Below, piece by piece: positions 1-64,000 of a stretch of DNA of 64,000 bases. Source of the stretch: Caldilineaceae bacterium SB0661_bin_34 (GTDB lineage Bacteria; Chloroflexota; Anaerolineae; Caldilineales; Caldilineaceae). Below the pieces are notes generated by a model. That model ran no database searches. It was not told where the DNA came from and saw only the letters and a list, made by a program, of their open reading frames with translations. Where the stretch lies: positions 13,552 to 77,551 of the forward strand of contig VXMJ01000081.1 of the NCBI GenBank assembly GCA_009841145.1. Reading direction: 5' to 3'. A program made the position numbers and the translations under genes. Position 1 is the first letter of the stretch; each line of letters starts with the position of its first letter.

Positions 1-609
1 GCGGCGCCGCCTCCGGCCCCCTCCTGCCCCCCACCCTGAAGCTACAAATCTCCCCTCCCGCCGCGCGCCGCGGGGGGGGGGCGGGCCCGCCCAACCCCCC
101 CCCCCCCCACGGCAAGTTGGGCCTTGGCCCTGCTTGCATGGCCAATGTTAGTCCTGCGGATGGTCGGTCCCGTGTGGGAACCCTGATCCTGACCCTAGTC
201 TGTAGGATAAGCCCAAGGGCGGGATCGTTGTCGGTCACGACGACAACCCGTCCCGCACTGCTCTTGATCGCCTGGCAAGCGAAGGGTTCCCAAGCCCCTT
301 CCTGGCTCGAACCAGTACTAACGGCCCTGAAACATCACCGGACGCGGCGAGTGCCTTGGGGACGGACCTTGGTCTGTGCCATACTGACCAAATTCCCGCT
401 GTATCCTTGGTGGTTCAGGGATTGGACATTGGCCACCGAGTGCCTGAACCCAGCCTTCGAACGGCATCTGTCCGAAGGTTGGGCTGCCGGTTGGCGGGAA
501 TGCACGCGGGGCAGGTGGCGACCGCGTCGAGTTTGATTCGGCAGCCGCGGCCATGCGAGCCTCGACCACCGGACCCGCACCACTTTCCCCTCCCACAAGG
601 AACCTCTTC
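1..609. other. No recognisable gene; homopolymer-rich left edge
   Basis: The first 110 bases are extremely G/C-rich, with long runs of G (about 71-80) and C (about 96-109), which is typical of a low-quality contig end. The remainder up to the SDR start has open frames on both strands, but none with a recognisable product, a convincing ribosome site or neighbour-like codon use. I see no RNA gene here. The last 15 bases carry the Shine-Dalgarno of the next gene. Confidence 0.6.
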
Positions 610-1380
610 ATGCCCAAGGACATAAGCTTTGACCTCACCGGCCAGGTCATGATCGTGACCGGAGCCGGCAAAGGCATTGGCAAGGCCATTGCCGAAACGG
701 CGGCGCGATTCGGCGCCGACGTGGCTCTCGGGAGCCGCACCGTAGCCGAGTGCGAAGCCACTGCGGATGTCTGTCGCGGCCTGGGCCGGAACGCCTACGC
801 CGCCCACCTCGATGTGGCCTCCCTCGACAGCATCAACGGGTTCACCGCGGGTGTGGTTGAACATTTCGGACGGATCGACTCGCTCGTCAACAACGCCGGC
901 TACAACGTTCCCAAGCCGGCCCTGGAGTATTCCGAGGAAGAGTTCGATCAGATTTCCGACATCAACTTCAAGGGTGCCTACTTCATGTCCGCCGCCGTGG
1001 CGGCCCATCTAATCGAGGCCGGCCGTCCCGGCAGCATCATCACGATTAGTTCCCAGGTCGGCGTTGTGGGCGGGCCCCTGCGCTCCATCTACGCCGCGGC
1101 CAAGGGTGCGGCTGGTCAGTTCACGCGGTCCTTGGCCCTAGAGTGGGCGACAAACGACATCACCGTCAATGCCGTGGCTCCCACGTTCACCCGGACACCG
1201 TTGCTGGAGGCCTCCATGGCCAAGAGCCCGGAGTTTGCCAAGAACTTGGAACGGGTTCCCATGGGACGCATCGCGGAGCCGGAGGAAATAGCCGGTGCCG
1301 TGGTATTCCTGGCCTCGTCGGCGGCGCGCATGGTGACCGGCCAGGTGCTGTGCGTGGACGGCGGCTACACCGCAATCTGA
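610..1380 (+). CDS. SDR-family NAD(P)-dependent oxidoreductase
   Basis: A 256-residue classical short-chain dehydrogenase, the usual length. It has the Rossmann glycine motif TGAGKGIG near the N-terminus, the NNAG motif, catalytic Ser148, and Tyr161-x3-Lys165 (YAAAK). It ends in the family-typical VDGGY stretch. The start was set at the ATG preceded by AAGGA about eight bases upstream; the frame is open further upstream, but without a ribosome site. It leads three Gfo/Idh/MocA genes on the same strand, so a sugar, sugar acid or polyol alcohol is the likely substrate (inference). FabG- or KduD-like annotations are equally possible. Confidence 0.9.
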   Translation: MPKDISFDLTGQVMIVTGAGKGIGKAIAETAARFGADVALGSRTVAECEATADVCRGLGRNAYAAHLDVASLDSINGFTAGVVEHFGRIDSLVNNAGYNVPKPALEYSEEEFDQISDINFKGAYFMSAAVAAHLIEAGRPGSIITISSQVGVVGGPLRSIYAAAKGAAGQFTRSLALEWATNDITVNAVAPTFTRTPLLEASMAKSPEFAKNLERVPMGRIAEPEEIAGAVVFLASSAARMVTGQVLCVDGGYTAI

Positions 1381-1428
1381 CATCTCCCGGTCTCCATCTC
1401 ATAGGGACCACCCAACAGGACACTCAAT

Positions 1429-2556
1429 ATGGCGGACAAGCTGCGTGCGGCGGTCATCGGTGCTGGGGGCATTGCGTCCCAGCACATCGGTGGCTACCTG
1501 GACTGTGGACGCTACGAAGTGGTGGCGCTGGCGGACTTGGAGCCGGATGCCATGCAGGAAAAGAACGACGCCTTTGGCATCACCCCGGTCCACTACCGGG
1601 ACGGCCGCCAAATGATGGCGGAGGTGCAGCCGGACGTGGTGTCAATCTGCACCTGGCATGCCGGCCACTCCGAATGGACCATTGCTGCCGCGGTCCACAA
1701 ACCCAAGGCGATTCTGTGCGAAAAGCCCATGGCCGATACGGTGGGGCACGCGGAACAGATGCTGATTGCCTGCGAGCGCAACGGCGTGAAGCTGGCCATC
1801 GGCCACCAGCGACGCTTCCTCCCCGCCTACACCCTGGCCCGGGAGTTCATCGCCGAGGGTCGCATCGGACAGATCCAACTGGTGCAGAGCTTTGGCGGCG
1901 ACGGCCTGCCGAACTTCGCCTCCCATCAAACGGACATGTACCGCTACCTGCTCAACGACGACGAGTGCGAGTGGGTCATGGGCAATGTGGAGCGCAAGAC
2001 GGACCAGTACGAGCGCAACACGCGCATTGAGGATCGGGCGGTCGGCACGTTCGGTTTTAAGGGCGGTGCCCAAGCCCTGATCCTGAGCGACGTGCTGCCG
2101 TTCTTCTTCCAGGGCGCACGCATTTATGGTACGGACGGCATGATTCACCTCACGACCAGTGACCTGAAGCTGCTCAACCACGAAACCAAGGGAGCCTGGG
2201 AAGAGCATATGCCGGAAGGCAGGTTCCATTCCGTAAGGGAATTGGGCCCGCGCTTCGAGTGGCTGGAGGGCGGCGCGGCACAGGCCGACGGCGTTGCCGA
2301 CTGGGTGGAGGGTGCCGAACCCTACCGCAGCACCGGAGAGGATGGCTACAAGGCCCTGCAGATGGTGCATGCGGTCTACGAGTCGGCGCGCCTGCACGAG
2401 CGAGTGGCGTTGCCACTCCAGACGCGGGTCAGCCCGCTGGATCTGATGGTCGAATCGGGACATCTCGTTCCGGAACGGCCCGGTCGCTACGACATTCGGG
2501 TTGGCCGTCTGCGCGGCGAGAAGATGATCGCGGACAACGAGGGAGAGAATGGCTGA
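1429..2556 (+). CDS. Gfo/Idh/MocA family oxidoreductase (first of three in tandem)
   Basis: A 375-residue NAD(P)-dependent oxidoreductase of the glucose-fructose oxidoreductase/inositol dehydrogenase superfamily. The N-terminal Rossmann domain has GAGGIASQHIG, and the catalytic-domain entry motif CEKPMAD carries Lys99. The family oxidises cyclic polyols, sugars or glycosides. It starts 48 bases after the SDR, and its stop lies inside the first codons of the next gene (8-base overlap), so the two are translationally linked. The exact substrate cannot be read from the sequence. Confidence 0.9.
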   Translation: MADKLRAAVIGAGGIASQHIGGYLDCGRYEVVALADLEPDAMQEKNDAFGITPVHYRDGRQMMAEVQPDVVSICTWHAGHSEWTIAAAVHKPKAILCEKPMADTVGHAEQMLIACERNGVKLAIGHQRRFLPAYTLAREFIAEGRIGQIQLVQSFGGDGLPNFASHQTDMYRYLLNDDECEWVMGNVERKTDQYERNTRIEDRAVGTFGFKGGAQALILSDVLPFFFQGARIYGTDGMIHLTTSDLKLLNHETKGAWEEHMPEGRFHSVRELGPRFEWLEGGAAQADGVADWVEGAEPYRSTGEDGYKALQMVHAVYESARLHERVALPLQTRVSPLDLMVESGHLVPERPGRYDIRVGRLRGEKMIADNEGENG

Positions 2557-3550
2557 GATGGACAGGATGCGAGTGGCACAGGTCGGTACCCGGCACGGGC
2601 ATGCGGCAGGCAAGCTGCGCGCCATGCTGGACAGTTCCGAGGTGGAAGTGGTTGGCGTGTACGAGCCGGACGAGGCGCAACGCGCCAAAGTGGCCTCGGC
2701 AGCTCCCTGGAACGGGATTGAGTGGTTTGAATCAATGGAAGGAATCCTCGCCGACGACAGCATCGTGCTGGTCGCCTCCGAAGGAGCCAACATCGAGAGC
2801 CTGGACCAAACCGAGGCCTTGGTTAATGCCGGCAAGCACGTCTGGTACGACAAGCCGGCGGGCCAGAACTGGGAGCAGTGGCAGCGCGTGGTGGCAATGG
2901 CGCGCGGCCAGGGCACGCAGTTGCAGATGGGATACATGTTCCGCTACCACGAAGGCTTCTGCCAGGTCGCGGACTGGGTCCGCAGCGGTTTTCTGGGGGA
3001 CGTGTACGGCCTGCGGGCACACATGTCCACCAATGTGGGGGAGGAACAGCGGCACCGGGTCGGGGTACATCCAGGCGGCATGTTCTACGACTTGGCCAGC
3101 CACATGCTGGATCAGATCGTCTGGATGTTGGGACGGCCGGTTGAAACGACCAGCTTCTTCCGCAACCACACCGGCATCGTCCCGGAGTTCATGGACAACA
3201 CCGTGGGCGTTTTCGAGTTCGAGAAGGCTCTGGTGGTCATCGACATAGCGGCCATGGAGGTGCGTCCGCCGGCCCGCCGTTTCGAGGTGTACGGCACGCA
3301 GGGCAGCGCCACCATTACGGAACCCTTCGAACCCGCCACCAATATTCGACTGTGCCTGGCTGCTGCGGCCGGGGGCTATGTAGAAGGTGAGCAAAACGTG
3401 CCGGTCAACCCGCAGAGCCGCCAGTCCCTCTATGAACTGGAACTGGCTTCCCTATTGGGGGCCATTCGCGGCGATCATCCGCCCGACCGATCCCTGGACC
3501 ACGAGCTGCTCGTGCAGGAGACACTGATACGGATCTGCGGCAACCTGTAG
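2549..3550 (+). CDS. Gfo/Idh/MocA family oxidoreductase (second of three)
   Basis: A 333-residue paralogue. The N-terminal dinucleotide fold begins VAQVGTRHGHAAG, an atypical version of the GxGxxG loop. The linker motif WYDKPAG has the conserved lysine, and the active-site region DLASHMLD has the Asp and His typical of the family's catalytic helix. The start overlaps the previous gene by eight bases. The unusual nucleotide-binding loop (TRHGHA) suggests a divergent subfamily. Function in a shared catabolic route with its neighbours is inferred from gene order. Confidence 0.88.
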   Translation: MAEMDRMRVAQVGTRHGHAAGKLRAMLDSSEVEVVGVYEPDEAQRAKVASAAPWNGIEWFESMEGILADDSIVLVASEGANIESLDQTEALVNAGKHVWYDKPAGQNWEQWQRVVAMARGQGTQLQMGYMFRYHEGFCQVADWVRSGFLGDVYGLRAHMSTNVGEEQRHRVGVHPGGMFYDLASHMLDQIVWMLGRPVETTSFFRNHTGIVPEFMDNTVGVFEFEKALVVIDIAAMEVRPPARRFEVYGTQGSATITEPFEPATNIRLCLAAAAGGYVEGEQNVPVNPQSRQSLYELELASLLGAIRGDHPPDRSLDHELLVQETLIRICGNL

Positions 3551-3585
3551 GTCGCAAGGAAAGTCGGTTCACGGGAGCACATTCG

Positions 3586-4845
3586 ATGTCCACCAACCTT
3601 CGTCTCGCCATCGTCGGTTGCGGCGGCATGGGCCATCGGCACCTTATGGGGCTGGTGGAACTGCAGCAGCAGGGCCTGCTTACGCTGGACTTGGTGGCGG
3701 CCTGCGATCCGGTGACAGAAAACGCGGAGTCGCTCGCGCGGTTGGCCAAGGCCGAGTTGGGAGTCGAACCGGTTCCCGTGCCCGATCTGGCCTCGCTGGC
3801 TGCCCACGGTGTCCAGGCCATCGACATTACCTCTCCGCCGGCGCTGCATCACCACCTGATCGCGGAAGCGGCGGACATGGGTATTCACGTGATGACCGAG
3901 AAGCCCGTGGGCCTGACCGTGGCTTCGTCGCTTGAGATTTGCGAGACTGCCCGTAGCCATCCGGACATTGTGATCAGCGTGGCCGAGAACTACCGCCGGG
4001 ATCCGATCAACCGGCTGGCGCGGGCCCTGCTGGATGCCGGTGCCATCGGGGCGCCTAGGCTGCTGCAGATGAACTCGGTGGGCGGCCAAAACACCATGCT
4101 GATTACCCTGTGGCGGCACATGCGCCGGTTGGGCGGCATTCTCGTCGACATGGGAGTGCACTACGGGGACATGCTGGAGTACCTGCTGGGGCCCGTGGTC
4201 TCCATGTACGGCCAGGTTCGCCTGCACGAAAAGGAGCGGGTGAACTTGGGAAAGGCGGAAGGCGTTCTGGGCAATCCCGGCGGCTTCTACGCCAAGTGGC
4301 AGGCCGCCATGCCGGAGCGCTTTGAGCCGGACGCCGAGGATGCCCTGTACGGCTTGTTGAACTTCGAAAGTGGCGCGGTGGCCCAGTACACCGAAGATCA
4401 TGCCGGCTGGGGCCAACCGCTCTGGGAGCGCACTATCTTCGGCTCCGAAGGTTCGATGGACTTGACGGAGGACCGGCACGGCCAGCCCTTGACGGTGCAT
4501 CGTACGGACGGACACGGTGCGGCCGGTGCGGCGGTGCTGGACCTGGTTCCCGACTTCCGGCTTGACCCCCTGACTGCCCAGCTGTTCGGCGGCAACCGCT
4601 TGTGGACCTACGAGATGGACTTCACGTTCGTCGACCGCAAGCTGCTGGCCTTGGAGTATGCGGAACTGGCCCACGCCGTGGAGACCGGCCAGCCAGTGGA
4701 GGTCGATGCCATGCAGGGCACACGGGCCCTGGCCGTGATCTACGGACTGCTGGAGTCCGCGGTGGAGGGCAGGCTGGTTACGATGGACGAAGTGCTGTCC
4801 GGCAAGGTGTCGGAGTACCAACGGGAGATCAACGCGTCCCTCTGA
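3586..4845 (+). CDS. Gfo/Idh/MocA family oxidoreductase (third of three)
   Basis: A 419-residue member with the canonical VGCGGMGHRH dinucleotide loop, TEKPVG with the conserved lysine, and VDMGVHYGD carrying the catalytic-helix Asp/His pair. It is longer than its neighbours because of extra segments in the C-terminal beta-sheet domain. It lies 35 bases after the second paralogue and is probably the last gene of the operon, since no coding content follows for nearly 600 bases. Three non-identical copies side by side suggest successive or alternative oxidations of related substrates. Confidence 0.9.
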   Translation: MSTNLRLAIVGCGGMGHRHLMGLVELQQQGLLTLDLVAACDPVTENAESLARLAKAELGVEPVPVPDLASLAAHGVQAIDITSPPALHHHLIAEAADMGIHVMTEKPVGLTVASSLEICETARSHPDIVISVAENYRRDPINRLARALLDAGAIGAPRLLQMNSVGGQNTMLITLWRHMRRLGGILVDMGVHYGDMLEYLLGPVVSMYGQVRLHEKERVNLGKAEGVLGNPGGFYAKWQAAMPERFEPDAEDALYGLLNFESGAVAQYTEDHAGWGQPLWERTIFGSEGSMDLTEDRHGQPLTVHRTDGHGAAGAAVLDLVPDFRLDPLTAQLFGGNRLWTYEMDFTFVDRKLLALEYAELAHAVETGQPVEVDAMQGTRALAVIYGLLESAVEGRLVTMDEVLSGKVSEYQREINASL

Positions 4846-5427
4846 CGCGTCTGACCGTCAGGTTGGTTGTTCGAGGATCCCGGAACACAGCGAGTTGTCC
4901 AGAGAGGGTGCCGAAAGCCCTTCTCCCACAGCCTGAGGGACACTCCAAGCCTCAGGCGGTTCGATTTACCACGATCACCGTAGTGTTGTCGTCCCGCCTG
5001 GTCGCCGGCACTGTTTCCACCAAGTGGTGGTTCAAACCAGCGCTATGACGCCTCCTCCCGCGTGGATGTCGAAACGTCGGGTCTGAAGGCGAGGCACCGA
5101 AAGTAGTCGTCTATGCGCATGTAGTCCGACTCGTTCGAACCCATGAAGTCCTCCCTCTGAAGGACTTCGTCCTGGCCCCCGGTTCTTGGACGGCGGAGGA
5201 AGTTGTACTCAACAGGGACCCGAGATGAACGTGCCGTACTTCAATTTCATTGTTGGGACGCGGTGCCTGTGTATCAAGTCCAGGGGGTTCGGGTATCGTT
5301 CTTGCAATGGGTACCACTCACTCGAACTAACGTGTTCCTGCCCGGATCGCCGCTCGCAAGACCAGTGTCGCGTTTGCATGCGGAACCGTTGCCGCCTCGC
5401 GGCACCCTACCGGTAATGCTAGCTGGT
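4846..5427. other. Gene-free stretch
   Basis: This 582-base interval lies between the end of the Gfo/Idh operon and the Uma2 gene that ends toward it. Frames on both strands are short and have no recognisable homology, and I see no tRNA and no clear rho-independent terminator. A very short minus-strand phrase around 4955-5050 resembles the end of a PP2C phosphatase, but it is too short to annotate. The region may be decayed coding DNA. Confidence 0.5.
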
Positions 5428-6495
5428 TCAGGTCCCGCGGTCTCCGGGCGGTAGGAGGGTTGACCAGTCACGCTCACCGCTCGCTACCCGCAGGGCCTCG
5501 GTGAAGTCGGGCACCCAATGGGCCTCCTGCCAGGCCGCGGCCAGGGTGTCCGGCACGTCAGGTGCCAATGTCCCTTGCGCCACGTGCTGCCTGAGCAGGG
5601 ACAGGAGATTCGCCATTTGGGTCTGTGCAGCAGTTTCTTGTACTGCCACCTGCTTGGCCTCGTCGGCAGCTATGTCCTTGGCTCGCATCGGGTCCAGCCA
5701 GATGCCGCGCGCGGCATCCCACGTCTGGAGGGTGTGGATGTCACCGCCCTCGTCCAGCATCCGGAACTCCCCCAGCGTGTCGCTGCGGTAGACGGGCAGT
5801 CCGTCCGCCGTGCGAACCGATTCAATGTCCTCGTATGTGCCGGCGGGCGACAGGCGCAGGCCCCACAGAAGGGGTTCGTCCCCCGTGCGGTACACCCGCT
5901 CCGGGTCGTAGCGCCAGAATTCCCGCACCCCCATGGCCTGGTAGATCTCGACCTTGGGCTCGAGGTCGTGGCGGAAGGTGGACTCGGACAGCACCTCCAG
6001 CACGAACAGGATGGGGTTGTCCGGGTCATAGGCGATTTCGTGCCGGCGTTCGTCCGGGCGGGGACGTTCCTGGATGAAGATGTCGGGAATGACCTGACCG
6101 CTTTGGGCATAGCGGTTGGTCTTGGGCATGCCCAGGTCAGGCAGCTTGAGGCACCGTTCCTTGAACACCCGATAGGTTCCCAGCAGGCGTCGGGCCTCCC
6201 CGACACTTCCGTCGATGGCGAACCCGTGGGCGCTGCCGGCCAGGAAGTGGACCCCGTCCTTGCCGTAGGCGTCGTCGTCGGTGAAGTCGGGACCGTAGAC
6301 GTGCCGAGGATCGTAGGGGTAGGTGGAGTCGTAGTGGTCGAGGGACTTGATATGGTCCCACCAGGCACTGGAGGCCCTGTCACCGTTGGGTGCTGCCGCA
6401 GGGGCAAGCGGTGTAGCGGAACCGGTCTTCAGGCTGGCTGCGAGACCGTTGTCCCGCGCAGGCACGGACACTTTGGTGTTCGGATTTGTGTTCAT
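5428..6495 (-). CDS. Uma2-family (DUF820) endonuclease-like protein
   Basis: A 355-residue protein of the Uma2/DUF820 family, a restriction-endonuclease-like PD-(D/E)xK fold that is abundant in cyanobacteria and Chloroflexota. Visible family signatures are VIPDIFI, FVLEVLSEST, and LEPKVEIYQAMGVREFWRYD, which supply the acidic and lysine residues of the putative nuclease core. An Ala/Pro-rich N-terminal segment of about 50 residues precedes it, and a degenerate coiled C-terminal tail follows. The start is the internal ATG giving MNTNPN; the longer frame would add an implausible 23 residues. The role is unknown and probably selfish or mobile. Confidence 0.82.
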   Translation of the reverse strand: MNTNPNTKVSVPARDNGLAASLKTGSATPLAPAAAPNGDRASSAWWDHIKSLDHYDSTYPYDPRHVYGPDFTDDDAYGKDGVHFLAGSAHGFAIDGSVGEARRLLGTYRVFKERCLKLPDLGMPKTNRYAQSGQVIPDIFIQERPRPDERRHEIAYDPDNPILFVLEVLSESTFRHDLEPKVEIYQAMGVREFWRYDPERVYRTGDEPLLWGLRLSPAGTYEDIESVRTADGLPVYRSDTLGEFRMLDEGGDIHTLQTWDAARGIWLDPMRAKDIAADEAKQVAVQETAAQTQMANLLSLLRQHVAQGTLAPDVPDTLAAAWQEAHWVPDFTEALRVASGERDWSTLLPPGDRGT

Positions 6496-6998
6496 GTCGT
6501 GCAACAACCACCATCCGCGGAACGACAACCCACCGAACACAGTGTAACAAGCATGCCAATGCACCGATGCGCCTGATCGCCCAGGGCAATTGCATCTAAA
6601 CGGGTTTGGGCTTGAGGCCCATCAGGCGGCACAGGTAGTCCTGTTCCAGGCCGCCGCCAGCCGCTTGTTGGCGATGCCCACCTTGAGAGACCGGTCCTAC
6701 CGCAGCATTTCGGAACCTGCGCAGTGGAATGCCACTGTGCCCATCTGGATGCTTCTTTCGAACTCTCGGAGTGCACATGCTTTTAGCCTCGTAGGTGCAA
6801 TGGGTCATGACCAGGCCGATGTTCTTGGCACTGTTCTGCAGCATGCGAAACAGGTTGACCTTGGATATTGCCGCGGTGTTGGTATGGCACAAAGCCCGTG
6901 CAGTCGATGCTGGATGGTCCACGGATCTCCCAGGGTGCTGCCCTGTCCCGTCCCGCACCTTTACGACCCGAATTTGACAACGTCCGGTATTCCTCCGG
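6496..6998. other. Gene-free stretch
   Basis: About 500 bases between the start of the Uma2 gene and the end of the toxin-antitoxin pair. On the minus strand there are short stretches with coding-like composition, but the readable segments sit in different frames and are separated by stops. I could not match them to a family. No RNA gene or repeat was seen. Confidence 0.45.
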
Positions 6999-7433
6999 TC
7001 AGGAACGCTCATCTGCCGTTGCAGGCACTCTCCCCGCGACACCCACGGGACCACGCTTTCCCGGAACTACATCGACCGGTGTAGGAATAAGCCACTCGGC
7101 TCCGGCTTTGGTCGCACCCCGCACCCGACCATCACGGGCCAGTTGACGCACCCTGCGCTCCGAGATGCCCAGGCGCATGGCCGCCTCTCGTACCGTAATG
7201 TTGTCAACATCATCGGCAGGCGCCTCGGAATCCAACTCGAACTCAATGGGGCTGGGCTCTTTCAGCGTGCTCATCTCGTGGATCAGAAATCCGATGACCT
7301 CTCCGTCGTCGTCCAGCCGCTTGAGGATGCGTTCGTCGTCGGTGGGCGTGAAATAACCTTCCCTGGCCGCCCACAACACTTCAAGCATGTCTCCTTCGTG
7401 GTCGTACGAGACAAACACCTTCTTGCCGTTCAC
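6999..7433 (-). CDS. Putative antitoxin: DUF2283 domain fused to helix-turn-helix
   Basis: A 144-residue protein. Residues 1-50 match the DUF2283 pattern (KKVFVSYDHEGDMLEVLW, then DDDGEVIGFLI). After an acidic linker, residues about 85-125 form an excisionase/MerR-like helix-turn-helix (TVREAAMRLGISERRVRQLA). The start is the GTG at 7433, with AAGGAG eight bases upstream; it overlaps the stop of the upstream gene as GTGA. DUF2283 proteins often accompany small toxin-like genes, so this is probably the antitoxin and autorepressor of the pair. That role is inferred from fold and context. Confidence 0.75.
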   Translation of the reverse strand: MNGKKVFVSYDHEGDMLEVLWAAREGYFTPTDDERILKRLDDDGEVIGFLIHEMSTLKEPSPIEFELDSEAPADDVDNITVREAAMRLGISERRVRQLARDGRVRGATKAGAEWLIPTPVDVVPGKRGPVGVAGRVPATADERS

Positions 7434-7729
7434 TCTCGCTCTCCTTGGATTCTTCGGGTGAGATAGGCGGTGAGGATGAAGGAGTAGCCGTGCGCTCTCT
7501 TCAACACAATGCACACATAGCGGTTCCTGCCCCGTAGATCCGGATAGAGCCGATAGTAGAGCTGGACCATCGGGCTGGATTTGGAGGGACTCACCGCATC
7601 CGGGCTGGCGAGGGTTTCGGCAAACCGATGCAGCTGGAAGGCCATTTCAGGGTGCCCTCTCAGGATGTGCCGAAGCCGTTCGTCGGTGAGTCGGACTTCA
7701 TTTCCGCGCTTATCGTTGAAACGCCGCAC
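7430..7729 (-). CDS. Small toxin-like protein (PBECR/RelE-type nuclease fold)
   Basis: A 99-residue protein beginning at a GTG. The pattern RLTDERLRHILRGHPEM, an acidic and helical middle, YRLYPDLRGRNRYVCIVLK and the closing FILTAYLTRRI is characteristic of small proteins assigned to the phage-Barnase-EndoU-ColicinE5/D-RelE nuclease superfamily. The His in ILRGHPE and the C-terminal basic and aromatic residues would be candidate active-site positions. It is the first gene of a two-gene unit with the DUF2283-HTH protein (four-base overlap). RNase activity is a family-level prediction only. Confidence 0.65.
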   Translation of the reverse strand: MRRFNDKRGNEVRLTDERLRHILRGHPEMAFQLHRFAETLASPDAVSPSKSSPMVQLYYRLYPDLRGRNRYVCIVLKRAHGYSFILTAYLTRRIQGERE

Positions 7730-7752
7730 ACTGTCCGCTTCCCCCTATTACC

Positions 7753-7781
7753 ATACCGGAAAGTATACCGCATTCGGTATA
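7753..7781. promoter_or_regulatory. Inverted-repeat operator upstream of the toxin-antitoxin pair
   Basis: A perfect inverted repeat, TATACCG-CATT-CGGTATA (7764-7781), is preceded by another ATACCG at 7754-7759, in an AT-rich pocket 25-50 bases upstream of the toxin start. A minus-strand -10-like TATACT lies inside it (7762-7767). Palindromes overlapping the promoter are the usual binding sites of antitoxin autorepressors. The assignment to the HTH antitoxin is inferred. Confidence 0.45.
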
Positions 7782-7988
7782 TAACACGGCAAGAAATCAC
7801 GCATGCACGAAACAGAAGGAACAGTGCCGATACAGGTGTAGGTTGCCTGCGGGGATGCCAAAGCCGCTCTCTGCCTACCTATGGAGAGCCCAAATGCCGT
7901 ACTCCACCAGTGTCCCCATATGCATGGAATTGCAACGGACTGCGAAGCCGGGACACGGGCAAGGTCTCACCCTAACTTCACTTGTCTG

Positions 7989-8963
7989 TCAGGGAAGAAA
8001 TTGAATCTTTATCGCCTGCCTTGAGCGCAACAGGTCAATCCCTTCCAGGTAGTCGGCCAACGGCAATCGGTGGGTTGCCAACGGCTTCAGGTCCAGTCGG
8101 CCATCTGCCACCAGCGACAAGGCTGTTTCCGCGGCTTCCCTGGTATGGCGGTCGTAACCGATTAGGGCCAGTCCCTTGCGGTATTCGGACAGGCCGAACT
8201 GGACGGGATCCCGCAGGACCCCGAACACATGAACGAACCGCGAACACAGCGCCATCAGATGCTGTAAGGCCGGTGCGAGGCCCGTACAGTCGATGCCGGT
8301 GGTCCAAAGGTCGCTCTGGTCGAGCATGGCAAGAACCTTCGGATCATCCGGAGCAAACACCTTGGCCACACCCAGACGCGCAGCCAATTCGCGGCGGGCC
8401 GGCAACGGGTCGAGCGCCATCACATCGGAAGCACCGTGCACTCGCGCTAATTGGATGGCGATCAGGCCGGCCGGTCCCAGGCCACAGACAATCACGCGGC
8501 AATCCCGTACCGCACCGAATCCGTTCATCTGGTCGAACGAAGCCTGGACGCACATCGCCAGTTCCAGAGAGGCGCACTCCCGCGGTTCCAGTTTGTCCGG
8601 CAGCCCAATCAGGTTGGTTGCTTCGAACGGCACGTACTGGGCATAGCACCCTTGGCGGACCTTGCCCGGATCGCGCCACGCGGCGACCTTCATGCCGGTT
8701 TTGAACCCTTCGACACCGGGACCGATGGCCGCGACCACGCCAGCCATCTCATGACCCGGCTGACCTATCGGATACGGGTATTCGATGGTGCTTCCGGGGA
8801 ACATCGGTTCGTTGCCCAGGATGTGCAGGTCCCACTGCGGACAGGTGTTGACCGCTTCCACTCTGACCAGGACTTCCCCCGCGATCGGGGTGGGCATCGG
8901 TGTTTCGATAAGGGCCGCCTCGCCAGGTCCTTTGATTTGGATGGCCTGCATCGTGTCGGTCAT
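7989..8963 (-). CDS. Zinc-dependent-type medium-chain alcohol dehydrogenase
   Basis: A 324-residue medium-chain dehydrogenase/reductase. The GroES-like N-terminal domain contains NTCPQWDLHI, and GQPGHEMAGVV matches the GHE zinc/active-site signature. The cofactor domain has VIVCGLGPAGLIAIQLAR. The Cys and His-Glu of the catalytic zinc site are present, but the four-cysteine structural zinc lobe is missing. AAGGAAG sits close upstream of the ATG. It is the promoter-distal member of a minus-strand set with an enolase-superfamily dehydratase and a second dehydrogenase, so it probably oxidises a sugar-derived alcohol. Confidence 0.88.
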   Translation of the reverse strand: MTDTMQAIQIKGPGEAALIETPMPTPIAGEVLVRVEAVNTCPQWDLHILGNEPMFPGSTIEYPYPIGQPGHEMAGVVAAIGPGVEGFKTGMKVAAWRDPGKVRQGCYAQYVPFEATNLIGLPDKLEPRECASLELAMCVQASFDQMNGFGAVRDCRVIVCGLGPAGLIAIQLARVHGASDVMALDPLPARRELAARLGVAKVFAPDDPKVLAMLDQSDLWTTGIDCTGLAPALQHLMALCSRFVHVFGVLRDPVQFGLSEYRKGLALIGYDRHTREAAETALSLVADGRLDLKPLATHRLPLADYLEGIDLLRSRQAIKIQFLP

Positions 8964-9009
8964 GGGGACTTCCTTCGGTTTGGCTGTCCCGTCGCGGAAC
9001 AGAGTGGGC

Positions 9010-10194
9010 TTAGGCCGCGGTGTCGATCAATTCCTCGTGCACCAGCCACTGCTGGACCCCGGTCCAGTCATAGGTCACACCGAGGCCGGGTCCCTCCGGC
9101 ACCGGGACGCAACCGTCGGCGTCGATGGTCTCGAGTTCGTCCTCATAGTCGCACGCATAGACGGGCGGACAGGCAATGTTGGTCAGCTTGGGGTGTACCA
9201 GTCCCATTTCATAGAAGTTGGAGTTGCGCATGGCTGCCATGCAGTGTCGCTGTGCCGGTCCCGCAATGTGCAGTTCCACGTCCATGCCGTAGCCTTCCGC
9301 GGAATGGGCAATCTTCATGACTCCGGTGATGCCGCCGTCGTACTCCGGGTCGGCCCGCCAGAAGTCCGTGGCGTCGGCGGCTGCCATGTCGGCGTGGGCC
9401 TCCACGAGATGGACGTGCTCGCCCTGCAACAGGGGTGTCTTGATCATGGACCGCAGCTTTCGGTGGGCATGCAGGGATACCCCGCCATCGCGCATCGGAT
9501 CCTCGTACCAGTAGAACCCTGCCTCATCGCAAGCCCGGCCCACGGCGAGTGTGTCGGCAAATGTGTCGTACACACAGCAAGGATCCAGCATCAAGGCCAT
9601 GCGGCCGCCCACTCGGTGGCCGACGGCCTTGACCGTTGCGATTTCCCGTTCAATGTCCGGGTCACCCCAGGGATGGATCTTGAAGCCTTTGTAGCCCAGT
9701 TCGAGGCACTGCTCGGCGAAGTCGGCAAAGGCCTCCGGGCTGCTCAGACCGTCAGGTTGGCGATCGGCGTGGTAGGTGCTGGCATAGCAGGGCAGCCTTT
9801 CCCGGTAGCCGCCCAGCAACTGGTAGATGGGAGCGTCGTGGAACTTGCCCGCCAGATCCCACAAGGCGATGTCGATCGGTCCCATGCCCATGCGGTCGTT
9901 CTTGCGCAACAGCGACTTGGCTTGGCCGTAGAACCGCTCGCGCTGCAGGGCCGGCTTGCCAATGAGGTACTCCACGAACATCAGGGCCTGCTCGAACGTG
10001 GCCGGCGCAATGCTCATGTACTCGCCGGTGAGCCCAAGATCGGTATGGATGCGCACTCCCAGCACCATGCGGTGGCCGGTGCTGTTCGGTTCGTAGAAGT
10101 GCCCCATGGCGAAGCCGTGGTCCCGGCCCACGTTGGGGAACGGGATTCGGTACCGGGACAGTTGCACTGCCGTAATGATCGGTGTGTCGTTCAT
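9010..10194 (-). CDS. Enolase-superfamily (mandelate racemase/muconate lactonizing) enzyme
   Basis: A 394-residue enolase-superfamily protein, probably a sugar-acid dehydratase. The capping domain is followed by a TIM barrel with IDIALWDLAGK, the barrel lysine motif GFKIHPWG, and metal ligands Asp in MLDPC, Glu in YEDPM and Glu in LQGEH. ELHIAGPAQRH near the C-terminus could supply the general acid/base His. Instead of the textbook KxK pair, the lysine is followed by Ile-His (KIH), so the reaction may differ from racemisation. It is flanked by dehydrogenases on the same strand, fitting a non-phosphorylative sugar-acid pathway. Confidence 0.88.
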   Translation of the reverse strand: MNDTPIITAVQLSRYRIPFPNVGRDHGFAMGHFYEPNSTGHRMVLGVRIHTDLGLTGEYMSIAPATFEQALMFVEYLIGKPALQRERFYGQAKSLLRKNDRMGMGPIDIALWDLAGKFHDAPIYQLLGGYRERLPCYASTYHADRQPDGLSSPEAFADFAEQCLELGYKGFKIHPWGDPDIEREIATVKAVGHRVGGRMALMLDPCCVYDTFADTLAVGRACDEAGFYWYEDPMRDGGVSLHAHRKLRSMIKTPLLQGEHVHLVEAHADMAAADATDFWRADPEYDGGITGVMKIAHSAEGYGMDVELHIAGPAQRHCMAAMRNSNFYEMGLVHPKLTNIACPPVYACDYEDELETIDADGCVPVPEGPGLGVTYDWTGVQQWLVHEELIDTAA

Positions 10195-10236
10195 GTCCTG
10201 CGTCCTTTGGTGATGTCCCCGGCCTTCGGTTTTTGC

Positions 10237-11244
10237 TCAACCGGACACGGTCCAGTCCAGGATGACCCCAAGTACCGGTTCGCGTTTGGTCCGGATCAGG
10301 TCCCAGGCCTCTGCAGCCCGATCCACGGGAAAGCGATGAGTGATAAGTGGGAGGGTTTGCAACTGGCCCGTGGAAATCAGATGCCGGGTCCTGTCCATGC
10401 GTGGCCGAGTCCATCCGGAGACGGAGTGCAGGGACAGTTCCCCGTTCCGGAGATCCTGGAGCGAAAGGAGGTCGTCGGTGCCGTGGAAACCGGCGGAGAC
10501 AATCCGGCCGTCCCGGTTCATGCGGGGCAGGATGGCCTGGATGTGTTCGATCGAACCGACGGTGTCAACCAGCACATCCACGCCGTCGGACAGAAAACCG
10601 ATGAGTGCCTTCTGCCAATCGCCGTCCCTTTCGTTGCAACAGAGGTGCAGGCCGTTTTCCGGGAAGTGCTGCATGCGATTCTCGTGACGACCCAGCAATA
10701 GGATGCGCGCCCCGCGCAAGGCCAGCGTCTGTGCGGCCCACAGTCCGACCATGCCGTCACCCAGCACCACGGCTGCCTCTCCGGGCGCGACCGGGGCGCG
10801 ACTCCCGCAGTTGTAGCCGACTTGGGTCAGGACCATGCCTGCATAGGCCAGCGGTTGCGGTTGTAGTGGAAGTTTCCAGACACCTTCCCGGGGCGTGACC
10901 GACGGGGACAACTGTCCTCCGGAGGGATGGAACATTCCATTGACTTTGCTGCTGGCTGCAAAGACCATTTCACCCGGTGCCAAGTCCGTCACATGGCTGC
11001 CGACCTCCCGCACGATCCCCACTTTCTGGTAACCGGCCACCACGGGGAAGGGATTCGGTGAACCGGGCCGCCAGGCCGTGTCCCCGGCAATGCGTTCGCC
11101 TCTCAGGTAGGAGCCTTCGGTGCCGTTGCTGATCCACGAATGAGTCACTTCGACCACCACGTCGGAGGGTCCGGGTTCAGGGCAGTCCACTTCTCGAACC
11201 TCCACGGTGTTGGCCGCGGGAAAGACGATGGCTTTGGCCTTCAT
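10237..11244 (-). CDS. Medium-chain dehydrogenase/reductase lacking catalytic zinc ligands
   Basis: A 335-residue MDR-superfamily protein with a cofactor motif VVLGDGMVGLWAAQ and the downstream VDTVGSIEHI region. In the N-terminal domain, where zinc enzymes have Cys-x-S/T-D and GHE, this protein reads WISNGTEGSYLRG and VAGYQKVGIV. The catalytic zinc ligands therefore appear absent, as in the BchC-like or quinone-oxidoreductase-like branches. It sits at the upstream end of the minus-strand catabolic set and 42 bases from the enolase-superfamily gene. The substrate is unknown. Confidence 0.85.
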   Translation of the reverse strand: MKAKAIVFPAANTVEVREVDCPEPGPSDVVVEVTHSWISNGTEGSYLRGERIAGDTAWRPGSPNPFPVVAGYQKVGIVREVGSHVTDLAPGEMVFAASSKVNGMFHPSGGQLSPSVTPREGVWKLPLQPQPLAYAGMVLTQVGYNCGSRAPVAPGEAAVVLGDGMVGLWAAQTLALRGARILLLGRHENRMQHFPENGLHLCCNERDGDWQKALIGFLSDGVDVLVDTVGSIEHIQAILPRMNRDGRIVSAGFHGTDDLLSLQDLRNGELSLHSVSGWTRPRMDRTRHLISTGQLQTLPLITHRFPVDRAAEAWDLIRTKREPVLGVILDWTVSG

Positions 11245-11460
11245 CGCGGGCCTCCCGCCGTGGGCACGGCGTACTCGGTTTCCTGTCGGCTGGCGGAAGT
11301 GGGACGGTCTTTCCGACTCGGGTATCCCGGCCGGCTGGCCGGTCCCGACCGATTGTCACACTGTTGGTGGTTCAGGGCTTCGAAGTGCCTCCGGTCCGAT
11401 GTAGGCATCTCTAATTCCCTGCGGTTCCGACTACTGTGATCCACCATGGCCGTGCTGCCT

Positions 11461-11859
11461 TCAGCGTTGGTCGGCGCGTTGCATTGACCTCGCCGGTTGG
11501 GCGGGGTAGTCCTCGCGCTTTCCTGTATCCCCAGGTTGAATGATGAAGTCGCGTCGATCGCGATAGAGGCGTGCTCGATTCAGTACATAGTCCTGTCCGT
11601 CATCGAGGTTCACTGTCTCCCAGTGGGTCATGAGCCAGTACTTGCAGTCGCCGATGAACAAGTAGGTGTTCGGTTGGCCAAAGAAGGTGCCGGCAACGCC
11701 CTCCCCGGCGCGGAAGCGCGCACAGACCAGCTCGATCAGTTCTCTCTGACCATCCTTGCGGCTAAGGACGTACTCGTGGGGCCACGTTTTCCGGTAGGTG
11801 ACGGCTTCTCGCCACGGTGCGCGCCCGATCAACTCGGTGATCTTTAGGCATTCGAGCAT
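11461..11859 (-). CDS. Conserved hypothetical protein
   Basis: A protein of about 132 residues that I cannot assign to a function. Strong local features are TYRKTWPHEYV near the N-terminus, a FFGQPNTYLFIGDCKYWLM core rich in aromatic residues, and a distinctive C-terminal YRDRRDFIIQPGDTGKRED. Such sharply conserved-looking charged motifs suggest a small enzyme or nucleic-acid protein. The ATG at 11859 was chosen because AAAGGA lies about eight bases upstream; an ATG six bases earlier is too close to that site. It sits between two dehydrogenase genes on the same strand. Confidence 0.7.
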   Translation of the reverse strand: MLECLKITELIGRAPWREAVTYRKTWPHEYVLSRKDGQRELIELVCARFRAGEGVAGTFFGQPNTYLFIGDCKYWLMTHWETVNLDDGQDYVLNRARLYRDRRDFIIQPGDTGKREDYPAQPARSMQRADQR

Positions 11860-11922
11860 TCTCATCGTCCTTTCGCTGACAAGAACTTGCCGTGGAAGCC
11901 TTGCGCTTGGTGTCTGCAAGTT

Positions 11923-12936
11923 CTAGCGGTAGAGGGATGGTATCTCGAATTCTGGTATTGAAATCGGCTGGCCGGTTTTGACCGATTCAATGCAGGCTTC
12001 AACCACCACCATCGCCATGTATCCGTCCCAAGCAGAAGGACCGGTTGGTTTTTCCGCTTCCAGGCTCGCCGCCCAAGCAACCAATTCGTCCTGGTAGGCC
12101 GTGCCGAACCGACCAGTGTACTCTGGGGCAATCGCCTGTCTGAGGGTTTCCCTGGTGCGGACAACGGGAGTGCCCACGGTGTGGCTGGTGATCACACCGT
12201 CCTCGCAACTGATCTCAACATCGACTTCATAGCCGTAGCCGGCCTTGGTATTGAACTCGAGCAGTCCCAGTGCCCCATTCCGGAACCTCACCTGAAGCAG
12301 GCACAGCTGCGCCGTGCCCGGATCCTGGCCTGCATCCGGAACGGCTTGGCCGTACACCTCGACGATTTCGTCCTCCATCATCCAGCGCGCCGAATGGATG
12401 TCGTGCACCATGGAGTTGGTGACGACATCCTCGATGGTGCGTGCATCGGGATGGTGGGCGTTGCGATGGACATTGCGGAAGAGCAGACGCCGACCATGGT
12501 GCCCGGTGTCCACCTCAGCCTTGACCTCCACATGGGCACGGTCAAACTCCCGCATGAAGCCCACTTGGATCATGCGGTGCCCGATTCCGGTTTCGAGTTC
12601 AACCACCCTTTCAGCGTCCGGTACCGTGGTCGCCAACGGCTTTTCCAAAAACACGGGCTTGCCGGCCTCCAGGCATTCGATTGCCAGTTTGGCATGGAGT
12701 CCGTCCGGAGCCGCGACGAGGAGGGCATCCACCTCGGGGTGGCCGATGATGTCGCGGGTTTGGTCGAACTGTAGATCGACCCCGTGCCGGCGAGCCACCG
12801 CTGCGCGCAGTTCCCCGTCAAGATCCATTACTGCTTGCAGGGTCGCGCCCGACACCTGACCGTAGCCGAGGTTGCCGGCGTGATGGCCCCCCATGGTGCC
12901 CACGCCAATCACACCAACCCTGATGGGCGCATCCAT
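11923..12936 (-). CDS. Gfo/Idh/MocA family oxidoreductase (inositol dehydrogenase-like)
   Basis: A 337-residue oxidoreductase with the N-terminal loop VGVIGVGTMGGHHAGN, the conserved lysine in VFLEKPLATT, and a catalytic-domain motif MVHDIHSARW supplying the His-Asp-x2-His pattern common in myo-inositol 2-dehydrogenases. It is a fourth member of this superfamily within 13 kb. The gene belongs to the minus-strand catabolic series and stands 190 bases upstream of the M81 peptidase-like gene's end. The substrate assignment is family-level only. Confidence 0.9.
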   Translation of the reverse strand: MDAPIRVGVIGVGTMGGHHAGNLGYGQVSGATLQAVMDLDGELRAAVARRHGVDLQFDQTRDIIGHPEVDALLVAAPDGLHAKLAIECLEAGKPVFLEKPLATTVPDAERVVELETGIGHRMIQVGFMREFDRAHVEVKAEVDTGHHGRRLLFRNVHRNAHHPDARTIEDVVTNSMVHDIHSARWMMEDEIVEVYGQAVPDAGQDPGTAQLCLLQVRFRNGALGLLEFNTKAGYGYEVDVEISCEDGVITSHTVGTPVVRTRETLRQAIAPEYTGRFGTAYQDELVAWAASLEAEKPTGPSAWDGYMAMVVVEACIESVKTGQPISIPEFEIPSLYR

Positions 12937-13126
12937 ATGTCAATCCTTTGTGTGCTAGGGGTTCGTAGCCAACCCAAGAATGTTTCTAACCTTACCAATC
13001 GGAACCGGGTTGCCAAACCCGGTACGGAACCGCGGTCCGTGCGTCAGGGCTTGCCTGCGTTGGTTCGGTCGCAGTACGGTTCCTGGTCCAGTCCAGCCGG
13101 GGACGCATGGGCTTCGGCTGGTAACG

Positions 13127-14608
13127 TCATTCTGTATCCAGCGGGAAGATGGGACGCGGGAGGTTCCGATAGTCAAACCGCTGGAGGTTGGCCGTGCACA
13201 GGCCGGCCGTATCCATTTCAATGATCCGAGTGGCGATGGGTAGGTATGCGGCCCGGTAGGCCACCGCTGCTTTAACGGCAATCATCTTTTGTTCCTCGGG
13301 TACGACACCCATGCCGCGCAGTTGGACTAGGTCGAACGGAGGCGTCTTGCGGCTGTTGAGGACGATGTTCACTCCGCCCGACCTGAGCAGGGCAGAGTTG
13401 CCCATTTCAAGCGTGTCGCCGTAGAACGCGGCGAAGTGGTTCTGTTTGCGTTCACAAGGGTAGCGTCCGTCGGAGAGCGTCCTGACGGTGCCTGTAACGG
13501 TGATCGGGGAGCCGTGGAAATCGTCGGTCTTGCCGCCAATGGGAATGGTGACGCTGGCTCCCAGACCTGCCTGCCAGCATTCCCGCACTGCCTCCGCATC
13601 GGCGATGACCACTGTGCCATCCTGTACGTCAGCGGCCAATATGGCTTTCAGGGCATCGGTACCGTCTCCCGGGGTTCCTCCTCCGATGTTGTCGGCCGAG
13701 TCGACCAGAATCACCGGGCCATCGGGTGTTCGCAATGCTTCGCGTACCGCTTCATCCGGCGGAAGGGCCTGGAACACGGCGGCCGATCTGTGGTCCATGA
13801 GGGTTTCTTCGAGTTCAGCTGCCAAGTCCCGGGCGAGGTCCTGGGCATCGTTGGTGTGTACAAACACCGAGGCACCGGTCCATGGAGTGTCCGCGTAGGC
13901 AAACCCGCCGAAGACGCTGATGGCGATGACCCGGTCGTTGGTTTTCATGGCGCGGACCTTGTCATGCACGGCGCGCAAGGGCAGGTCGGAGGTGTCGGTC
14001 ACCTGCGGTGCCAACAGGCAGGGAATGTTGCGGACTGCCGTTGTCGGCCGCAGCCGACCGGCCAACAGGTCTTCCAGGACGGCTACGGCTTCCATGCCCT
14101 TGGCGCGGAGATCCATGTGCGGAGTGGTGTCGTAACCCAGCAGGATGTCGGCTTGTTCCGCCAGGGCGGGACTGATGTTGCCGTGCATGTCCAGTTCCAC
14201 AATCATCGGAACGTCCGGTCCCACGATGGATCGGACTGCCTCCGCAATGTCCGTCTCCGCATCCAGGGTAGTCTCGGACACCATGGCCCCATGCAAGTGA
14301 AGCAGGATGCCGTCCAGAGGCATGGCATCCCGGGTGCGGGAGCACATTTCGGTCTTGAGGGCCTCGTAGGCGGCCGCCGTCACGGTTCCGGCGGGCATGG
14401 CTGCCGCATAGAAGGTGGGAACGGGTGTCCAATCTCTGTTCTCCACACCGTCAATCATCCCACCGACTCCGGTTTGGGTTCCCCGCAGGTTGGAGAGCAG
14501 GCCGGATCCGGCATGCCACGTGGCCCGGAAATCGTCCAGGGTCGTCGGTGTGGGGGCGAACGTGTGGGTTTCGTGCAGCAATCCGCCGACCGCGATGCGA
14601 TAGGTCAT
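13127..14608 (-). CDS. M81-family metallopeptidase (MlrC-like)
   Basis: A 493-residue protein of the microcystinase-C/M81 family: DUF1485 N-terminal domain followed by the MlrC C-terminal domain. Visible signatures are GGLLHETHTF at the N-terminus, LHLHGAMVSE, ELDMHGNIS and GYDTTPHMD, which contain the His and Asp residues expected to bind zinc, and DSADNIGGGTPGDGT in the C-terminal half. The family includes linear-peptide hydrolases and amidases, and members often sit in catabolic clusters, as here. The start is the ATG giving MTYRIAVGG; an upstream extension lacks family similarity. Confidence 0.9.
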   Translation of the reverse strand: MTYRIAVGGLLHETHTFAPTPTTLDDFRATWHAGSGLLSNLRGTQTGVGGMIDGVENRDWTPVPTFYAAAMPAGTVTAAAYEALKTEMCSRTRDAMPLDGILLHLHGAMVSETTLDAETDIAEAVRSIVGPDVPMIVELDMHGNISPALAEQADILLGYDTTPHMDLRAKGMEAVAVLEDLLAGRLRPTTAVRNIPCLLAPQVTDTSDLPLRAVHDKVRAMKTNDRVIAISVFGGFAYADTPWTGASVFVHTNDAQDLARDLAAELEETLMDHRSAAVFQALPPDEAVREALRTPDGPVILVDSADNIGGGTPGDGTDALKAILAADVQDGTVVIADAEAVRECWQAGLGASVTIPIGGKTDDFHGSPITVTGTVRTLSDGRYPCERKQNHFAAFYGDTLEMGNSALLRSGGVNIVLNSRKTPPFDLVQLRGMGVVPEEQKMIAVKAAVAYRAAYLPIATRIIEMDTAGLCTANLQRFDYRNLPRPIFPLDTE

Positions 14609-14842
14609 TGTGGAAATCTCTCTTGGATGCTTCAGCCGGCCGATGTAGGCTCGACTCCGTTGTGGGTGTTCACGGTACAGCCATCGGCAAGGCACTGCTT
14701 GTAGCAAACCAATGTACTCGGCTTCGTTCGGAAATCCATCCGCATCGGTGTCTGGTGAGGCAGTTGGCCTCCAAAGCTACTTGGATTGCCCTACACTTGG
14801 TTCTGGTCGCCGATGGACCAAGTCGAGGTAGGCCGTTGCACG

Positions 14843-15253
14843 ATGGACACCGGAATAGAGCGCTGGATTTTACGCTACAGGAATTTCGCCAATGCCCTGG
14901 AACAGCTTCGCTAGGCTTGTGACCTCGAGTCCTATTCGAAACTGGAACGCGCAGGATTGGTGCAGACGTTTACTTTTGCCTTCGAATTGGCCTGGAAGAC
15001 GCTGAAGGACCTGCTGTTTGCAGATGGGCTGACGGAACACAGTCCCAGAGGTACGCTCAGACAAAGCCTGCAACAAGAGTATCTGACGGATGACGACTGT
15101 GAGGACCTGCTGGATGCGTTGGACAAGCACAATCTGTTGGCACACACTTACAGCGAGGAAGCAGCTTTGCTGGTCGAGGCTCTGATCAAGGGGAAGTACT
15201 TCCCAGCGTTGGAAGGGCTTGAGGCATCGTTGAAGTCAAGGCTTGATCAATGA
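14843..15253 (+). pseudogene. HI0074-type nucleotidyltransferase substrate-binding protein, interrupted by an in-frame TAG
   Basis: Reading from the ATG at 14843 gives a helical protein matching the HI0074/HEPN-like partner of MNT nucleotidyltransferases: IERWILRYRNFANALEQLR, then a TAG at 14912-14914, then continuing in the same frame with ESYSKLERAGLVQTFTFAF and WKTLKDLL to a normal stop. Family-typical sequence lies on both sides of the stop, so one substitution (for example CAG to TAG) explains it. Reinitiation at the GTG near 14954 would give a shortened protein of about 99 residues. The stop overlaps the next start (ATGA). Confidence 0.75.
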
Positions 15254-15555
15254 ACGACGGCCTGAAAGAGCGAAACAGGGTCAAGATCAGGCAGGTACTG
15301 GCTGCCCATCCGCAAGTCGAACGGGCCGTGCTGTTTGGCTCGCGGGCTACGGGTACCCACAGGCCGGGTTCCGATGTGGACTTGGCCCTTGCGGGCGATG
15401 GATTAACCCACAGCGATCTCGGTGTGATCGGTGCTGCCATGGAGGCCACGACCGTGCCGCAGACAGTGGACTTGGTGCTTTGGAATTCCATCGGCAATCG
15501 GGTGCTGGCAGACCACATCAGGACTATGGGGGTCGAGTTCTACGTTCGCCGGTAG
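15250..15555 (+). CDS. MNT-type nucleotidyltransferase domain protein
   Basis: A 101-residue minimal nucleotidyltransferase. The Pol-beta signature GSRATGTHRPGSDVDLAL contains the GS and the D-x-D metal-binding pair, and a third acidic position follows in TVDLVLW. Such proteins pair with HEPN or HI0074-type helical proteins and, in studied systems, transfer nucleotides to the partner to neutralise it. It overlaps the upstream gene by four bases. Because the partner gene contains an internal stop, the pair may be inactive or only partly functional. Confidence 0.85.
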   Translation: MNDGLKERNRVKIRQVLAAHPQVERAVLFGSRATGTHRPGSDVDLALAGDGLTHSDLGVIGAAMEATTVPQTVDLVLWNSIGNRVLADHIRTMGVEFYVRR

Positions 15556-15990
15556 TGGGTGAGCTCATGGCTCCCGGTGTCAACGAGACACCATGGCCGA
15601 CCTGCCAGTTGGTTGCCTTCCCGAGTAACCGTCAGGCTTGATGGACTTGAGCCATGGTTGGACAGCTACCGGTTCCCGAATGCGGTGTCAGAACTTTCCC
15701 AGCTCGCGGGGTTGGGTCTGGAGATCCCTTGCAACTTCGGCAATGCCCTCGGCATTGGTGGCAGCAGCCACGAGGGAAGGTTGGCAGGAATGGAACCGGC
15801 CAGGCCCCGATCCGCGTCCCGTGGTGATCGGGCATCTCTGCAAGGAACTCCGGCCTGACCATGGAACGAGGCTGGCTCATGCAGCGTCACAGTGCATGTG
15901 GTGTGGAGTTCCGGGAAGGTGTCACATGCCGGTGAGCCGGTTTCTTCGACGAGGGCAGTGCCACCTGTACACGGTCCCTTCAGTACATGT
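15556..15990. other. Gene-free stretch between two toxin-antitoxin-like loci
   Basis: About 435 bases with only short frames on either strand. None shows a family signature, and no RNA gene or strong hairpin is apparent. A minus-strand segment around 15700-15790 reads like a soluble alpha-helical fragment ending at a stop, but it cannot be assigned. The region probably contains remnants of earlier insertions. Confidence 0.4.
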
Positions 15991-16395
15991 TTACGTGCGT
16001 GCGTCCTGTCGTTCCAGGGGCCCCGACCAAGCAAGAATCTGAGTATCTCGCGTCAGCAAGACATGGTCCTGCAACGCTGTGGCGACAATGATGCGATCCG
16101 CTGGATCACGATGGAAATCCCGCAAAGATGCAGCATGGATGCCGATGACGCCGTTTACCGCAATTTCCTGCAATCCGTCCTTCAACAAGCTTCTGCGCAG
16201 GTTGTCTGTGGAGAGTTCGAGCTCCAGTCTGTTCTTGTCTACCAGCATCTCGATCTCCCAGAAGCTAATCGCGGAAACTGCTGCCTCGCCCCGCAGCCAG
16301 GCAGTTTCAAGGTCTGCACGCGCGGCAGGCCCTATGCCGATGGAAATCTGTTCGAAGATGATGCCCAGAAGGATGTGGGTGTCCAATATCAACAT
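15991..16395 (-). CDS. PIN-domain toxin, VapC family
   Basis: A 134-residue PIN-domain ribonuclease. The acidic residues are visible in order: Asp in LILDTHILLG at the N-terminus, Glu in ISFWEIEML, Asp in DPADRIIVA, and Asp in LLTRDTQIL near the C-terminus. VapC toxins cleave tRNA or rRNA when unbound. The ATG at 16395, giving MLILDTH, was preferred over an upstream ATG that would add 13 residues not typical of PIN proteins. It overlaps the end of the Phd-type antitoxin gene by seven bases. Confidence 0.88.
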   Translation of the reverse strand: MLILDTHILLGIIFEQISIGIGPAARADLETAWLRGEAAVSAISFWEIEMLVDKNRLELELSTDNLRRSLLKDGLQEIAVNGVIGIHAASLRDFHRDPADRIIVATALQDHVLLTRDTQILAWSGPLERQDART

Positions 16396-16658
16396 GAATG
16401 GAGCACCCGATCCGGGTTTGTATCCGCTTCCCACTCTACATCGATTTGACTCATGACGTCATCGGCAAATTTGAGCTGGGATGAGTACTTGCCCCATGGC
16501 GGACGCTGTGGAGTCTCCAAGGGTACAAACTTCCCTATGGGGGCACCGCGTTTGGTGACGATTATTTCTTCACCTGTAGTGGCAACTTCGTCCATGAGCT
16601 TCAGACACTTTGCCTTGAACTCTGAGGCTTTGATGGTTCGCGTTTGATGAGCAGTCAT
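16389..16658 (-). CDS. Phd/YefM-type antitoxin (VapB partner)
   Basis: An 89-residue antitoxin. The N-terminal Phd/YefM fold is shown by TIKASEFKAKCLKLMDEV and by EEIIVTKRGAPIGKFVPL, the DNA-binding half. The C-terminal region is acidic and probably wraps the PIN toxin. It is directly upstream of, and overlaps, the VapC gene, the standard order. Autoregulation is expected for the family, but I do not see an obvious palindrome upstream. No strong Shine-Dalgarno precedes the ATG. Confidence 0.85.
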   Translation of the reverse strand: MTAHQTRTIKASEFKAKCLKLMDEVATTGEEIIVTKRGAPIGKFVPLETPQRPPWGKYSSQLKFADDVMSQIDVEWEADTNPDRVLHSC

Positions 16659-16956
16659 GTTGGATGCCGCCAACTTGAGATGAGATGAAACCGACAGGCA
16701 GACACCCCGTAATTTAGCATGGCGTAAACGAAGTGACCATGTAGTTGACCATGTTCCTGACAAAGCGGCATTAGGGAATTCGGGCAACCTGATTTGCTGG
16801 CTTGTCATGACCCATGGGGCGGACACGGGACGTGAGAACAACACATGCCTGGCCCTCTTGCCCGAAGGAGGGCAGTCGAACCATTCCGATTCCAATTGCC
16901 TGCCCTCGTGGGAGTCTCGTAAGAGCCATGTCGGAACTGGCTTGGAACCAAGTACT

Positions 16957-18540
16957 TCAACAGTCCTGTTGGCCGGTATGATTGGGACTTCCGGCAGCCA
17001 GATAACCGTTGCTGTGACCTTCGGAATTGTCACTGACCCAGAACGAGTAAAGGCTGCCCTGGCGTAGCAGAAACCTGAACTGCACCGGCCGGCCAGCCAC
17101 AACCGACAGGTCTCCACCGTTTTTCCAAGTTACTTCAGCCTTGGTGCTGTCCCCCATGATGGGACGGCACAGACTGGCCGTGAATGGCTGAATCGCCTCC
17201 CCTTGTTCATCAACGACTTCAGCCCTGAGTTCGCCATTCGGGCAATCGACATTGACGAAGAGGCGATTGCCCGAGAATCGAACAGGTCGGGTGGATAGCA
17301 CCCCTTGCTCCGGCCCCGCATCCAGGGAAGCAAACCCATCCCTGCGCAGCGTGGCCAGACCGGTGGAGCCGCCGGCATACATCGCATTGTCCTGTTCAAA
17401 TCCGCCGGTTTCGCCGGGTTGCAGGACCGACCCCTGGCCGGAAAAGGCACCAAAGTAGAACCAAAGCTCGTCGTCCATCACCAGGCAGAGGCCACCTGCC
17501 GCGTGGATATATCCGTAGTTCCAATCGCCCCAGCGTCGGCTTGATGCAATGAAGGCCTCGCGGTGGGGTCGGTGCCAGTGAAAACCGTCTCGGCTATAGG
17601 CCAGTTGGATGTCATTGATCTTGGGCCTGCCCAGGCGCGCCGCATCCGGGTTCTCGGGTCCGTGGAAGATGGCAAATGCCCCCAGCAAAATGCTTTCGTA
17701 GGCCACCGCATTGACATCGTAGAGTTGGGTCTTCAGGCCCAGGAACCGGTCGGGCCGATCCAACCGGTCCGTGCGCGCCCAGCGGACCGGTTCCCCGTCC
17801 TGCCAACAGGACGCAGTCACGAAGTCCTCGTGTTCGTGGTAGGACCGCGCCCGTCGGTTCCAGCTCTCCCGGATGCTGAACACCCACCGGCTGCGGAAGG
17901 GGTTGTGGAAGAAGCTGGAGTTGTCCCCGCATGGCGAGGTGGCACCCAGGTCTTGCCAGTGAACGCCGTCCGGTGATCGATAGATATGGCCGGCTTGTCC
18001 TCCCGGCCAGCGCCAGTAGACAAACATTTTGTAGCGGGAGTCCGATTCGGCATTCGCGTCCAGCCAGACCAGCGCGCCGTCCCGTCGATGGGTCGTCGGA
18101 TGGTGGATGACGGCATTGGTTCCGGGAACCACGTCCAAGTCCGGTCGGTGCCAGTTCAGCCCGTCCTCGCTGACGGCCAGGGCTGTGCCGTCAAACCAGC
18201 CTGCTTGATACCATAGCTTGAACAGGCGATCCGTCGGGTCGTACCACGCGCCGTCGTTGAAAGGTGCCGCCACCGGACAGTGGCCGTTGTTCAGTTCCAG
18301 GGCGGTTTGTGGCCGCAGCACCGGCGAAGCCGGATGCAGGTGGGCTGCATGGTACGTGCGGCGAAGGGTGGAGTGCTCGATGAGAAAGTCGTCTACGAAC
18401 AGTTGCCGACCGGTGTCGATGGGCAACACCTTTGGAGGGCTTGCAAGGTAAGGGACAGGAAGTGGGTCGGAGCCCGGGGCGACGCATCGGGGTGGCCAGG
18501 GCGTCGGAAGCCGGATGCCGTTGGGAAGCTTTGGGAACAT
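16957..18540 (-). CDS. Glycoside hydrolase-like five-bladed beta-propeller protein (GH32/43-like)
   Basis: A 527-residue protein with repeated propeller motifs of the type S-x-DG-x-x-W: SEDGLNWHRP, SPDGVHWQDLG and SRDGFHWHRP, together with QLFVDDFLIE near the N-terminus. These features are typical of GH32/GH43-related propellers and of uncharacterised carbohydrate-active proteins. The C-terminal 130 residues look like a beta-sandwich. No signal peptide is evident, so it is probably cytoplasmic. The start is the ATG at 18540 with AAGGAG upstream. It diverges from a truncated helicase gene whose surviving sequence starts only nine bases away. Confidence 0.75.
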   Translation of the reverse strand: MFPKLPNGIRLPTPWPPRCVAPGSDPLPVPYLASPPKVLPIDTGRQLFVDDFLIEHSTLRRTYHAAHLHPASPVLRPQTALELNNGHCPVAAPFNDGAWYDPTDRLFKLWYQAGWFDGTALAVSEDGLNWHRPDLDVVPGTNAVIHHPTTHRRDGALVWLDANAESDSRYKMFVYWRWPGGQAGHIYRSPDGVHWQDLGATSPCGDNSSFFHNPFRSRWVFSIRESWNRRARSYHEHEDFVTASCWQDGEPVRWARTDRLDRPDRFLGLKTQLYDVNAVAYESILLGAFAIFHGPENPDAARLGRPKINDIQLAYSRDGFHWHRPHREAFIASSRRWGDWNYGYIHAAGGLCLVMDDELWFYFGAFSGQGSVLQPGETGGFEQDNAMYAGGSTGLATLRRDGFASLDAGPEQGVLSTRPVRFSGNRLFVNVDCPNGELRAEVVDEQGEAIQPFTASLCRPIMGDSTKAEVTWKNGGDLSVVAGRPVQFRFLLRQGSLYSFWVSDNSEGHSNGYLAAGSPNHTGQQDC

Positions 18541-18548
18541 CAAGGTAA

Positions 18549-19649
18549 TGTCTCCTTGTCCACAACCCGGACTTTCTGCTCGACCGGGATGCCGAACATG
18601 CCCACTTGCATCCCGAACATCCAAACCTGTTGCGCCAGCATCTGCCGTGTGTGATCGCAGAGTCCGGAAGTCTGCGCATTCCGCCGCCCGCCGCCGACGC
18701 CACCCCGCGGGCCTTCGCCGTCTGGGAAGCGTTGCAGGATTTGATTACCGACCGCCAGGTGGAGGAAACGTTCCCCGGCGAAGGCATCTACTCGTTCAGC
18801 GGCCGCTTTACCAACCTGCAGTTCTCGATCCGCAACATCGGCGGTTCGACCCGCATTCTGCTCGACGACCGGCAGCCGGGCCGGGATTTGGAGGAACACG
18901 GCACCGTCGAGTACACGCAGATGGACTCCGTCGTTCACGAGGGGGCCGTGTACGTGCATGACGGTGCCCGTTACCGGGTGCAGCGCCTGGACCGCGAGCA
19001 GAACATCGTCTACGTGGTACCGGAACCGGCCCACGGCCGCGAGCTCACCGAACCGGTGAAGACCACGAACGTCCATGTCGTCGTCGACATCCAGACCTCG
19101 CGCCGCGGTTCCGCCGATGTCGACCACGGCCGGGTGGCGGTCCGCTCGCTGGTCGACGGCTACCGGGTCCTGGAAGAGAAGGCCCGGGGCCGTCTGGAAC
19201 CGCGGCCTGAGATCATCGCGCTTGAAAACACGTCCGCCATTTCCTACCAAACGTCCGCCTACTGGATCGAAATCCCCGAAGACATTCAGCGTTTCCTGTC
19301 TATCGAAGGTCTGTGGTCCGATGGCGAGAGCGCGCAGGCCCTTGGTCAAATTCTCTACCGGTTGGCACCGTTGCACCTGATGTGCGATCCTGGTGACCTC
19401 GGCCTGCACGTACGAGAAAGCGGTGGTCCGATGCTGGCCAAAATCTACATCCACGAGATCTATGCCGAGGGGTTGGGCCTGGGCGCGACCCTCCACAACG
19501 TGCACGACGCGCTGCTCACCCAGGCGAAGGCCGCGGTGCGCAACTGTCCTTGTGAAGAGGGTTGTCCCACCTGCGTCGGTCCAAGCGACGGCCGGGCGGA
19601 CCGCAAGCACCTTGTGCTCGCGCTGCTCGATATGCTGATGCGCGACTAA
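18549..19649 (+). pseudogene. C-terminal remnant of a DUF1998-containing DEAD/DEAH helicase (MrfA/YprA-like)
   Basis: About 366 codons matching only the C-terminal part of large DUF1998 helicases. It opens at HNPDFLLDRDAEHAH and HPNLLRQHLPCV, a stretch that in full proteins follows the helicase core. It ends with the zinc-binding cysteines in NCPCEEGCPTCVG. No Walker A or DEAD-box motifs precede it; the frame closes at 18546-18548, just before the divergent propeller gene. A TTG at 18606 could start a shortened 347-residue product. The break looks like a deletion or insertion junction, while the retained portion shows no further stops. Confidence 0.8.
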
Positions 19650-19674
19650 CGGGTTGCCGGCGGTCTACCGTCGA

Positions 19675-19920
19675 TCAAAACCAGCGCCAGCGGTTCACCA
19701 AATACGCGGCCAGCAACCACATGGCCGCGAACATGGCCGCGCAGAGGACTCCCGACACAGCACCGAAGCTGGCGATAAGCATTACCAGGATGGGACGGAT
19801 GTCCGTGGCCGGCAATCCAACATGCGCAACCCCACCAAACATGGCTGCGCCCATCAGGCCTCCTGCGGAGAGCAAAAACACCCACCTAGATAAACTGCCC
19901 GGACCGACAAACAGGGGCAT
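19675..19920 (-). CDS. Small membrane protein of unknown function
   Basis: An 81-residue hydrophobic protein with two to three predicted membrane segments (around WVFLLSAGGLMGAAMFGGVA, ILVMLIASFGAVSGVL and AAMFAAMWLLAAYL) and a basic C-terminus NRWRWF. It has an AGGG-type ribosome site about nine bases before the ATG. It runs convergent to the helicase remnant, with 25 bases between the ends. No family was recognised. Confidence 0.5.
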   Translation of the reverse strand: MPLFVGPGSLSRWVFLLSAGGLMGAAMFGGVAHVGLPATDIRPILVMLIASFGAVSGVLCAAMFAAMWLLAAYLVNRWRWF

Positions 19921-20246
19921 TTCCCAATCCCTTCAAATGGATTTTTGAGATTGAGATTTTAGGTGGTCGGCACCTAAAAAGCAAGTCCAGTCGACCCGGT
20001 GGCACTGTTTCAATCTCGTTGAAAGCGGTTCAGGCAGACATGAACGGCTCCTTCTCCCCTGTCCTGGTTGGCCAACTGGCTTCAAGCCAGATTTCCGGCC
20101 AGCAAGTGCAGGAAGGCCTGTGCCCCCTGTGGCGTCTTCAGGCCGCGGGCCAGCCGCGCCCGGGGCTTGAAGCGGCCACGGGAGAATGCCGGGCAGGCCA
20201 TGGTGATAATTGGGTTGTGTTGCCCGGTCCGGAGTTGACCGGACGT
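19921..20246. other. Intergenic stretch with a short inverted repeat
   Basis: No convincing gene. It contains TTTCAA-TCTCG-TTGAAA at 20009-20025, and a 13-base sequence (20018-20030) that recurs as its exact reverse complement at 20458-20470, on the other side of the next small ORF. AT-rich patches near 20200 could form a promoter. Confidence 0.35.
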
Positions 20247-20411
20247 ATGTTGAAATTGGGTTTGGGGGCCATTGCCGATCTCGCCGCGGTCCTGTTGACA
20301 CCGGTGGTCTGGCTGGCATTGTGGCTTTTGTTGCCGTGGATGATGGCCGGCAGCTATGTGGGTGCCATACTGTCGTTGATGGTTTTCTTTCCGCTGGTCG
20401 CGTTGTTTTAG
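20247..20411 (+). CDS. Very small membrane protein of unknown function
   Basis: A 54-residue peptide that is almost entirely hydrophobic: one or two membrane helices spanning LAAVLLTPVVWLALWLLLPW and VGAILSLMVFFPLVALF. The frame is open upstream to 20019, but that part does not look like protein. The ATG at 20247 is favoured because the hydrophobic segment starts soon after it. There is no clear Shine-Dalgarno, so the call is tentative. Confidence 0.35.
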   Translation: MLKLGLGAIADLAAVLLTPVVWLALWLLLPWMMAGSYVGAILSLMVFFPLVALF

Positions 20412-20524
20412 TTGGTGCCGCACATCCGGCCGGTTATCCGTACTGTTAACTGTTTTCAACCGCTTTCAACTACGGGTCCGACCAATCTGGCGCTGCACCG
20501 CAACCGATCAAAAGAGATATCGAC

Positions 20525-21517
20525 ATGAATGTTGACGTGCAGAGCCACGTGTTTCCGCGGGAGTATGCGGAGTTGTATGTCGATGCACCGGGATCGGTCA
20601 CGGCCGAGCGCGCCGGCCCCTCCCGGTACCTGTTGCGATACGGCGGCACACAGGTATTCATGCTGGACCTCGAGGACTACTCGCCGGAACGCAAACTGGC
20701 GGCGATGAATGCAGCCGGAATCGATGTCTCGGTGCTGAGCGTGAACATTCCGTCCCCTTCGCGCCTGCCTCCCGCGCTGCGTCTTGCCGGAGCCCGGATC
20801 TGCAACGATTACCTTGCGGACCTGGTCGGATCGAGTCGGGGCCGGTTCGCGGCCATTGCCTCGCTACCGCTGCCGGATGTGGACGCGTCCCTGGCGGAAC
20901 TCGAACGGGCCATCCACAAGCTGGGTTTGCGCGGCGTATTCCTTTGCTCGCACCTGGACGGGATGAACTTGGACGACCCCAGTCTCGAGCCGTTCTACGC
21001 CGCCGTGGCCAACCTGCAGGTTCCGTTGGTCCTGCATCCGACCGTTCCCACCTGGGGCAGCCATGTCAAGGACCACTCCATGCTCCCGATGGCCGCCTTC
21101 ATGATGGACACGTCCTTCGCCATGCTGCGCCTGATTCTTGGGGGTGTGATGGAAAGGCATCCGGCATTGCAGGTGGTGCACCCGCATGTGGGCGGGGTGC
21201 TGCCCTATCTGATGGGCCGCGTTCAAGAACAGACGGAGGTCAAGCGGCGCGGCCGGGACCACATCACGCAGTCACCGGCCAGCTACTACGAGCGCGTCTG
21301 GCTCGACTTGGTTACGCCATCAGCACAGGCCATGCGCTATGCCCTTGAGTTCGCGGGCTCCGAAAGACTGATGTTCGGGAGTGACCATCCCTGGGTATCC
21401 ATCGAGGTCATCCAGGACCACATGCGAAATGGCCTCAAGCTGCCGGAGGATCAAATGGCCGCGATTCGCGGTGGCAATGCAGCGACCCTGTTCGGTCTTG
21501 GACTCCTCCAAAGCTGA
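20525..21517 (+). CDS. Amidohydrolase family protein (amidohydro-related, ACMSD-like)
   Basis: A 330-residue TIM-barrel amidohydrolase of the type containing 2-amino-3-carboxymuconate-semialdehyde decarboxylase. The N-terminal MNVDVQSHVFP replaces the usual D-x-H-x-H with D-x-Q-x-H. Further metal or catalytic positions are His in LVLHPTVP, His in VVHPHVGG and Asp in MFGSDHPW. Members decarboxylate or hydrolyse aromatic or sugar-lactone substrates. GAGAT precedes the ATG. It stands 30 bases upstream of the fluoride channel gene, without an obvious functional link. Confidence 0.88.
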   Translation: MNVDVQSHVFPREYAELYVDAPGSVTAERAGPSRYLLRYGGTQVFMLDLEDYSPERKLAAMNAAGIDVSVLSVNIPSPSRLPPALRLAGARICNDYLADLVGSSRGRFAAIASLPLPDVDASLAELERAIHKLGLRGVFLCSHLDGMNLDDPSLEPFYAAVANLQVPLVLHPTVPTWGSHVKDHSMLPMAAFMMDTSFAMLRLILGGVMERHPALQVVHPHVGGVLPYLMGRVQEQTEVKRRGRDHITQSPASYYERVWLDLVTPSAQAMRYALEFAGSERLMFGSDHPWVSIEVIQDHMRNGLKLPEDQMAAIRGGNAATLFGLGLLQS

Positions 21518-21547
21518 GTCCCGCAAGTCAATGGAAGGTAGCCCGGA

Positions 21548-21928
21548 ATGTTCCTGAAACTGTTTTGGTTGTTGTTTGCAGGAGGAGCCGGCACGCTTGC
21601 CCGATTCGGCACGGTTGCCTTGGCCCAACGGCTGTGGCCCCTGCACTGGTCCGTCGGCACGGTGGTCGCCAACGTGTTGGGGTGCCTGCTGGCAGGGCTT
21701 GTCTTCGGCTGGCTTCAGAAGCAGGAGATTGCCCATGAGGATGTGCGCTTGGTGGTGCTGGTGGGCTTCTGTGGAGCCTATACGACGTTTTCGGCGCTGG
21801 TACTCGAAGCCGGTCAGTTGCAACAGGTGTCCGGCTGGCTGTCAGCGCTTGGTCTGGTGGCCCTGCATCTGGTCCTGGGTGGCTTGGCGCTGGCGGTGGC
21901 TTGGAGTGCCATGGTGCGCTGGGGCTGA
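21548..21928 (+). CDS. crcB: Fluoride efflux channel CrcB/Fluc
   Basis: A 126-residue four-helix membrane protein, the normal length for Fluc channels, which export fluoride as antiparallel dimers. Signatures present are GGAGTLARF in helix 1, GTVVANVLGCLLAG in helix 2 (with the pore Asn), and GFCGAYTTFSAL in helix 3, which bears the fluoride-box Phe and Thr/Ser and the central sodium site region. No fluoride riboswitch could be made out in the 30 bases upstream. It converges with a flippase-like gene 11 bases downstream. Confidence 0.92.
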   Translation: MFLKLFWLLFAGGAGTLARFGTVALAQRLWPLHWSVGTVVANVLGCLLAGLVFGWLQKQEIAHEDVRLVVLVGFCGAYTTFSALVLEAGQLQQVSGWLSALGLVALHLVLGGLALAVAWSAMVRWG

Positions 21929-21939
21929 AGGCGTTGCCT

Positions 21940-23280
21940 TCATGCGTCTTGCAGCCTGCCGGTGCGGACTGCCCTCAGCAGTTGTGGTCCGCGCAGAATG
22001 GCGACCAGGGTGAGAGCCTCGGCAATGAAGCCCGTCAGCAATGTGGAGATGCCCAGAACCGCGCCTGTAAAGCCAAACGAAGGCAGGAGCAGAACCGACA
22101 CCACAATCACCGCCATGCGCGCCATGACACTGGGAGTGACGACCAGCGTTCGTCGTTCGACCAAGGTCACGCCCTGCATCCATGAACGGACAGCGACAAC
22201 GGGAGAATAGGCGGCGAAAATCATTAAGGGTGCGATGCAGAGCGATGCCAGTTCCGGTTCCAGACCGATCCAATCCAGCAGGATTGTGTGTCGCAGCGGT
22301 GTCCAAAACAGGGTCATGGAGATGATCAGGGAGACCAATCCCGCCAGGGCATTGAAGTTGCGGATGGCACGGCCCTGCGGATCCAGGTGCTGAAACGCGG
22401 AGGCCATGGTGCGGGTTTCGTTGAGCCAACGATACGGCCACTGGCCCAGGGCGTAGACCACGGCCAGGACCGCCAACCACAATTCGCCATCGTCCTGCCG
22501 CGCGATGACCAGGTTGATTAGAGGACGAGTGAATTCTTGGACGAGGACCATGGTGCCAAGGGGCCAGAAGAAGCGTAGAAGGCGGCCGTAGGTCAACGGC
22601 CGGGTTTCCGACCGGGCATGAAGACGCGTGTGCCAGATGTCTCGCCTGTGCCGCCAGACACCGATGCCCGTCACCAACAGTTCCGTCACGGCGGACGCAT
22701 AAAGGGCCATGACAGGCAGGAGAATGGGTCTCGCCTGAACCGAGGGCATTTGCAACGCGAGTAAGACTGCCAGCGCCGCCGCCGCAAAGCCCAACACTGC
22801 CGCGTAGCTGGAGTAGCGGGTGTGGTGGTTGCGGATCAACGGACCAACCAGACAGTGGGCGAGCCCTTTCAGCAAGGGGTAGAGGAGTAGAAGCGCCAGG
22901 ATTCGTTGAACGTCCTCGATCACCTGGGAACTGACGCGGTGCAGGCGCAGCAGCACTTCGTGCCCGGATGCCGTCAGGGCGGCACCGGCCTGGACAACCA
23001 TGATGAGGCCGGACAGCATCAAGGTGGCCAACACCACCACCCAAAACGATTGCCTGCGTTCCACCAGTACCAGGCTCATTTGCTTGGTCTGGACCAGGGG
23101 ACCGGTCAGAAACGAACTGATGGCCCAGGCCAGTCCGAAGGCAGCCAGTGACTGCACCGAGAAGGGAAGCCGGGCCAGACCGGCTGCGATCCACTGGATC
23201 GAAACCTCCTGCACGAAGATCGTTATGATCAGCGGGGCTAGGAACAGGCTGAACCGCAGGTAGAGGTTGCGTCTGGCCAT
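21940..23280 (-). CDS. Polytopic membrane protein of the MATE/ANK (MOP flippase) type
   Basis: A 446-residue integral membrane protein with about twelve predicted helices in two similar halves, starting with a positively charged MARRNLYLRF before helix 1. The motif FFWPLGTMVLVQEFTRPL opening the second half, and the overall layout, resemble progressive-ankylosis/MATE-like members of the MOP flippase superfamily, which export small molecules or lipid-linked sugars. The substrate is unknown. It is transcribed toward crcB and divergently from the propeller gene, sharing a 126-base intergenic region. Confidence 0.7.
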   Translation of the reverse strand: MARRNLYLRFSLFLAPLIITIFVQEVSIQWIAAGLARLPFSVQSLAAFGLAWAISSFLTGPLVQTKQMSLVLVERRQSFWVVVLATLMLSGLIMVVQAGAALTASGHEVLLRLHRVSSQVIEDVQRILALLLLYPLLKGLAHCLVGPLIRNHHTRYSSYAAVLGFAAAALAVLLALQMPSVQARPILLPVMALYASAVTELLVTGIGVWRHRRDIWHTRLHARSETRPLTYGRLLRFFWPLGTMVLVQEFTRPLINLVIARQDDGELWLAVLAVVYALGQWPYRWLNETRTMASAFQHLDPQGRAIRNFNALAGLVSLIISMTLFWTPLRHTILLDWIGLEPELASLCIAPLMIFAAYSPVVAVRSWMQGVTLVERRTLVVTPSVMARMAVIVVSVLLLPSFGFTGAVLGISTLLTGFIAEALTLVAILRGPQLLRAVRTGRLQDA

Positions 23281-23406
23281 CAGGAATCAGCAGGTGCGTT
23301 TCGGAAACGTTGGTCAGCCGGGTGTCCGTTTCTCGGGGGACCGCTGCTGATCCGGTAGCCACGAATGGCAGGCACGCGCGCGATGCAGGCCGGAAAGAGA
23401 TGGGAC

Positions 23407-24567
23407 ATGATTGAGGCCGTGCCGTTGACCAAGCCGCCGGGTAGCCATTGGTTTGGCTACTACGACAAGTGGCAGTTCGACCGCTCAGGCACACGCATTC
23501 TGGGGCAGCGCAGTTCCTTTGATCTGCGCATGCCCAAGGCTGGAGATGAAATCGAAATCGGCCTTGTCGATCTGACGCAGGCGGAGATGCCTTGGCAGCG
23601 CCTGGGCAATACGAAGGCATGGCATTGGCAGGCTGGTTGCATGCTCCAGTGGGTGCCCGGTTGCAGCGAACCGGAAGTCTGCATTTGGAACGACATCCGG
23701 GACGGGAAGTTCATCAGCCGCGTGCTGAATCCGGATACCGGCGAAGCCCGGGATTTGCCGGCGCCGGTGTTCTCCCTCCATCCGGATGGAACCAGGGCCC
23801 TGACGATCGATTTTCACAGGCTGGAGGATATGCGGCCGGGCTATGGGTACTACGGCTCGTCGGATCCGAATTTCGAGGTGCTTGCGCCGGCCAATGCCGG
23901 CATCTGGGTGATGGACCTTGAGTCAGGAGAGCCGGAATTGATCGTTGCGTTGGCCGAGATTGCCGAGATTCCCTGGCCATGGGGCGATCTCTCCACGGCC
24001 AAGCACTATTTTAATGTCCTGCTCTGCAATCCGAGTGGCACAAGGTTGCTGTTTCTGCACCGCTGGCGCTTTCCGGGACAAGGCTTTCAGACGCGGCTGG
24101 TGATCTGTGCCATGGACGGATCCGACTTTCGCGTCGTGGATGACAGCGGCCACACCTCTCATCTAATCTGGAAGGATGACGAGACCATCCTGGCTTGGTC
24201 AAGGCCATGCGGACAGCCGGCGGGGTTTTGGCTGTTCCCAGCCGGCGGCGGTGAACCCGAACCGGTTGGCCAGGACCGAATGCCTCTCAACGGGCACTGC
24301 ACCTACCTGCCGGGCGGCGAGTGGATCCTGAATGACACGTATCCGCAAGGCGCGGAACGGCTGCAGGATCTGTACCTCTACCATGTCGCAACCGGTACCC
24401 GGCATAATCTCGGGCAGTTTGCGGCTGCGCCCGGCTTTGACGGCGAACTCCGATGCGATCTGCATCCCCGTAGCAGCCGGGATGGGCGCAAGGTGGTGAT
24501 TGACTCGTCCCATGCAGGAAACGGACGCCAGATGTACCTGCTGGATGTCTCGATGCTGGTTGGCTGA
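23407..24567 (+). CDS. Beta-propeller protein, oligogalacturonate lyase-like
   Basis: A 386-residue propeller protein with TolB/WD-like repeated blades and several features of oligogalacturonate-lyase-like proteins: GSHWFGYYDKWQFD at the N-terminus, GHTSHLIWKDDETILAW in the middle, PLNGHCTYLPGGEWIL, and ELRCDLHPRSSRDG near the C-terminus. The His residues in these motifs could coordinate a metal. There is no signal peptide. The internal ATG at 23407 was chosen because upstream residues lack similarity. Lyase activity is only a fold-based suggestion. Confidence 0.65.
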   Translation: MIEAVPLTKPPGSHWFGYYDKWQFDRSGTRILGQRSSFDLRMPKAGDEIEIGLVDLTQAEMPWQRLGNTKAWHWQAGCMLQWVPGCSEPEVCIWNDIRDGKFISRVLNPDTGEARDLPAPVFSLHPDGTRALTIDFHRLEDMRPGYGYYGSSDPNFEVLAPANAGIWVMDLESGEPELIVALAEIAEIPWPWGDLSTAKHYFNVLLCNPSGTRLLFLHRWRFPGQGFQTRLVICAMDGSDFRVVDDSGHTSHLIWKDDETILAWSRPCGQPAGFWLFPAGGGEPEPVGQDRMPLNGHCTYLPGGEWILNDTYPQGAERLQDLYLYHVATGTRHNLGQFAAAPGFDGELRCDLHPRSSRDGRKVVIDSSHAGNGRQMYLLDVSMLVG

Positions 24568-24607
24568 TTGGTATGGGAGCGTCGCGCCTGATGCTGGTTT
24601 CCTTCAA

Positions 24608-25576
24608 CTACTGCAGGTTGTCAATGGACAGCGAGGCCAACCGTGCCGTGGTGGATGGCGTGGTCCGACAACAACCACCAATCAGGAACGCTCCCTGTTG
24701 AACCCAGTCCATGGCACATGCTGTGTAGGCGTCATCGTCCAGGCCCGTACTGGTGTCCCAGCTACGGTGCCTTGCAATCCAAGTGTCACCCCGATTTGCA
24801 TATGCGACTTGGACACCCGGACCGCCGGAGGCTGGGAGTGATGCCATCAGGCGTCCAACCAGATGCGGATGAAGACAGTTGACGCCGGTCAGCACATGGG
24901 GAAGGTCCGCGGCCATGGACAGGCATGCGGCCACTGGCTCGCCGTGGGACACGTGCAGGGCGTCGCGGCAGGTAAACGAAAGCCAGCAAGGCAGGTGCGG
25001 GTAGGTACCCAGCAGTTCCAACAGAACCTCGCCTTCCGCCAGACTGGGAATGGACTCGCAGGCCAGGATGTCGGCTCCGGACTCGAATAACACCTCTATC
25101 CGTTCCTCATGGAATGCCCGTAGGGCTGCCTTGTCCTGGGTGTAGGCCCCGGTGTACTCGGATCCGTCGGCCAGATAGGCGCCGTACGGCCCTATCGAAG
25201 CAGCCACCAAGGGTGGTTTGATACCGCGGGTCTGTGCACATTGCACGCCGGCCTGTCGTGTCAGTTGCACGGCTTTGGCCAAGACTGCACGACTGGCGGA
25301 GACCGATAGGCCGGCTGCGGCCAAACCGGGGAGTGAGGCCTGGTATGTAGCCGTGGTCAGAATATCGGCGCCGGCCAGGGCATAGGCCAGATGGATGTCC
25401 TCCAGCCGTTCCGGATTGTCCAACAGCAGGCGTGCGGACCATAACGGGTCGCCCTCGATCGCGAATCCCCGCCGCTCAATCTCGCTGGCCAGGCCGCTGT
25501 CCAGGACCAGAAACCTGCGTCCCGCCAGAACCTCTGCCCATGGTGTGCCGGTGGCCGGCCGACAGCCGCGGTTCAT
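24608..25576 (-). CDS. Homocysteine S-methyltransferase family protein
   Basis: A 322-residue TIM-barrel methyltransferase. The N-terminal FLVLDSGLASEIERRG corresponds to the substrate loop (canonical D-G-G/A), and the zinc-binding cysteines are present in LTGVNC and in IGGCCRT near the C-terminus. The family transfers a methyl group from S-methylmethionine, betaine or SAM to homocysteine, giving methionine. The ATG at 25576 was preferred; the frame extends upstream into non-similar sequence. It converges with the propeller gene, 40 bases apart. Confidence 0.88.
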   Translation of the reverse strand: MNRGCRPATGTPWAEVLAGRRFLVLDSGLASEIERRGFAIEGDPLWSARLLLDNPERLEDIHLAYALAGADILTTATYQASLPGLAAAGLSVSASRAVLAKAVQLTRQAGVQCAQTRGIKPPLVAASIGPYGAYLADGSEYTGAYTQDKAALRAFHEERIEVLFESGADILACESIPSLAEGEVLLELLGTYPHLPCWLSFTCRDALHVSHGEPVAACLSMAADLPHVLTGVNCLHPHLVGRLMASLPASGGPGVQVAYANRGDTWIARHRSWDTSTGLDDDAYTACAMDWVQQGAFLIGGCCRTTPSTTARLASLSIDNLQ

Positions 25577-25682
25577 CGAATGCAGGTTCCCACACAGGAC
25601 CCGAATGTCGCCTTCGGCTGCTGAGCCGCGCGCCTGTGGAGGGCCTTCAAGTGCCAATCGGTCATGGCAAAATGGACTGGAA

Positions 25683-25712
25683 TTGACTCGGAATTCAGGG
25701 CGGTGTTAGTCT
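25683..25712 (+). promoter_or_regulatory. Putative promoter of the tRNA-Lys gene
   Basis: TTGACT (25683-25688) is followed after 18 bases by TAGTCT (25707-25712), which would start transcription about ten bases before the tRNA. The -35 is good and the -10 weak, so the call rests mainly on position. Confidence 0.35.
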
Positions 25713-25721
25713 GATCAGTAT

Positions 25722-25795
25722 GGCCCACTAGCTCAATTTGGCAGAGCAAGTGACTCTTAATCACTGGGTTCGGGGTTCGAGTCCCTGGTGGGTCA
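25722..25795 (+). tRNA. tRNA-Lys (anticodon CTT)
   Basis: A 74-nucleotide cloverleaf. The acceptor stem GGCCCAC pairs with GTGGGTC (one G-T), the D stem GCTC pairs with GAGC, the anticodon stem AGTGA pairs with TCACT around loop CTCTTAA with anticodon CTT at 25756-25758, and the T stem CGGGG pairs with CCCTG around TTCGAGT. The discriminator is A; CCA is not encoded. It stands alone, with no integrase or direct-repeat attachment copy visible nearby. Confidence 0.95.
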
Positions 25796-25912
25796 TTCTC
25801 CTCTTCTTCCGTCGGACGGCTGCGCGCCGGGAACGGGAGGCCTTTCCAGCAGACAATCGAATATGACTGTGACTACGCTGCATGCCAGGCAACCGGCAAG
25901 GAGCATCGGCTA

Positions 25913-26467
25913 ATGTTGCCGGACGATTGCCCCCGGCCAAGATTCCGGAGTGTTGCGCTCTACAACGACGAGTTGGGCAAGCTTTCCTTCTGGAGGCCTA
26001 CGGAATGGCACTTGGAGGAGGATTCGGGCCCTTCCCACGCGGTCACCCTGTGGCCTCGTCCGGACGATCCTCTGACCATGATCAGGGTGGAGGTGCGGGA
26101 TTTGCTGCAGCCGCTGGCCGACGGCGAGGAGCAGGTCCTGCTGGACGGAATCCGCGAAGGCCTGGTGTCGCTCGACGACTGTCAGGTACTGACTTGGCGT
26201 CAACTGGAGGGCGATGAAATCGGGGACTGGGGCGTCGAGTACCTGTGCCGGCTGCGTCTGGATGATTCCCTGTGTGAGCGGCAGGCCCGCATGTTCATCT
26301 GCGGCCAGGACTTCTACACCGTAACCTTCCAGGGATCGTCCCATACGCAGTTCGAGTACTGGAAGGGCATGTTCGAGTTCGTGATGCTGACCGTGGCCGC
26401 TGTCAATTTTTCGGTGCCTGACTGGTTTGTCGACCAAACCGCGGTGGATGGGGAGACGATTGTGTAG
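25913..26467 (+). CDS. Conserved hypothetical protein, possibly PsbP/Mog1-like fold
   Basis: A 184-residue soluble protein with a strong AAGGAG about nine bases before its ATG. The order of segments, LYNDELGKLSFWRPTEWHLE, then a beta-rich middle with TMIRVEVRDL, and FYTVTFQGSS with FEYWKGMFEFVML near the end, resembles small PsbP/Mog1-type alpha-beta sandwiches (a fold-level guess). No catalytic residues are evident. Its last codons overlap the beginning of the TnpB remnant frame, suggesting the relic abuts the gene end. Confidence 0.75.
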   Translation: MLPDDCPRPRFRSVALYNDELGKLSFWRPTEWHLEEDSGPSHAVTLWPRPDDPLTMIRVEVRDLLQPLADGEEQVLLDGIREGLVSLDDCQVLTWRQLEGDEIGDWGVEYLCRLRLDDSLCERQARMFICGQDFYTVTFQGSSHTQFEYWKGMFEFVMLTVAAVNFSVPDWFVDQTAVDGETIV

Positions 26468-26798
26468 CCGGCTAGGAACACTGACCAGCACACAAAAATG
26501 GCATACCGCGGCAAGTTGTGGCATGTTGCAGGGCACGCGTCGCTGGGACCGGTTTTACTGTCGCGACGGGGTTGTGTTGGACGCGGACACCAATGCCGCC
26601 TGCAACATTCTGGCAAGGCTGTACGACGAGGAGATTACGTTGTACATGCCCTACAGGGAGATGCGCGCCCTGCTCGCGGAACGAACCAGGTCGTCGGTGG
26701 GGACTGCCCGCCCCGGACTCGAGTTGCGGGGGCGTGCAACGCCGTCCCCATCAACCGAGAGCGAATCACCCGCATCCGTTCCGATAGGTACTGGCTAA
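26463..26798 (+). mobile_element. C-terminal remnant of an IS200/IS605-family TnpB (OrfB) protein
   Basis: About 110 codons with the end of a TnpB RNA-guided nuclease: GVVLDADTNAACNILARLYD is the RuvC-III motif (D-x-D-x-NAA-NI) that follows the zinc ribbon, and YMPYREMRALLAERT is the conserved post-RuvC segment. The zinc-ribbon pairs are damaged: CSRLG and FYCRDG each keep the first cysteine but lack the second. Everything upstream (guide-binding core, RuvC I-II) is missing, and no left or right element end or partner tnpA is seen. It lies between a hypothetical gene and the peptide-binding lipoprotein. Confidence 0.65.
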
Positions 26799-26812
26799 GG
26801 GAACAGTTGGTA

Positions 26813-28828
26813 ATGGCTGATTGGACAAGAATGGATCGGCGTGCCTTTCTCAAGGGCACCGCCATGGCTTCGGCGTCGTTGGCCGTCACCGCCTGTTCAA
26901 GAGCCAGATCGAGAGGCGAACCGGATGGGCCGGATGCCATGTCCATGGAAGATGCTCCCGTCGTCGGCATGGGCAGCCGGTTCGGCGAAGCGCCGATGCT
27001 GGCGGAGAGGGTCGCGGCTGGTGAACTGCCCCCGGTCGAGGAACGCCTGCCATCCAATCCGGAGGTGATTGTGCCCAGGGACGCGGTTGGCGAGTATGGC
27101 GGCCAGTCCGTGGTGGCCATTGGCAACGCCAACCATCTCTTCGGTGATCCCCAGGCCGTGATGGGAACCGAACTCATCCTGCGCATCGACGAGGACTTCA
27201 GCAGCATCCGCGGCGGTCTGGCCGAAAGCTGGGAGTTCAGCGACGGCGGCAAGATCCAGGTGCTGCACCTGCGCCAGGGCCTCAAGTGGTCGAACGGCGA
27301 TCCCTTCACTGCGGATGATTTCGTCTTCGCCTGGGAGGATCTTTGGAACAACGAGGAATTCGCCCCCGGCGGTCCTCCCGGCACTTGGAGCACCGGTTCC
27401 GGTGCCGACCGCAAGCACCTGACCATGGAGAAGGTGGACGAATACACGATCCGCCTGACCTTTGATCAGCCCTATCCGCTCATCATCCTGCACCAGACAT
27501 TCTATGCCGGCTCCCAGGGAGGGCTGTGGCAGCCCTCCAACTACGCCAAGCAGTTCCACCCAAAGCACGCCGACGCGGACGACTTGGCCCAAATGATTGA
27601 GGATGCCGGCTTCGAGACCTGGGATCAACTGCTGCGCGACCGGTGTCGCGTCGGCTCCACCATTCCGGCCCAGGTCGGTCTGCCGGGCATGACTGCGTTC
27701 ATCCGGGTCGATGATGCGCCCGACCACCACACCTACGAACGGAATCCCTACTACTGGAAGGTGGACACGGAAGGCAACCAGCTTCCGTACATCGATTCCA
27801 CGCTGGTCCACATTATCAGCGACCGCGAGGTCTCGCTGGCCCGGCTGATTGCCGGAGAACTGACCTTCTCCGGCCGTCAGGCTCAGCTCCAGGACATGGA
27901 GCTGTACGGACAGAACATCGACTCGGCCGGCATCAAAATCAAGATGTGGAGTTCCACGTTCCCCGGCAAGACCGTGATCGTGCCCAACCACACGGCCAAG
28001 GATGCCAACCTCCGGGCCTTCTTCCGGAACAAGGACGTGCGCCACGCCTTGTCCGTGGCCTTGGACCGGCACGACATCAACAACACTGTCTACTTCGGCC
28101 TGGGCGAGCCGCGCCAATGGGCGGTCTGGTCCAGTTCCAAGTACTACCGGGACGGAGACGAGGGCCATTGGGCACAACACGATCCGGACATGGCCAATCA
28201 GCTGCTGGACGCGGCCGGCTACGACCAGCGGGACGGTGACGGCTACCGGCTCCATCCGGATGGCACGCGCGTTACTTGGCTTTGCCAACTGGATACGGAG
28301 CAGATCGATGTGGTCCATGTCTTCGAACTCGCCGTCGAACAGTGGCGCAATGTCGGTCTGGAGGCCACCCTCAAGCCCGTCAGCCGAGCGCAACTCAACG
28401 AACTCGTGGCCGCCAATGATGTCGAGATGTCCGGCTGGGAAGGCGACATCTCGGACATTACCTGGGTCTGGACCTCGCGCCTGAACCATCCCAGCCATGG
28501 CAACGTGCGCTGGGGCCGGGCCTGGCAACTTTGGTTCAACGGTGACATCGACAACGAGTTGGCCGAGGAACCGCCGGAAGAGATCAAGTATGTGGACACC
28601 CGATGGCAGGACATGATCGATGCCCTGACCGACGACGAGCATGTAGCTATTGCCCGTGAACTGTGGGACTGGTTCTACGACTACCTGCCCGGCTTCGGCA
28701 CGGTCGGCATTCCCAAGCCGATCGTGATGAAGCAGAACTTCACCAACTTCCCCGACGATGGTGTCTGGGGCTTTAGCGTCATCCGGGCAGTCCCGGTCAA
28801 CCCGGAACAGTTCTTCTTCAAGAGTTGA
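26813..28828 (+). CDS. ABC transporter substrate-binding lipoprotein (SBP family 5, oligopeptide type)
   Basis: A 671-residue extracytoplasmic solute receptor. The N-terminus has a twin-arginine motif DRRAFLKG, a hydrophobic stretch and a lipobox ending VTAC, so it is probably exported folded by Tat and lipidated. The mature part carries family-5 signatures: [40 protein letters not shown] and [18 protein letters not shown]. Such proteins bind peptides, nickel or sugars. Instead of permease genes, only a fragment of an OppF-type ATPase follows, starting at the stop codon, so the transporter is orphaned here. Confidence 0.92.
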
Positions 28829-29037
28829 GTTTGAGGGCCCGGGCCGCCCGCCCGCACATTGTGCTGGAAGGCGACGTGGCCGAACCTGCCTGTCCATCAT
28901 CCGGTTGCCACTTCCATCCCCGGTGCCGCTATGCCCTCGAGAGGTGTGCGCAGGAAGAACCGGAACTGGTGGACACGGGGAATGGTCATCTGGTGCGCTG
29001 CCTGCGCACGGAGGAGTGGGATCTGGCCGGAGGTTGA
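28825..29037 (+). pseudogene. C-terminal scrap of an oligopeptide ABC ATPase (OppD/OppF)
   Basis: About 60 codons with the oligopeptide-ATPase C-terminal extension: [20 protein letters not shown] with the cysteines that bind an Fe-S cluster or zinc in this domain, then LVRCLR. No Walker A, signature or Walker B motif exists upstream; the sequence is joined directly to the end of the substrate-binding gene (a TTG overlaps its stop). This is best read as the scar of a deletion that removed dppB, dppC, dppD and most of dppF. A short peptide might still be made. Confidence 0.8.
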
Positions 29038-29038
29038 A

Positions 29039-29067
29039 TTGACCGTCGGCCACGATGCTGGTATATT
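29039..29067 (+). promoter_or_regulatory. Sigma70-type promoter upstream of the DksA-like gene
   Basis: TTGACC (29039-29044), a 17-base spacer and TATATT (29062-29067), preceded by an extended -10 TG at 29059-29060. It begins two bases after the OppF fragment and predicts a 5' leader of about 70 bases before the DksA-like ATG. This is the best promoter match I found in the window. Confidence 0.6.
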
Positions 29068-29142
29068 CCGCGCTCAAATTTTTGCGGAACACCCTTGAAT
29101 CAATGAAGGGCCGTCCCGTACGCTCCCCAACAGACAGCAAAA

Positions 29143-29757
29143 ATGGCCGACACCGACAACACCGCAACGCGCCCGGATACCGAGGCCGCAGTCGACACAG
29201 CCGCCCCGGAAGCCAAACCAAAGGCAGCCCGGAAACGGACCACGGGATCTCGCACGCGCCGCGCCGCCAAGGGTACCGGGAATAAGGCCAAGGCCAAGGA
29301 CGGGGCCAAAAAGAGAGTGTCCGTCGCCAAAACCAGGGCGAAGTCGACCAAGGCCAAGGCTCCAACCAGGAAATCCGCCTCCGTAGCTACCGGGCAACCG
29401 GTCGTGCGCAAGCTCACCAAGGCGCAGAACCGCAAGACCCTGCGGGCGGAGTTGGAACGGGTTCAGTCCGAACTCGCCGACCTGCGCTCCACCTTCGACG
29501 GCGAAGTGGACATCGATCCCGAGGAAGGCGACGTCGAGGTGGCCGAGCGCACCAAGAACATCTCTTTGATTCAGATGCTCGAAACCCGAGAGCGCCAGTT
29601 TCTGGATGCGCTGCAATCGGTGGAGTCCGGCGAATACGGCAAGTGCAAACGGTGTCAGGAGGACATCAACCCGGAACGCCTCCAGGCCATTCCGGATGCC
29701 AAGTACTGCATCCGCTGCCAGGAGTTGGTGGAACGATCCCCCTCCCGGCTGTTCTGA
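29143..29757 (+). CDS. TraR/DksA-type zinc-finger protein with a histone H1-like basic N-terminal tail
   Basis: A 204-residue protein in two parts. Residues about 15-85 are a Lys/Ala/Arg/Thr-rich, disordered tail resembling bacterial histone-H1-like proteins. Residues about 90-204 form a DksA/TraR module: a charged coiled coil, then a C4 zinc finger with Cys168, Cys171, Cys189 and Cys192 (CKRC and CIRC). DksA-type proteins bind the RNA polymerase secondary channel; the tail suggests DNA or nucleoid binding as well. It has its own promoter and is followed 41 bases later by the uracil phosphoribosyltransferase gene. Confidence 0.85.
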   Translation: MADTDNTATRPDTEAAVDTAAPEAKPKAARKRTTGSRTRRAAKGTGNKAKAKDGAKKRVSVAKTRAKSTKAKAPTRKSASVATGQPVVRKLTKAQNRKTLRAELERVQSELADLRSTFDGEVDIDPEEGDVEVAERTKNISLIQMLETRERQFLDALQSVESGEYGKCKRCQEDINPERLQAIPDAKYCIRCQELVERSPSRLF

Positions 29758-29798
29758 ACCTTTCCCTGGTCGCCGGACCGAAAATCCACCGAAGGGGC

Positions 29799-30443
29799 AT
29801 GGCGGTCCGTCTCTCCGGCCACCCGTTGGTCCAACACAAGTTGACCCGCTTGCGGGATGTTGGCACACCGCCGCCGGTGTTCCGCCAGTTGGTGCAGGAA
29901 ATCGCCATGATGCTGGCGGTCGAGGCAACCCGCGATCTGCCGCTCGCGCCGACGGTCGTGAACACACCGTTGACCACGGTGTCCGATGCGCCAGTGTGTC
30001 GAACGCAAATCTCACTGGTACCCATTCTGCGCGCGGGTCTGGGCATGCTGCCCGGCGCGTTGGCACTCCTGCCCGATGCCAACACCTGGTTGATTGGCTT
30101 GGAACGAGACGAGGAGTCCCTGGAGCCCCGTGCATACTACAGGAAGATCACGTTCCCCGAAACGACCGATCTGTGCCTGGTCCTGGATCCGATGCTGGCA
30201 ACCGGTGGATCCCTGTGCGCGGCCTTGGCGACGCTGAAGGAGGCGGGGGTGCGGAACCTGCGTTATTTGGGTCTTGTGGCCGCGCCCGAAGGCATCGCGG
30301 CCGTGGAGCGGAGCCATCCCGACACGGATCTCCACATCGGTGTCTTGGATGAACGACTGACGGGGGATGACGACGATCTGCCCAACGGCTATATCTGGCC
30401 GGGTCTGGGCGATGCCGGCGACCGCCAGTTCAGGACGGGGTAG
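29799..30443 (+). CDS. upp: Uracil phosphoribosyltransferase
   Basis: A 214-residue enzyme converting uracil and PRPP to UMP in pyrimidine salvage; the length fits the family. Motifs include LVPILRAGLGM, the PRPP-binding loop LDPMLATGGSLCAAL, and the uracil-binding C-terminal region GYIWPGLGDAGDRQF. The ATG at 29799 was chosen over upstream in-frame codons because MAVRLSGHPLVQHKL matches the usual N-terminus. It is probably cotranscribed with the DksA-like gene. A minus-strand aldo/keto reductase fragment overlaps its last 14 bases. Confidence 0.93.
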   Translation: MAVRLSGHPLVQHKLTRLRDVGTPPPVFRQLVQEIAMMLAVEATRDLPLAPTVVNTPLTTVSDAPVCRTQISLVPILRAGLGMLPGALALLPDANTWLIGLERDEESLEPRAYYRKITFPETTDLCLVLDPMLATGGSLCAALATLKEAGVRNLRYLGLVAAPEGIAAVERSHPDTDLHIGVLDERLTGDDDDLPNGYIWPGLGDAGDRQFRTG

Positions 30444-30573
30444 TTGCAGCGGACTGTAACGTCCCGAAGTTGTTCCACAGACCCAGCGAAACAGCCGGCA
30501 GCAGCAGGCCGCTCAAACCGCAACGGCGGTACTCCATGCTGTGGTAACGATTGGAGGCGGGCGAGTAGGCCAT
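30430..30573 (-). pseudogene. N-terminal fragment of an aldo/keto reductase (YghZ-like)
   Basis: The minus-strand frame starting at ATG 30573 reads SNRYHSMEYRRCGLSGLLLP and then AVSLGLWNNFG, closely matching the first 40 residues of YghZ/L-glyceraldehyde-3-phosphate reductase-type aldo/keto reductases. It then loses similarity and stops. The remaining 280 or so residues are absent, replaced by the upp gene on the other strand. The fragment is too short to be functional and marks a rearrangement boundary. Confidence 0.65.
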
Positions 30574-30659
30574 GAGTAGTGGGTTTGCTTCTGGACGGGA
30601 AGCGGAACCAGGGAATCCCCACATTGCCGGGCTGCCCGTCCCGGTGCGGAGGGTGGGGG

Positions 30660-31619
30660 TCAGAGCGGGACGGTTTCCGGATTGCGACGGACGGATAGGT
30701 GTGCCTGGTCGTCCGCGTGGTAGCTGCTGCGCACGAGCGGACCGCTTTCGACCCAGCGAAAGCCGCGGCGCTCCCCTTCCGCCCGCAGGTCGTCGAATTC
30801 GTCCGGGTGAACATACCGATCCACCGGCAGATGGAACCGGCTCGGTTGCAGGTACTGGCCCATGGTCAGGATTTCAACATCGTGGGCGCGCAGGTCGTCC
30901 ATGACGGCCAGCACTTCCCGACGGGTTTCCCCCAGGCCCAGCATCAAGCCGGACTTGGTCACCGCGCGTCCGTCCAGTTCTTTGGCTCGGCGTAGCAGTT
31001 CCAGGCTTTGTTGGTACCGGGCCTGGGGACGCACCGTCCGGTACAGGCGCGGAACCGTCTCGATGTTGTGGTTGAGAATCTCCGGGCGGGCGGCCAGCAC
31101 CTTGGCCAGGGCCTCGCGGCTGCCCTGAAAGTCCGGGATTAGCACCTCGACCGTACAGCTCGGGATCAGTTCTCGGATCCAGTGAATGCTTTCGGCGAAC
31201 ACCCAGGCGCCACCGTCCGGCTGTTCGTCCCGGTTGACACTGGTCAGGACGGCATGGTTTAGTCCCATGGCCTGCACGCTTTCGGCCACGCGCCGCGGTT
31301 CGTCCGGGTCCAGCTCGCTGCCCCGACCGGTTTTGATCTTGCAGAATCCGCAGCTGCGCGTACAGGTATCGCCCATCAACAGGAAGGTGGCCGTGCCCCG
31401 CGCCCAGCATTCGGCAAGGTTGGGGCACAGGGCCTCTTCGCACACGGTGTGCAGCGACTGGCCGCGAAACAGGTTGTGCAGTTCCCGCACCTTTGGACTG
31501 TCGGCGGGACGCACCCTCAGCCAGGGAGGCCTGCGGCCGCGCGTCAGGTTGCCTGCGGCGGCAGGTCTTGCCTCAAGGGCGATGGTCTGGCCGGTGGGAG
31601 GCTTGGTGGACAGGGTCAT
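30660..31619 (-). CDS. lipA: Lipoyl synthase
   Basis: A 319-residue radical-SAM enzyme that inserts two sulfurs into octanoyl groups on lipoyl domains. Both clusters are visible: the auxiliary cluster [12 protein letters not shown] (C-x4-C-x5-C) and the radical-SAM CTRSCGFC (C-x3-C-x2-C). The C-terminal RSSYHADD contributes the LipA-specific serine ligand region. The start codon overlaps the stop of the upstream O-antigen-ligase-like gene (ATGA), so they are coupled. No lipB or pyruvate-dehydrogenase genes are in the window. Confidence 0.95.
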
Positions 31620-33079
31620 GCGGTTTTGGCAACGCCGTGGTCGGAGCGCACCAGGCGCAGGGCTGCCGTGCAGGTGCCCAACAACAACCAGTATAGGGCG
31701 GACATGTGAGGATACAGCAGGTTGACATAGAAGTGGTCGAAGATGCCGGTCATGACCAGGCCAATGACTACGCCTGCCAATCCCAGCACCCAGGGTTCCA
31801 GCGGATGTCCGCGCCACGGGGTTCCCTGGAATTGAAGCAGTGGCGCCAGCAGGATTCCGCAGAACAACAGCAGGGCCGGAACTCCCATCATTGAGGCTAC
31901 GGCCAGATAGACCATGGACACGCCCATCTCCAGGTCCACGCCGGGAGGGCCGAAGAAGCCAATGCCGGTCCAGGGCCACTCCCGCACGATTTCCAAGGCA
32001 TTGGCGTATTCGGTCAGGCGCATGCGCGTGGCCAGGTCCCGGGCCATCAAACCCTCCGCCAGACGTCGGACATAACCCTGTGTTTGGGGCAGCAGGACCA
32101 GCAGCAGGGCCAGTGCTCCGCCCGCCGGCAACAGGATGCGATGGCGGAACACCGCCAGGAACAAACCGATGGTTCCGATGGCCAGGAGGGCGTTGCGGCT
32201 GTAGGTAAGGTAGGTTGCGGCTGCCACCACGGCCAGGGCCAGGCAGGCCGCGATTTGCACCGTGGGTGACTGCCACCGGAAGAGGAAAGGCAGCAGGACA
32301 GCGGCGGTCAGAACGCACCCTGCCCCCAAGAGGTTGGGATCCGTGGACAAACCGATGGCCCGCATGGCCTCCAAGGGGTTGTCGGTGATGTAGCGCAGGG
32401 CAGCATGCCCCTCTGGATAGTCGAATACGGCCAAGCTGCCCAAGATGTCCGCGGCAGCCGTTCGAGGCACAAAGTAAAGGAAGAGCGCAGCCAAGGCTGC
32501 GACGGTGCCGCCGACGGCCAGCGCGTTCACTACGATGCGGATGCGGCGAGCGGTGGTCAGGGTCGTCAGTGCCACCGGAAACAGCATCAGATCCATCAGG
32601 TACTCGGCGGTCTTGCGGACTTCAAAGGCGGACGGCGTCTCGAAGTTGAAGCCCCAGAATACGGCAGCCGTGTACAGAAGCGCGAACAACAGGACCGGGG
32701 CCACACTGAACAGGTGGACCGGCTCCAGTTCCCCCCGGATACCGGCCACCGCCCAGCGCACCAGCACAAGGCCCATAGCGATATTGAGGAGCGATGGTTT
32801 GAGGCCGAAGTCCACTGGCAGCACGGCGAAGGGCAGGAGGACGGCGGTGAGCACCACGGCCGAGAGCCCGCAGTCGGGCCAGCGCAGGGATGCCGCCAGC
32901 ACGGCACCGGCCGCAACCAGCACCACAACGGTCGTGGCGTGGCCGGCTGCAGCCAAGCCGGTTGCAAGCAGGGCCGCCGTGCCAACCGCTGCCAAGGCAA
33001 CAACCGGTCCCCATTGATAATGCGACGGTGCAGGACCTGCGGTGCGGACCGTGAAAGTTGAGTCTTGGAGACTTAGCAC
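31616..33079 (-). CDS. O-antigen ligase/Wzy-type polytopic membrane protein
   Basis: A membrane protein of about 487 residues with ten or more helices and the pattern of O-antigen ligase/polymerase-like proteins: a long periplasmic loop around residues 330-370 followed by [13 protein letters not shown], preceded by the short [13 protein letters not shown] motif. Such proteins ligate or polymerise surface glycans. The start is uncertain: a GTG at 33079 was chosen because sequence further upstream is not membrane-like and overlaps the divergent gene. The end overlaps lipA by four bases. Confidence 0.75.
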
Positions 33080-33145
33080 AGGTATGGAACCGGGAACGGC
33101 AAGGCGTACAGTACGGATCGTTCGACTGACAAGGAGGCAGCAAGC

Positions 33146-33667
33146 ATGCAGGATGGAAGCAAGGCAGCACTCAGGCCCGACACCCTGAATGAGCAGGTGG
33201 GTGTTCTGGTTCGACGGGAGATTGAAGCCCGCATTCTGGGTCCAATGATAGATGCATTCGCGGACGCGTTCGGAAGGGAACGGGTCCTGGAGCTCGTGCG
33301 CTCCACTATTGTGGAGATTGCGCGCAGCCAAGGCCGCGCTATGCGCATGTCCGGCACAGGCAACGATCTGGAGGACTTTGCCGGGACCATGGAGGCCTGG
33401 AAGCGCGGCGGAGCCCTGGAAACCAATATCCTGGCCAACTCCGGGGATTCGTTCGACTTCAACGTGACCCGGTGCCGCTATGCGGAGATGTACCGCGAGA
33501 TTGGCATGGAGGAACTTGGATCAATTCTGTCGTGTGCGCGCGACTACGCTCTGATCGAGGGCTACAACGACTCGGTGGATCTGACACGGACGCGGACCAT
33601 CATGGAAGGTGCCCCCCATTGCGACTTCAGGTACCGCCTGCGCGCGCCAGTGGATCTGGAGACCTGA
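33146..33667 (+). CDS. L-2-amino-thiazoline-4-carboxylic acid hydrolase-family protein
   Basis: A 173-residue protein of the ATC-hydrolase family, named for the enzyme that opens the thiazoline ring of ATC to S-carbamoylcysteine. Family features are the helical N-terminus, FDFNVTRCRYAEMYREIG, an ILSCARDYALIEGYN segment and a terminal HCDFRYRL motif; the paired Cys residues are candidate catalytic or metal positions. A strong AAGGAGG lies nine bases before the ATG. In unrelated bacteria the family often has no link to ATC metabolism, so the substrate is open. Confidence 0.78.
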   Translation: MQDGSKAALRPDTLNEQVGVLVRREIEARILGPMIDAFADAFGRERVLELVRSTIVEIARSQGRAMRMSGTGNDLEDFAGTMEAWKRGGALETNILANSGDSFDFNVTRCRYAEMYREIGMEELGSILSCARDYALIEGYNDSVDLTRTRTIMEGAPHCDFRYRLRAPVDLET

Positions 33668-33703
33668 CGCCTCGACATGCCTGGTCGGCGGATGAGGTAC
33701 ACC

Positions 33704-34447
33704 TCAGGCCCCCGGTCTCCGGGATGAGTCCAGGATCCATGGTTGGTCATCCGCGAGCCTACCAAACGGGTCTTCCGTCTGTCGGCGCCAAGTCTGTACG
33801 AACGCCACCATTTCGCGGTACCGCATGCGGGCAACTCGCAGAGCCGGTTCGGTGTTCATGCTCTCGGCGGTCCTGGCAACGAATTCGAGCGTATAGGACT
33901 CGGCCAGCTCCAGACGCTCCGTCTGCGAAAGGTGCATGGCCCGTGCCGTCCCCAGAATGTGGGCCAGTTGCGGAACACCGAGCTTGGTGAGCTTGTCCGC
34001 GTCCCATAGAATCGCCGCCTCAAGGGGTTCCAGCGGCTTGTTTCTCCGTCCCGACGAAAATCCCTCATGCAGGCGAATGGCGGTGTCCACGGTCCCAATC
34101 TTGTGCTGTGGGAAGTCCGTTGCTTTCAGAACCTGTACAGCCTCGGCCGCCCCGCGCCGGCCGTGCTGATCCTCCAGCTTGCGAATGTCGTGCAGCCAAG
34201 CCGCGGCCACGCAGGCATCTTCGTCCGCACCCAACCGCTGGGCCAGTAGCCTCGCATTCTCGACCACGTCCTTGACGTGTTCCCAACGGTATCGGTACGG
34301 CAATGGCGCATCGGCCGGCAGGTTCCAGTCCAGCTCCTCTTCCTGGCGGGACCGCTTGTCCGCCAGGGCGCGGCAGAGGTTTTCCCAGCCCTGGCCATCA
34401 CTGCAAGGCAGGGATGCGTCCCTGTAGCCCAACTCGGGGGCAGCCAT
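33704..34447 (-). CDS. HD-domain phosphohydrolase-like protein
   Basis: A 247-residue protein with an HD-superfamily core: His in WEHVKDVVENAR, the metal-binding pair in AAWLHDIRKLED, a later His in AIRLHEGF, and the Asp in ILWDADKLTKLG. The order matches YedJ/MJ0835-type HD hydrolases acting on nucleotides or phosphomonoesters. Its ATG shares one base with the stop of the upstream uxuA-like gene (TGATG), so translation is coupled. A role in the same sugar-acid pathway is possible but unproven. Confidence 0.85.
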   Translation of the reverse strand: MAAPELGYRDASLPCSDGQGWENLCRALADKRSRQEEELDWNLPADAPLPYRYRWEHVKDVVENARLLAQRLGADEDACVAAAWLHDIRKLEDQHGRRGAAEAVQVLKATDFPQHKIGTVDTAIRLHEGFSSGRRNKPLEPLEAAILWDADKLTKLGVPQLAHILGTARAMHLSQTERLELAESYTLEFVARTAESMNTEPALRVARMRYREMVAFVQTWRRQTEDPFGRLADDQPWILDSSRRPGA

Positions 34448-35514
34448 CAGAGCTTGATTCCCTGGGCCCGCATGATTCCGCGCATGTAGCCCAAGGCATA
34501 GGCCATGCCCGCATGCCAAGGGGCTTCGCAGGTCATCTGCGGGGTGTGGTCCGGGATTAGGACGCCATCGAAGTCGTTGGCAGCCAGGATGGTCACAATG
34601 CGCGCCATGTCCACGTCACCCTCGTCCACGAACACCTCGTGGTACCGGGGCACCTTGCCCCGGACGTTGCGGAAGTGCACATAGCCGATTGCATTCTGTT
34701 GGCTGTACTGTTCGGTGAACGCATAAATGTCGCCCTCGGTCATCTCCGCCATCGAACCCACGCAATATTCCAGCTTGTTGCTGGGGCTGGTGTGCAGGTC
34801 CAGTACGTCCTGGTACATCCGGGGCTGGTACACGAGGCGTGCGGTTCCGCGCAGTGTGGGCATCGGTGGGTCGTCGGGATGCAGGGCCAGGGCTACGCCG
34901 GCTTCTTCCGCCACCGGCAGGACTTCCCCCAGAAACCGGTCCAGGCGCGACCACAATTCCTTGCGGCCAACCGCCGAAACCATGCCGGCTGGAGCCTCCG
35001 GATCGTAGGTCATGTTCCAGATGGTTCCGTTGGCGATGGGCGTCTCCCGCGGACCGTCCGGACCCAGGAAGCCGACCGACTCGGCACCGCCGCGGGCCCA
35101 GGGTCCTTCCACATGGCCCCAAACACCGGCGATGCTGAAGTTGTAGCCCATGACCGGAATGCCGGCTGCCCCGAGATTGCGGACGATGGCCTGAATCGTT
35201 TCGATCTGTTCGTCCCGTTTGGGACCGTCCAACAGGATGTCGTACCAATGGGCGGGACTGAAGTTCTCCAATGCCGCCAGTTCCAGGCCCTCGGCCTGAA
35301 TGCTCCGTCGCAGGCCGGAGAGGGAATCGGCGGACCAGGGTTCGAGATCCGGATCGGCCCAGCCCCAGCCGTCGTCCTCCTGGGTGGGAATGCGCGGGCC
35401 GTCGCTGAAATAGTCGGTCAGGTGGGCCACAATGTGGGTGGCGCCTGCTTGTCGGGCAAAACGGAAATTGTCCGTATGCAGCATGTGTCGGTAAAGACCA
35501 AGGCCCAGTTTCAT
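34447..35514 (-). CDS. uxuA: Mannonate dehydratase (UxuA family)
   Basis: A 355-residue TIM-barrel dehydratase that converts D-mannonate to 2-keto-3-deoxygluconate in hexuronate degradation. Family residues appear in LALHPDDPP (metal His), YVHFRNVRG, FVDEGDVDM and IPDHTPQM. The length is slightly shorter than Escherichia coli UxuA, as in the common short bacterial forms. It is the first gene of a two-gene minus-strand unit with the HD protein. Together with the Gfo/Idh and enolase-superfamily enzymes elsewhere in the window it supports use of uronic acids. Confidence 0.88.
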   Translation of the reverse strand: MKLGLGLYRHMLHTDNFRFARQAGATHIVAHLTDYFSDGPRIPTQEDDGWGWADPDLEPWSADSLSGLRRSIQAEGLELAALENFSPAHWYDILLDGPKRDEQIETIQAIVRNLGAAGIPVMGYNFSIAGVWGHVEGPWARGGAESVGFLGPDGPRETPIANGTIWNMTYDPEAPAGMVSAVGRKELWSRLDRFLGEVLPVAEEAGVALALHPDDPPMPTLRGTARLVYQPRMYQDVLDLHTSPSNKLEYCVGSMAEMTEGDIYAFTEQYSQQNAIGYVHFRNVRGKVPRYHEVFVDEGDVDMARIVTILAANDFDGVLIPDHTPQMTCEAPWHAGMAYALGYMRGIMRAQGIKL

Positions 35515-35767
35515 GGTGGAACGGCCACCTTAGGTTGTATTCGGCGGGAGGCGCCGCGGACAAGACGAGAAATTGTAGCGATCGAGGTCTCCGACCGGCG
35601 CGAAGTCCTTTGTCCACTCACAAGATCCCTGCAGAAGAAGTTCACATTGTGTCCACATTTGGTTTCTAGACTGGCCGCCATGAGTTGGACACCACAGCTG
35701 CCTCCGGAGCACATTCCGGGGCACTGTGGACCTGTCCATCCGATCCCATCGCAACAGGATGCAAATC

Positions 35768-37252
35768 ATGGTTACCAAGTTGAAGCCCCAAGCCGGCCGC
35801 TGTCTGGGGCTGGCCTTCGCCTCGTTCCTTGTCTTCACCCTCCTGATGTCGGGCGCGGCCCTGGCGCAGGAGCGGTACGATGCGGAACAGGAGACGTCCG
35901 TCAAGGATGAATTCCTGGCCGAAGCCCAATCCGCCGCCGCCGAACTCGGCGCCGAGTTCGGGCTGAGTGCCGATGATGCGGTATCGCTCGTCGACACACT
36001 CCTCTTTACTGTTCCGAATATCGAACCGGGAGCCAACATGCGCTGGTTGATGGCGGACCTGTCCGCGACCTACGGCCTTGAACCGCGGGAGCTCTTTGGC
36101 TTCCTGCAGCTGTACGGCACTGAACTCATGGCCATTGGCCAGGACTATGGCCTGGTACCGGAGCGCGGGACAGGCCCTGGCTACGGTCCCCGGTCTGCCG
36201 AGTTTGACCGGACAGCATCTGTCGGTCCGCACAGGCAGTGGCAGGTGGAAAAAGTGGAATGGCAGTACGGACCGCGCGGGGCGGAGAAGATGCGAACTGA
36301 ACGCAGACCTGCCTACGGTCTCGGTCCGGAACGACCCGGCATGGCCCGCGCCGATGCAATGCGATACCGGTTCCAGCAAATGCACGAGGAATTCCACATG
36401 CGGGATGCCGGAAATCGGTACGGCAAGGTGCATAACGGTCCAAATCTGGACATGCGGGAAGCTGCGAAGCAGCACCGCCTGAACCCGAAGGTGCTGGCTT
36501 GGAAGGCCGAACAGGTATATGCACGGCACTATGCGGTCTGGGACAAGGCTGTCGCCAAGAGCTGGGATGGACCCGGCCACAAGGACGACATGTATGGCAA
36601 GTACGGCGGACCCGAGGCCTGGGGCCGGTATGGCGATATCGGCGCTGCCAAGGCCCGTTGGTACAAGGGCAAGGAAGCGGACAGCATCCATTTCAAGCGT
36701 GGTGGCGTCGAGGATGGGGACCGGTTCAATAGGGAACGCGTCATGCCTGACGGTGCCTGGCACGATGGTGACGGGTCTGGCCGCAAGTACGGCAAGCCCG
36801 GCGACGCGGAGGCCTGGGAACGGATCGACAAGCGCACACTGGTTCCCGGAAGAGTCTGGCGCGACACTGATACTTCGGACCGTATGCGGTTGGAACGGGC
36901 TCGCTTCGGTGAACATCCGGAAGGTCGGATGCGCGGCGGCCAGCCGGACTTCATGGACGAGGACTTCATGGACGTGTCCGTCGAACCCTTGGTTGGAGGT
37001 TTCGAGCCCGATATGATGGACTTGGAACACAACGTGGCAGCCATGGTTCCGGTTGTGCTGGACGTGGTCGGATCCGCCATCGTGGAGTCACTGGCCGAAT
37101 CGACGGGCGTACCGGAGGCGGAGATGGAGGTCATGGTTGTGCAGGCCCTTCTGGAGGGACTGGATGTGGCCATGGACGCAGGTCTGATTACGCAGGCGGA
37201 TGCCTTCGACATGCTGATGTTGCTGACCGCGGCGGACGCCATGGAGCAGTAG
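35768..37252 (+). CDS. Secreted hypothetical protein, Tyr/Gly/Arg-rich
   Basis: A 494-residue protein with a Sec signal peptide (FASFLVFTLLMSGAALA then cleavage before QERYD). I do not recognise a family. An acidic helical region (residues 40-130) is followed by a long basic, aromatic, low-complexity middle with recurrent Y/R-G units such as KYGGPEAWGRYG and GSGRKYGKPGDAEAWERID, then an acidic Met-rich C-terminal helical part. AGGAT precedes the chosen ATG. It lies just upstream of a response-regulator/kinase pair, separated by a hairpin. The protein may be a cell-surface or periplasmic factor. Confidence 0.7.
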   Translation: MVTKLKPQAGRCLGLAFASFLVFTLLMSGAALAQERYDAEQETSVKDEFLAEAQSAAAELGAEFGLSADDAVSLVDTLLFTVPNIEPGANMRWLMADLSATYGLEPRELFGFLQLYGTELMAIGQDYGLVPERGTGPGYGPRSAEFDRTASVGPHRQWQVEKVEWQYGPRGAEKMRTERRPAYGLGPERPGMARADAMRYRFQQMHEEFHMRDAGNRYGKVHNGPNLDMREAAKQHRLNPKVLAWKAEQVYARHYAVWDKAVAKSWDGPGHKDDMYGKYGGPEAWGRYGDIGAAKARWYKGKEADSIHFKRGGVEDGDRFNRERVMPDGAWHDGDGSGRKYGKPGDAEAWERIDKRTLVPGRVWRDTDTSDRMRLERARFGEHPEGRMRGGQPDFMDEDFMDVSVEPLVGGFEPDMMDLEHNVAAMVPVVLDVVGSAIVESLAESTGVPEAEMEVMVVQALLEGLDVAMDAGLITQADAFDMLMLLTAADAMEQ

Positions 37253-37283
37253 ACAGTCGAGGGCTTCATCGGAAACATTGAAG

Positions 37284-37312
37284 ACCCGGCCGCCAGGAGA
37301 CGGTGGCCGGGT
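37284..37312 (+). terminator. Hairpin between the secreted protein gene and the response regulator
   Basis: An 11-bp stem, ACCCGGCCGCC (37284-37294) with GGTGGCCGGGT (37302-37312, one G-T pair), and a seven-base loop, lies 30 bases after the stop codon. It lacks a strong T tract, so it may act as an attenuator or an RNA-stabilising end instead of a full terminator. Confidence 0.45.
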
Positions 37313-37340
37313 TGTGCCTTGATTGACAGACGGATCCACC

Positions 37341-38042
37341 ATGGCCCAACACCTGCTCGTTGTCGACGACAACGACCAAATCACTAACTTGCTCCGCCAG
37401 TATTTGCAGGCGCAGGGATATGCTGTCGACGTGGCCGGGGACGGTGTTGAAGCCCTGAAGCGGATCGCGGACCGGCTGCCGGACCTGATCCTGTTGGATG
37501 TGATGATGCCTCGCATGGACGGCTTCGAATTCATGCAGGAGTTGCGCCGACAACATGCCGTACCGGTCATTTTCCTGACCGCACGGCTGGACGAAGTCGA
37601 TCTGCTGACCGGGTTCGGCTATGGGGCCGACGACTACCTGACCAAGCCGTTCAGCATGAGCGAGTTGGCCGCGCGGGTGCGCGCGGTACTCCGCCGCACA
37701 CAGGATGCCCGGTCTCGGGACGAGGTGGTGCGCAGCGGTGACATTGAAGTGGATCGCTCCCGCTTTGAGGTACGGGTTAAATCCCGGCTGGTGAACCTGA
37801 CCCGTACAGAGTTCTCCCTGTTGGAGGCCTTGGTGGATGCCGGGGGGCGGGTGCTTTCCCGTCCCCAGTTGCTGGAGTACATGTTCGGCGATGCGCCCGG
37901 GATGGCCGACGGCTTCGAGCGCACGGTGGATGCCCACGTTAAGAATCTGAGGGCCAAGCTGGCCCGCGAGGCCGACGGTCAGGTCTTTGTGGAGACGGTG
38001 TACGGTGTCGGCTATCGCCTCCGGGAGGGTGGAGGATCGTAG
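37341..38042 (+). CDS. OmpR-family response regulator
   Basis: A 233-residue two-domain regulator. The receiver domain has the acidic pair in LLVVDDND, phospho-acceptor Asp53 in LILLDVMMP, the conserved Thr in VIFLTARLD and Lys in YLTKPFSM. The C-terminal winged helix (residues about 130-230) is the OmpR/PhoB type, ending FVETVYGVGYRL. The ATG giving MAQHLLVVDD was chosen over a TTG six codons earlier. The kinase gene follows two bases after its stop. Confidence 0.93.
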   Translation: MAQHLLVVDDNDQITNLLRQYLQAQGYAVDVAGDGVEALKRIADRLPDLILLDVMMPRMDGFEFMQELRRQHAVPVIFLTARLDEVDLLTGFGYGADDYLTKPFSMSELAARVRAVLRRTQDARSRDEVVRSGDIEVDRSRFEVRVKSRLVNLTRTEFSLLEALVDAGGRVLSRPQLLEYMFGDAPGMADGFERTVDAHVKNLRAKLAREADGQVFVETVYGVGYRLREGGGS

Positions 38043-38044
38043 GC

Positions 38045-39457
38045 ATGTCGCTCGGCAGCAAACTGAGCATCGCCTTTGTCGCAATTGCCGTCCTTGGCAT
38101 TCTCGTGGCCGGTGCCCTTGGCATTTGGAATACGGTCGAGTTCCACGATCGCCAGGACTTCGAGGCGCAGGCCCTGCCGCTCCTCCTGGACGAGGTGTTG
38201 ATCCATTACCAGGCCCATGACAAATCCTGGGAGGGTGCCGGCAAACTGCCCTTGCCAGGGTATGTGCTGCTGTTCGACGAGGACCAAAAGTGGCTGGGGA
38301 ACGGCCGCCGCGGACCGGCGCAGAAGTTGCTTGGCCCCTTGCGCGGATACGGTGTTCCCGCTCAGGCCATTGTCCTGGACGGCGAAGTGATCGGATTCCT
38401 GAAAGTGATTCGCCGACCTAAGGAGTTGGGTGAGGGGGCCGAGATCACGTCTTTCCCGGAGGATGCCGCTTTCCTTGAGGACGAGTTCGAAGACTTGGAA
38501 CGCCAACGGCGGGATCGTTGGCCGATACCTTTCTGGGGATTTGGCGCCATCCTGCTGGCAGCCGGCGTGTCCGGTGTATTTGTCAGTCGGCGGATTGTCA
38601 GGCCGCTGCACGAACTGACGGACGCCACGCGGGCGGTGGCGTCCGGCGAACTGGACCACCGGGTTCCCGTGCGGTCGCAAGACGAATTGGGCATGCTGGC
38701 AGAGTCGTTCAATTCCATGAGCCGAAAACTGTCCGAGTCGGAGCAACTGAAGCGGCAGATGACCCAGGACGTGGTGCACGACCTGGCACAGCCAATTGTG
38801 GTCATCCGCGGGTTGGCCGAAGCCATGCGCGACGGTGCCATCCCGGCCACGAACGAGAACCTGGACACGATCTTCCAGGAGGCCGGTCGCATGGAAGGGT
38901 TGGTGCGGGGCCTGCACGTCCTGGAACAGTTGGATGCGGGACGCCTGCAGCTGTCCAGGGAGCCTCTGGCACCGGCGCGTCTGGTGGAGCGCCTGACGCG
39001 CATGTACGCTGGGCAGGCGCAGGGGGCGGGCATTTCCTTGACCGCGCGTGTCGAACCCAACCTGCCTGTGCTCAATGTCGACGGGGAGCGCTTGATCCAG
39101 GTGCTGGGCAACATTGTGGTCAATGCCCTGACCCATGCCCCGGCCGACAGCGAAATCGAAATTCAGGCCCGGACCGCCTCGGACGGAGGCGTCGAATTGT
39201 CCGTGACGGACGGTGGACCGGGAGTGAAGGAAGAGGATCTGACCCGGATCTTCGAGCGGTTCTACCGGGCGGACAAGGCGCGCACGCAGACGGGCGGCAA
39301 CGGTTCGGGCATTGGCCTTGCCATCGTGCGCTCGCTGGTCGAGGCCCATGGCGGCAGGGCCTTCGCGGCCAACGTCGAACCAACCGGGCTTCGCGTATCA
39401 GTTTGGTTGCCGCCGTCCCCCCGGCCGTTCTCGGCTGGTCGAACCGAAGGAAGTTGA
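38045..39457 (+). CDS. Sensor histidine kinase
   Basis: A 470-residue membrane kinase. TM1 is at about residues 7-29, followed by an extracytoplasmic region of about 130 residues and TM2 near 158-180. A HAMP domain follows with RRIVRPLHELTDATRAV, then the phospho-acceptor motif VVHDLAQPIVVIRG with His245, and an ATPase domain with GNIVVNALTHAP (N box), VTDGGPGV (G1), FERFYRAD (F box) and GSGIGLAIV (G2). The H-box has Gln where HisKA kinases usually have Arg/Lys. It is cotranscribed with the response regulator. The input signal is unknown. Confidence 0.92.
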   Translation: MSLGSKLSIAFVAIAVLGILVAGALGIWNTVEFHDRQDFEAQALPLLLDEVLIHYQAHDKSWEGAGKLPLPGYVLLFDEDQKWLGNGRRGPAQKLLGPLRGYGVPAQAIVLDGEVIGFLKVIRRPKELGEGAEITSFPEDAAFLEDEFEDLERQRRDRWPIPFWGFGAILLAAGVSGVFVSRRIVRPLHELTDATRAVASGELDHRVPVRSQDELGMLAESFNSMSRKLSESEQLKRQMTQDVVHDLAQPIVVIRGLAEAMRDGAIPATNENLDTIFQEAGRMEGLVRGLHVLEQLDAGRLQLSREPLAPARLVERLTRMYAGQAQGAGISLTARVEPNLPVLNVDGERLIQVLGNIVVNALTHAPADSEIEIQARTASDGGVELSVTDGGPGVKEEDLTRIFERFYRADKARTQTGGNGSGIGLAIVRSLVEAHGGRAFAANVEPTGLRVSVWLPPSPRPFSAGRTEGS

Positions 39458-39501
39458 CAACATGCCAACACAACCCTCGATTCACGGCTGTTGTTCTCAT
39501 G

Positions 39502-39507
39502 TATAAT
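39502..39507 (+). promoter_or_regulatory. Consensus -10 box upstream of the HesB-type gene
   Basis: A perfect TATAAT 60 bases before the GTG start. A matching -35 at the proper distance is poor (GATTCA around 39479), and the good TTGACA at 39454 is too distant to pair with it. The predicted leader is about 50 bases. Confidence 0.4.
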
Positions 39508-39566
39508 CGGTGTCAGGAACTCAGTCGATTGACCGAATTCGCAATACAGGGGATAGGAGAGTTCAG

Positions 39567-39941
39567 GTGGTTACATTGACGGCAACGGCCGCGGAACGGC
39601 TGCAATCGGTCATGTCCGAGAAGGGCATGGATGAAAATCACGGCCTGCGCGTGTTTGTCAAGGGCGGTGGTTGCGGAGGCATGCAGTACGGCATGACCTT
39701 CGATAAGACCACCCGGGACGGGGACGACATCACCGAACAGCACGGCATGAACGTGCTGGTGGATCAGACCAGCCTCTTCTACATCGACGGAGCCTCGATC
39801 GACTATCAGGATTCGCTGATGGGCGGCGGGTTCCACATCGAAAATCCCAATGCTGTCAGCTCCTGTGGCTGTGGCAGCAGTTTCCGCACGGCGGACGGCC
39901 ATGCGGACGCGGCCCAGGGCGGAGGTTGCGGCCACGGCTGA
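39567..39941 (+). CDS. HesB/IscA-family iron-sulfur carrier (ErpA-like)
   Basis: A 124-residue A-type carrier that delivers Fe-S clusters to apo-proteins. The three ligand cysteines are present: Cys in KGGGCGGMQYGM, and CGCG in SSCGCGSSF near the C-terminus. The latter is followed by a His/Gly/Cys-rich extension (GGGCGHG) not usual in ErpA. The GTG start was chosen because AGGAGA lies six bases upstream and the protein then begins VTLTATAAERL, matching the family. It starts a three-gene unit with DUF2203 and rhodanese genes. Confidence 0.88.
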   Translation: MVTLTATAAERLQSVMSEKGMDENHGLRVFVKGGGCGGMQYGMTFDKTTRDGDDITEQHGMNVLVDQTSLFYIDGASIDYQDSLMGGGFHIENPNAVSSCGCGSSFRTADGHADAAQGGGCGHG

Positions 39942-39979
39942 GCCCGGCCCCATGGCTCGCGCGGCGTGCACCGAGAGTC

Positions 39980-40396
39980 ATGCCTGATCCGGTGCGCGCC
40001 CGAATCTACACGGTGCGGGAAGCCCGCGCTGCCCTGCCGCGCGTGGCGGCCCTGATGGAGTTGGTCCAGGCCGCGCGCGGGGAAATCATGGAGTTGCGGC
40101 CCAAGGTTTGGCCGTTCCTCCGTCGCCGGATCGGCAACGGAGGCAACGCCCACATTACCGATTTGACCGAACAGTTTGCGCGCCTGGATGGTGCCGTGCG
40201 CAAAATTATGGCCATGGGCATCCTGGTCAAGGATGTCGACAAGGGAATTCTCGATTTTCTGGCCATGCGACACGGCCGGCGCGTGTACCTCTGCTGGCAG
40301 TACGGCGAGGAGACCATCGACTACTGGCATGACATTGATGCCGGGTTTGCGGGCCGGCAGCCGGTGATCGAGTCGGAATTCGATGACTATGAATGA
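39980..40396 (+). CDS. DUF2203-family protein
   Basis: A 138-residue protein matching DUF2203: IYTVREARAALPRVAALM opens a helical part, and KDVDKGILDFLA and RVYLCWQYGEETIDYWHDID form the highly conserved C-terminal block. Its biochemical role is unknown. It lies 38 bases after the HesB-type gene, and the rhodanese gene follows 33 bases later. The association suggests a job around sulfur or Fe-S chemistry (inference). Confidence 0.85.
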   Translation: MPDPVRARIYTVREARAALPRVAALMELVQAARGEIMELRPKVWPFLRRRIGNGGNAHITDLTEQFARLDGAVRKIMAMGILVKDVDKGILDFLAMRHGRRVYLCWQYGEETIDYWHDIDAGFAGRQPVIESEFDDYE

Positions 40397-40429
40397 ATGA
40401 AGGCCGGCCACCGGCAAAGGCAACATCCC

Positions 40430-40783
40430 ATGCCCAACCAGTTCAACGCGCCCGAGATCGGCGTGACCGAAGTTGATATGCGGCGGCAGAGAGGCGACAG
40501 CTTCCTGCTGGTGGATGTGCGCGAAGCCGACGAACTGGAAGTGGCGGCCATCGCGGGGGCCGCCCACGTGGCGCTGAGCGACTTGAGGGATCACGGCGAA
40601 GCTGCCATTCCGCAGGCAATGCAGGACAAGGACGTGGATTGCGTCCTGTTTTGCCACAAGGGAGTGCGCAGTGCCAGGGTCACCGCCTGGCTGATGGAGC
40701 GCGGTTATACCAACGTGCGTTCGATGGACGGCGGCATTGACGCCTGGTCCGTCCTGGTCGACGAGGAAGTGGACCGCTATTGA
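40430..40783 (+). CDS. Single-domain rhodanese-like sulfurtransferase
   Basis: A 117-residue single-domain rhodanese. LLVDVREADELEVAAI is the domain's opening signature, and the active-site loop CHKGVRSA supplies the persulfide-forming cysteine. The C-terminal MDGGIDAWSVLVD is also typical. Such proteins pass sulfane sulfur to acceptors, including Fe-S assembly and thiolation systems. AAAGG precedes the ATG by about ten bases. It completes the HesB/DUF2203/rhodanese unit. Confidence 0.92.
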   Translation: MPNQFNAPEIGVTEVDMRRQRGDSFLLVDVREADELEVAAIAGAAHVALSDLRDHGEAAIPQAMQDKDVDCVLFCHKGVRSARVTAWLMERGYTNVRSMDGGIDAWSVLVDEEVDRY

Positions 40784-41008
40784 TCAGGCTCGGCCGGCCG
40801 CACGCCGAGTATCGGACTGGATGCTTTGCGCCGTTGCCGCGGGGACTTCGCCTGCGGTCTCCGCAGTTCAAGGTGCGGTTTGGGTTTTGCACCGCCGCGG
40901 TAGCCGCGTGGGCTGAGTGACCGACAACATCGCCCGCTTGCCTGCCGCGGGTCCGACGACTAACGGGGACGCTGCGGAATGGCTGCCGCTGGGCGGGTTG
41001 TTCCCCAG

Positions 41009-41929
41009 TCAGTCGGGTGCCTGTTCCTCCATCAGGCCCGGCGGGAGCTGCTCCGGATTGTCCAGCAGGGAACCGAGTGCCTGCATGTTCTTCAGGTCCG
41101 AGGTGCGTTCCACGGTTTTGGGCGTCTCCAGTAGCTTGGGAATGTGTGACCAGGTCGCATCGTTGAGAATGAACGCGAAGGCCGCTTCCCCAATCCGACC
41201 TTCGCCAATGTGTTCGTGCCGGTCCACGTGGCTGCCAAGATCGCCCTTGCTGTCGTTGAAGTGCCAGCAGTGCACCGCGTTCATGCCTACGGTGGCGTCA
41301 ATCTCGGCCATGAGGCGGTCGTACCCGTCCCGGGTGCGAATTTCGTATCCCGCGGCAAACAGGTGGCAGGTGTCGAGGCAAATGCCGGTGTTGGCTGCGT
41401 CCCGCGTCAGCGCCAGCAGGTCGGCCAGTTCGGCGAGGTTGCGCCCGATGACTGTGCCCTGGCCCGCCATGACCTCGAACAGCAAACGTGTGGCACGCAG
41501 ATGAGGACGGCTGGCATAGACTTCGTTGACGATGGCGGCAGCCCTGGCGATGCCGGCTTCCGCGCCGTCGCCCATGTGGGCGCCCGGATGCAGGACAACA
41601 TCCGGGATGCCGAGGGCCGCGGCCCGTTCCAGTTCATCTGCCAGACCGGTCTTGCTCTTGGCTTGGATGTCCAGTTTGGGTCCGGCCAGGTTGATCAGGT
41701 AGCTGGCATGGGAGACGGCCGGCAACGAGGCCGGACCCTGCCGGCGGTCCTGCCACTTTTGGATGTCGCCGGAATCCAACGGCTTGGATTTCCACTGGCG
41801 GTTGCTCTTGGTAAACACCTGGAGCGCGGTCATGTGGAGGTCGACGGCCCGGTCGATGGCCTTGTGCATGCCGCCGGCGGCGGACACGTGGGCGCCCATG
41901 AGGGTCGGCGTGGTTGCGGAGTTGGGCAT
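41009..41929 (-). CDS. nfo: Endonuclease IV (AP endonuclease)
   Basis: A 306-residue zinc-dependent AP endonuclease of base-excision repair. The ordered metal and catalytic motifs are MGAHVSAAGG, AVSHASYLINLAG, VVLHPGAHMG, CLDTCHLFAAGYE, HFNDSKGDLGSHVDRHEHIGEG and LLETPKT. One divergence is LLFEVMAGQG, where most members have LEN-TAGQG; the metal-binding Glu remains. The start was placed at MPNSATTPTLMG, and an ATG seven codons upstream is possible. It diverges from tsaB with about 30 bases between starts. Confidence 0.92.
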   Translation of the reverse strand: MPNSATTPTLMGAHVSAAGGMHKAIDRAVDLHMTALQVFTKSNRQWKSKPLDSGDIQKWQDRRQGPASLPAVSHASYLINLAGPKLDIQAKSKTGLADELERAAALGIPDVVLHPGAHMGDGAEAGIARAAAIVNEVYASRPHLRATRLLFEVMAGQGTVIGRNLAELADLLALTRDAANTGICLDTCHLFAAGYEIRTRDGYDRLMAEIDATVGMNAVHCWHFNDSKGDLGSHVDRHEHIGEGRIGEAAFAFILNDATWSHIPKLLETPKTVERTSDLKNMQALGSLLDNPEQLPPGLMEEQAPD

Positions 41930-41961
41930 GTCGGTTCCGATGGGTGGCATGGAGGCTGTGG

Positions 41962-42681
41962 ATGCTCGCACTGGCGATAGACACGGCCCTTGAACCCGCC
42001 GTAGTGGGGGTGGTGGATCTGGCTGCCGCAAAAACCCGCAGCGAACGCATATGGGAAGGCGGCCGACGCCACACAAGGGAGTTGGCTCCAACCGTCAGGG
42101 AGGTGTTGTCCGAAGCGGACACGGACCTGGAGGCTCTCACCCTGATTGCCGTGGCCCGCGGTCCGGGCAGCTACACGGGGGTTCGCACGGGGGTCAGTGT
42201 AGCAAAGGGCATCACACTCGCCCTGGGTGGCAGCGTTCCCTTGTGCGGTGTGGCTACAACCTCAATTCTGTTGCACAAGGCATATGCAGCCGCATCCCTA
42301 AAACAAGGCCCGATGCGCCTGCTGGCCGCGTTGCCGGCCGGCCGGAGCCGCTGGATTTGGGGTTGGCTGAATCCCGACGAACCGTGGCGGGAACTCGGGA
42401 CGTCCGATTTGGTGAACGGATCCCTGGACCAACTGGTACAGGCCGTCAGCCGCGGGCCGGCCATGGGCTGGCAGTCTTGGCTGTGTGCCGACCGGGACGC
42501 GGACCTTGAACTCGGGTTGGCCGGATTGCCCGGTCTGTGCTGGCCCGGCCGCAAGGAGTGCTTGCGTACATCTTTGACCTTGGCCCGCCTGGCCCGGGAC
42601 CGGTTGGCAGCCAACGAACGGTCCGATCCCGAATCCGTCGTCCCCATCTATATTCCGTCGGCAGAGGCGGTGGGAGCGTGA
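41962..42681 (+). CDS. tsaB: tRNA threonylcarbamoyladenosine biosynthesis protein TsaB
   Basis: A 239-residue ASKHA-fold protein, the non-catalytic partner of TsaD in making t6A37 in tRNA. The N-terminal [18 protein letters not shown] and the motif [19 protein letters not shown] are diagnostic of the family. The ATG was selected by GGAGG six bases upstream. It begins a plus-strand series tsaB-rimI-udg-rnj-ftsK; tsaB beside rimI is a very common arrangement. TsaD and TsaE are not in the window. Confidence 0.93.
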
Positions 42682-42688
42682 GTCCTGT

Positions 42689-43276
42689 ATGGCCGCGTTG
42701 ACCTCGCGTGCACCGGGTTTCTGCGCACTGGAAGTCGAGGACTGGCAGGATGTGGAGGAATTGGAGAGCACCTGCTTCCGACCACCCCTGAGCCGGGACC
42801 AAATCAAGTCCATGCTCAAGCCTGCCTCCATGTACGTCTGGTACGGGCTGCGCACGGGGCCGGAAGGATGGGGATCCCTGCCGCACGGCAAGGTGGCAGC
42901 GTATGTTTGCTCCGTCATGCCGGCCGACGTGGCACAGATTGTGCGGTTCGGCTGCCTGCCGACCGTGCGGAGGCGGGGGCTGGGCAGTCTTCTGATGCTC
43001 AACTTTCTGCAGGTGGCAACCATCAACTTGATGAGAGTGGTCCAACTGGAGGTGAAGCCGAGCAATCGGCAGGCCGTACACATGTATGAGAACCTGGGGT
43101 TCGAACGGATAGGGTGCCGACCGCGCTACTATGAGAACGGCGAGGCAGCCCTGCTGTACAACCTCCTTGACTTGCAGACTCCTGTCGTACAGGCAAGGCT
43201 GGCTGTGTGCCTTGACCGGACTCGGGCGCGGTTTGTCAATTCGATGAGTGCAGGCGGGAAGAATTATGGTCGATAG
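42689..43276 (+). CDS. rimI: GNAT acetyltransferase, RimI-like
   Basis: A 195-residue GNAT-family acetyltransferase similar to ribosomal-protein-S18-alanine N-acetyltransferase. The acetyl-CoA-binding loop [29 protein letters not shown] and [10 protein letters not shown] are characteristic of RimI. A short insertion ([12 protein letters not shown]) precedes the core beta-strand, and about 40 extra C-terminal residues exceed the usual 150. The gene follows tsaB by seven bases and overlaps the UDG gene by eleven. Confidence 0.85.
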
Positions 43277-43892
43277 CAATCCAACCGAAACCCTGCAGGA
43301 GCTCGCGGCCGGCATCCGGGTCTGCGAAGCCTGCCAACTGTGTGCCGGACGGCTACAGGCGGTGCCGGGAGAGGGCAATCCCCGGGCATCAATCATGTTC
43401 GTCGGCGAAGGCCCTGGTGCCGTCGAGGACGAACAGGGCCGGCCGTTTGTTGGCCGGAGTGGCCAGCTCCTGACCGAAATGCTGACCGAAGCTGGGATAC
43501 CCAGATCCGACGTGTTCATCACCAATGTGGTCAAGTGCCGCCCGCCGGGGAACAGGGATCCGCTGCCCGAGGAGATCCAGGCCTGCCGCCAGTGGCTGGA
43601 TCGCCAGATCGAGGCCATCAACCCAAGTCTGATCGTGACCCTCGGCCGCATCAGCATGAGTCGCTGGTTCCCGGGCGGCCGCATCACGCGCATCCAAGGA
43701 CAGGTAAGGAACATTGGCGGGGGCCGGCGGGCCATGCCCCTGTTTCACCCGGCGGCCGTTCTGCGCAACTGGCGCCTGCGTTCCGAATACGCCGACCTGT
43801 TCACCCGGTTGGCCCGGTTGGCGAACGAACCGCGCCCGGACCCGGCGCCCGCCGAAGACGACTTGTCGCAGGGAACATTGTTCGATCTCTGA
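43266..43892 (+). CDS. udg: Family 4 uracil-DNA glycosylase (4Fe-4S type)
   Basis: A 208-residue uracil-DNA glycosylase that removes uracil from DNA. The four cluster cysteines can be placed in CEACQLC (two), [11 protein letters not shown] and [10 protein letters not shown]. Catalytic motifs are [20 protein letters not shown] and FHPAAVLRN. The C-terminal tail, ending GTLFDL, is longer than usual and is Pro/Asp-rich; short terminal motifs of this type can bind the sliding clamp (speculative). AAG-rich ribosome sequence precedes the ATG within the rimI 3' end. Confidence 0.92.
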
Positions 43893-43979
43893 GGCCAGTC
43901 GCGGCGAGCGCGCCGCCCTCTCCCGATGTCGCCCGCACAAACCAACGCAGTCAACACAATAAACAAGACAAGACAAACC

Positions 43980-45770
43980 ATGGAACTCAACGACAAGGCC
44001 CCCGCGGACGCGGGGGACACCATCCGGGACAGCGCGCGCAACATTCTGCGCGTGACGCCGCTAGGCGGGCTGGGCGACATCGGCAAGAACATGATGGTCG
44101 TCGAGTATGACGAGGATATGGTCCTGATCGATGCCGGCAGCATGTTTCCCGTCGAGGAAACACCGGGCATCCGGCTGATGATTCCGGACCTGGCCTACGT
44201 CCTGGACAATCGCGAGCGGCTGCGTGCCGTTCTGCTCACTCACGGGCACGAGGATCACATCGGGGCCCTGCCCTTTCTGCTGGAGTTCGGCATCGAGGTG
44301 CCGATTTACGGATCGGATCTGACCATCGGCATTGTCGAGAGCAAGCTGACGGACCGCGACTACCAGTTGTTTGAGTCGGTCCGCCAGCTCCGGACTGTGG
44401 ACACCGAAACCGTTCTGCAGTTGGGAGCCTTCGAGGCCGAGTTCTTCCAGGTCAACCACAGCTTTCCCAGCAGCCTGGGCATCTCGTTGAACACGCCGCT
44501 GGGACGCGTGATCCATACGGGCGACTTCAAGTTCGACGAGAATCCGATTCTGGGCCGACCGATCGACGTGAACCGGCTGGAGACATGGGGGCGGGAAGGG
44601 GTTCTCCTCCTGATGGCGGACAGCACCAATGCCGAAGAGGATCTGGCCACGAGCAGCGAAATCGCCATTGAGGACAAGCTGCAGGAACTGTTTGAAGAGG
44701 CTGCCGGCCGCATATTCTTCTCCACGTTTGCCAGCAATACCGCCCGCGTGCAGCAGGTTCTGAACCTGGCCGAACGCAACGGGCGGCAGGTGGGGCTGGT
44801 GGGCAGTTCGATGTACCGGTACACGGAGAACGCCGTCAAACTGCGCTACGTGGATTTGGACTGGAACAATCTTCTCAGCGACCAGGACATCGACAAGGGG
44901 GCGCCGGACAAGATTTGTGTTCTCATCACGGGTTCCCAGGGGGAAGAGCTGAGTGCGCTCAACCGACTCAGCCTCGACAATCATCGGTTCCACCAGGTGC
45001 GCAGCGACGACACCGTAATCATCAGCGCCACCCCGATCCCGGGCAACGAGAAGAACTACTACAACATGGTCAATCGGCTGTTCCGTCGGGGTGCGAATGT
45101 CATTTACGCGGATCTGGCCGACATCCACGTGTCGGGCCACGGCAGCCTGCGGGAGAACGCCCGCATGCTGGACCTTCTGTCGCCGCGTTTCTTCCTGCCC
45201 GTCCATGGCGAGTACCGTCATCTGGAGTTGAACCGCCGGGCCGCCGTGGAACATGGCATGCCCGAGCAGGATGTGCTGATCCTGGAGGATGGCGGCTGTC
45301 TGGAGTTCGGTCATTGGAACCGCGATTTCGAACCCGGGGATGGAGATGCCCTGTTGAGCCGGTGTCTGGTGCGGGAGGGCGAGCCTGTTTCGGCGGAACG
45401 CATCGTGGTGGACGGCTCCGTGGTCAGCGACGACCACGGCATTCTTAACGAAAGGCGGCTGCTGCGGGACGGCGGGATGCTGGTGTGTGTCGTCAACTAC
45501 AGTGCCCGCGCCTGGGAGATGCGGGGCGCACCGGTGCTGGTAAGCCGCGGGGCGCTGTACCGCGAGGAGCAGCGGGACTTCCACGATCTGGCCCGGCAGG
45601 CCGTGGCCAAGCGCTTCGCAGCCATGGCCGGCAACCCCGGGACCAAGGCCTCGGACATCGAACGGGATCTGGTCCGCGTATTGCGGCGGATTTGCCGGGA
45701 CGAGCTGGGTCGCAATCCCTTTGTGGTGGTCAAGCTGGCTGCCGACAACGACGTTTCGGACCCCATTTAA
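43980..45770 (+). CDS. rnj: Ribonuclease J
   Basis: A 596-residue metallo-beta-lactamase/beta-CASP ribonuclease with endo- and 5'-exonuclease activities in RNA maturation and decay. The zinc site is seen in LLTHGHEDHIG (His88, His90, Asp92, His93), then VNHSFP, IHTGDFKFD and, in the beta-CASP part, ADIHVSGHGS and LPVHGEYRH. The C-terminal domain (about 470-596) completes the J-type architecture. The ATG giving MELNDKAP was used. It lies upstream of ftsK, an order frequent in Chloroflexota. Confidence 0.95.
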   Translation: MELNDKAPADAGDTIRDSARNILRVTPLGGLGDIGKNMMVVEYDEDMVLIDAGSMFPVEETPGIRLMIPDLAYVLDNRERLRAVLLTHGHEDHIGALPFLLEFGIEVPIYGSDLTIGIVESKLTDRDYQLFESVRQLRTVDTETVLQLGAFEAEFFQVNHSFPSSLGISLNTPLGRVIHTGDFKFDENPILGRPIDVNRLETWGREGVLLLMADSTNAEEDLATSSEIAIEDKLQELFEEAAGRIFFSTFASNTARVQQVLNLAERNGRQVGLVGSSMYRYTENAVKLRYVDLDWNNLLSDQDIDKGAPDKICVLITGSQGEELSALNRLSLDNHRFHQVRSDDTVIISATPIPGNEKNYYNMVNRLFRRGANVIYADLADIHVSGHGSLRENARMLDLLSPRFFLPVHGEYRHLELNRRAAVEHGMPEQDVLILEDGGCLEFGHWNRDFEPGDGDALLSRCLVREGEPVSAERIVVDGSVVSDDHGILNERRLLRDGGMLVCVVNYSARAWEMRGAPVLVSRGALYREEQRDFHDLARQAVAKRFAAMAGNPGTKASDIERDLVRVLRRICRDELGRNPFVVVKLAADNDVSDPI

Positions 45771-45898
45771 TCTGATAGAGTTGAGTTGGAACGTCCGGCG
45801 GCCCGCCCGGGGGCCGACCGAGGCACGCCTGTGCATTAGGGACAGGCCTGTCTACCCAGTCCGTTTGTCTTTGGTGTCAGGATTGGAGCCGATTGCCG

Positions 45899-48709
45899 GT
45901 GGCTCAACGAACCCCGACCAAGAGGAAATCCGCGGCGAGTCCGTGGCAGGCCTTGTTGGCCTCGCTGTATTCGCCGCGCCTGGCCGGAACCGTGCTGGTT
46001 ATGGTTGCCGTGTTGACGCAACTCAGCTTCATGTCTCTGACCCGCGGCAGGCTGACCGACATGTGGATCGGCAGCCTGCAATCGCTGGTGGGTGTGGCGG
46101 CTTGGGGCTTGCCGGCCGTGATCGGGTTTCTCGGGTTCTGGATTATCGTGCGGGCCATGGAGTACCAGCCGATGCCGCCCTGGCACAAGCCGGCCGGCGT
46201 CGTCCTGTTGTATCTCTGCCTGGTGGTGGGCCTAACCTTGATGCCGGACCAGTTGGTGGGGGATCTGGCCCAGGCACTGTCGCCGTCCCTGCCATCTGCC
46301 GGCGGGTGGATCGGCTACCGGTCGGGAACGCACTTGGAGGAGGCCCTGGGGCTGGCTGGTGCGTGGACCGTGCTGGTGGGCTTGGTCCTCGCGGGCGGCT
46401 GGATGTTGGTCCCGGAGTGGTTGGAGAGGCAGTGGTGGCGGGCTGTCTCGCGGACGCGCGCGTGGTGGGAACAGCTGGGCCGCGTCGACCGCCGCGAACG
46501 GGAACACGCTCCTTGGCCTGAAACCCGCCTGTATCGCGTGTGGCAGCGGGTGAGTCGGCACCGTATTGACCTTGGGCCGCTGCGGAGGGTGTACGGTCGG
46601 GTTTGGTTTGCCTACGTACATTGGCTGGAACGCATGCGGACTCCCCGTACTGCACCGCTGGAACATGGGTCGCCCACGGTGGAAACCGTGGCGGTTCCGG
46701 CCCGGCCTCCCGCGGTGCGCGAAGGTGCGGCAATGCCGTCCGCCGAAAGGTCCGGGTTGCCGGAGGGTGGGGTCGAGCAGGCCTGGTCCCTGCCCGACAT
46801 CAACCAGCTTCTCTACTCGCGGGAGCGGATTGAGGAGGACGACGACCGCGTGCGCAAGATGGGAACCCTCATCCAGGACACGCTGGAACTGTTCGGAGTA
46901 CCCGCGAGCTTTGAAGGTGCCTACACGGGGTCGGCCGTCACACAGTATCTGATCAAGCCCGGATTTATCGAACGGAGCGACACGCGCGGCTACGTCAGGC
47001 GCACGAAGGTCAAGGTCAGCAAAATCACCAGTCTGCGCGACGACCTGGCCTTGGCGGCCGCGGCGGCTTCGGTGCGCATAGAGGCGCCCATTCCGGGCAC
47101 GAGCTATGTCGGAATCGAAATTCCGAACGCCGTCATCAACTCGGTGAATCTGAGGGACCTGGTTGTCAGCGACGCCTTTCTTTCGATGAATGCCAGTCTG
47201 CCGCTGGCCTTGGGCGAGGATGTCAAGGGGCAGCCGATTGTGGCGGATCTGGCCCGGATGCCCCATCTGCTGATTGCCGGCGCCACCGGTACCGGCAAGT
47301 CTGTCTGCATCAATGCCATCATCACGACCCTGTTGCTGTCCCACACCCCGGAGACCCTCCGGTTTCTCATGGTCGATCCCAAGATGGTCGAACTGAGCGC
47401 CTACAACCGCATCCCCCACATGCTCAAGCCGGTGGTGACGGACGTGGAACAGGCCGAGGCCGTGCTGGAATGGTGCGTGGCCGAGATGACCGCGCGCTAC
47501 CAACTGCTCAACGTCGAGCGGGTCCGCGACATTCACCGCTACAACCAGCGGCGGATTGAGGAGGGTGAACCGCCGATGCCCTTCATCGTCGCCATCATCG
47601 ACGAAATGGCGGACTTGATGATGTCGGCGCCGCAGCAGGTGGAGCAGGCGGTCTGCCGCCTGGCCCAGATGGCGAGGGCCGTGGGCATTCATCTGATTAT
47701 TGCGACGCAGCGGCCGTCGGTGGACGTCATCACCGGGCTGATCAAGGCCAACTTCCCGGCGCGCATTGCGTTTGCCGTGTCGAGCCAAATCGACAGCCGG
47801 GTAATCATCGACGAAGCCGGAGCCGAACGGCTTCTGGGCAACGGGGACATGCTGTTTGTGGCTCCGGACGCACAACGGGTTGGACGGGTGCAGGGCACCT
47901 GGGTGAGCGACCCCGAGATTGCCGGCGTTATCGACCATTGGGAGGCGGAAGCGAACCTGTGGGAGCCTGGGGCGTTCCCGGCGACCTCCGGGACGGAATC
48001 CGGTTGGACCGTGGAGAACCACGAGGAGTTGGTTTCCACTCCCGTCGACCTCTCCCCGCTGGACCGTGCTCCGCTGCCGCCTGCCGGCAAACCTGAGCCC
48101 GAACCCGATCCGGGCCAGGAGATTGGGCCCCAACGGCGACCAGGGAGGGAACCTGAATCGGCCGCGGTTGAACGATTGCGGCAAATCGTATCGACCGGGC
48201 AGGATTCCCCGGGCCATGGAGCGACCGGACAGGCCGCGGCCGCCGAATCTTCAGGACCAGGCCTGTCCGAGGATGCCTCCGGTATGAAAGGTGGTGCATC
48301 CGGGAAGGTCGGATCGGACCGTCCGAACCGGGAGTCGTCGCCTGGCGAGACGGTCCCACAGGAACCTCCGGCGAGACGGTCCGAATCTGTGCCATCGACA
48401 GTATCCAGCCGGCAAGGCTCGGACCGCGCCGGTGAACAATCGGACGTCGGCGCGACGGACAGTGACCGGGACGAGCCGGATTCTGCGCCGGTACCGCCTG
48501 CACCCGAGTCGAAGGAAGGCTTGTACCTGAGGGCCCTGGACGAGGCCAAGGGGCTGAAGGTTCTTTCCGCCAATGTCCTGCAGCGTCGGCTGCAACTGGG
48601 TCGCAATGGAGTGTTTGAGATTTTGCAGCGGATGCTGGACGAGGGCGCGATCGACGAAGACGACCTTGACAGCCGGACGTTCGTGGAGTTGGTGCGCAGA
48701 CAGGCGTAG
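45899..48709 (+). CDS. ftsK: DNA translocase FtsK/SpoIIIE
   Basis: A 936-residue translocase that pumps chromosome ends through the division septum. There are four N-terminal membrane helices (residues about 25-165), a short linker, an alpha domain, the RecA-like motor with Walker A GATGTGKSVCINA (Lys467) and Walker B VAIIDEMADLMM, and a C-terminal winged-helix gamma domain (about 873-936). A Pro/Ser/Gly/Glu-rich linker of some 180 residues separates motor and gamma domain, longer than usual. The GTG at 45899 has GGAG ten bases upstream; a TTG six bases earlier is the alternative. Confidence 0.93.
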   Translation: MAQRTPTKRKSAASPWQALLASLYSPRLAGTVLVMVAVLTQLSFMSLTRGRLTDMWIGSLQSLVGVAAWGLPAVIGFLGFWIIVRAMEYQPMPPWHKPAGVVLLYLCLVVGLTLMPDQLVGDLAQALSPSLPSAGGWIGYRSGTHLEEALGLAGAWTVLVGLVLAGGWMLVPEWLERQWWRAVSRTRAWWEQLGRVDRREREHAPWPETRLYRVWQRVSRHRIDLGPLRRVYGRVWFAYVHWLERMRTPRTAPLEHGSPTVETVAVPARPPAVREGAAMPSAERSGLPEGGVEQAWSLPDINQLLYSRERIEEDDDRVRKMGTLIQDTLELFGVPASFEGAYTGSAVTQYLIKPGFIERSDTRGYVRRTKVKVSKITSLRDDLALAAAAASVRIEAPIPGTSYVGIEIPNAVINSVNLRDLVVSDAFLSMNASLPLALGEDVKGQPIVADLARMPHLLIAGATGTGKSVCINAIITTLLLSHTPETLRFLMVDPKMVELSAYNRIPHMLKPVVTDVEQAEAVLEWCVAEMTARYQLLNVERVRDIHRYNQRRIEEGEPPMPFIVAIIDEMADLMMSAPQQVEQAVCRLAQMARAVGIHLIIATQRPSVDVITGLIKANFPARIAFAVSSQIDSRVIIDEAGAERLLGNGDMLFVAPDAQRVGRVQGTWVSDPEIAGVIDHWEAEANLWEPGAFPATSGTESGWTVENHEELVSTPVDLSPLDRAPLPPAGKPEPEPDPGQEIGPQRRPGREPESAAVERLRQIVSTGQDSPGHGATGQAAAAESSGPGLSEDASGMKGGASGKVGSDRPNRESSPGETVPQEPPARRSESVPSTVSSRQGSDRAGEQSDVGATDSDRDEPDSAPVPPAPESKEGLYLRALDEAKGLKVLSANVLQRRLQLGRNGVFEILQRMLDEGAIDEDDLDSRTFVELVRRQA

Positions 48710-48867
48710 CGGACATTCAGGTCCGTGGCATGCAGTGACGCGGGAGCGGGCGTGGATACCGCTGCTCCGAACCAAGATCCAAACCGGGCGACAAATCCCC
48801 TGTCCTAAAACCATGGGCAAACTCAGTGGGTCGCATTTTCGGGGGCAAGACGTGAGGGGAAGTGGCC

Positions 48868-50892
48868 ATGAAGGGTGAGTTGAGCCTGCACGGCAGTCAA
48901 CTGATGCACAGGCACGGTGGTGAAACCCTTGTGGTCGAACCGTGGGGGCGCGATGGGCTGCGCGTCCGCGCCACCCTCAACCATGAGGTCGACGATCGCA
49001 ACTGGGCGCTGACGGAAACGGTGGCTGGCGCACTTGGGGAGTCTTCGTCCAACGCAAGCATTGAGATTGCCGACAATCAGGCCTTCATCGCCAACGGATT
49101 GATCTCCGCCCGTCTGACGGATCCCTCCCCCGTCCCCGGGTCCGGCCATGTCCTGCAGGCGGGCCATCTGCAGTTCTTTCGCGCTGGAGAACCCATTCTT
49201 GGCGAGTACGACTATGTGGTGGGCGCCCACAACCCGGGTACTCGCACCTACAAGCCTGTTCCCGGGTTTGAGGAGGAAGGGCTGTACCGCACCGAGGTTC
49301 ACTTCGCTCCTCGGCCGGACGAGCGCCTGTACGGGATGGGCCTCAATGCCACCGGCGGCGTCAACCTCAAGGGGTGTGTGATTGACCTGTATCAGCGGCA
49401 TGTGAAGCACACGGTGCCGTTCCTGGTGTCCAGTGCCGGCTATGGTCTGTTGTGGAACAACCCGTCCCTGGGAAGGGTTGAACTTGGTCGGAACCGGACG
49501 CGCTGGGTCTCCGACGGTTGCCGGCAAATCGACTACTACGTCACCGTGGGCAACACCTACGGCGCAATCATGGAGAACTACGCCGATGCCACGGGACATG
49601 CACCGGAGATGCCGTACTGGGCATCGGGCTTCTGGCAGTGCAAGCTGCGGTACAGGACCCAGGAGGAACTGCTGGCGACCGCCAGGGAATTCCAGCGGCG
49701 TGGCCTCCCGCTCTCGGTCATCGTCATCGACTTTCGGCACTGGCGGAAAACGGGTGACTGGAAACTCGATCCCGACTATTGGCCCGACCCGGAAGCCATG
49801 GTGCGGGAACTGGATGACATGGGCGTGAGGATCATGATATCGCCGTGGGTACTGGTGGAGGAGGAGAGCGAGAACTTTGGACCGATGCTGGCACAGGGCC
49901 TGTTCATCGACTCCCTCGATGGTGGCGAGACCTGGATTCCCTGGCAGGCGAACGATGGTCAGGCGGTTCGAACACGACAGGTCGATCCCACGAATCCCCA
50001 AGCAGCTGCCTACTTGTGGGACAAGTGGAAGCGCCACTACTTCGATCTGGGGATCCGGACGTTCTGGCTGGATCCCTGCGACGATCTACATTCGATACGG
50101 GACTACGACCGGGTGCGGTACCACGCGGGGCCGGCCCTGGAGGCCCATTGCCATTACCCGGTGGCCCATCAGAAGAACATCCACGATGCCCTGCATGCCG
50201 CCGGCGAACACGAGGTGGTCACGATTTGCCGCAGTTCGTGGGCCGGTTCGCAGCGCTATGGTGCCTCCCCGGCTGCACATGACATAAAGTCGTCCTTTGA
50301 ACACTTGGACGAGTATATGAAGGCCGGCCTGAACCTGGCCATGAGTGGCATCCCGTGGGGCGCCGCCGAAATCGGCGGGTTCGTTACACCCGACAGCCAA
50401 AGCGAATACTTCCGGGAACTCATGGTGCGCTGGTACCAGTACGGGGTGTTCACACCGATTTTCCGCACGCACGGCCACCGGCCCAACAATGAAGCCTGGA
50501 CCATTGGGGGTGATACTTACCGTTTCATTCGGGCAGCCATGTTGCTCCGGGAACGATTGCGTCCCTATGTGATGGCACAGATGCAACTGGCCTCTGCCTG
50601 CGGTATCCCTCCCATGCGTCCGCTGTTCTTCGACTTCGAGCAGGATCCACAAACCCATGCGGTTGAGGACCAGTTTCTCTTTGGTCCGGACCTGCTGGTC
50701 GCTCCTGTCACTGTCTATCGGCAGCGTAGCCGGATGGTGTATTTGCCGGAGGGCGAACTGTGGTCCTGCGCATGGACCGGACGGCAGCACAATGGCGGAA
50801 GGACATTGGATATTGCGGCACCCCTCGAACACATCCCTGTGTTTGTACGAGGGGCCGAGCCCAATGTGGACTTGGCATTGTTTCAGGTGTAG
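48868..50892 (+). CDS. Glycoside hydrolase family 31 protein
   Basis: A 674-residue GH31 enzyme (alpha-glucosidase/alpha-xylosidase type). After an N-terminal beta-sandwich, the barrel starts at MPYWASGFWQCKLRY. The nucleophile motif is altered, reading FWLDPCDDL where others have W-x-D-x-x-E. The acid/base region reads SSWAGSQRYGASPAAHDIKS, lacking the usual W-S-G but keeping the Asp. LSGIPWGAAEIGGF and FRTHGHRPNNEAW follow as in the family. There is no signal peptide. The substrate is unknown; related uronate- or polysaccharide-derived disaccharides fit the neighbourhood. Confidence 0.9.
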   Translation: MKGELSLHGSQLMHRHGGETLVVEPWGRDGLRVRATLNHEVDDRNWALTETVAGALGESSSNASIEIADNQAFIANGLISARLTDPSPVPGSGHVLQAGHLQFFRAGEPILGEYDYVVGAHNPGTRTYKPVPGFEEEGLYRTEVHFAPRPDERLYGMGLNATGGVNLKGCVIDLYQRHVKHTVPFLVSSAGYGLLWNNPSLGRVELGRNRTRWVSDGCRQIDYYVTVGNTYGAIMENYADATGHAPEMPYWASGFWQCKLRYRTQEELLATAREFQRRGLPLSVIVIDFRHWRKTGDWKLDPDYWPDPEAMVRELDDMGVRIMISPWVLVEEESENFGPMLAQGLFIDSLDGGETWIPWQANDGQAVRTRQVDPTNPQAAAYLWDKWKRHYFDLGIRTFWLDPCDDLHSIRDYDRVRYHAGPALEAHCHYPVAHQKNIHDALHAAGEHEVVTICRSSWAGSQRYGASPAAHDIKSSFEHLDEYMKAGLNLAMSGIPWGAAEIGGFVTPDSQSEYFRELMVRWYQYGVFTPIFRTHGHRPNNEAWTIGGDTYRFIRAAMLLRERLRPYVMAQMQLASACGIPPMRPLFFDFEQDPQTHAVEDQFLFGPDLLVAPVTVYRQRSRMVYLPEGELWSCAWTGRQHNGGRTLDIAAPLEHIPVFVRGAEPNVDLALFQV

Positions 50893-51273
50893 GGCCTCCA
50901 CAGGCCATCACGTTGAAGAAAGTAGCAATGGTGTACGACACCATGGTCGAGGGCATCAGAGCCGCCTGTGAGGACGCCAAGGTGGAAGGGATCGGCTGAA
51001 GCGTCGATGTCGTTGCCCATTGGTTTTCTGTCGAGACCGAAGTGTTTCGGCACTTTGTGACATCTTTTGACCGGGACATGTGGCCCGCGGTGCTCGGGAG
51101 TTCGGGACAGATTCGGTCTTCGCCTGGTCGACTAAATCAACATCGAAAACACCGCGCCAACCAGGAGCGTCCGATGGGGTGGGGTCGACGGTGCCCAAGG
51201 ATAGCCCGAGCCCGGTCCGCAGGTTTGCCGGGAAGCGCGTCAATTCCGGCCCGCAGGCTGCGATTGAAGTCTC
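50893..51273. other. Gene-poor gap with one tiny open frame
   Basis: 380 bases between the GH31 gene and the end of the permease gene, which converge. A plus-strand frame of 23 codons at 50929-50999 (VYDTMVEGIRAACEDAK) looks like the end of a helical protein but has no upstream continuation. No terminator or RNA gene was identified. Confidence 0.4.
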
Positions 51274-53682
51274 CTATTCCGAGTCGAGGTTTGGTACTTC
51301 CTGGTCTTCGCGCGGACCACCCAGACCAAAGCGGCGGAGCATGCTGGATACCGGCCCTTGGAACTTGCGGCTCATGATTACGTTCGCCGAGGTCTTGCGC
51401 ATAACCCGTTCCGGAATCGAACCGCGGAATTGCTGGGTGAAGTAACCCTCGTCGGAAGCACCCAGGAGCAACAGATCGGCGTTGCGGCTGGCATGCAAAA
51501 TGCCGGCCTCGACGTTGGCCGCTTCCACCACCTCGAACTCGGTGTCCACATCCACCGACTTGGCCAAGTCGATGGATGTCTGTTTCACCAGAGGAGTGTT
51601 TTCCCTCTCTTCATCGGACGTGACGACATAAATGGTCTTGACTTGGATTTCCTCTTGGGAACTGCCGGGCGATTCGTGGATCTTGAGACTGTCCTCGGAC
51701 CGGTAAAACGCCATCAGGTCCCGGGTGACCTCATAACTCATGCGCAGGTTGGCACCCCGGCCCCGGCTCGGAATTACTATCCGGCGGGGCTTGCGCCACA
51801 ATGTGTTGAAGTGCGTGACCAGAATGTCGCAGGGCGGATTGGTTCCGATCAGATCGATGACGGAGCCGAAGGCATGCTGACTGCCCACCGTGGCGCCGGG
51901 CCACCCGAAAACAATCAGCTCGGTGTCGTACTCGTGGGCCTTGGCGCTGATGGTTTGGCTGACGCTGCGCCCGACCACGGTCAGCTCACGGTGGTTGACA
52001 TCCAACTGGCGCGAGACACGCGAGGCCACGCGCGTTACCGAGGTGTCGATCATGTCGGCACGGACCGTGTTCATGTCCGGTGTGCGGACCACATGCATGC
52101 ACAGCAGTTCGTGGCCGCGCTGATGGGCAAAGATGGAACCCAGGGCGCCCACACTGCTGGCCATGAACTTGTCCTTGACCGGAACCAGCACGGTGGGCAG
52201 ACCGGTCGCCGTCAGGACTGAGGCGGACTCGGAGACGGTGCGACTGGGGTCGACTTCCCACTTGGTTTGGTTCGGCAGGATCCACACGAAGTAGATGGTG
52301 AGTCCGCCCACCATCCAGGCAATGGCGATGCCCCAGGCGATCATGCTCAGGCTGGCCAGCCACACCGCCAGCACGAGGCAGATGGCGATGCCCAGGGATG
52401 GCAGGAACGGGGTCAGGGGCAGGGTGAAGCGGCGTTTCAGGTCGGGCCGTGACTTGCGCAGGGATACCACCGAATAGCACACCATCATGAACAACAGCAG
52501 GAACATGATGTTGGCGCTGGCCGCCACGTCCTCGATGGGCAGGGACACGGCCATGACCACCACCAGCAGGCCGCTCATGGCAATGGCCATTACGGGTGTC
52601 ATGGTGCTCGGGTTGATTTGTCCGAAAGCAGGGAACAAGTTGCCGTCCCGGCCCATGGCAAACGCCACGCGGCTGGATCCGTACAGCGTGGCGTTGAGGG
52701 CGCTCGTGGCACTGGCCAGGCCCGCCAGAATCAACATCAGCTTGCCGCCGACAGGGAAGATTTGGGCGGCGACCTCGACCATGCCCAGCTCGCCCAGGGT
52801 CGAGAGGAACTGGTATACCGGCACATTGGGATCGCCCGAATCGATGGCGCCGATCACCACGGCGGCCGTCATCAGGTAGATGGAGACCGCGATCAGGATG
52901 CTGAGTGCGATGGCCAGCGGAATGTTGCGTGTTGGGTTCTTCACCTCCTCACCGCTGGCGGCGATGATTTCGAACCCCTCGAACGCGATGAAGGTCAACC
53001 CCATCGCGAGCAGGACACCGCCGATGCCGAACGGCAGGAACGGCCGGAAGGAACTTTCCACAATCGTGGACACTTCCCCGCCGGCTGCCCGGAACATGAG
53101 GGACAAGCCGAAGGCCGCCATCACCACCAGAATCACAATTTTGATGCTGGTGACGATGTTTCCGATCAGGCCGGTTTCGGAGGATCCCTTGTAGTTGATC
53201 CAGGTGAAGGTTACGACCAGCGCCACGCCCAATCCGACGCGGGTCCAGTGCAAAAGGGGGCAGCCATGGTGGATGTCTGTGCAACCGGCGGCCAGGTCCA
53301 GGCCCCACAACCCCAGCAGTTCCCCGAAGAAGGCGCCAAACGCCAAGGCGTAGAGCGCGCAGGCCAGGGACTGGGCAAACCAACTCATCCATCCGGACAG
53401 GTAGCCGAACAGATCGTTCATGCCCTGCTTGATCCACAGGTAGCCTCCGCCCGCCGCCGGGAAACAGCTGCCCAGTTCGGCGTAGCTGCCGCCGATGATC
53501 AGGGCAATGCAGCCATTCAGCAGAAAGGCCAGCAACAGACCGGGGCCGGCCTTGCCGGCCGCAATCCCGGTCAGAACGAAGATGCCCGCGCCAATCATGG
53601 CACCGACACCAATCATGGTGACGGCGAGCAATCCCAGATTGCGGCTGAGGGAGACCTCGACCTGAGGTTCCGCCTGTGTCAT
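51274..53682 (-). CDS. APC-family amino acid permease with C-terminal universal-stress domains
   Basis: An 802-residue fusion. Residues about 15-470 form a twelve-helix amino acid-polyamine-organocation permease with the family loop GVGAMIGAGIFVLTG in helix 1 and FIAFEGFEIIAASGEEVKNP in helix 6. The remaining 320 residues hold two UspA-like alpha-beta domains (VLVPVKDKFMASS start; LIVFGWPGA and LLLLGASDEG, resembling the ATP-binding loop). Related cationic amino acid transporters have this layout. The usual substrate class is amino acids or polyamines; the stress domains probably modulate transport. Confidence 0.92.
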   Translation of the reverse strand: MTQAEPQVEVSLSRNLGLLAVTMIGVGAMIGAGIFVLTGIAAGKAGPGLLLAFLLNGCIALIIGGSYAELGSCFPAAGGGYLWIKQGMNDLFGYLSGWMSWFAQSLACALYALAFGAFFGELLGLWGLDLAAGCTDIHHGCPLLHWTRVGLGVALVVTFTWINYKGSSETGLIGNIVTSIKIVILVVMAAFGLSLMFRAAGGEVSTIVESSFRPFLPFGIGGVLLAMGLTFIAFEGFEIIAASGEEVKNPTRNIPLAIALSILIAVSIYLMTAAVVIGAIDSGDPNVPVYQFLSTLGELGMVEVAAQIFPVGGKLMLILAGLASATSALNATLYGSSRVAFAMGRDGNLFPAFGQINPSTMTPVMAIAMSGLLVVVMAVSLPIEDVAASANIMFLLLFMMVCYSVVSLRKSRPDLKRRFTLPLTPFLPSLGIAICLVLAVWLASLSMIAWGIAIAWMVGGLTIYFVWILPNQTKWEVDPSRTVSESASVLTATGLPTVLVPVKDKFMASSVGALGSIFAHQRGHELLCMHVVRTPDMNTVRADMIDTSVTRVASRVSRQLDVNHRELTVVGRSVSQTISAKAHEYDTELIVFGWPGATVGSQHAFGSVIDLIGTNPPCDILVTHFNTLWRKPRRIVIPSRGRGANLRMSYEVTRDLMAFYRSEDSLKIHESPGSSQEEIQVKTIYVVTSDEERENTPLVKQTSIDLAKSVDVDTEFEVVEAANVEAGILHASRNADLLLLGASDEGYFTQQFRGSIPERVMRKTSANVIMSRKFQGPVSSMLRRFGLGGPREDQEVPNLDSE

Positions 53683-53864
53683 GGGAAGACCACGACAGTG
53701 GTGTCAAGGCGCGATCGAGGTATCCGGCCGACACACGGGGTGGCGCGGACGGAGCGCCCGAAACAGGGCCGGACAACCATCCGGCAGTTTGGGCTGTTCG
53801 ACATGGGGCTGGAGTTCCGGGAGGAGCGCGCCTCCCGGAATGCGGGAGACCGAGGGAACGCGGT

Positions 53865-54719
53865 TCAGCGTTCGATCGGCAGACCGATGGCGTTGCCCCA
53901 CTCGGTCCAGGACCCGTCGTAGTTGCGAACCTTCTCGTACCCCAATAGATAGGTGAGCACGAACCAGGAGAAGCTGCTGCGCTCACCGATGCGGCAGTAC
54001 GCGACCACTTCATCGTCGCTCTTGAGACCCTGTTCGGTTTCGTAGATGGCACGCAGTTCGTCGGCCGGCTTGAAGGTGCCATCGGCGTTGGCTCCCCTGG
54101 CCCACGGCACGTTCTTGGCCCCCTCGATGTGTCCGCCGCGCAGGGCACCCTCCTGCGGGTAGTCGGCCATGTGCAGCAGTTCGCCCCAGTATTCCGCCGG
54201 ACTTCTCACGTCCAAGAGGGGCTTGCCGGCCTGGGAATGGGCCTGCACGTCGTCGCGGAAGGCTCGGATGCCCGGGTTGCCTTCCCCGTCCGGCAGCAGG
54301 TAGCCGGTCCGTTCGCGGTAGGGGATCTCCTTGGTGAGCTCCCGGCCCTCCTCGATCCACTTTTGGCGGCCGCCGTCCATCACGCTCAGGTTTTGCACGC
54401 CGTACAGGGACAGCACCCAGAACGCGAAGGTTGCCCACCAGTTGTTCTTGTCGCCATAGAGGACAATCTTCGAGTCCTGTTCCACACCCAGTTCCTGGAG
54501 CAGGCGTTCGAGGTCGCCGCGCGGGATGTAGTCCCGCTTCAATTCGTGATTCAGATCCTCCATCCAGTCCAGATTCACGGCACCGGGGATATGGCCGACT
54601 TCATAGAGCAGCGGATCCTCGTTGCTCTCCATTAAGACGACCTTGGGGTCGCGCAGGTGCTCGGCAACCCAAGCCGTATCGACCAGGACTTCGGGATGGG
54701 CATAGCCTTTGTCGTGCAT
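53865..54719 (-). CDS. Thiosulfate/3-mercaptopyruvate sulfurtransferase (two rhodanese domains)
   Basis: A 284-residue tandem rhodanese. The first domain (residues 1-135) is inactive-like ([22 protein letters not shown]), and the second has the active loop YCRIGERSS with the catalytic Cys. [13 protein letters not shown] and [11 protein letters not shown] are conserved. It moves sulfane sulfur from thiosulfate or mercaptopyruvate to cyanide, thiols or proteins. It stands between the permease and the aldo/keto reductase, on the same strand as the Cys/Met PLP enzyme two genes upstream, fitting a sulfur amino acid context. Confidence 0.92.
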
Positions 54720-54836
54720 GAAATTTCACCAGTGGACTGCAATGGAACGGCGCAACAGGCGCATGGGGGCATGATCGGCGATTATAGTCCAGAAAATTGT
54801 CGTGTTGACCGCTTTGTCGAATACCGAATGTCCCCT

Positions 54837-55871
54837 TCAGGACGGCGTGGGGGCGTTGGGATGGATCAGCTCCCGATCCTTGAGTTCGGTCCAGAAATCG
54901 GAAGGGACATCCATTGTCATGGCTTCCAGGTTGGTTTCCAGCTCCGAGGTGGCGCGCATGCCGGGAATGACGGACGCCACCGCGGTGTGCCCCAGCGGAA
55001 ACTGCAGGGCAGCGGCCTGTAGGGTAATTCCATGGCGGATGCACATGGCTTCGATGCCCTTGACCCGCTGCATCAGGTGCGGCGGAGCCGTCTTGTACTC
55101 GAAACGGGCATCGTCCACCGCACCCGTGGCCAGGATGCCGGAGTTGAACGGACCGCCGATGATCACGCTGATTTGGTGCTCAGTGCACATCGGCAGGAAT
55201 TCGTCCAGGGGGGTTTGCTCGAGCAACGTGTAGCGACCCGCCAGAAGGAAGCAGTCAAACTGTCCGGCTTCGGCAAACCGGGCCAGCATCTGCCATTGGT
55301 TCATGCCCAGGCCAATGGCCTTGACATGACCCTTGGAGCGCAGGTCGTCGAGGATGGGATAGGCGTTCTCCATGGCCGCCTCGAAGTGGGACACCTCCGT
55401 GTCCGGCCATCCGTCCCACTGGCTGCTGCCCTCGTCTGGATCGTGCATGAGCAGGATGTCGATCTGGCCGATGTCCAGCCGCTCCATGCTGGCCTCGATC
55501 GAGTCGAGAATGCCCTGACGAGAATAGTCCATGACCTGCTGATATTGGTGGGCTCCAGGAAAGAGGGACCACCCCGAGGCATCCTTCGGCAAGGGATCGA
55601 GCCGCCAGCCCACCTTGGTCGAGACGATGTACGAGGCCCGGTCAAGCTGCCGCAGTGTGCGACCCAGCCGCTCCTCGCTTAGGCCGAGGCCGTAGATCGG
55701 CGCGGTGTCGAAGTAGTTCAGACCGGAGGCGACCGCTTGGCGAATGACCGTGTCGCAGTCTTCGTCCTGCATCGGTTCGTAGAGATTGCCCCAGCCGGTT
55801 CCCCCCACACCCAGCGTGGTGACTTCCAGATCGGTGGTGCCCAGTCGACGTCGGGCCTTGTGGATGGTCAT
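54837..55871 (-). CDS. Aldo/keto reductase
   Basis: A 344-residue TIM-barrel NADPH oxidoreductase. The catalytic tetrad positions are visible: Asp in NYFDTAPIYG, Tyr in the same motif, Lys in IVSTKVGW and His in ILLMHDPDE. The sequence is close to the D-threo-aldose dehydrogenase/fucose dehydrogenase branch (PIYGLGLSEERLG, IIGGPFNSGILA). GAGGAG sits nine bases before its ATG. It is intact, unlike the fragment of another aldo/keto reductase at 30430-30573. Confidence 0.92.
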   Translation of the reverse strand: MTIHKARRRLGTTDLEVTTLGVGGTGWGNLYEPMQDEDCDTVIRQAVASGLNYFDTAPIYGLGLSEERLGRTLRQLDRASYIVSTKVGWRLDPLPKDASGWSLFPGAHQYQQVMDYSRQGILDSIEASMERLDIGQIDILLMHDPDEGSSQWDGWPDTEVSHFEAAMENAYPILDDLRSKGHVKAIGLGMNQWQMLARFAEAGQFDCFLLAGRYTLLEQTPLDEFLPMCTEHQISVIIGGPFNSGILATGAVDDARFEYKTAPPHLMQRVKGIEAMCIRHGITLQAAALQFPLGHTAVASVIPGMRATSELETNLEAMTMDVPSDFWTELKDRELIHPNAPTPS

Positions 55872-55894
55872 GTGATTGACTCCTCTGTTGACAT

Positions 55895-57154
55895 TCAGGG
55901 GGCGTTGGGCGCGGGCGGCACGGCCAGGGCCTGCGACAGATCCGCAATCAAATCCTCCACATCCTCCGTGCCCGCGGACAACCGCACCAGGCCGTCGGAG
56001 ATGCCGACCGCGTGTCGTTGTGCCGGGGTCAGTGCCCGATGACTGGCATGGGCTGGATACAACACGAGCGTGTAGCAGTCACCAAGGCTGGTGCCGGGCT
56101 GGACGAGTTGCAAGCGTTCCATGAAGCGGAACACCGCCGCCTGGTCGGCCTCTTCGATCTCGAAGGCCAGCATGGCGCCGAACCGGCCGTCGAACTGCTC
56201 CCGGGCCCGTTCGTGCTCCGGATGATCGGGCAGGCCCGGGTACACCACCCGCGCGATCCGGGGATGTTCCCGCAGCCAGGCGGCCAGCTGTTCAGCGTTG
56301 CGGCACTGCTGCCGATAGCGTAGCGGCAGGGTCTTGAGTCCCCGGTGCAGAAGCCAGGCCTCGAAGCTGCCCAGGGAGCCACCGGTGGTCTTGAGATGTT
56401 CCCGCAGGGCCGGTCCGTGGCGTGCGCGCGCGACCACGATGCCGCCCATCGCGTCCCCGTGGCCACCGATGTATTTGGTCGCGCTGTGCAGTTCCATGTC
56501 CGCGCCCAGGTCCAGCGGGTGGCAGGTCAGCGGTGTCGGGAACGTGTTGTCCACGACCAGAAGCGTGCCGTGCGTCCGGCACAAACGGGCCACGGCGGCG
56601 ATGTCGACGACACGCAGCAGCGGGTTCGAAGTGGTCTCGACCAACAGGACGGCGGGTTTGACCGCGGTCAGCAAGTCGGCCACGGCTGCGTTGTCCGAGG
56701 CGTCCACCAGGTGACCGTCCACCCCCAGGGACGGCAGCAACTGGTCGACAATGGCAACGGAGGCACCGTAGCAGTCCCGCGAGGCGGCCACCCGCCGATT
56801 GTCGCTGTCCGCCAGGGCCGCCAACAGGGCCACGTGCACCGCGGCCATGCCGGTGGCGGTGGCCACGGCGTCCAGAGGCAGCGACGGATCGTGCGTGCAG
56901 AGCGCCGACAGGGCATCCGTCAAGGCCCGGGCGGTCGGGTTGCCGTACCGCTGGTAGACGAAACGGTCCGGTGATCCGCCCAGCGCTGCATCCAACTCGT
57001 CGATTCTCGGATAGAGGTGGGTGACGCTCGTGTCGATGGCGTTGACCGTGGGCGTGGCGGCACCGGAGTCGGTGCCGCGGTCCCTGGTCAGATGGTGTTC
57101 GCCGCCGTGTACGCAGCGGCTGTGCGGTCCCAGGCGAGCCAGATGCGGGTCCAT
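55895..57154 (-). CDS. Trans-sulfuration PLP-dependent enzyme (Cys/Met metabolism family)
   Basis: A 419-residue PLP enzyme of the cystathionine gamma-synthase/gamma-lyase/methionine gamma-lyase group. YQRYGNPTARAL carries the family's Tyr and Arg that bind PLP, and the Schiff-base lysine is in HSATKYIGGHGD. SLGDCYTLVLYPAHASH is typical of the C-terminal substrate domain. The ATG at 57154 was preferred to a TTG two codons earlier; it begins two bases after the mreB stop. Without more context the synthase and lyase activities cannot be separated. Confidence 0.9.
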   Translation of the reverse strand: MDPHLARLGPHSRCVHGGEHHLTRDRGTDSGAATPTVNAIDTSVTHLYPRIDELDAALGGSPDRFVYQRYGNPTARALTDALSALCTHDPSLPLDAVATATGMAAVHVALLAALADSDNRRVAASRDCYGASVAIVDQLLPSLGVDGHLVDASDNAAVADLLTAVKPAVLLVETTSNPLLRVVDIAAVARLCRTHGTLLVVDNTFPTPLTCHPLDLGADMELHSATKYIGGHGDAMGGIVVARARHGPALREHLKTTGGSLGSFEAWLLHRGLKTLPLRYRQQCRNAEQLAAWLREHPRIARVVYPGLPDHPEHERAREQFDGRFGAMLAFEIEEADQAAVFRFMERLQLVQPGTSLGDCYTLVLYPAHASHRALTPAQRHAVGISDGLVRLSAGTEDVEDLIADLSQALAVPPAPNAP

Positions 57155-57156
57155 CG

Positions 57157-58161
57157 TCAAACTTCGATTTCGGGAAGGCTGCGCCGCATGATCTGATAGT
57201 TTTCCAAGGCCTGGCCAGCTCCCAGGGCAACGCAGGCCATGGGGTTTTCGGCAACGTAGCAGGGAACTCCCAGATGGCGGGTCAGCCGTTCCGGCAAGTA
57301 GCGCAGTTGGGAACCGCCACCGGTCAGGACCACGCCCCGGTCGATGATGTCCGAGGCCAGTTCCGGCGGCGTTTTTTCGAGGGTGGATCGAATGGTGCTG
57401 ATGATGGCCTGCATGGGATCCTCGATGGCTTCCGTCACCTCGCTACTGGCCAGAGTGGCGCTGCGGGGCAGGCCGTTGACTTGGTCCCGGCCCCTGATCT
57501 CGATGCTGGTGTCGTATTCCTGGGGCAACGCGCTGCCGATGCTGATCTTGATTTCCTCGGCAGTCTGTTCCCCGATGAGGAGGTTGTACTTCTTGCGCAC
57601 GTAGTTGGCGATGGCCTCGTCGATGCGGTTGCCTCCCGTGCGGACACTGCTCCAGACCACAATGTCGTACATCGACACGACTGCGGACTCCGTGGTGCCT
57701 CCGCCGAAGTCCACGACCATGTTTCCGGTCGGGGTGCCGATTGGCAGGCCGGCGCCGTAGGCCGCGGCCAGGGGTTCGGGAATCAGGTAGGCGGCCCCGG
57801 CCCCGGCCTGCATGGCGGCGTCGTGGACGGCATGCTCCTCGACGCTGGTCACCCCCTTGGGGGTGGAGATCATCACCCGCGGCTTGAACAGGGGGCGCTT
57901 GCCGGTCACCTGCTGAATGAAGTAGCGGAGCATCGCCTCCGTCACGTCGAACTTGGCGATCACGCCGTTCAGCAGGGGCCGTTCGACTTGGATGCTGTCC
58001 GGGTTGCGGCCGAGCATGTCGAAGGCTTCGTGGCCAACCGCCACCATGTGCTGGCCGGCGATTGCGACCACCGACGGCTCCTGCATCACAATGCCCTTGC
58101 CTTGGACATGGACCAGCACGTTGACCGTGCCCAGGTCGATGCCAATGTGCTTCTGCAGCAT
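57157..58161 (-). CDS. mreB: Rod shape-determining protein MreB
   Basis: A 334-residue bacterial actin. Phosphate-1 motif [12 protein letters not shown], phosphate-2 motif [15 protein letters not shown], adenosine motif [13 protein letters not shown], and the MreB-typical [15 protein letters not shown] and [14 protein letters not shown] are all present. It assembles filaments that guide lateral wall synthesis. MreC, MreD and RodA genes are not adjacent; a PLP enzyme follows two bases later instead, so this copy lies outside the classic mre cluster. A perfect -10 box lies about 75 bases upstream. Confidence 0.93.
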
Positions 58162-58191
58162 GGGAGATGGTCAGGAGGTCGCGCGAAGTCG

Positions 58192-59091
58192 ATGTACGGG
58201 GCGAAGGGCGAATCCCTCGGACCTGCAACACACTATTATAGGAAATCCAGCGGGGCAGATGCCGTTGTCGGTCACCCGGCGATGAAGGGCCGGGCCGAGA
58301 TCTCCTTGGAGCGAATCTCGGAGGACCGCTTCCGGGTTGACTACCGGCAGCAGGCGCCATTGAAAATCTTTCTGCCCCGAATCGACCCCGGTGCCGCCGC
58401 AGAGGTGGTGTTGGCCAACAGCGCCGGCGGGATCGCAGGCGGCGACCACCTGACGGTTCGGGTGGCGATGGGAGCGGACACCGCCGCCGTGGTCACCTCC
58501 CAGGCCGCGGAAAAAGCGTACCGGTCGCGCGGCCCCGCGGCCGACTTGGAGACTAGGGTGACCGTTGGCCCGCGGGCCCGGCTGGCATGGGTCCCTCAGG
58601 AAACCATCCTCTTCGACGGTGCCCGCCTGTGCCGCCGGCTCGAATTTGACCTCGACGGGACCGCATGCCTGCTGGCAGGAGAGGTGTGGGTCTTTGGACG
58701 GATTGCCCGCGGCGAGGTCTTTGGACGCGGCCTGCTCCACGACGTCTGGCGCATCCGGCAAAACGGTCGTCTGGTCTGGGCCGACAACCTGCGCTTGGAC
58801 GGGGACATTCGACGTCCGCTCGATGCGACAGCCGGCTTCGCGGGCGCGCGTGCGGCGGCCGTACTCATGCTCGCGGGACCGGATGCCGCGGGGCTACTGG
58901 AGCCGGTCCGACGTATAATCGGCCGGGCCCCTTGCCGGGCCGGCGCGACCGTGGTTGGCGAGGTCCTTGTGGCTCGTTGGCTGGGGCCCGACCCGGCGGA
59001 AGTACGGGCGGGTTACGACGAATGCGCGGCCGCGTTGATGCAGCAGGTCGATCCGGCGCGGTCCGGCCTGCCGGTGGTTTGGCATGTTTGA
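58192..59091 (+). CDS. ureD: Urease accessory protein UreD (UreH)
   Basis: A 299-residue scaffold of the urease-activation complex, carrying nickel with UreF and UreG to the apo-urease. Family motifs are RQQAPLKIFLPR, ANSAGGIAGGDHLTV, TSQAAEKAYRSRG and LAWVPQETILFDGA. The ATG at 58192 lies 13 bases after AGGAGGT; an ATG at 58282 (MKGRAEISL) would give a 269-residue form and fits better with a promoter at 58234. It is the first gene of ureD-A-B-C-F-G. Confidence 0.9.
   Translation: MYGAKGESLGPATHYYRKSSGADAVVGHPAMKGRAEISLERISEDRFRVDYRQQAPLKIFLPRIDPGAAAEVVLANSAGGIAGGDHLTVRVAMGADTAAVVTSQAAEKAYRSRGPAADLETRVTVGPRARLAWVPQETILFDGARLCRRLEFDLDGTACLLAGEVWVFGRIARGEVFGRGLLHDVWRIRQNGRLVWADNLRLDGDIRRPLDATAGFAGARAAAVLMLAGPDAAGLLEPVRRIIGRAPCRAGATVVGEVLVARWLGPDPAEVRAGYDECAAALMQQVDPARSGLPVVWHV
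58235..58240 (-). promoter_or_regulatory. Consensus -10 element reading toward mreB
   Basis: On the minus strand this is TATAAT, about 75 bases before the mreB ATG, but the -35 is unremarkable. On the plus strand the same bases give TATTAT, which could serve ureD if that gene starts at the ATG at 58282. Confidence 0.35.
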
Positions 59092-59136
59092 AAGACGGGC
59101 GGCCCATCCGGATCGATGTCCCAGATGGAAGCAAGG

Positions 59137-59439
<303 letters not shown>

Positions 59440-59453
59440 TTGGGGAGGCAGTC

Positions 59454-59765
59454 ATGGTGCCGGGAGAGACCATCGTCGGAGAGGATCCGATTGTCATCAA
59501 CGCCGGTCGGCCCGTCGTGGAGCTCGCGGTGGCCAACACCGGCGACCGTCCCGTCCAGGTGGGGTCCCACTACCACTTCGGTGAGACCAACGCGGCACTG
59601 GTCTTCGACCGGGAGGCCGCCCGCGGCTTCAGGCTCGACATCCCGGCCGGCACGGCGGTCCGCTTCGAACCGGGCCAGACGCGCACGGTGCGGCTCGTGG
59701 CGTTTGCCGGACGGCGCGTAGTCATGGGATTCCATGGGCTCGTGAACGGACCCCTTGAAGGGTGA
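59454..59765 (+). CDS. ureB: Urease subunit beta
   Basis: A 103-residue structural subunit. [16 protein letters not shown] appears here as [20 protein letters not shown], followed by [16 protein letters not shown], all family-conserved. GGGAGG lies seven bases before the ATG. It sits 14 bases after ureA and three bases before ureC, so the three catalytic subunits are separate genes, as in most bacteria and unlike the fused alpha of Helicobacter. Confidence 0.95.
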
Positions 59766-59768
59766 CGC

Positions 59769-61478
59769 ATGGCTCGTGAAATGGATCGCCGCGCCTACGT
59801 CGGCATGTTCGGGCCGACGGTGGGCGACAAGGTGCGACTGGCGGACACGGAACTCTTCATCGAGGTCGAGGAGGATCGCTGCGTTCATGGCGAGGAGGCC
59901 CGGTTCGGCGGCGGCAAGGTCATCCGCGACGGCATGGGGCAGTCCCAACTGACACGTGCCGAGGGTGTCGTCGATACGGTGATTACGAATGCCCTGATTC
60001 TCGACCACTGGGGCGTCGTCAAGGCCGACATTGGCATTCGCGACGGACGCATCGCGTCGATTGGCAAGTCCGGCAACCCCGACATCCAGCCAGGTGTCGA
60101 CACACCGATTGGCCCAGCCACCGAAGTCATCGCGGGAGAGGGGCGGATCGTGACGGCGGGCGGCATTGATGCCCACATCCACTTCATTGCGCCCCAGCAG
60201 ATCGAGGAGGCCCTGTACAGCGGGATCACCAGTATGCTGGGCGGCGGCACGGGTCCGGCCGCGGGGTCCAATGCCACCACCTGCACGCCCGGCGCCTGGC
60301 ACCTGGGCCGCATGCTGCAGGCCGCCGACGCCTTTCCCATGAACCTGGGCTTCTGGGGCAAGGGCAATGCCAGCCGCCTCGAACCCCTGGTCGAACAGGT
60401 TCACGGCGGCGCCTGCGGCCTCAAGCTGCATGAGGACTGGGGTACGACCCCGGCCGCGATCGATACCTGTCTGCGGGTCGGCGACGAGCAGGACGTGCAG
60501 GTCATGATCCACACTGACACGCTCAACGAGTCGGGTTTCGTCGAGCGGACGCTGGAGGCGATCGGGGGCCGGACGATCCATGCCTACCACACGGAGGGCG
60601 CGGGTGGCGGTCACGCCCCGGACATTATCAAGGTCTGCGGCGAGGCCAATGTGCTGCCGTCGTCAACGAACCCCACCCGGCCGTTCACGGTCAACACGAT
60701 CGAGGAGCACCTCGACATGTTGATGGTCTGCCACCACCTGGATCCCCGCGTACCGGAGGACATTGCGTTTGCCGAGAGCAGGATCCGGGCCGAGACGATT
60801 GCCGCGGAGGACATCCTGCACGATCTGGGTGCTCTGAGCATGATCTCCTCCGACAGCCAGGCGATGGGCCGAGTCGGCGAAGTGGTGTTGCGCACCTGGC
60901 AGACGGCGGACAAGATGAAGCGCCAGCGCGGTCCCTTGCCCGAGGAATGCGGCGACAACGACAATGTGCGTGCCCGGCGGTACATTGCCAAGTACACGAT
61001 CAATTCCGCCGTGGCCTGCGGCATCGCCGACCATGTCGGTTCGGTGGAGGTGGGCAAGCTTGCGGATCTCTGTCTGTGGCATCCCGCCTTCTTCGGGGTC
61101 AAGCCCGAAATGGTGCTCAAGGGCGGGGCCATCGCGGCCGCGCAGATGGGCGATCCGAATGCCTCGATTCCCACACCGCAGCCCGTCCACTATCGGCCCA
61201 TGTTCGGGGCCTTCGGCGGTGCACGGCCGGCCGGGTCCCTCACCTTCCTTTCGCAGGCTGCCATGGAGGCGGATCTACCTGCTACGCTGAATTTGCAGTC
61301 CGTGCCCGTGCCCGTGGCGCGGACCCGTACCATTGACAAGCGATCCATGGTGCACAACGACGCCCTGCCCCGCATCGAAGTGGATCCGGAGACCTACGAG
61401 GTGCGCGCGGACGGCGAGCTTCTCACCTGCGAACCAGCCTTGGAACTGCCCATGGCCCAGCGCTACTTTCTCTTTTGA
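59769..61478 (+). CDS. ureC: Urease subunit alpha
   Basis: A 569-residue nickel amidohydrolase that hydrolyses urea to ammonia and carbamate. Active-site residues are all visible: His136 and His138 in DAHIHF, carbamylated Lys219 and His221 in GLKLHEDWG, His in IHTDTLNE and [15 protein letters not shown], the mobile-flap Cys321-His322 in MVCHHLDP, and the metal Asp in SSDSQAMGR. Length and motifs indicate an intact enzyme. It is followed within four bases by ureF. Confidence 0.97.
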
Positions 61479-61482
61479 GCCG

Positions 61483-62145
61483 ATGGATCTTCGGGGCCGA
61501 TATCGGCTGATGGCCTGGTTGTCGCCTGCCTTCCCGACAGGCGGCTACGCTTATTCCCACGGTTTGGAACACGCGGTCGAAGCCGGTCTGGTGCATGACT
61601 GCGCAACACTCCGCGAATGGATCACGGGCATTCTGGAGTTCGGGGCAGGATGGACGGATGCCTTGTTCTTCTGCGCCGCCCACCGCGTCCGGCCGGTAGA
61701 GGTAGACGGCCTGGCCGACCTCGCGGCGGCCATGAAGGGCACCCGGGAGTTGCGGGCCGAGAGCCTGCTCCAGGGCAAGGCTTTCAGCGCCGTCGTTGCG
61801 GCCGCCTGGGAGTCGGCCGATGTGATCCGCAGCCCGGACGCTCCCCCGCTGGCTCATCCGATCGCAGTGGCGCGGGCCTGCCGGCACCACGGCATCCCCC
61901 TGGCGGAGGCGCTTCCCGCCTACCTTCAAGCCATGGTCGCGGGGTTCGTCTCGGCAGGTTTGCGGCTGGTTCCGCTGGGACATACCGACGGACAGCGGGT
62001 GCTGGCCGCCCTGGAGGAGATTGTGATCGGGTCGGCCGCGCGGGCCCGGAGTACTCCCTTTGCCGAACTGGGGGCCGCTGCACCCATGGTGGACTGGGCA
62101 TCCATGCGGCACGAGACGCAGCACACCCGGTTGTTCCGATCGTGA
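61483..62145 (+). CDS. ureF: Urease accessory protein UreF
   Basis: A 220-residue helical accessory protein that couples UreD to UreG and gates GTP hydrolysis in urease activation. Family marks are [17 protein letters not shown] at the N-terminus, [16 protein letters not shown] in the middle and [11 protein letters not shown] at the end. It starts four bases after ureC and overlaps ureG by four bases (GTGA). The gene is short but of normal length for the family. Confidence 0.93.
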
Positions 62146-62762
62146 CCGCGCTGCGCAACGGACCGCTGCGGGTCGGCATTGGCGGCCCGGTTGGATCCGG
62201 CAAGACCGCCCTTATCGACGCGCTCTGTCGGCGCCTGCGGGACGACCGCGAGATCGCAGTGATTACGAACGACATCTATACCCGCGAGGATGCCGAATTT
62301 CTGATCCGCAGCGGGGCGTTGCCAGCGGACAGGATCGCGGGAGTCGAGACGGGCGGGTGCCCGCATACGGCCATCCGCGAGGACTCCTCGATCAACCTGG
62401 AGGCAATCACCGACATGGTGGCGCGCGTCCCCGAGGTTGAAGTGGTTTTTGTGGAGTCCGGCGGAGACAACCTTTCGGCAAGCTTCAGTCCCGAACTGGT
62501 TGACAAGACCATCTATGTAATCGACGTGGCCGCCGGGGACAAGATCCCCCGCAAGGGAGGCCCCGGCATCACGCAGTCCGATCTGCTGGTCGTCAATAAA
62601 GTCGACCTGGCCCCGCTTGTGGGTGCCGATCTGGAGGTGATGGCCACCGATGCCCGACGCATGCGGGGAACGCGGCCCGTGGTCTTCTCAAACCTCAAGA
62701 CCGGCTTGGGCCTCGATGTCATCGCGGACTTCGTCGAGGCGGCGCGCCAAGCAACCACGTAG
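62142..62762 (+). CDS. ureG: Urease accessory GTPase UreG
   Basis: A 206-residue SIMIBI GTPase that delivers nickel to urease. P-loop [12 protein letters not shown], switch and metal motif [13 protein letters not shown] (Cys-Pro-His binds nickel), [12 protein letters not shown] and the base-recognition NKVDLAP are visible. Unlike many plant and bacterial forms it has no histidine-rich N-terminus. The GTG start overlaps the ureF stop. No ureE follows; a bidirectional hairpin region and the ATP synthase end come next. Confidence 0.95.
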
Positions 62763-62803
62763 TCGCTTGGCCAGACCTCAGGGAAGTTCGATTTATTTGT
62801 CGG

Positions 62804-62867
62804 CTGTTGGTTGAGCAAGACGACCAACAGAACGTGCGGAGGGGACGGGCTTTGTCCTGCCCGTCCC
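62804..62867. terminator. Two hairpins between convergent ureG and atpC
   Basis: First hairpin: CTGTTGGT (62804-62811) with ACCAACAG (62823-62830), eight perfect pairs. Second: GGGACGGGC (62842-62850) with GCCCGTCCC (62859-62867), nine perfect pairs and an eight-base loop. They lie between the two converging operons and may act in both directions, although neither has a long U tract. Confidence 0.6.
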
Positions 62868-62990
62868 TCGGTGTTTGTCCACCTGCACAGTCCATTCAGG
62901 CAGGTAGGCCCGCTCCCGGGGAGGGGAGCCGGCATTGGGGATGTGTGGTCGGTCTCCGTTGGCGAGAACGCCGTCTCGCAACCGATGGGC

Positions 62991-63428
62991 TCAGTTGTCC
63001 GGGGTGTGCATGCCGGGCCGCGCCCGGCGACGCCTGGCAACCCTGAGGCGAACCTGACTGCGCCGGAGCGCCGCCACATGCACCGGTGGTGCGGACCCGG
63101 CCCCGCCGGCTTCCGCCACGCTGGCCTCCGCGCGCTCCCGCGCCGCTTCGGCCCGTTGGATGTCGATGTCGTCTTCCCGTTCGGCGTTGTCCGCCAACAC
63201 CGTCACCACGTCCGGCCTGACCTCGGCAATGCCTCCGTTGACGAACAGGAAGTCCTGTTCGTCGTCGTTCGCGTGGAGAATGATCTCCCCGGTGACCAGG
63301 GTGGTTATGAGCGGCGCGTGGCCGCCCATGACGCCCATTTGACCCGATTCGCCGGGCAGGGTCACCATGTCGACGTCCCGGGAAATCAGGAGCCGTTCCG
63401 GCGTTACGATTTCTACCTTGATCGGCAC
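62991..63428 (-). CDS. atpC: ATP synthase epsilon subunit
   Basis: A 145-residue F1 epsilon subunit, which joins the gamma shaft and regulates hydrolysis. The beta-sandwich part has VEIVTPERLLIS, LPGESGQMGVMGGHAPLIT and FLFVNGGIAEVRPDVVTVL; the C-terminal part (EREDDIDIQRAEAARERAEA) is the regulatory helical hairpin, and an Arg-rich tail (RRRRARPG) follows that is unusual. The GTG at 63428 was chosen to give the family start VPIKVEIVTP. It follows atpD on the minus strand, the normal order. Confidence 0.92.
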   Translation of the reverse strand: MPIKVEIVTPERLLISRDVDMVTLPGESGQMGVMGGHAPLITTLVTGEIILHANDDEQDFLFVNGGIAEVRPDVVTVLADNAEREDDIDIQRAEAARERAEASVAEAGGAGSAPPVHVAALRRSQVRLRVARRRRARPGMHTPDN

Positions 63429-63465
63429 GTGGCTGCTCGCTTCCGCAAGGGGTGTGGGGATCCGG

Positions 63466-64000
<535 letters not shown>

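Follow-up and report, generated by a model that had tools for sequence, protein, structure and literature searches.

Two small overlapping genes of a Caldilineaceae bacterium, the second of which appears to join a DUF2283 domain to a helix-turn-helix (HTH), raise the question of which function such a pair might serve and how it would be controlled. Here, the window analysed is the whole stretch of 64,000 nucleotides (G000:C38:13552-77551), which belongs to a genome of 4.34 Mb distributed over 102 contigs. We consider it likely that the pair forms a type II toxin-antitoxin cassette of mobile nature, where a predicted RNase of the PBECR2 family (phage-Barnase-EndoU-ColicinE5/D-RelE-like nuclease 2, PF18810) would be silenced by a DUF2283 neutraliser with a fused autorepressor, the functional steps being read from sequence and structural models. 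The type II kind of module is familiar, and the pairing of PBECR2 with DUF2283 as well as the fusion to the HTH look little described so far.

The toxin gene comes first at the locus, and the GTG start of the antitoxin gene overlaps its stop as GTGA (Table 1). The sequence-only reading had given 6999-7781 for the unit and had noted the overlap, and both observations were recovered. In a mechanical list of open reading frames the second gene begins further upstream and encodes 171 amino acids; the alignment with relatives, however, begins at the GTG of position 7433, and the start was set at this codon. An orthologous pair is present in a genus mate (G001).

Table 1. Features of the putative cassette, in positions of the window
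Feature	Position	Strand	Remarks
Putative toxin gene, 99 aa, PBECR2-family predicted RNase of BECR fold	7430-7729	-	GTG start
Putative antitoxin gene, 144 aa	6999-7433	-	GTG start; DUF2283 domain and winged-HTH-like domain
Inverted repeat TATACCG-AATG-CGGTATA (TATACCG-N4-CGGTATA)	7764-7781		arms ATACCG/CGGTAT
Further ATACCG	7753		near the inverted repeat
Direct repeat CGGTA-N7-CGGTA (CGGTATACTTTCCGGTA)	7754-7770	-	

A zinc-type alcohol dehydrogenase gene (7989-8963) has its 3' end just before the cassette, and a putative restriction endonuclease gene of the Uma2 family (PF05685; 5428-6564, minus strand) lies downstream of the pair. In the genus mate, the end of the alcohol dehydrogenase gene is duplicated across the cassette over ~284-327 bases with 83-86% identity (L034 6354-6680 / 7742-8057), and near 6894-6931 of the window a trace of ~28-37 bases of this duplicated end is found. 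The presence of the alcohol dehydrogenase end on both sides of the cassette possibly reflects a large duplication linked to insertion.

The 99-residue protein matches the Pfam family PBECR2 with 28.9 bits, above the cut-off of 27.1, and a match at E <= 0.05 is seen in just nine of 27 relatives. Throughout these relatives T15, I22, H26 and T87 are nearly invariant, and H21 of the window toxin does not occur in all of them. For PBECR domains, an active site with a His within a helix and a C-terminal Thr/Ser is given in the available excerpt of the defining study (PMC5512222), with which the near-invariance of H26 and T87 agrees. An AlphaFold2 model built from the alignment of the relatives reached a pLDDT of 93.3 and a pTM of 0.85, and agrees with the BECR/RelE fold of toxins such as RelE and BrnT, in which a helix precedes a sheet of four or five strands. 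The best solved VIA matches of this model are BrnT (Z 7.9), the toxin 7vd7 of a Salmonella toxin-antitoxin system (Z 7.4) and RelE (Z 6.2), where a Z below 8 taken alone can mean a common arrangement and is not decisive. The further rows contain mainly RelE, YoeB, YafQ, HigB and ParE toxins and also include two CDI toxins; toxins of the RelE superfamily make up most of the 50 rows. In a Foldseek search of the model against the PDB no match was obtained at E <= 0.001, the best being at E 0.06 with RelE on top, and the toxin sequence found no PDB match up to E 10. The RelE/Barnase-type fold proposed from the sequence is supported by the predicted structure. We infer that the protein would be a metal-independent RNase, which blocks translation by cutting mRNA or other RNA. 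Its dN/dS is 0.44 between the window and the genus mate, a value based on few changes, and ranges from 0.09 to 0.18 in eight more distant comparisons (computable in eight of nine).

A search of 100 related genomes revealed the toxin in 24 of them, at 32 places. At 30 of these a DUF2283-like gene follows on the same strand within 600 bases downstream, while it is found upstream at none of the 32, so that an adjacency by chance was rejected. This is the small, adjacent, co-oriented and conserved gene pair by which type II toxin-antitoxin systems are recognised, and the pairing postulated from the window therefore holds among the relatives. At the two exceptions, the toxin is broken near a contig end, which lies 439 bases beyond it (G003), or the match just misses the threshold with an E of 0.0013 (G009).

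Homologues of the toxin are also carried by plasmids, for which a search gave four toxin matches and no match to the 144-residue antitoxin. On the Leptospira noguchii plasmid NZ_CP092114.1, a toxin homologue of 31.6% identity is accompanied by a DUF2283 partner, and in both L. noguchii plasmid regions read the toxin precedes an annotated DUF2283 gene, close to ParB and VapC genes. Likewise, the toxin precedes a DUF2283 protein on a plasmid of the cyanobacterium Chondrocystis. A three-gene arrangement was observed on one L. noguchii plasmid (L107 2190-3014), where the PBECR2-like gene overlaps at its start with a UPF0175 gene and also overlaps with the DUF2283 gene.

Decay at the locus frequently affects the toxin and leaves the partner in place. 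In G182 and G166, two genomes from a second class within the phylum, the first two thirds of the toxin are missing beside a truncated PIN_3 toxin start, and the fusion antitoxin is whole. Upstream of the antitoxin (L052 and L053), the truncated PIN_3 start follows a small gene and directly adjoins the remaining tail of the PBECR2 toxin, both toxins being cut at one junction with the DUF2283-HTH antitoxin kept. Stop codons interrupt three of the 32 toxin frames (G069, G092:C49 and G018), each still followed by a DUF2283 gene, and a truncated or undetected toxin was noted at several of 13 further DUF2283 loci. Among the 32 places, none clearly shows an intact toxin that lacks a partner. Between the window and the genus mate, where the toxin is intact, the antitoxin differs by three nonsynonymous and 16 synonymous codon changes, in comparison to 11 nonsynonymous and six synonymous ones between the two genomes with the broken toxin (Fisher p 0.005); this contrast comprises 19 and 17 changed codons from one genome pair each. 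Judged from these codons, the antitoxin appears to be under strong selection next to an intact toxin and under weaker selection next to a broken one.

The 144-residue protein itself is composed of two parts. DUF2283 (PF10049) matches residues 8-51 with an E of 0.011 and 16.3 bits, below the cut-off of 23, and HTH_17 matches residues 80-117 with an E of 2.5e-5 and 24.9 bits, likewise below its cut-off of 27. The excisionase-type model TIGR01764 scores 26.6, below its cut-off of 28.8. Nevertheless, a profile of the DUF2283 partners, from which all rows of the window genome and its genus mate were omitted, finds the DUF2283 part of the window at E 2e-11. At E <= 0.05, PF10049 is recognised in every one of the 21 partner rows, most of which had been chosen beforehand by a DUF2283-like motif, and HTH_17 in three rows of the alignment A1, the best of them with 4.4e-7. 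The model of the protein is poor (pLDDT 55.6) and better in the DUF2283 part, and residues 78-117 follow a strand-helix-helix-strand-strand pattern. Six weak PDB matches, the best at E 0.4, were obtained with its sequence and set aside. The HTH that had been noticed behind DUF2283 was recovered as a winged-HTH-like domain at residues 78-117.

This fusion is rare. Seven copies were found, in Caldilineaceae, in another class of Chloroflexota and in one metagenome-assembled genome (MAG) of Acidobacteriota. Relative to the window protein, the identity amounts to 98% in the genus mate, 81% in a paralogue on contig C5 of the same genome, 77-78% in three genomes of the other class (G182, G166 and G402) and about 70% on the Bryobacterales (Acidobacteriota) contig. 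Full-length matches were obtained in four of 400 genomes of the phylum, the one of the window included, and in one of 200 genomes from the class to which the Acidobacteriota MAG belongs, namely in this MAG; all remaining matches of both searches cover the DUF2283 part alone or the HTH alone. As a rule, DUF2283 comes without an HTH, and the fused form is the exception. Between non-orthologous copies, the DNA similarity starts at the operator and stops near the end of the antitoxin, which is what a moving cassette would show. The copies stem mostly from fragmented, MAG-like genomes, and the Acidobacteriota copy, located on a contig of 10.9 kb, might be misbinned, since MAGs account for the named Chloroflexi and Bryobacterales records, two of which share the prefix 'jk18'. 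The genus mate also carries the remnant of a further copy, a decayed piece of the HTH half interrupted by stops (G001:C360:12685-12804; L032/L035).

Upstream of the toxin gene, the pattern ATACCG-N4/5-CGGTATACTTTYCGGTA is kept in the leaders of all four genus copies, with a spacer of 4 or 5 bases and of varying sequence. The 16-base core of the palindrome has one exact match in the window, and among the core matches listed the two others are the opposite strand of this site, with 1 mismatch, and a site at 15673 with 3 mismatches; the shuffle mean is 0.37. In 61 genomes ATACCG-N3-6-CGGTATACTT occurs at four places, each ~32-52 bases before a copy of the window toxin gene, and its reversed control is absent from the same genomes. 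The direct repeat CGGTA-N7-CGGTA occurs once in the window, in one or two of 20,000 shuffles of each leader and also at one unrelated position (L044). A palindrome by chance was rejected on the basis of the shuffle mean, of the restriction of the pattern to the window-type toxin and of the rarity of the repeat in shuffled leaders. Outside of the genus the picture changes: in the Acidobacteriota leader the left arm of the palindrome is gone and CGGTA is present three times at a spacing of 12 bases, and in the leader of G402 the left arm and exact CGGTA repeats are both missing, with degenerate forms left in their place. The palindromic operator of the sequence-only reading is consequently only partly right, as the inverted repeat is present and its arms are kept within the genus, but the element kept across the phyla is CGGTA-N7-CGGTA. 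For a winged HTH of excisionase type, direct repeats are no less fitting than a palindrome. A TATACT inside the direct repeat could serve as a -10 box.

Assuming a type II cassette, the DUF2283 half would bind the toxin and thereby silence it, and the C-terminal winged HTH would bind the CGGTA repeats over the promoter and repress the operon. Loss of the antitoxin would then free the toxin and switch the operon on at the same time. Ordinary DUF2283 partners come without a DNA-binding domain, and the antitoxin of the window would have gained one by fusion.

An alternative accepts the 99-residue toxin and DUF2283 as its immunity partner, but assigns to the HTH a role other than autoregulation, such as targeting or the control of other genes, with the repeats being bound by a host factor. 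This would fit the excisionase-like HTH match, which belongs to a family also active in recombination, the low confidence of the antitoxin model and a promoter and terminator scan of the locus, which gave no sigma-70 promoter and no terminator. However, the operator pattern is confined to positions before the window-type toxin gene in the 61 genomes, and the CGGTA direct repeat is found in five of six leaders of the HTH-fusion unit, that of Acidobacteriota included, and is absent from the leaders of two ordinary DUF2283 pairs (G254 and G092), which makes this reading unlikely.

Similarly improbable is a domesticated effector of a phage or conjugative element, of PBECR type and with its protector, whose role would be one of defence or counter-defence and not one of addiction or stress response. 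According to the accessible part of PMC5512222, proteins of phages and mobile elements are those from which PBECR domains were defined, and the three viral structures matching the toxin model at E <= 0.001 are phage proteins, including a minor capsid protein and a MuF C-terminal protein. Against this, the viral contigs contain no sequence relative of the toxin or of the fusion antitoxin, the toxin has no match in 50,697 phage records, no PADLOC model was matched, and the Leptospira plasmid copies adjoin partition and VapC genes. In the same phage records, the antitoxin gave one match, to the HTH only.

That there is no toxin at all, the pair being a housekeeping RNase or RNA-binding protein with its cognate regulator, would account for the purifying selection on both genes, but is very improbable in view of the patchy presence (24 of 100 relatives, and three of 24 genomes in the order of G402), the spread between phyla and the frequent decay of the toxin with its partner kept.

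With the toxin-antitoxin cassette as the preferred reading, the occurrence of DUF2283 elsewhere becomes relevant. DUF2283 exceeds the Pfam cut-off in 27 of 41 related genomes and in three of 14 control genomes. Thirty of these loci were viewed, and at 19 an upstream protein was picked by eye as a possible toxin. Among these 19 proteins, seven match DUF4258 (PF14076), none matches PBECR2 at E <= 0.05, and four resemble the window toxin family by motif (L100, L101, L103 and L105), of which L100 is a place already counted among the 32. Furthermore, several of the 19 belong to a family of small proteins ending in (V)HNAFFDR/PDR, which were observed upstream of DUF2283 genes (L077-L080, L086, L092 and L093); one of them (L077), run singly, matched no Pfam model, and they are possibly a further toxin family. 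Since the upstream proteins include DUF4258, window-like and VHNAFFDR families, DUF2283 seems to partner several types of toxins, which is to be taken as a lead and not as a census.

Taken together, a wider reading can be formulated, for which the arguments are evenly balanced in our view. DUF2283 would be the neutraliser in a large and little-described type II set, silencing several BECR families (PBECR2-like, DUF4258 and the third, 'VHNAFFDR' one), usually without binding DNA. In the lineage of the window it would have taken up an excisionase-like winged HTH that reads CGGTA repeats spaced by 12 bp, resulting in an autoregulated cassette moved between Chloroflexota classes and Acidobacteriota. 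This would assign a testable role, as antitoxin of BECR-type RNases, to a widespread domain of unknown function and would illustrate a way in which autoregulation may be acquired through fusion, starting from a neutralising domain that does not bind DNA. Since homologous toxins accompany both the ordinary and the fused form, tests can address neutralisation and repression separately.

In comparison to known systems, the toxin of the window shares with PBECR2 the profile match, the His/Thr pair and the BECR-type model. PBECR2 domains elsewhere are located in phage and polyvalent proteins and also occur as solo domains, according to the portion of PMC5512222 at hand, whereas the window contains a stand-alone gene of 99 codons with a dedicated DUF2283 partner. 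In the literature searched, with subscription papers and toxin-antitoxin databases outside its scope, DUF2283 and COG5428 were not mentioned and PBECR2 appeared in a single paper; PF10049 is applied to a calcineurin-like protein in the available excerpt of one paper. With the toxin-antitoxin systems of the RelE/ParE superfamily (relBE, higBA and brnTA), the pair has in common the BECR fold, small overlapping genes, a putative DNA-binding antitoxin and operator-like repeats, and its order of toxin before antitoxin is the one listed for BrnT in the accessible sections of a RelE/ParE survey of 2025 (PMC11980606). PBECR has no occurrence in this survey, and the DUFs named within these sections are DUF4258, DUF262 and DUF1524, not DUF2283. 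DUF4258 toxins with DUF2283 partners are alike in that five of 27 PBECR2-like toxins also match DUF4258 weakly, and unlike in that the window toxin matches PBECR2 and not DUF4258. Furthermore, their DUF2283 partners show no HTH in the frames printed, unlike the antitoxin of the window. In the trio of Leptospira noguchii, finally, UPF0175, a PBECR2-like protein and DUF2283 are encoded together; of the two plasmid regions read, one has UPF0175 ahead of the toxin, whereas the window has an HTH joined to DUF2283 instead.
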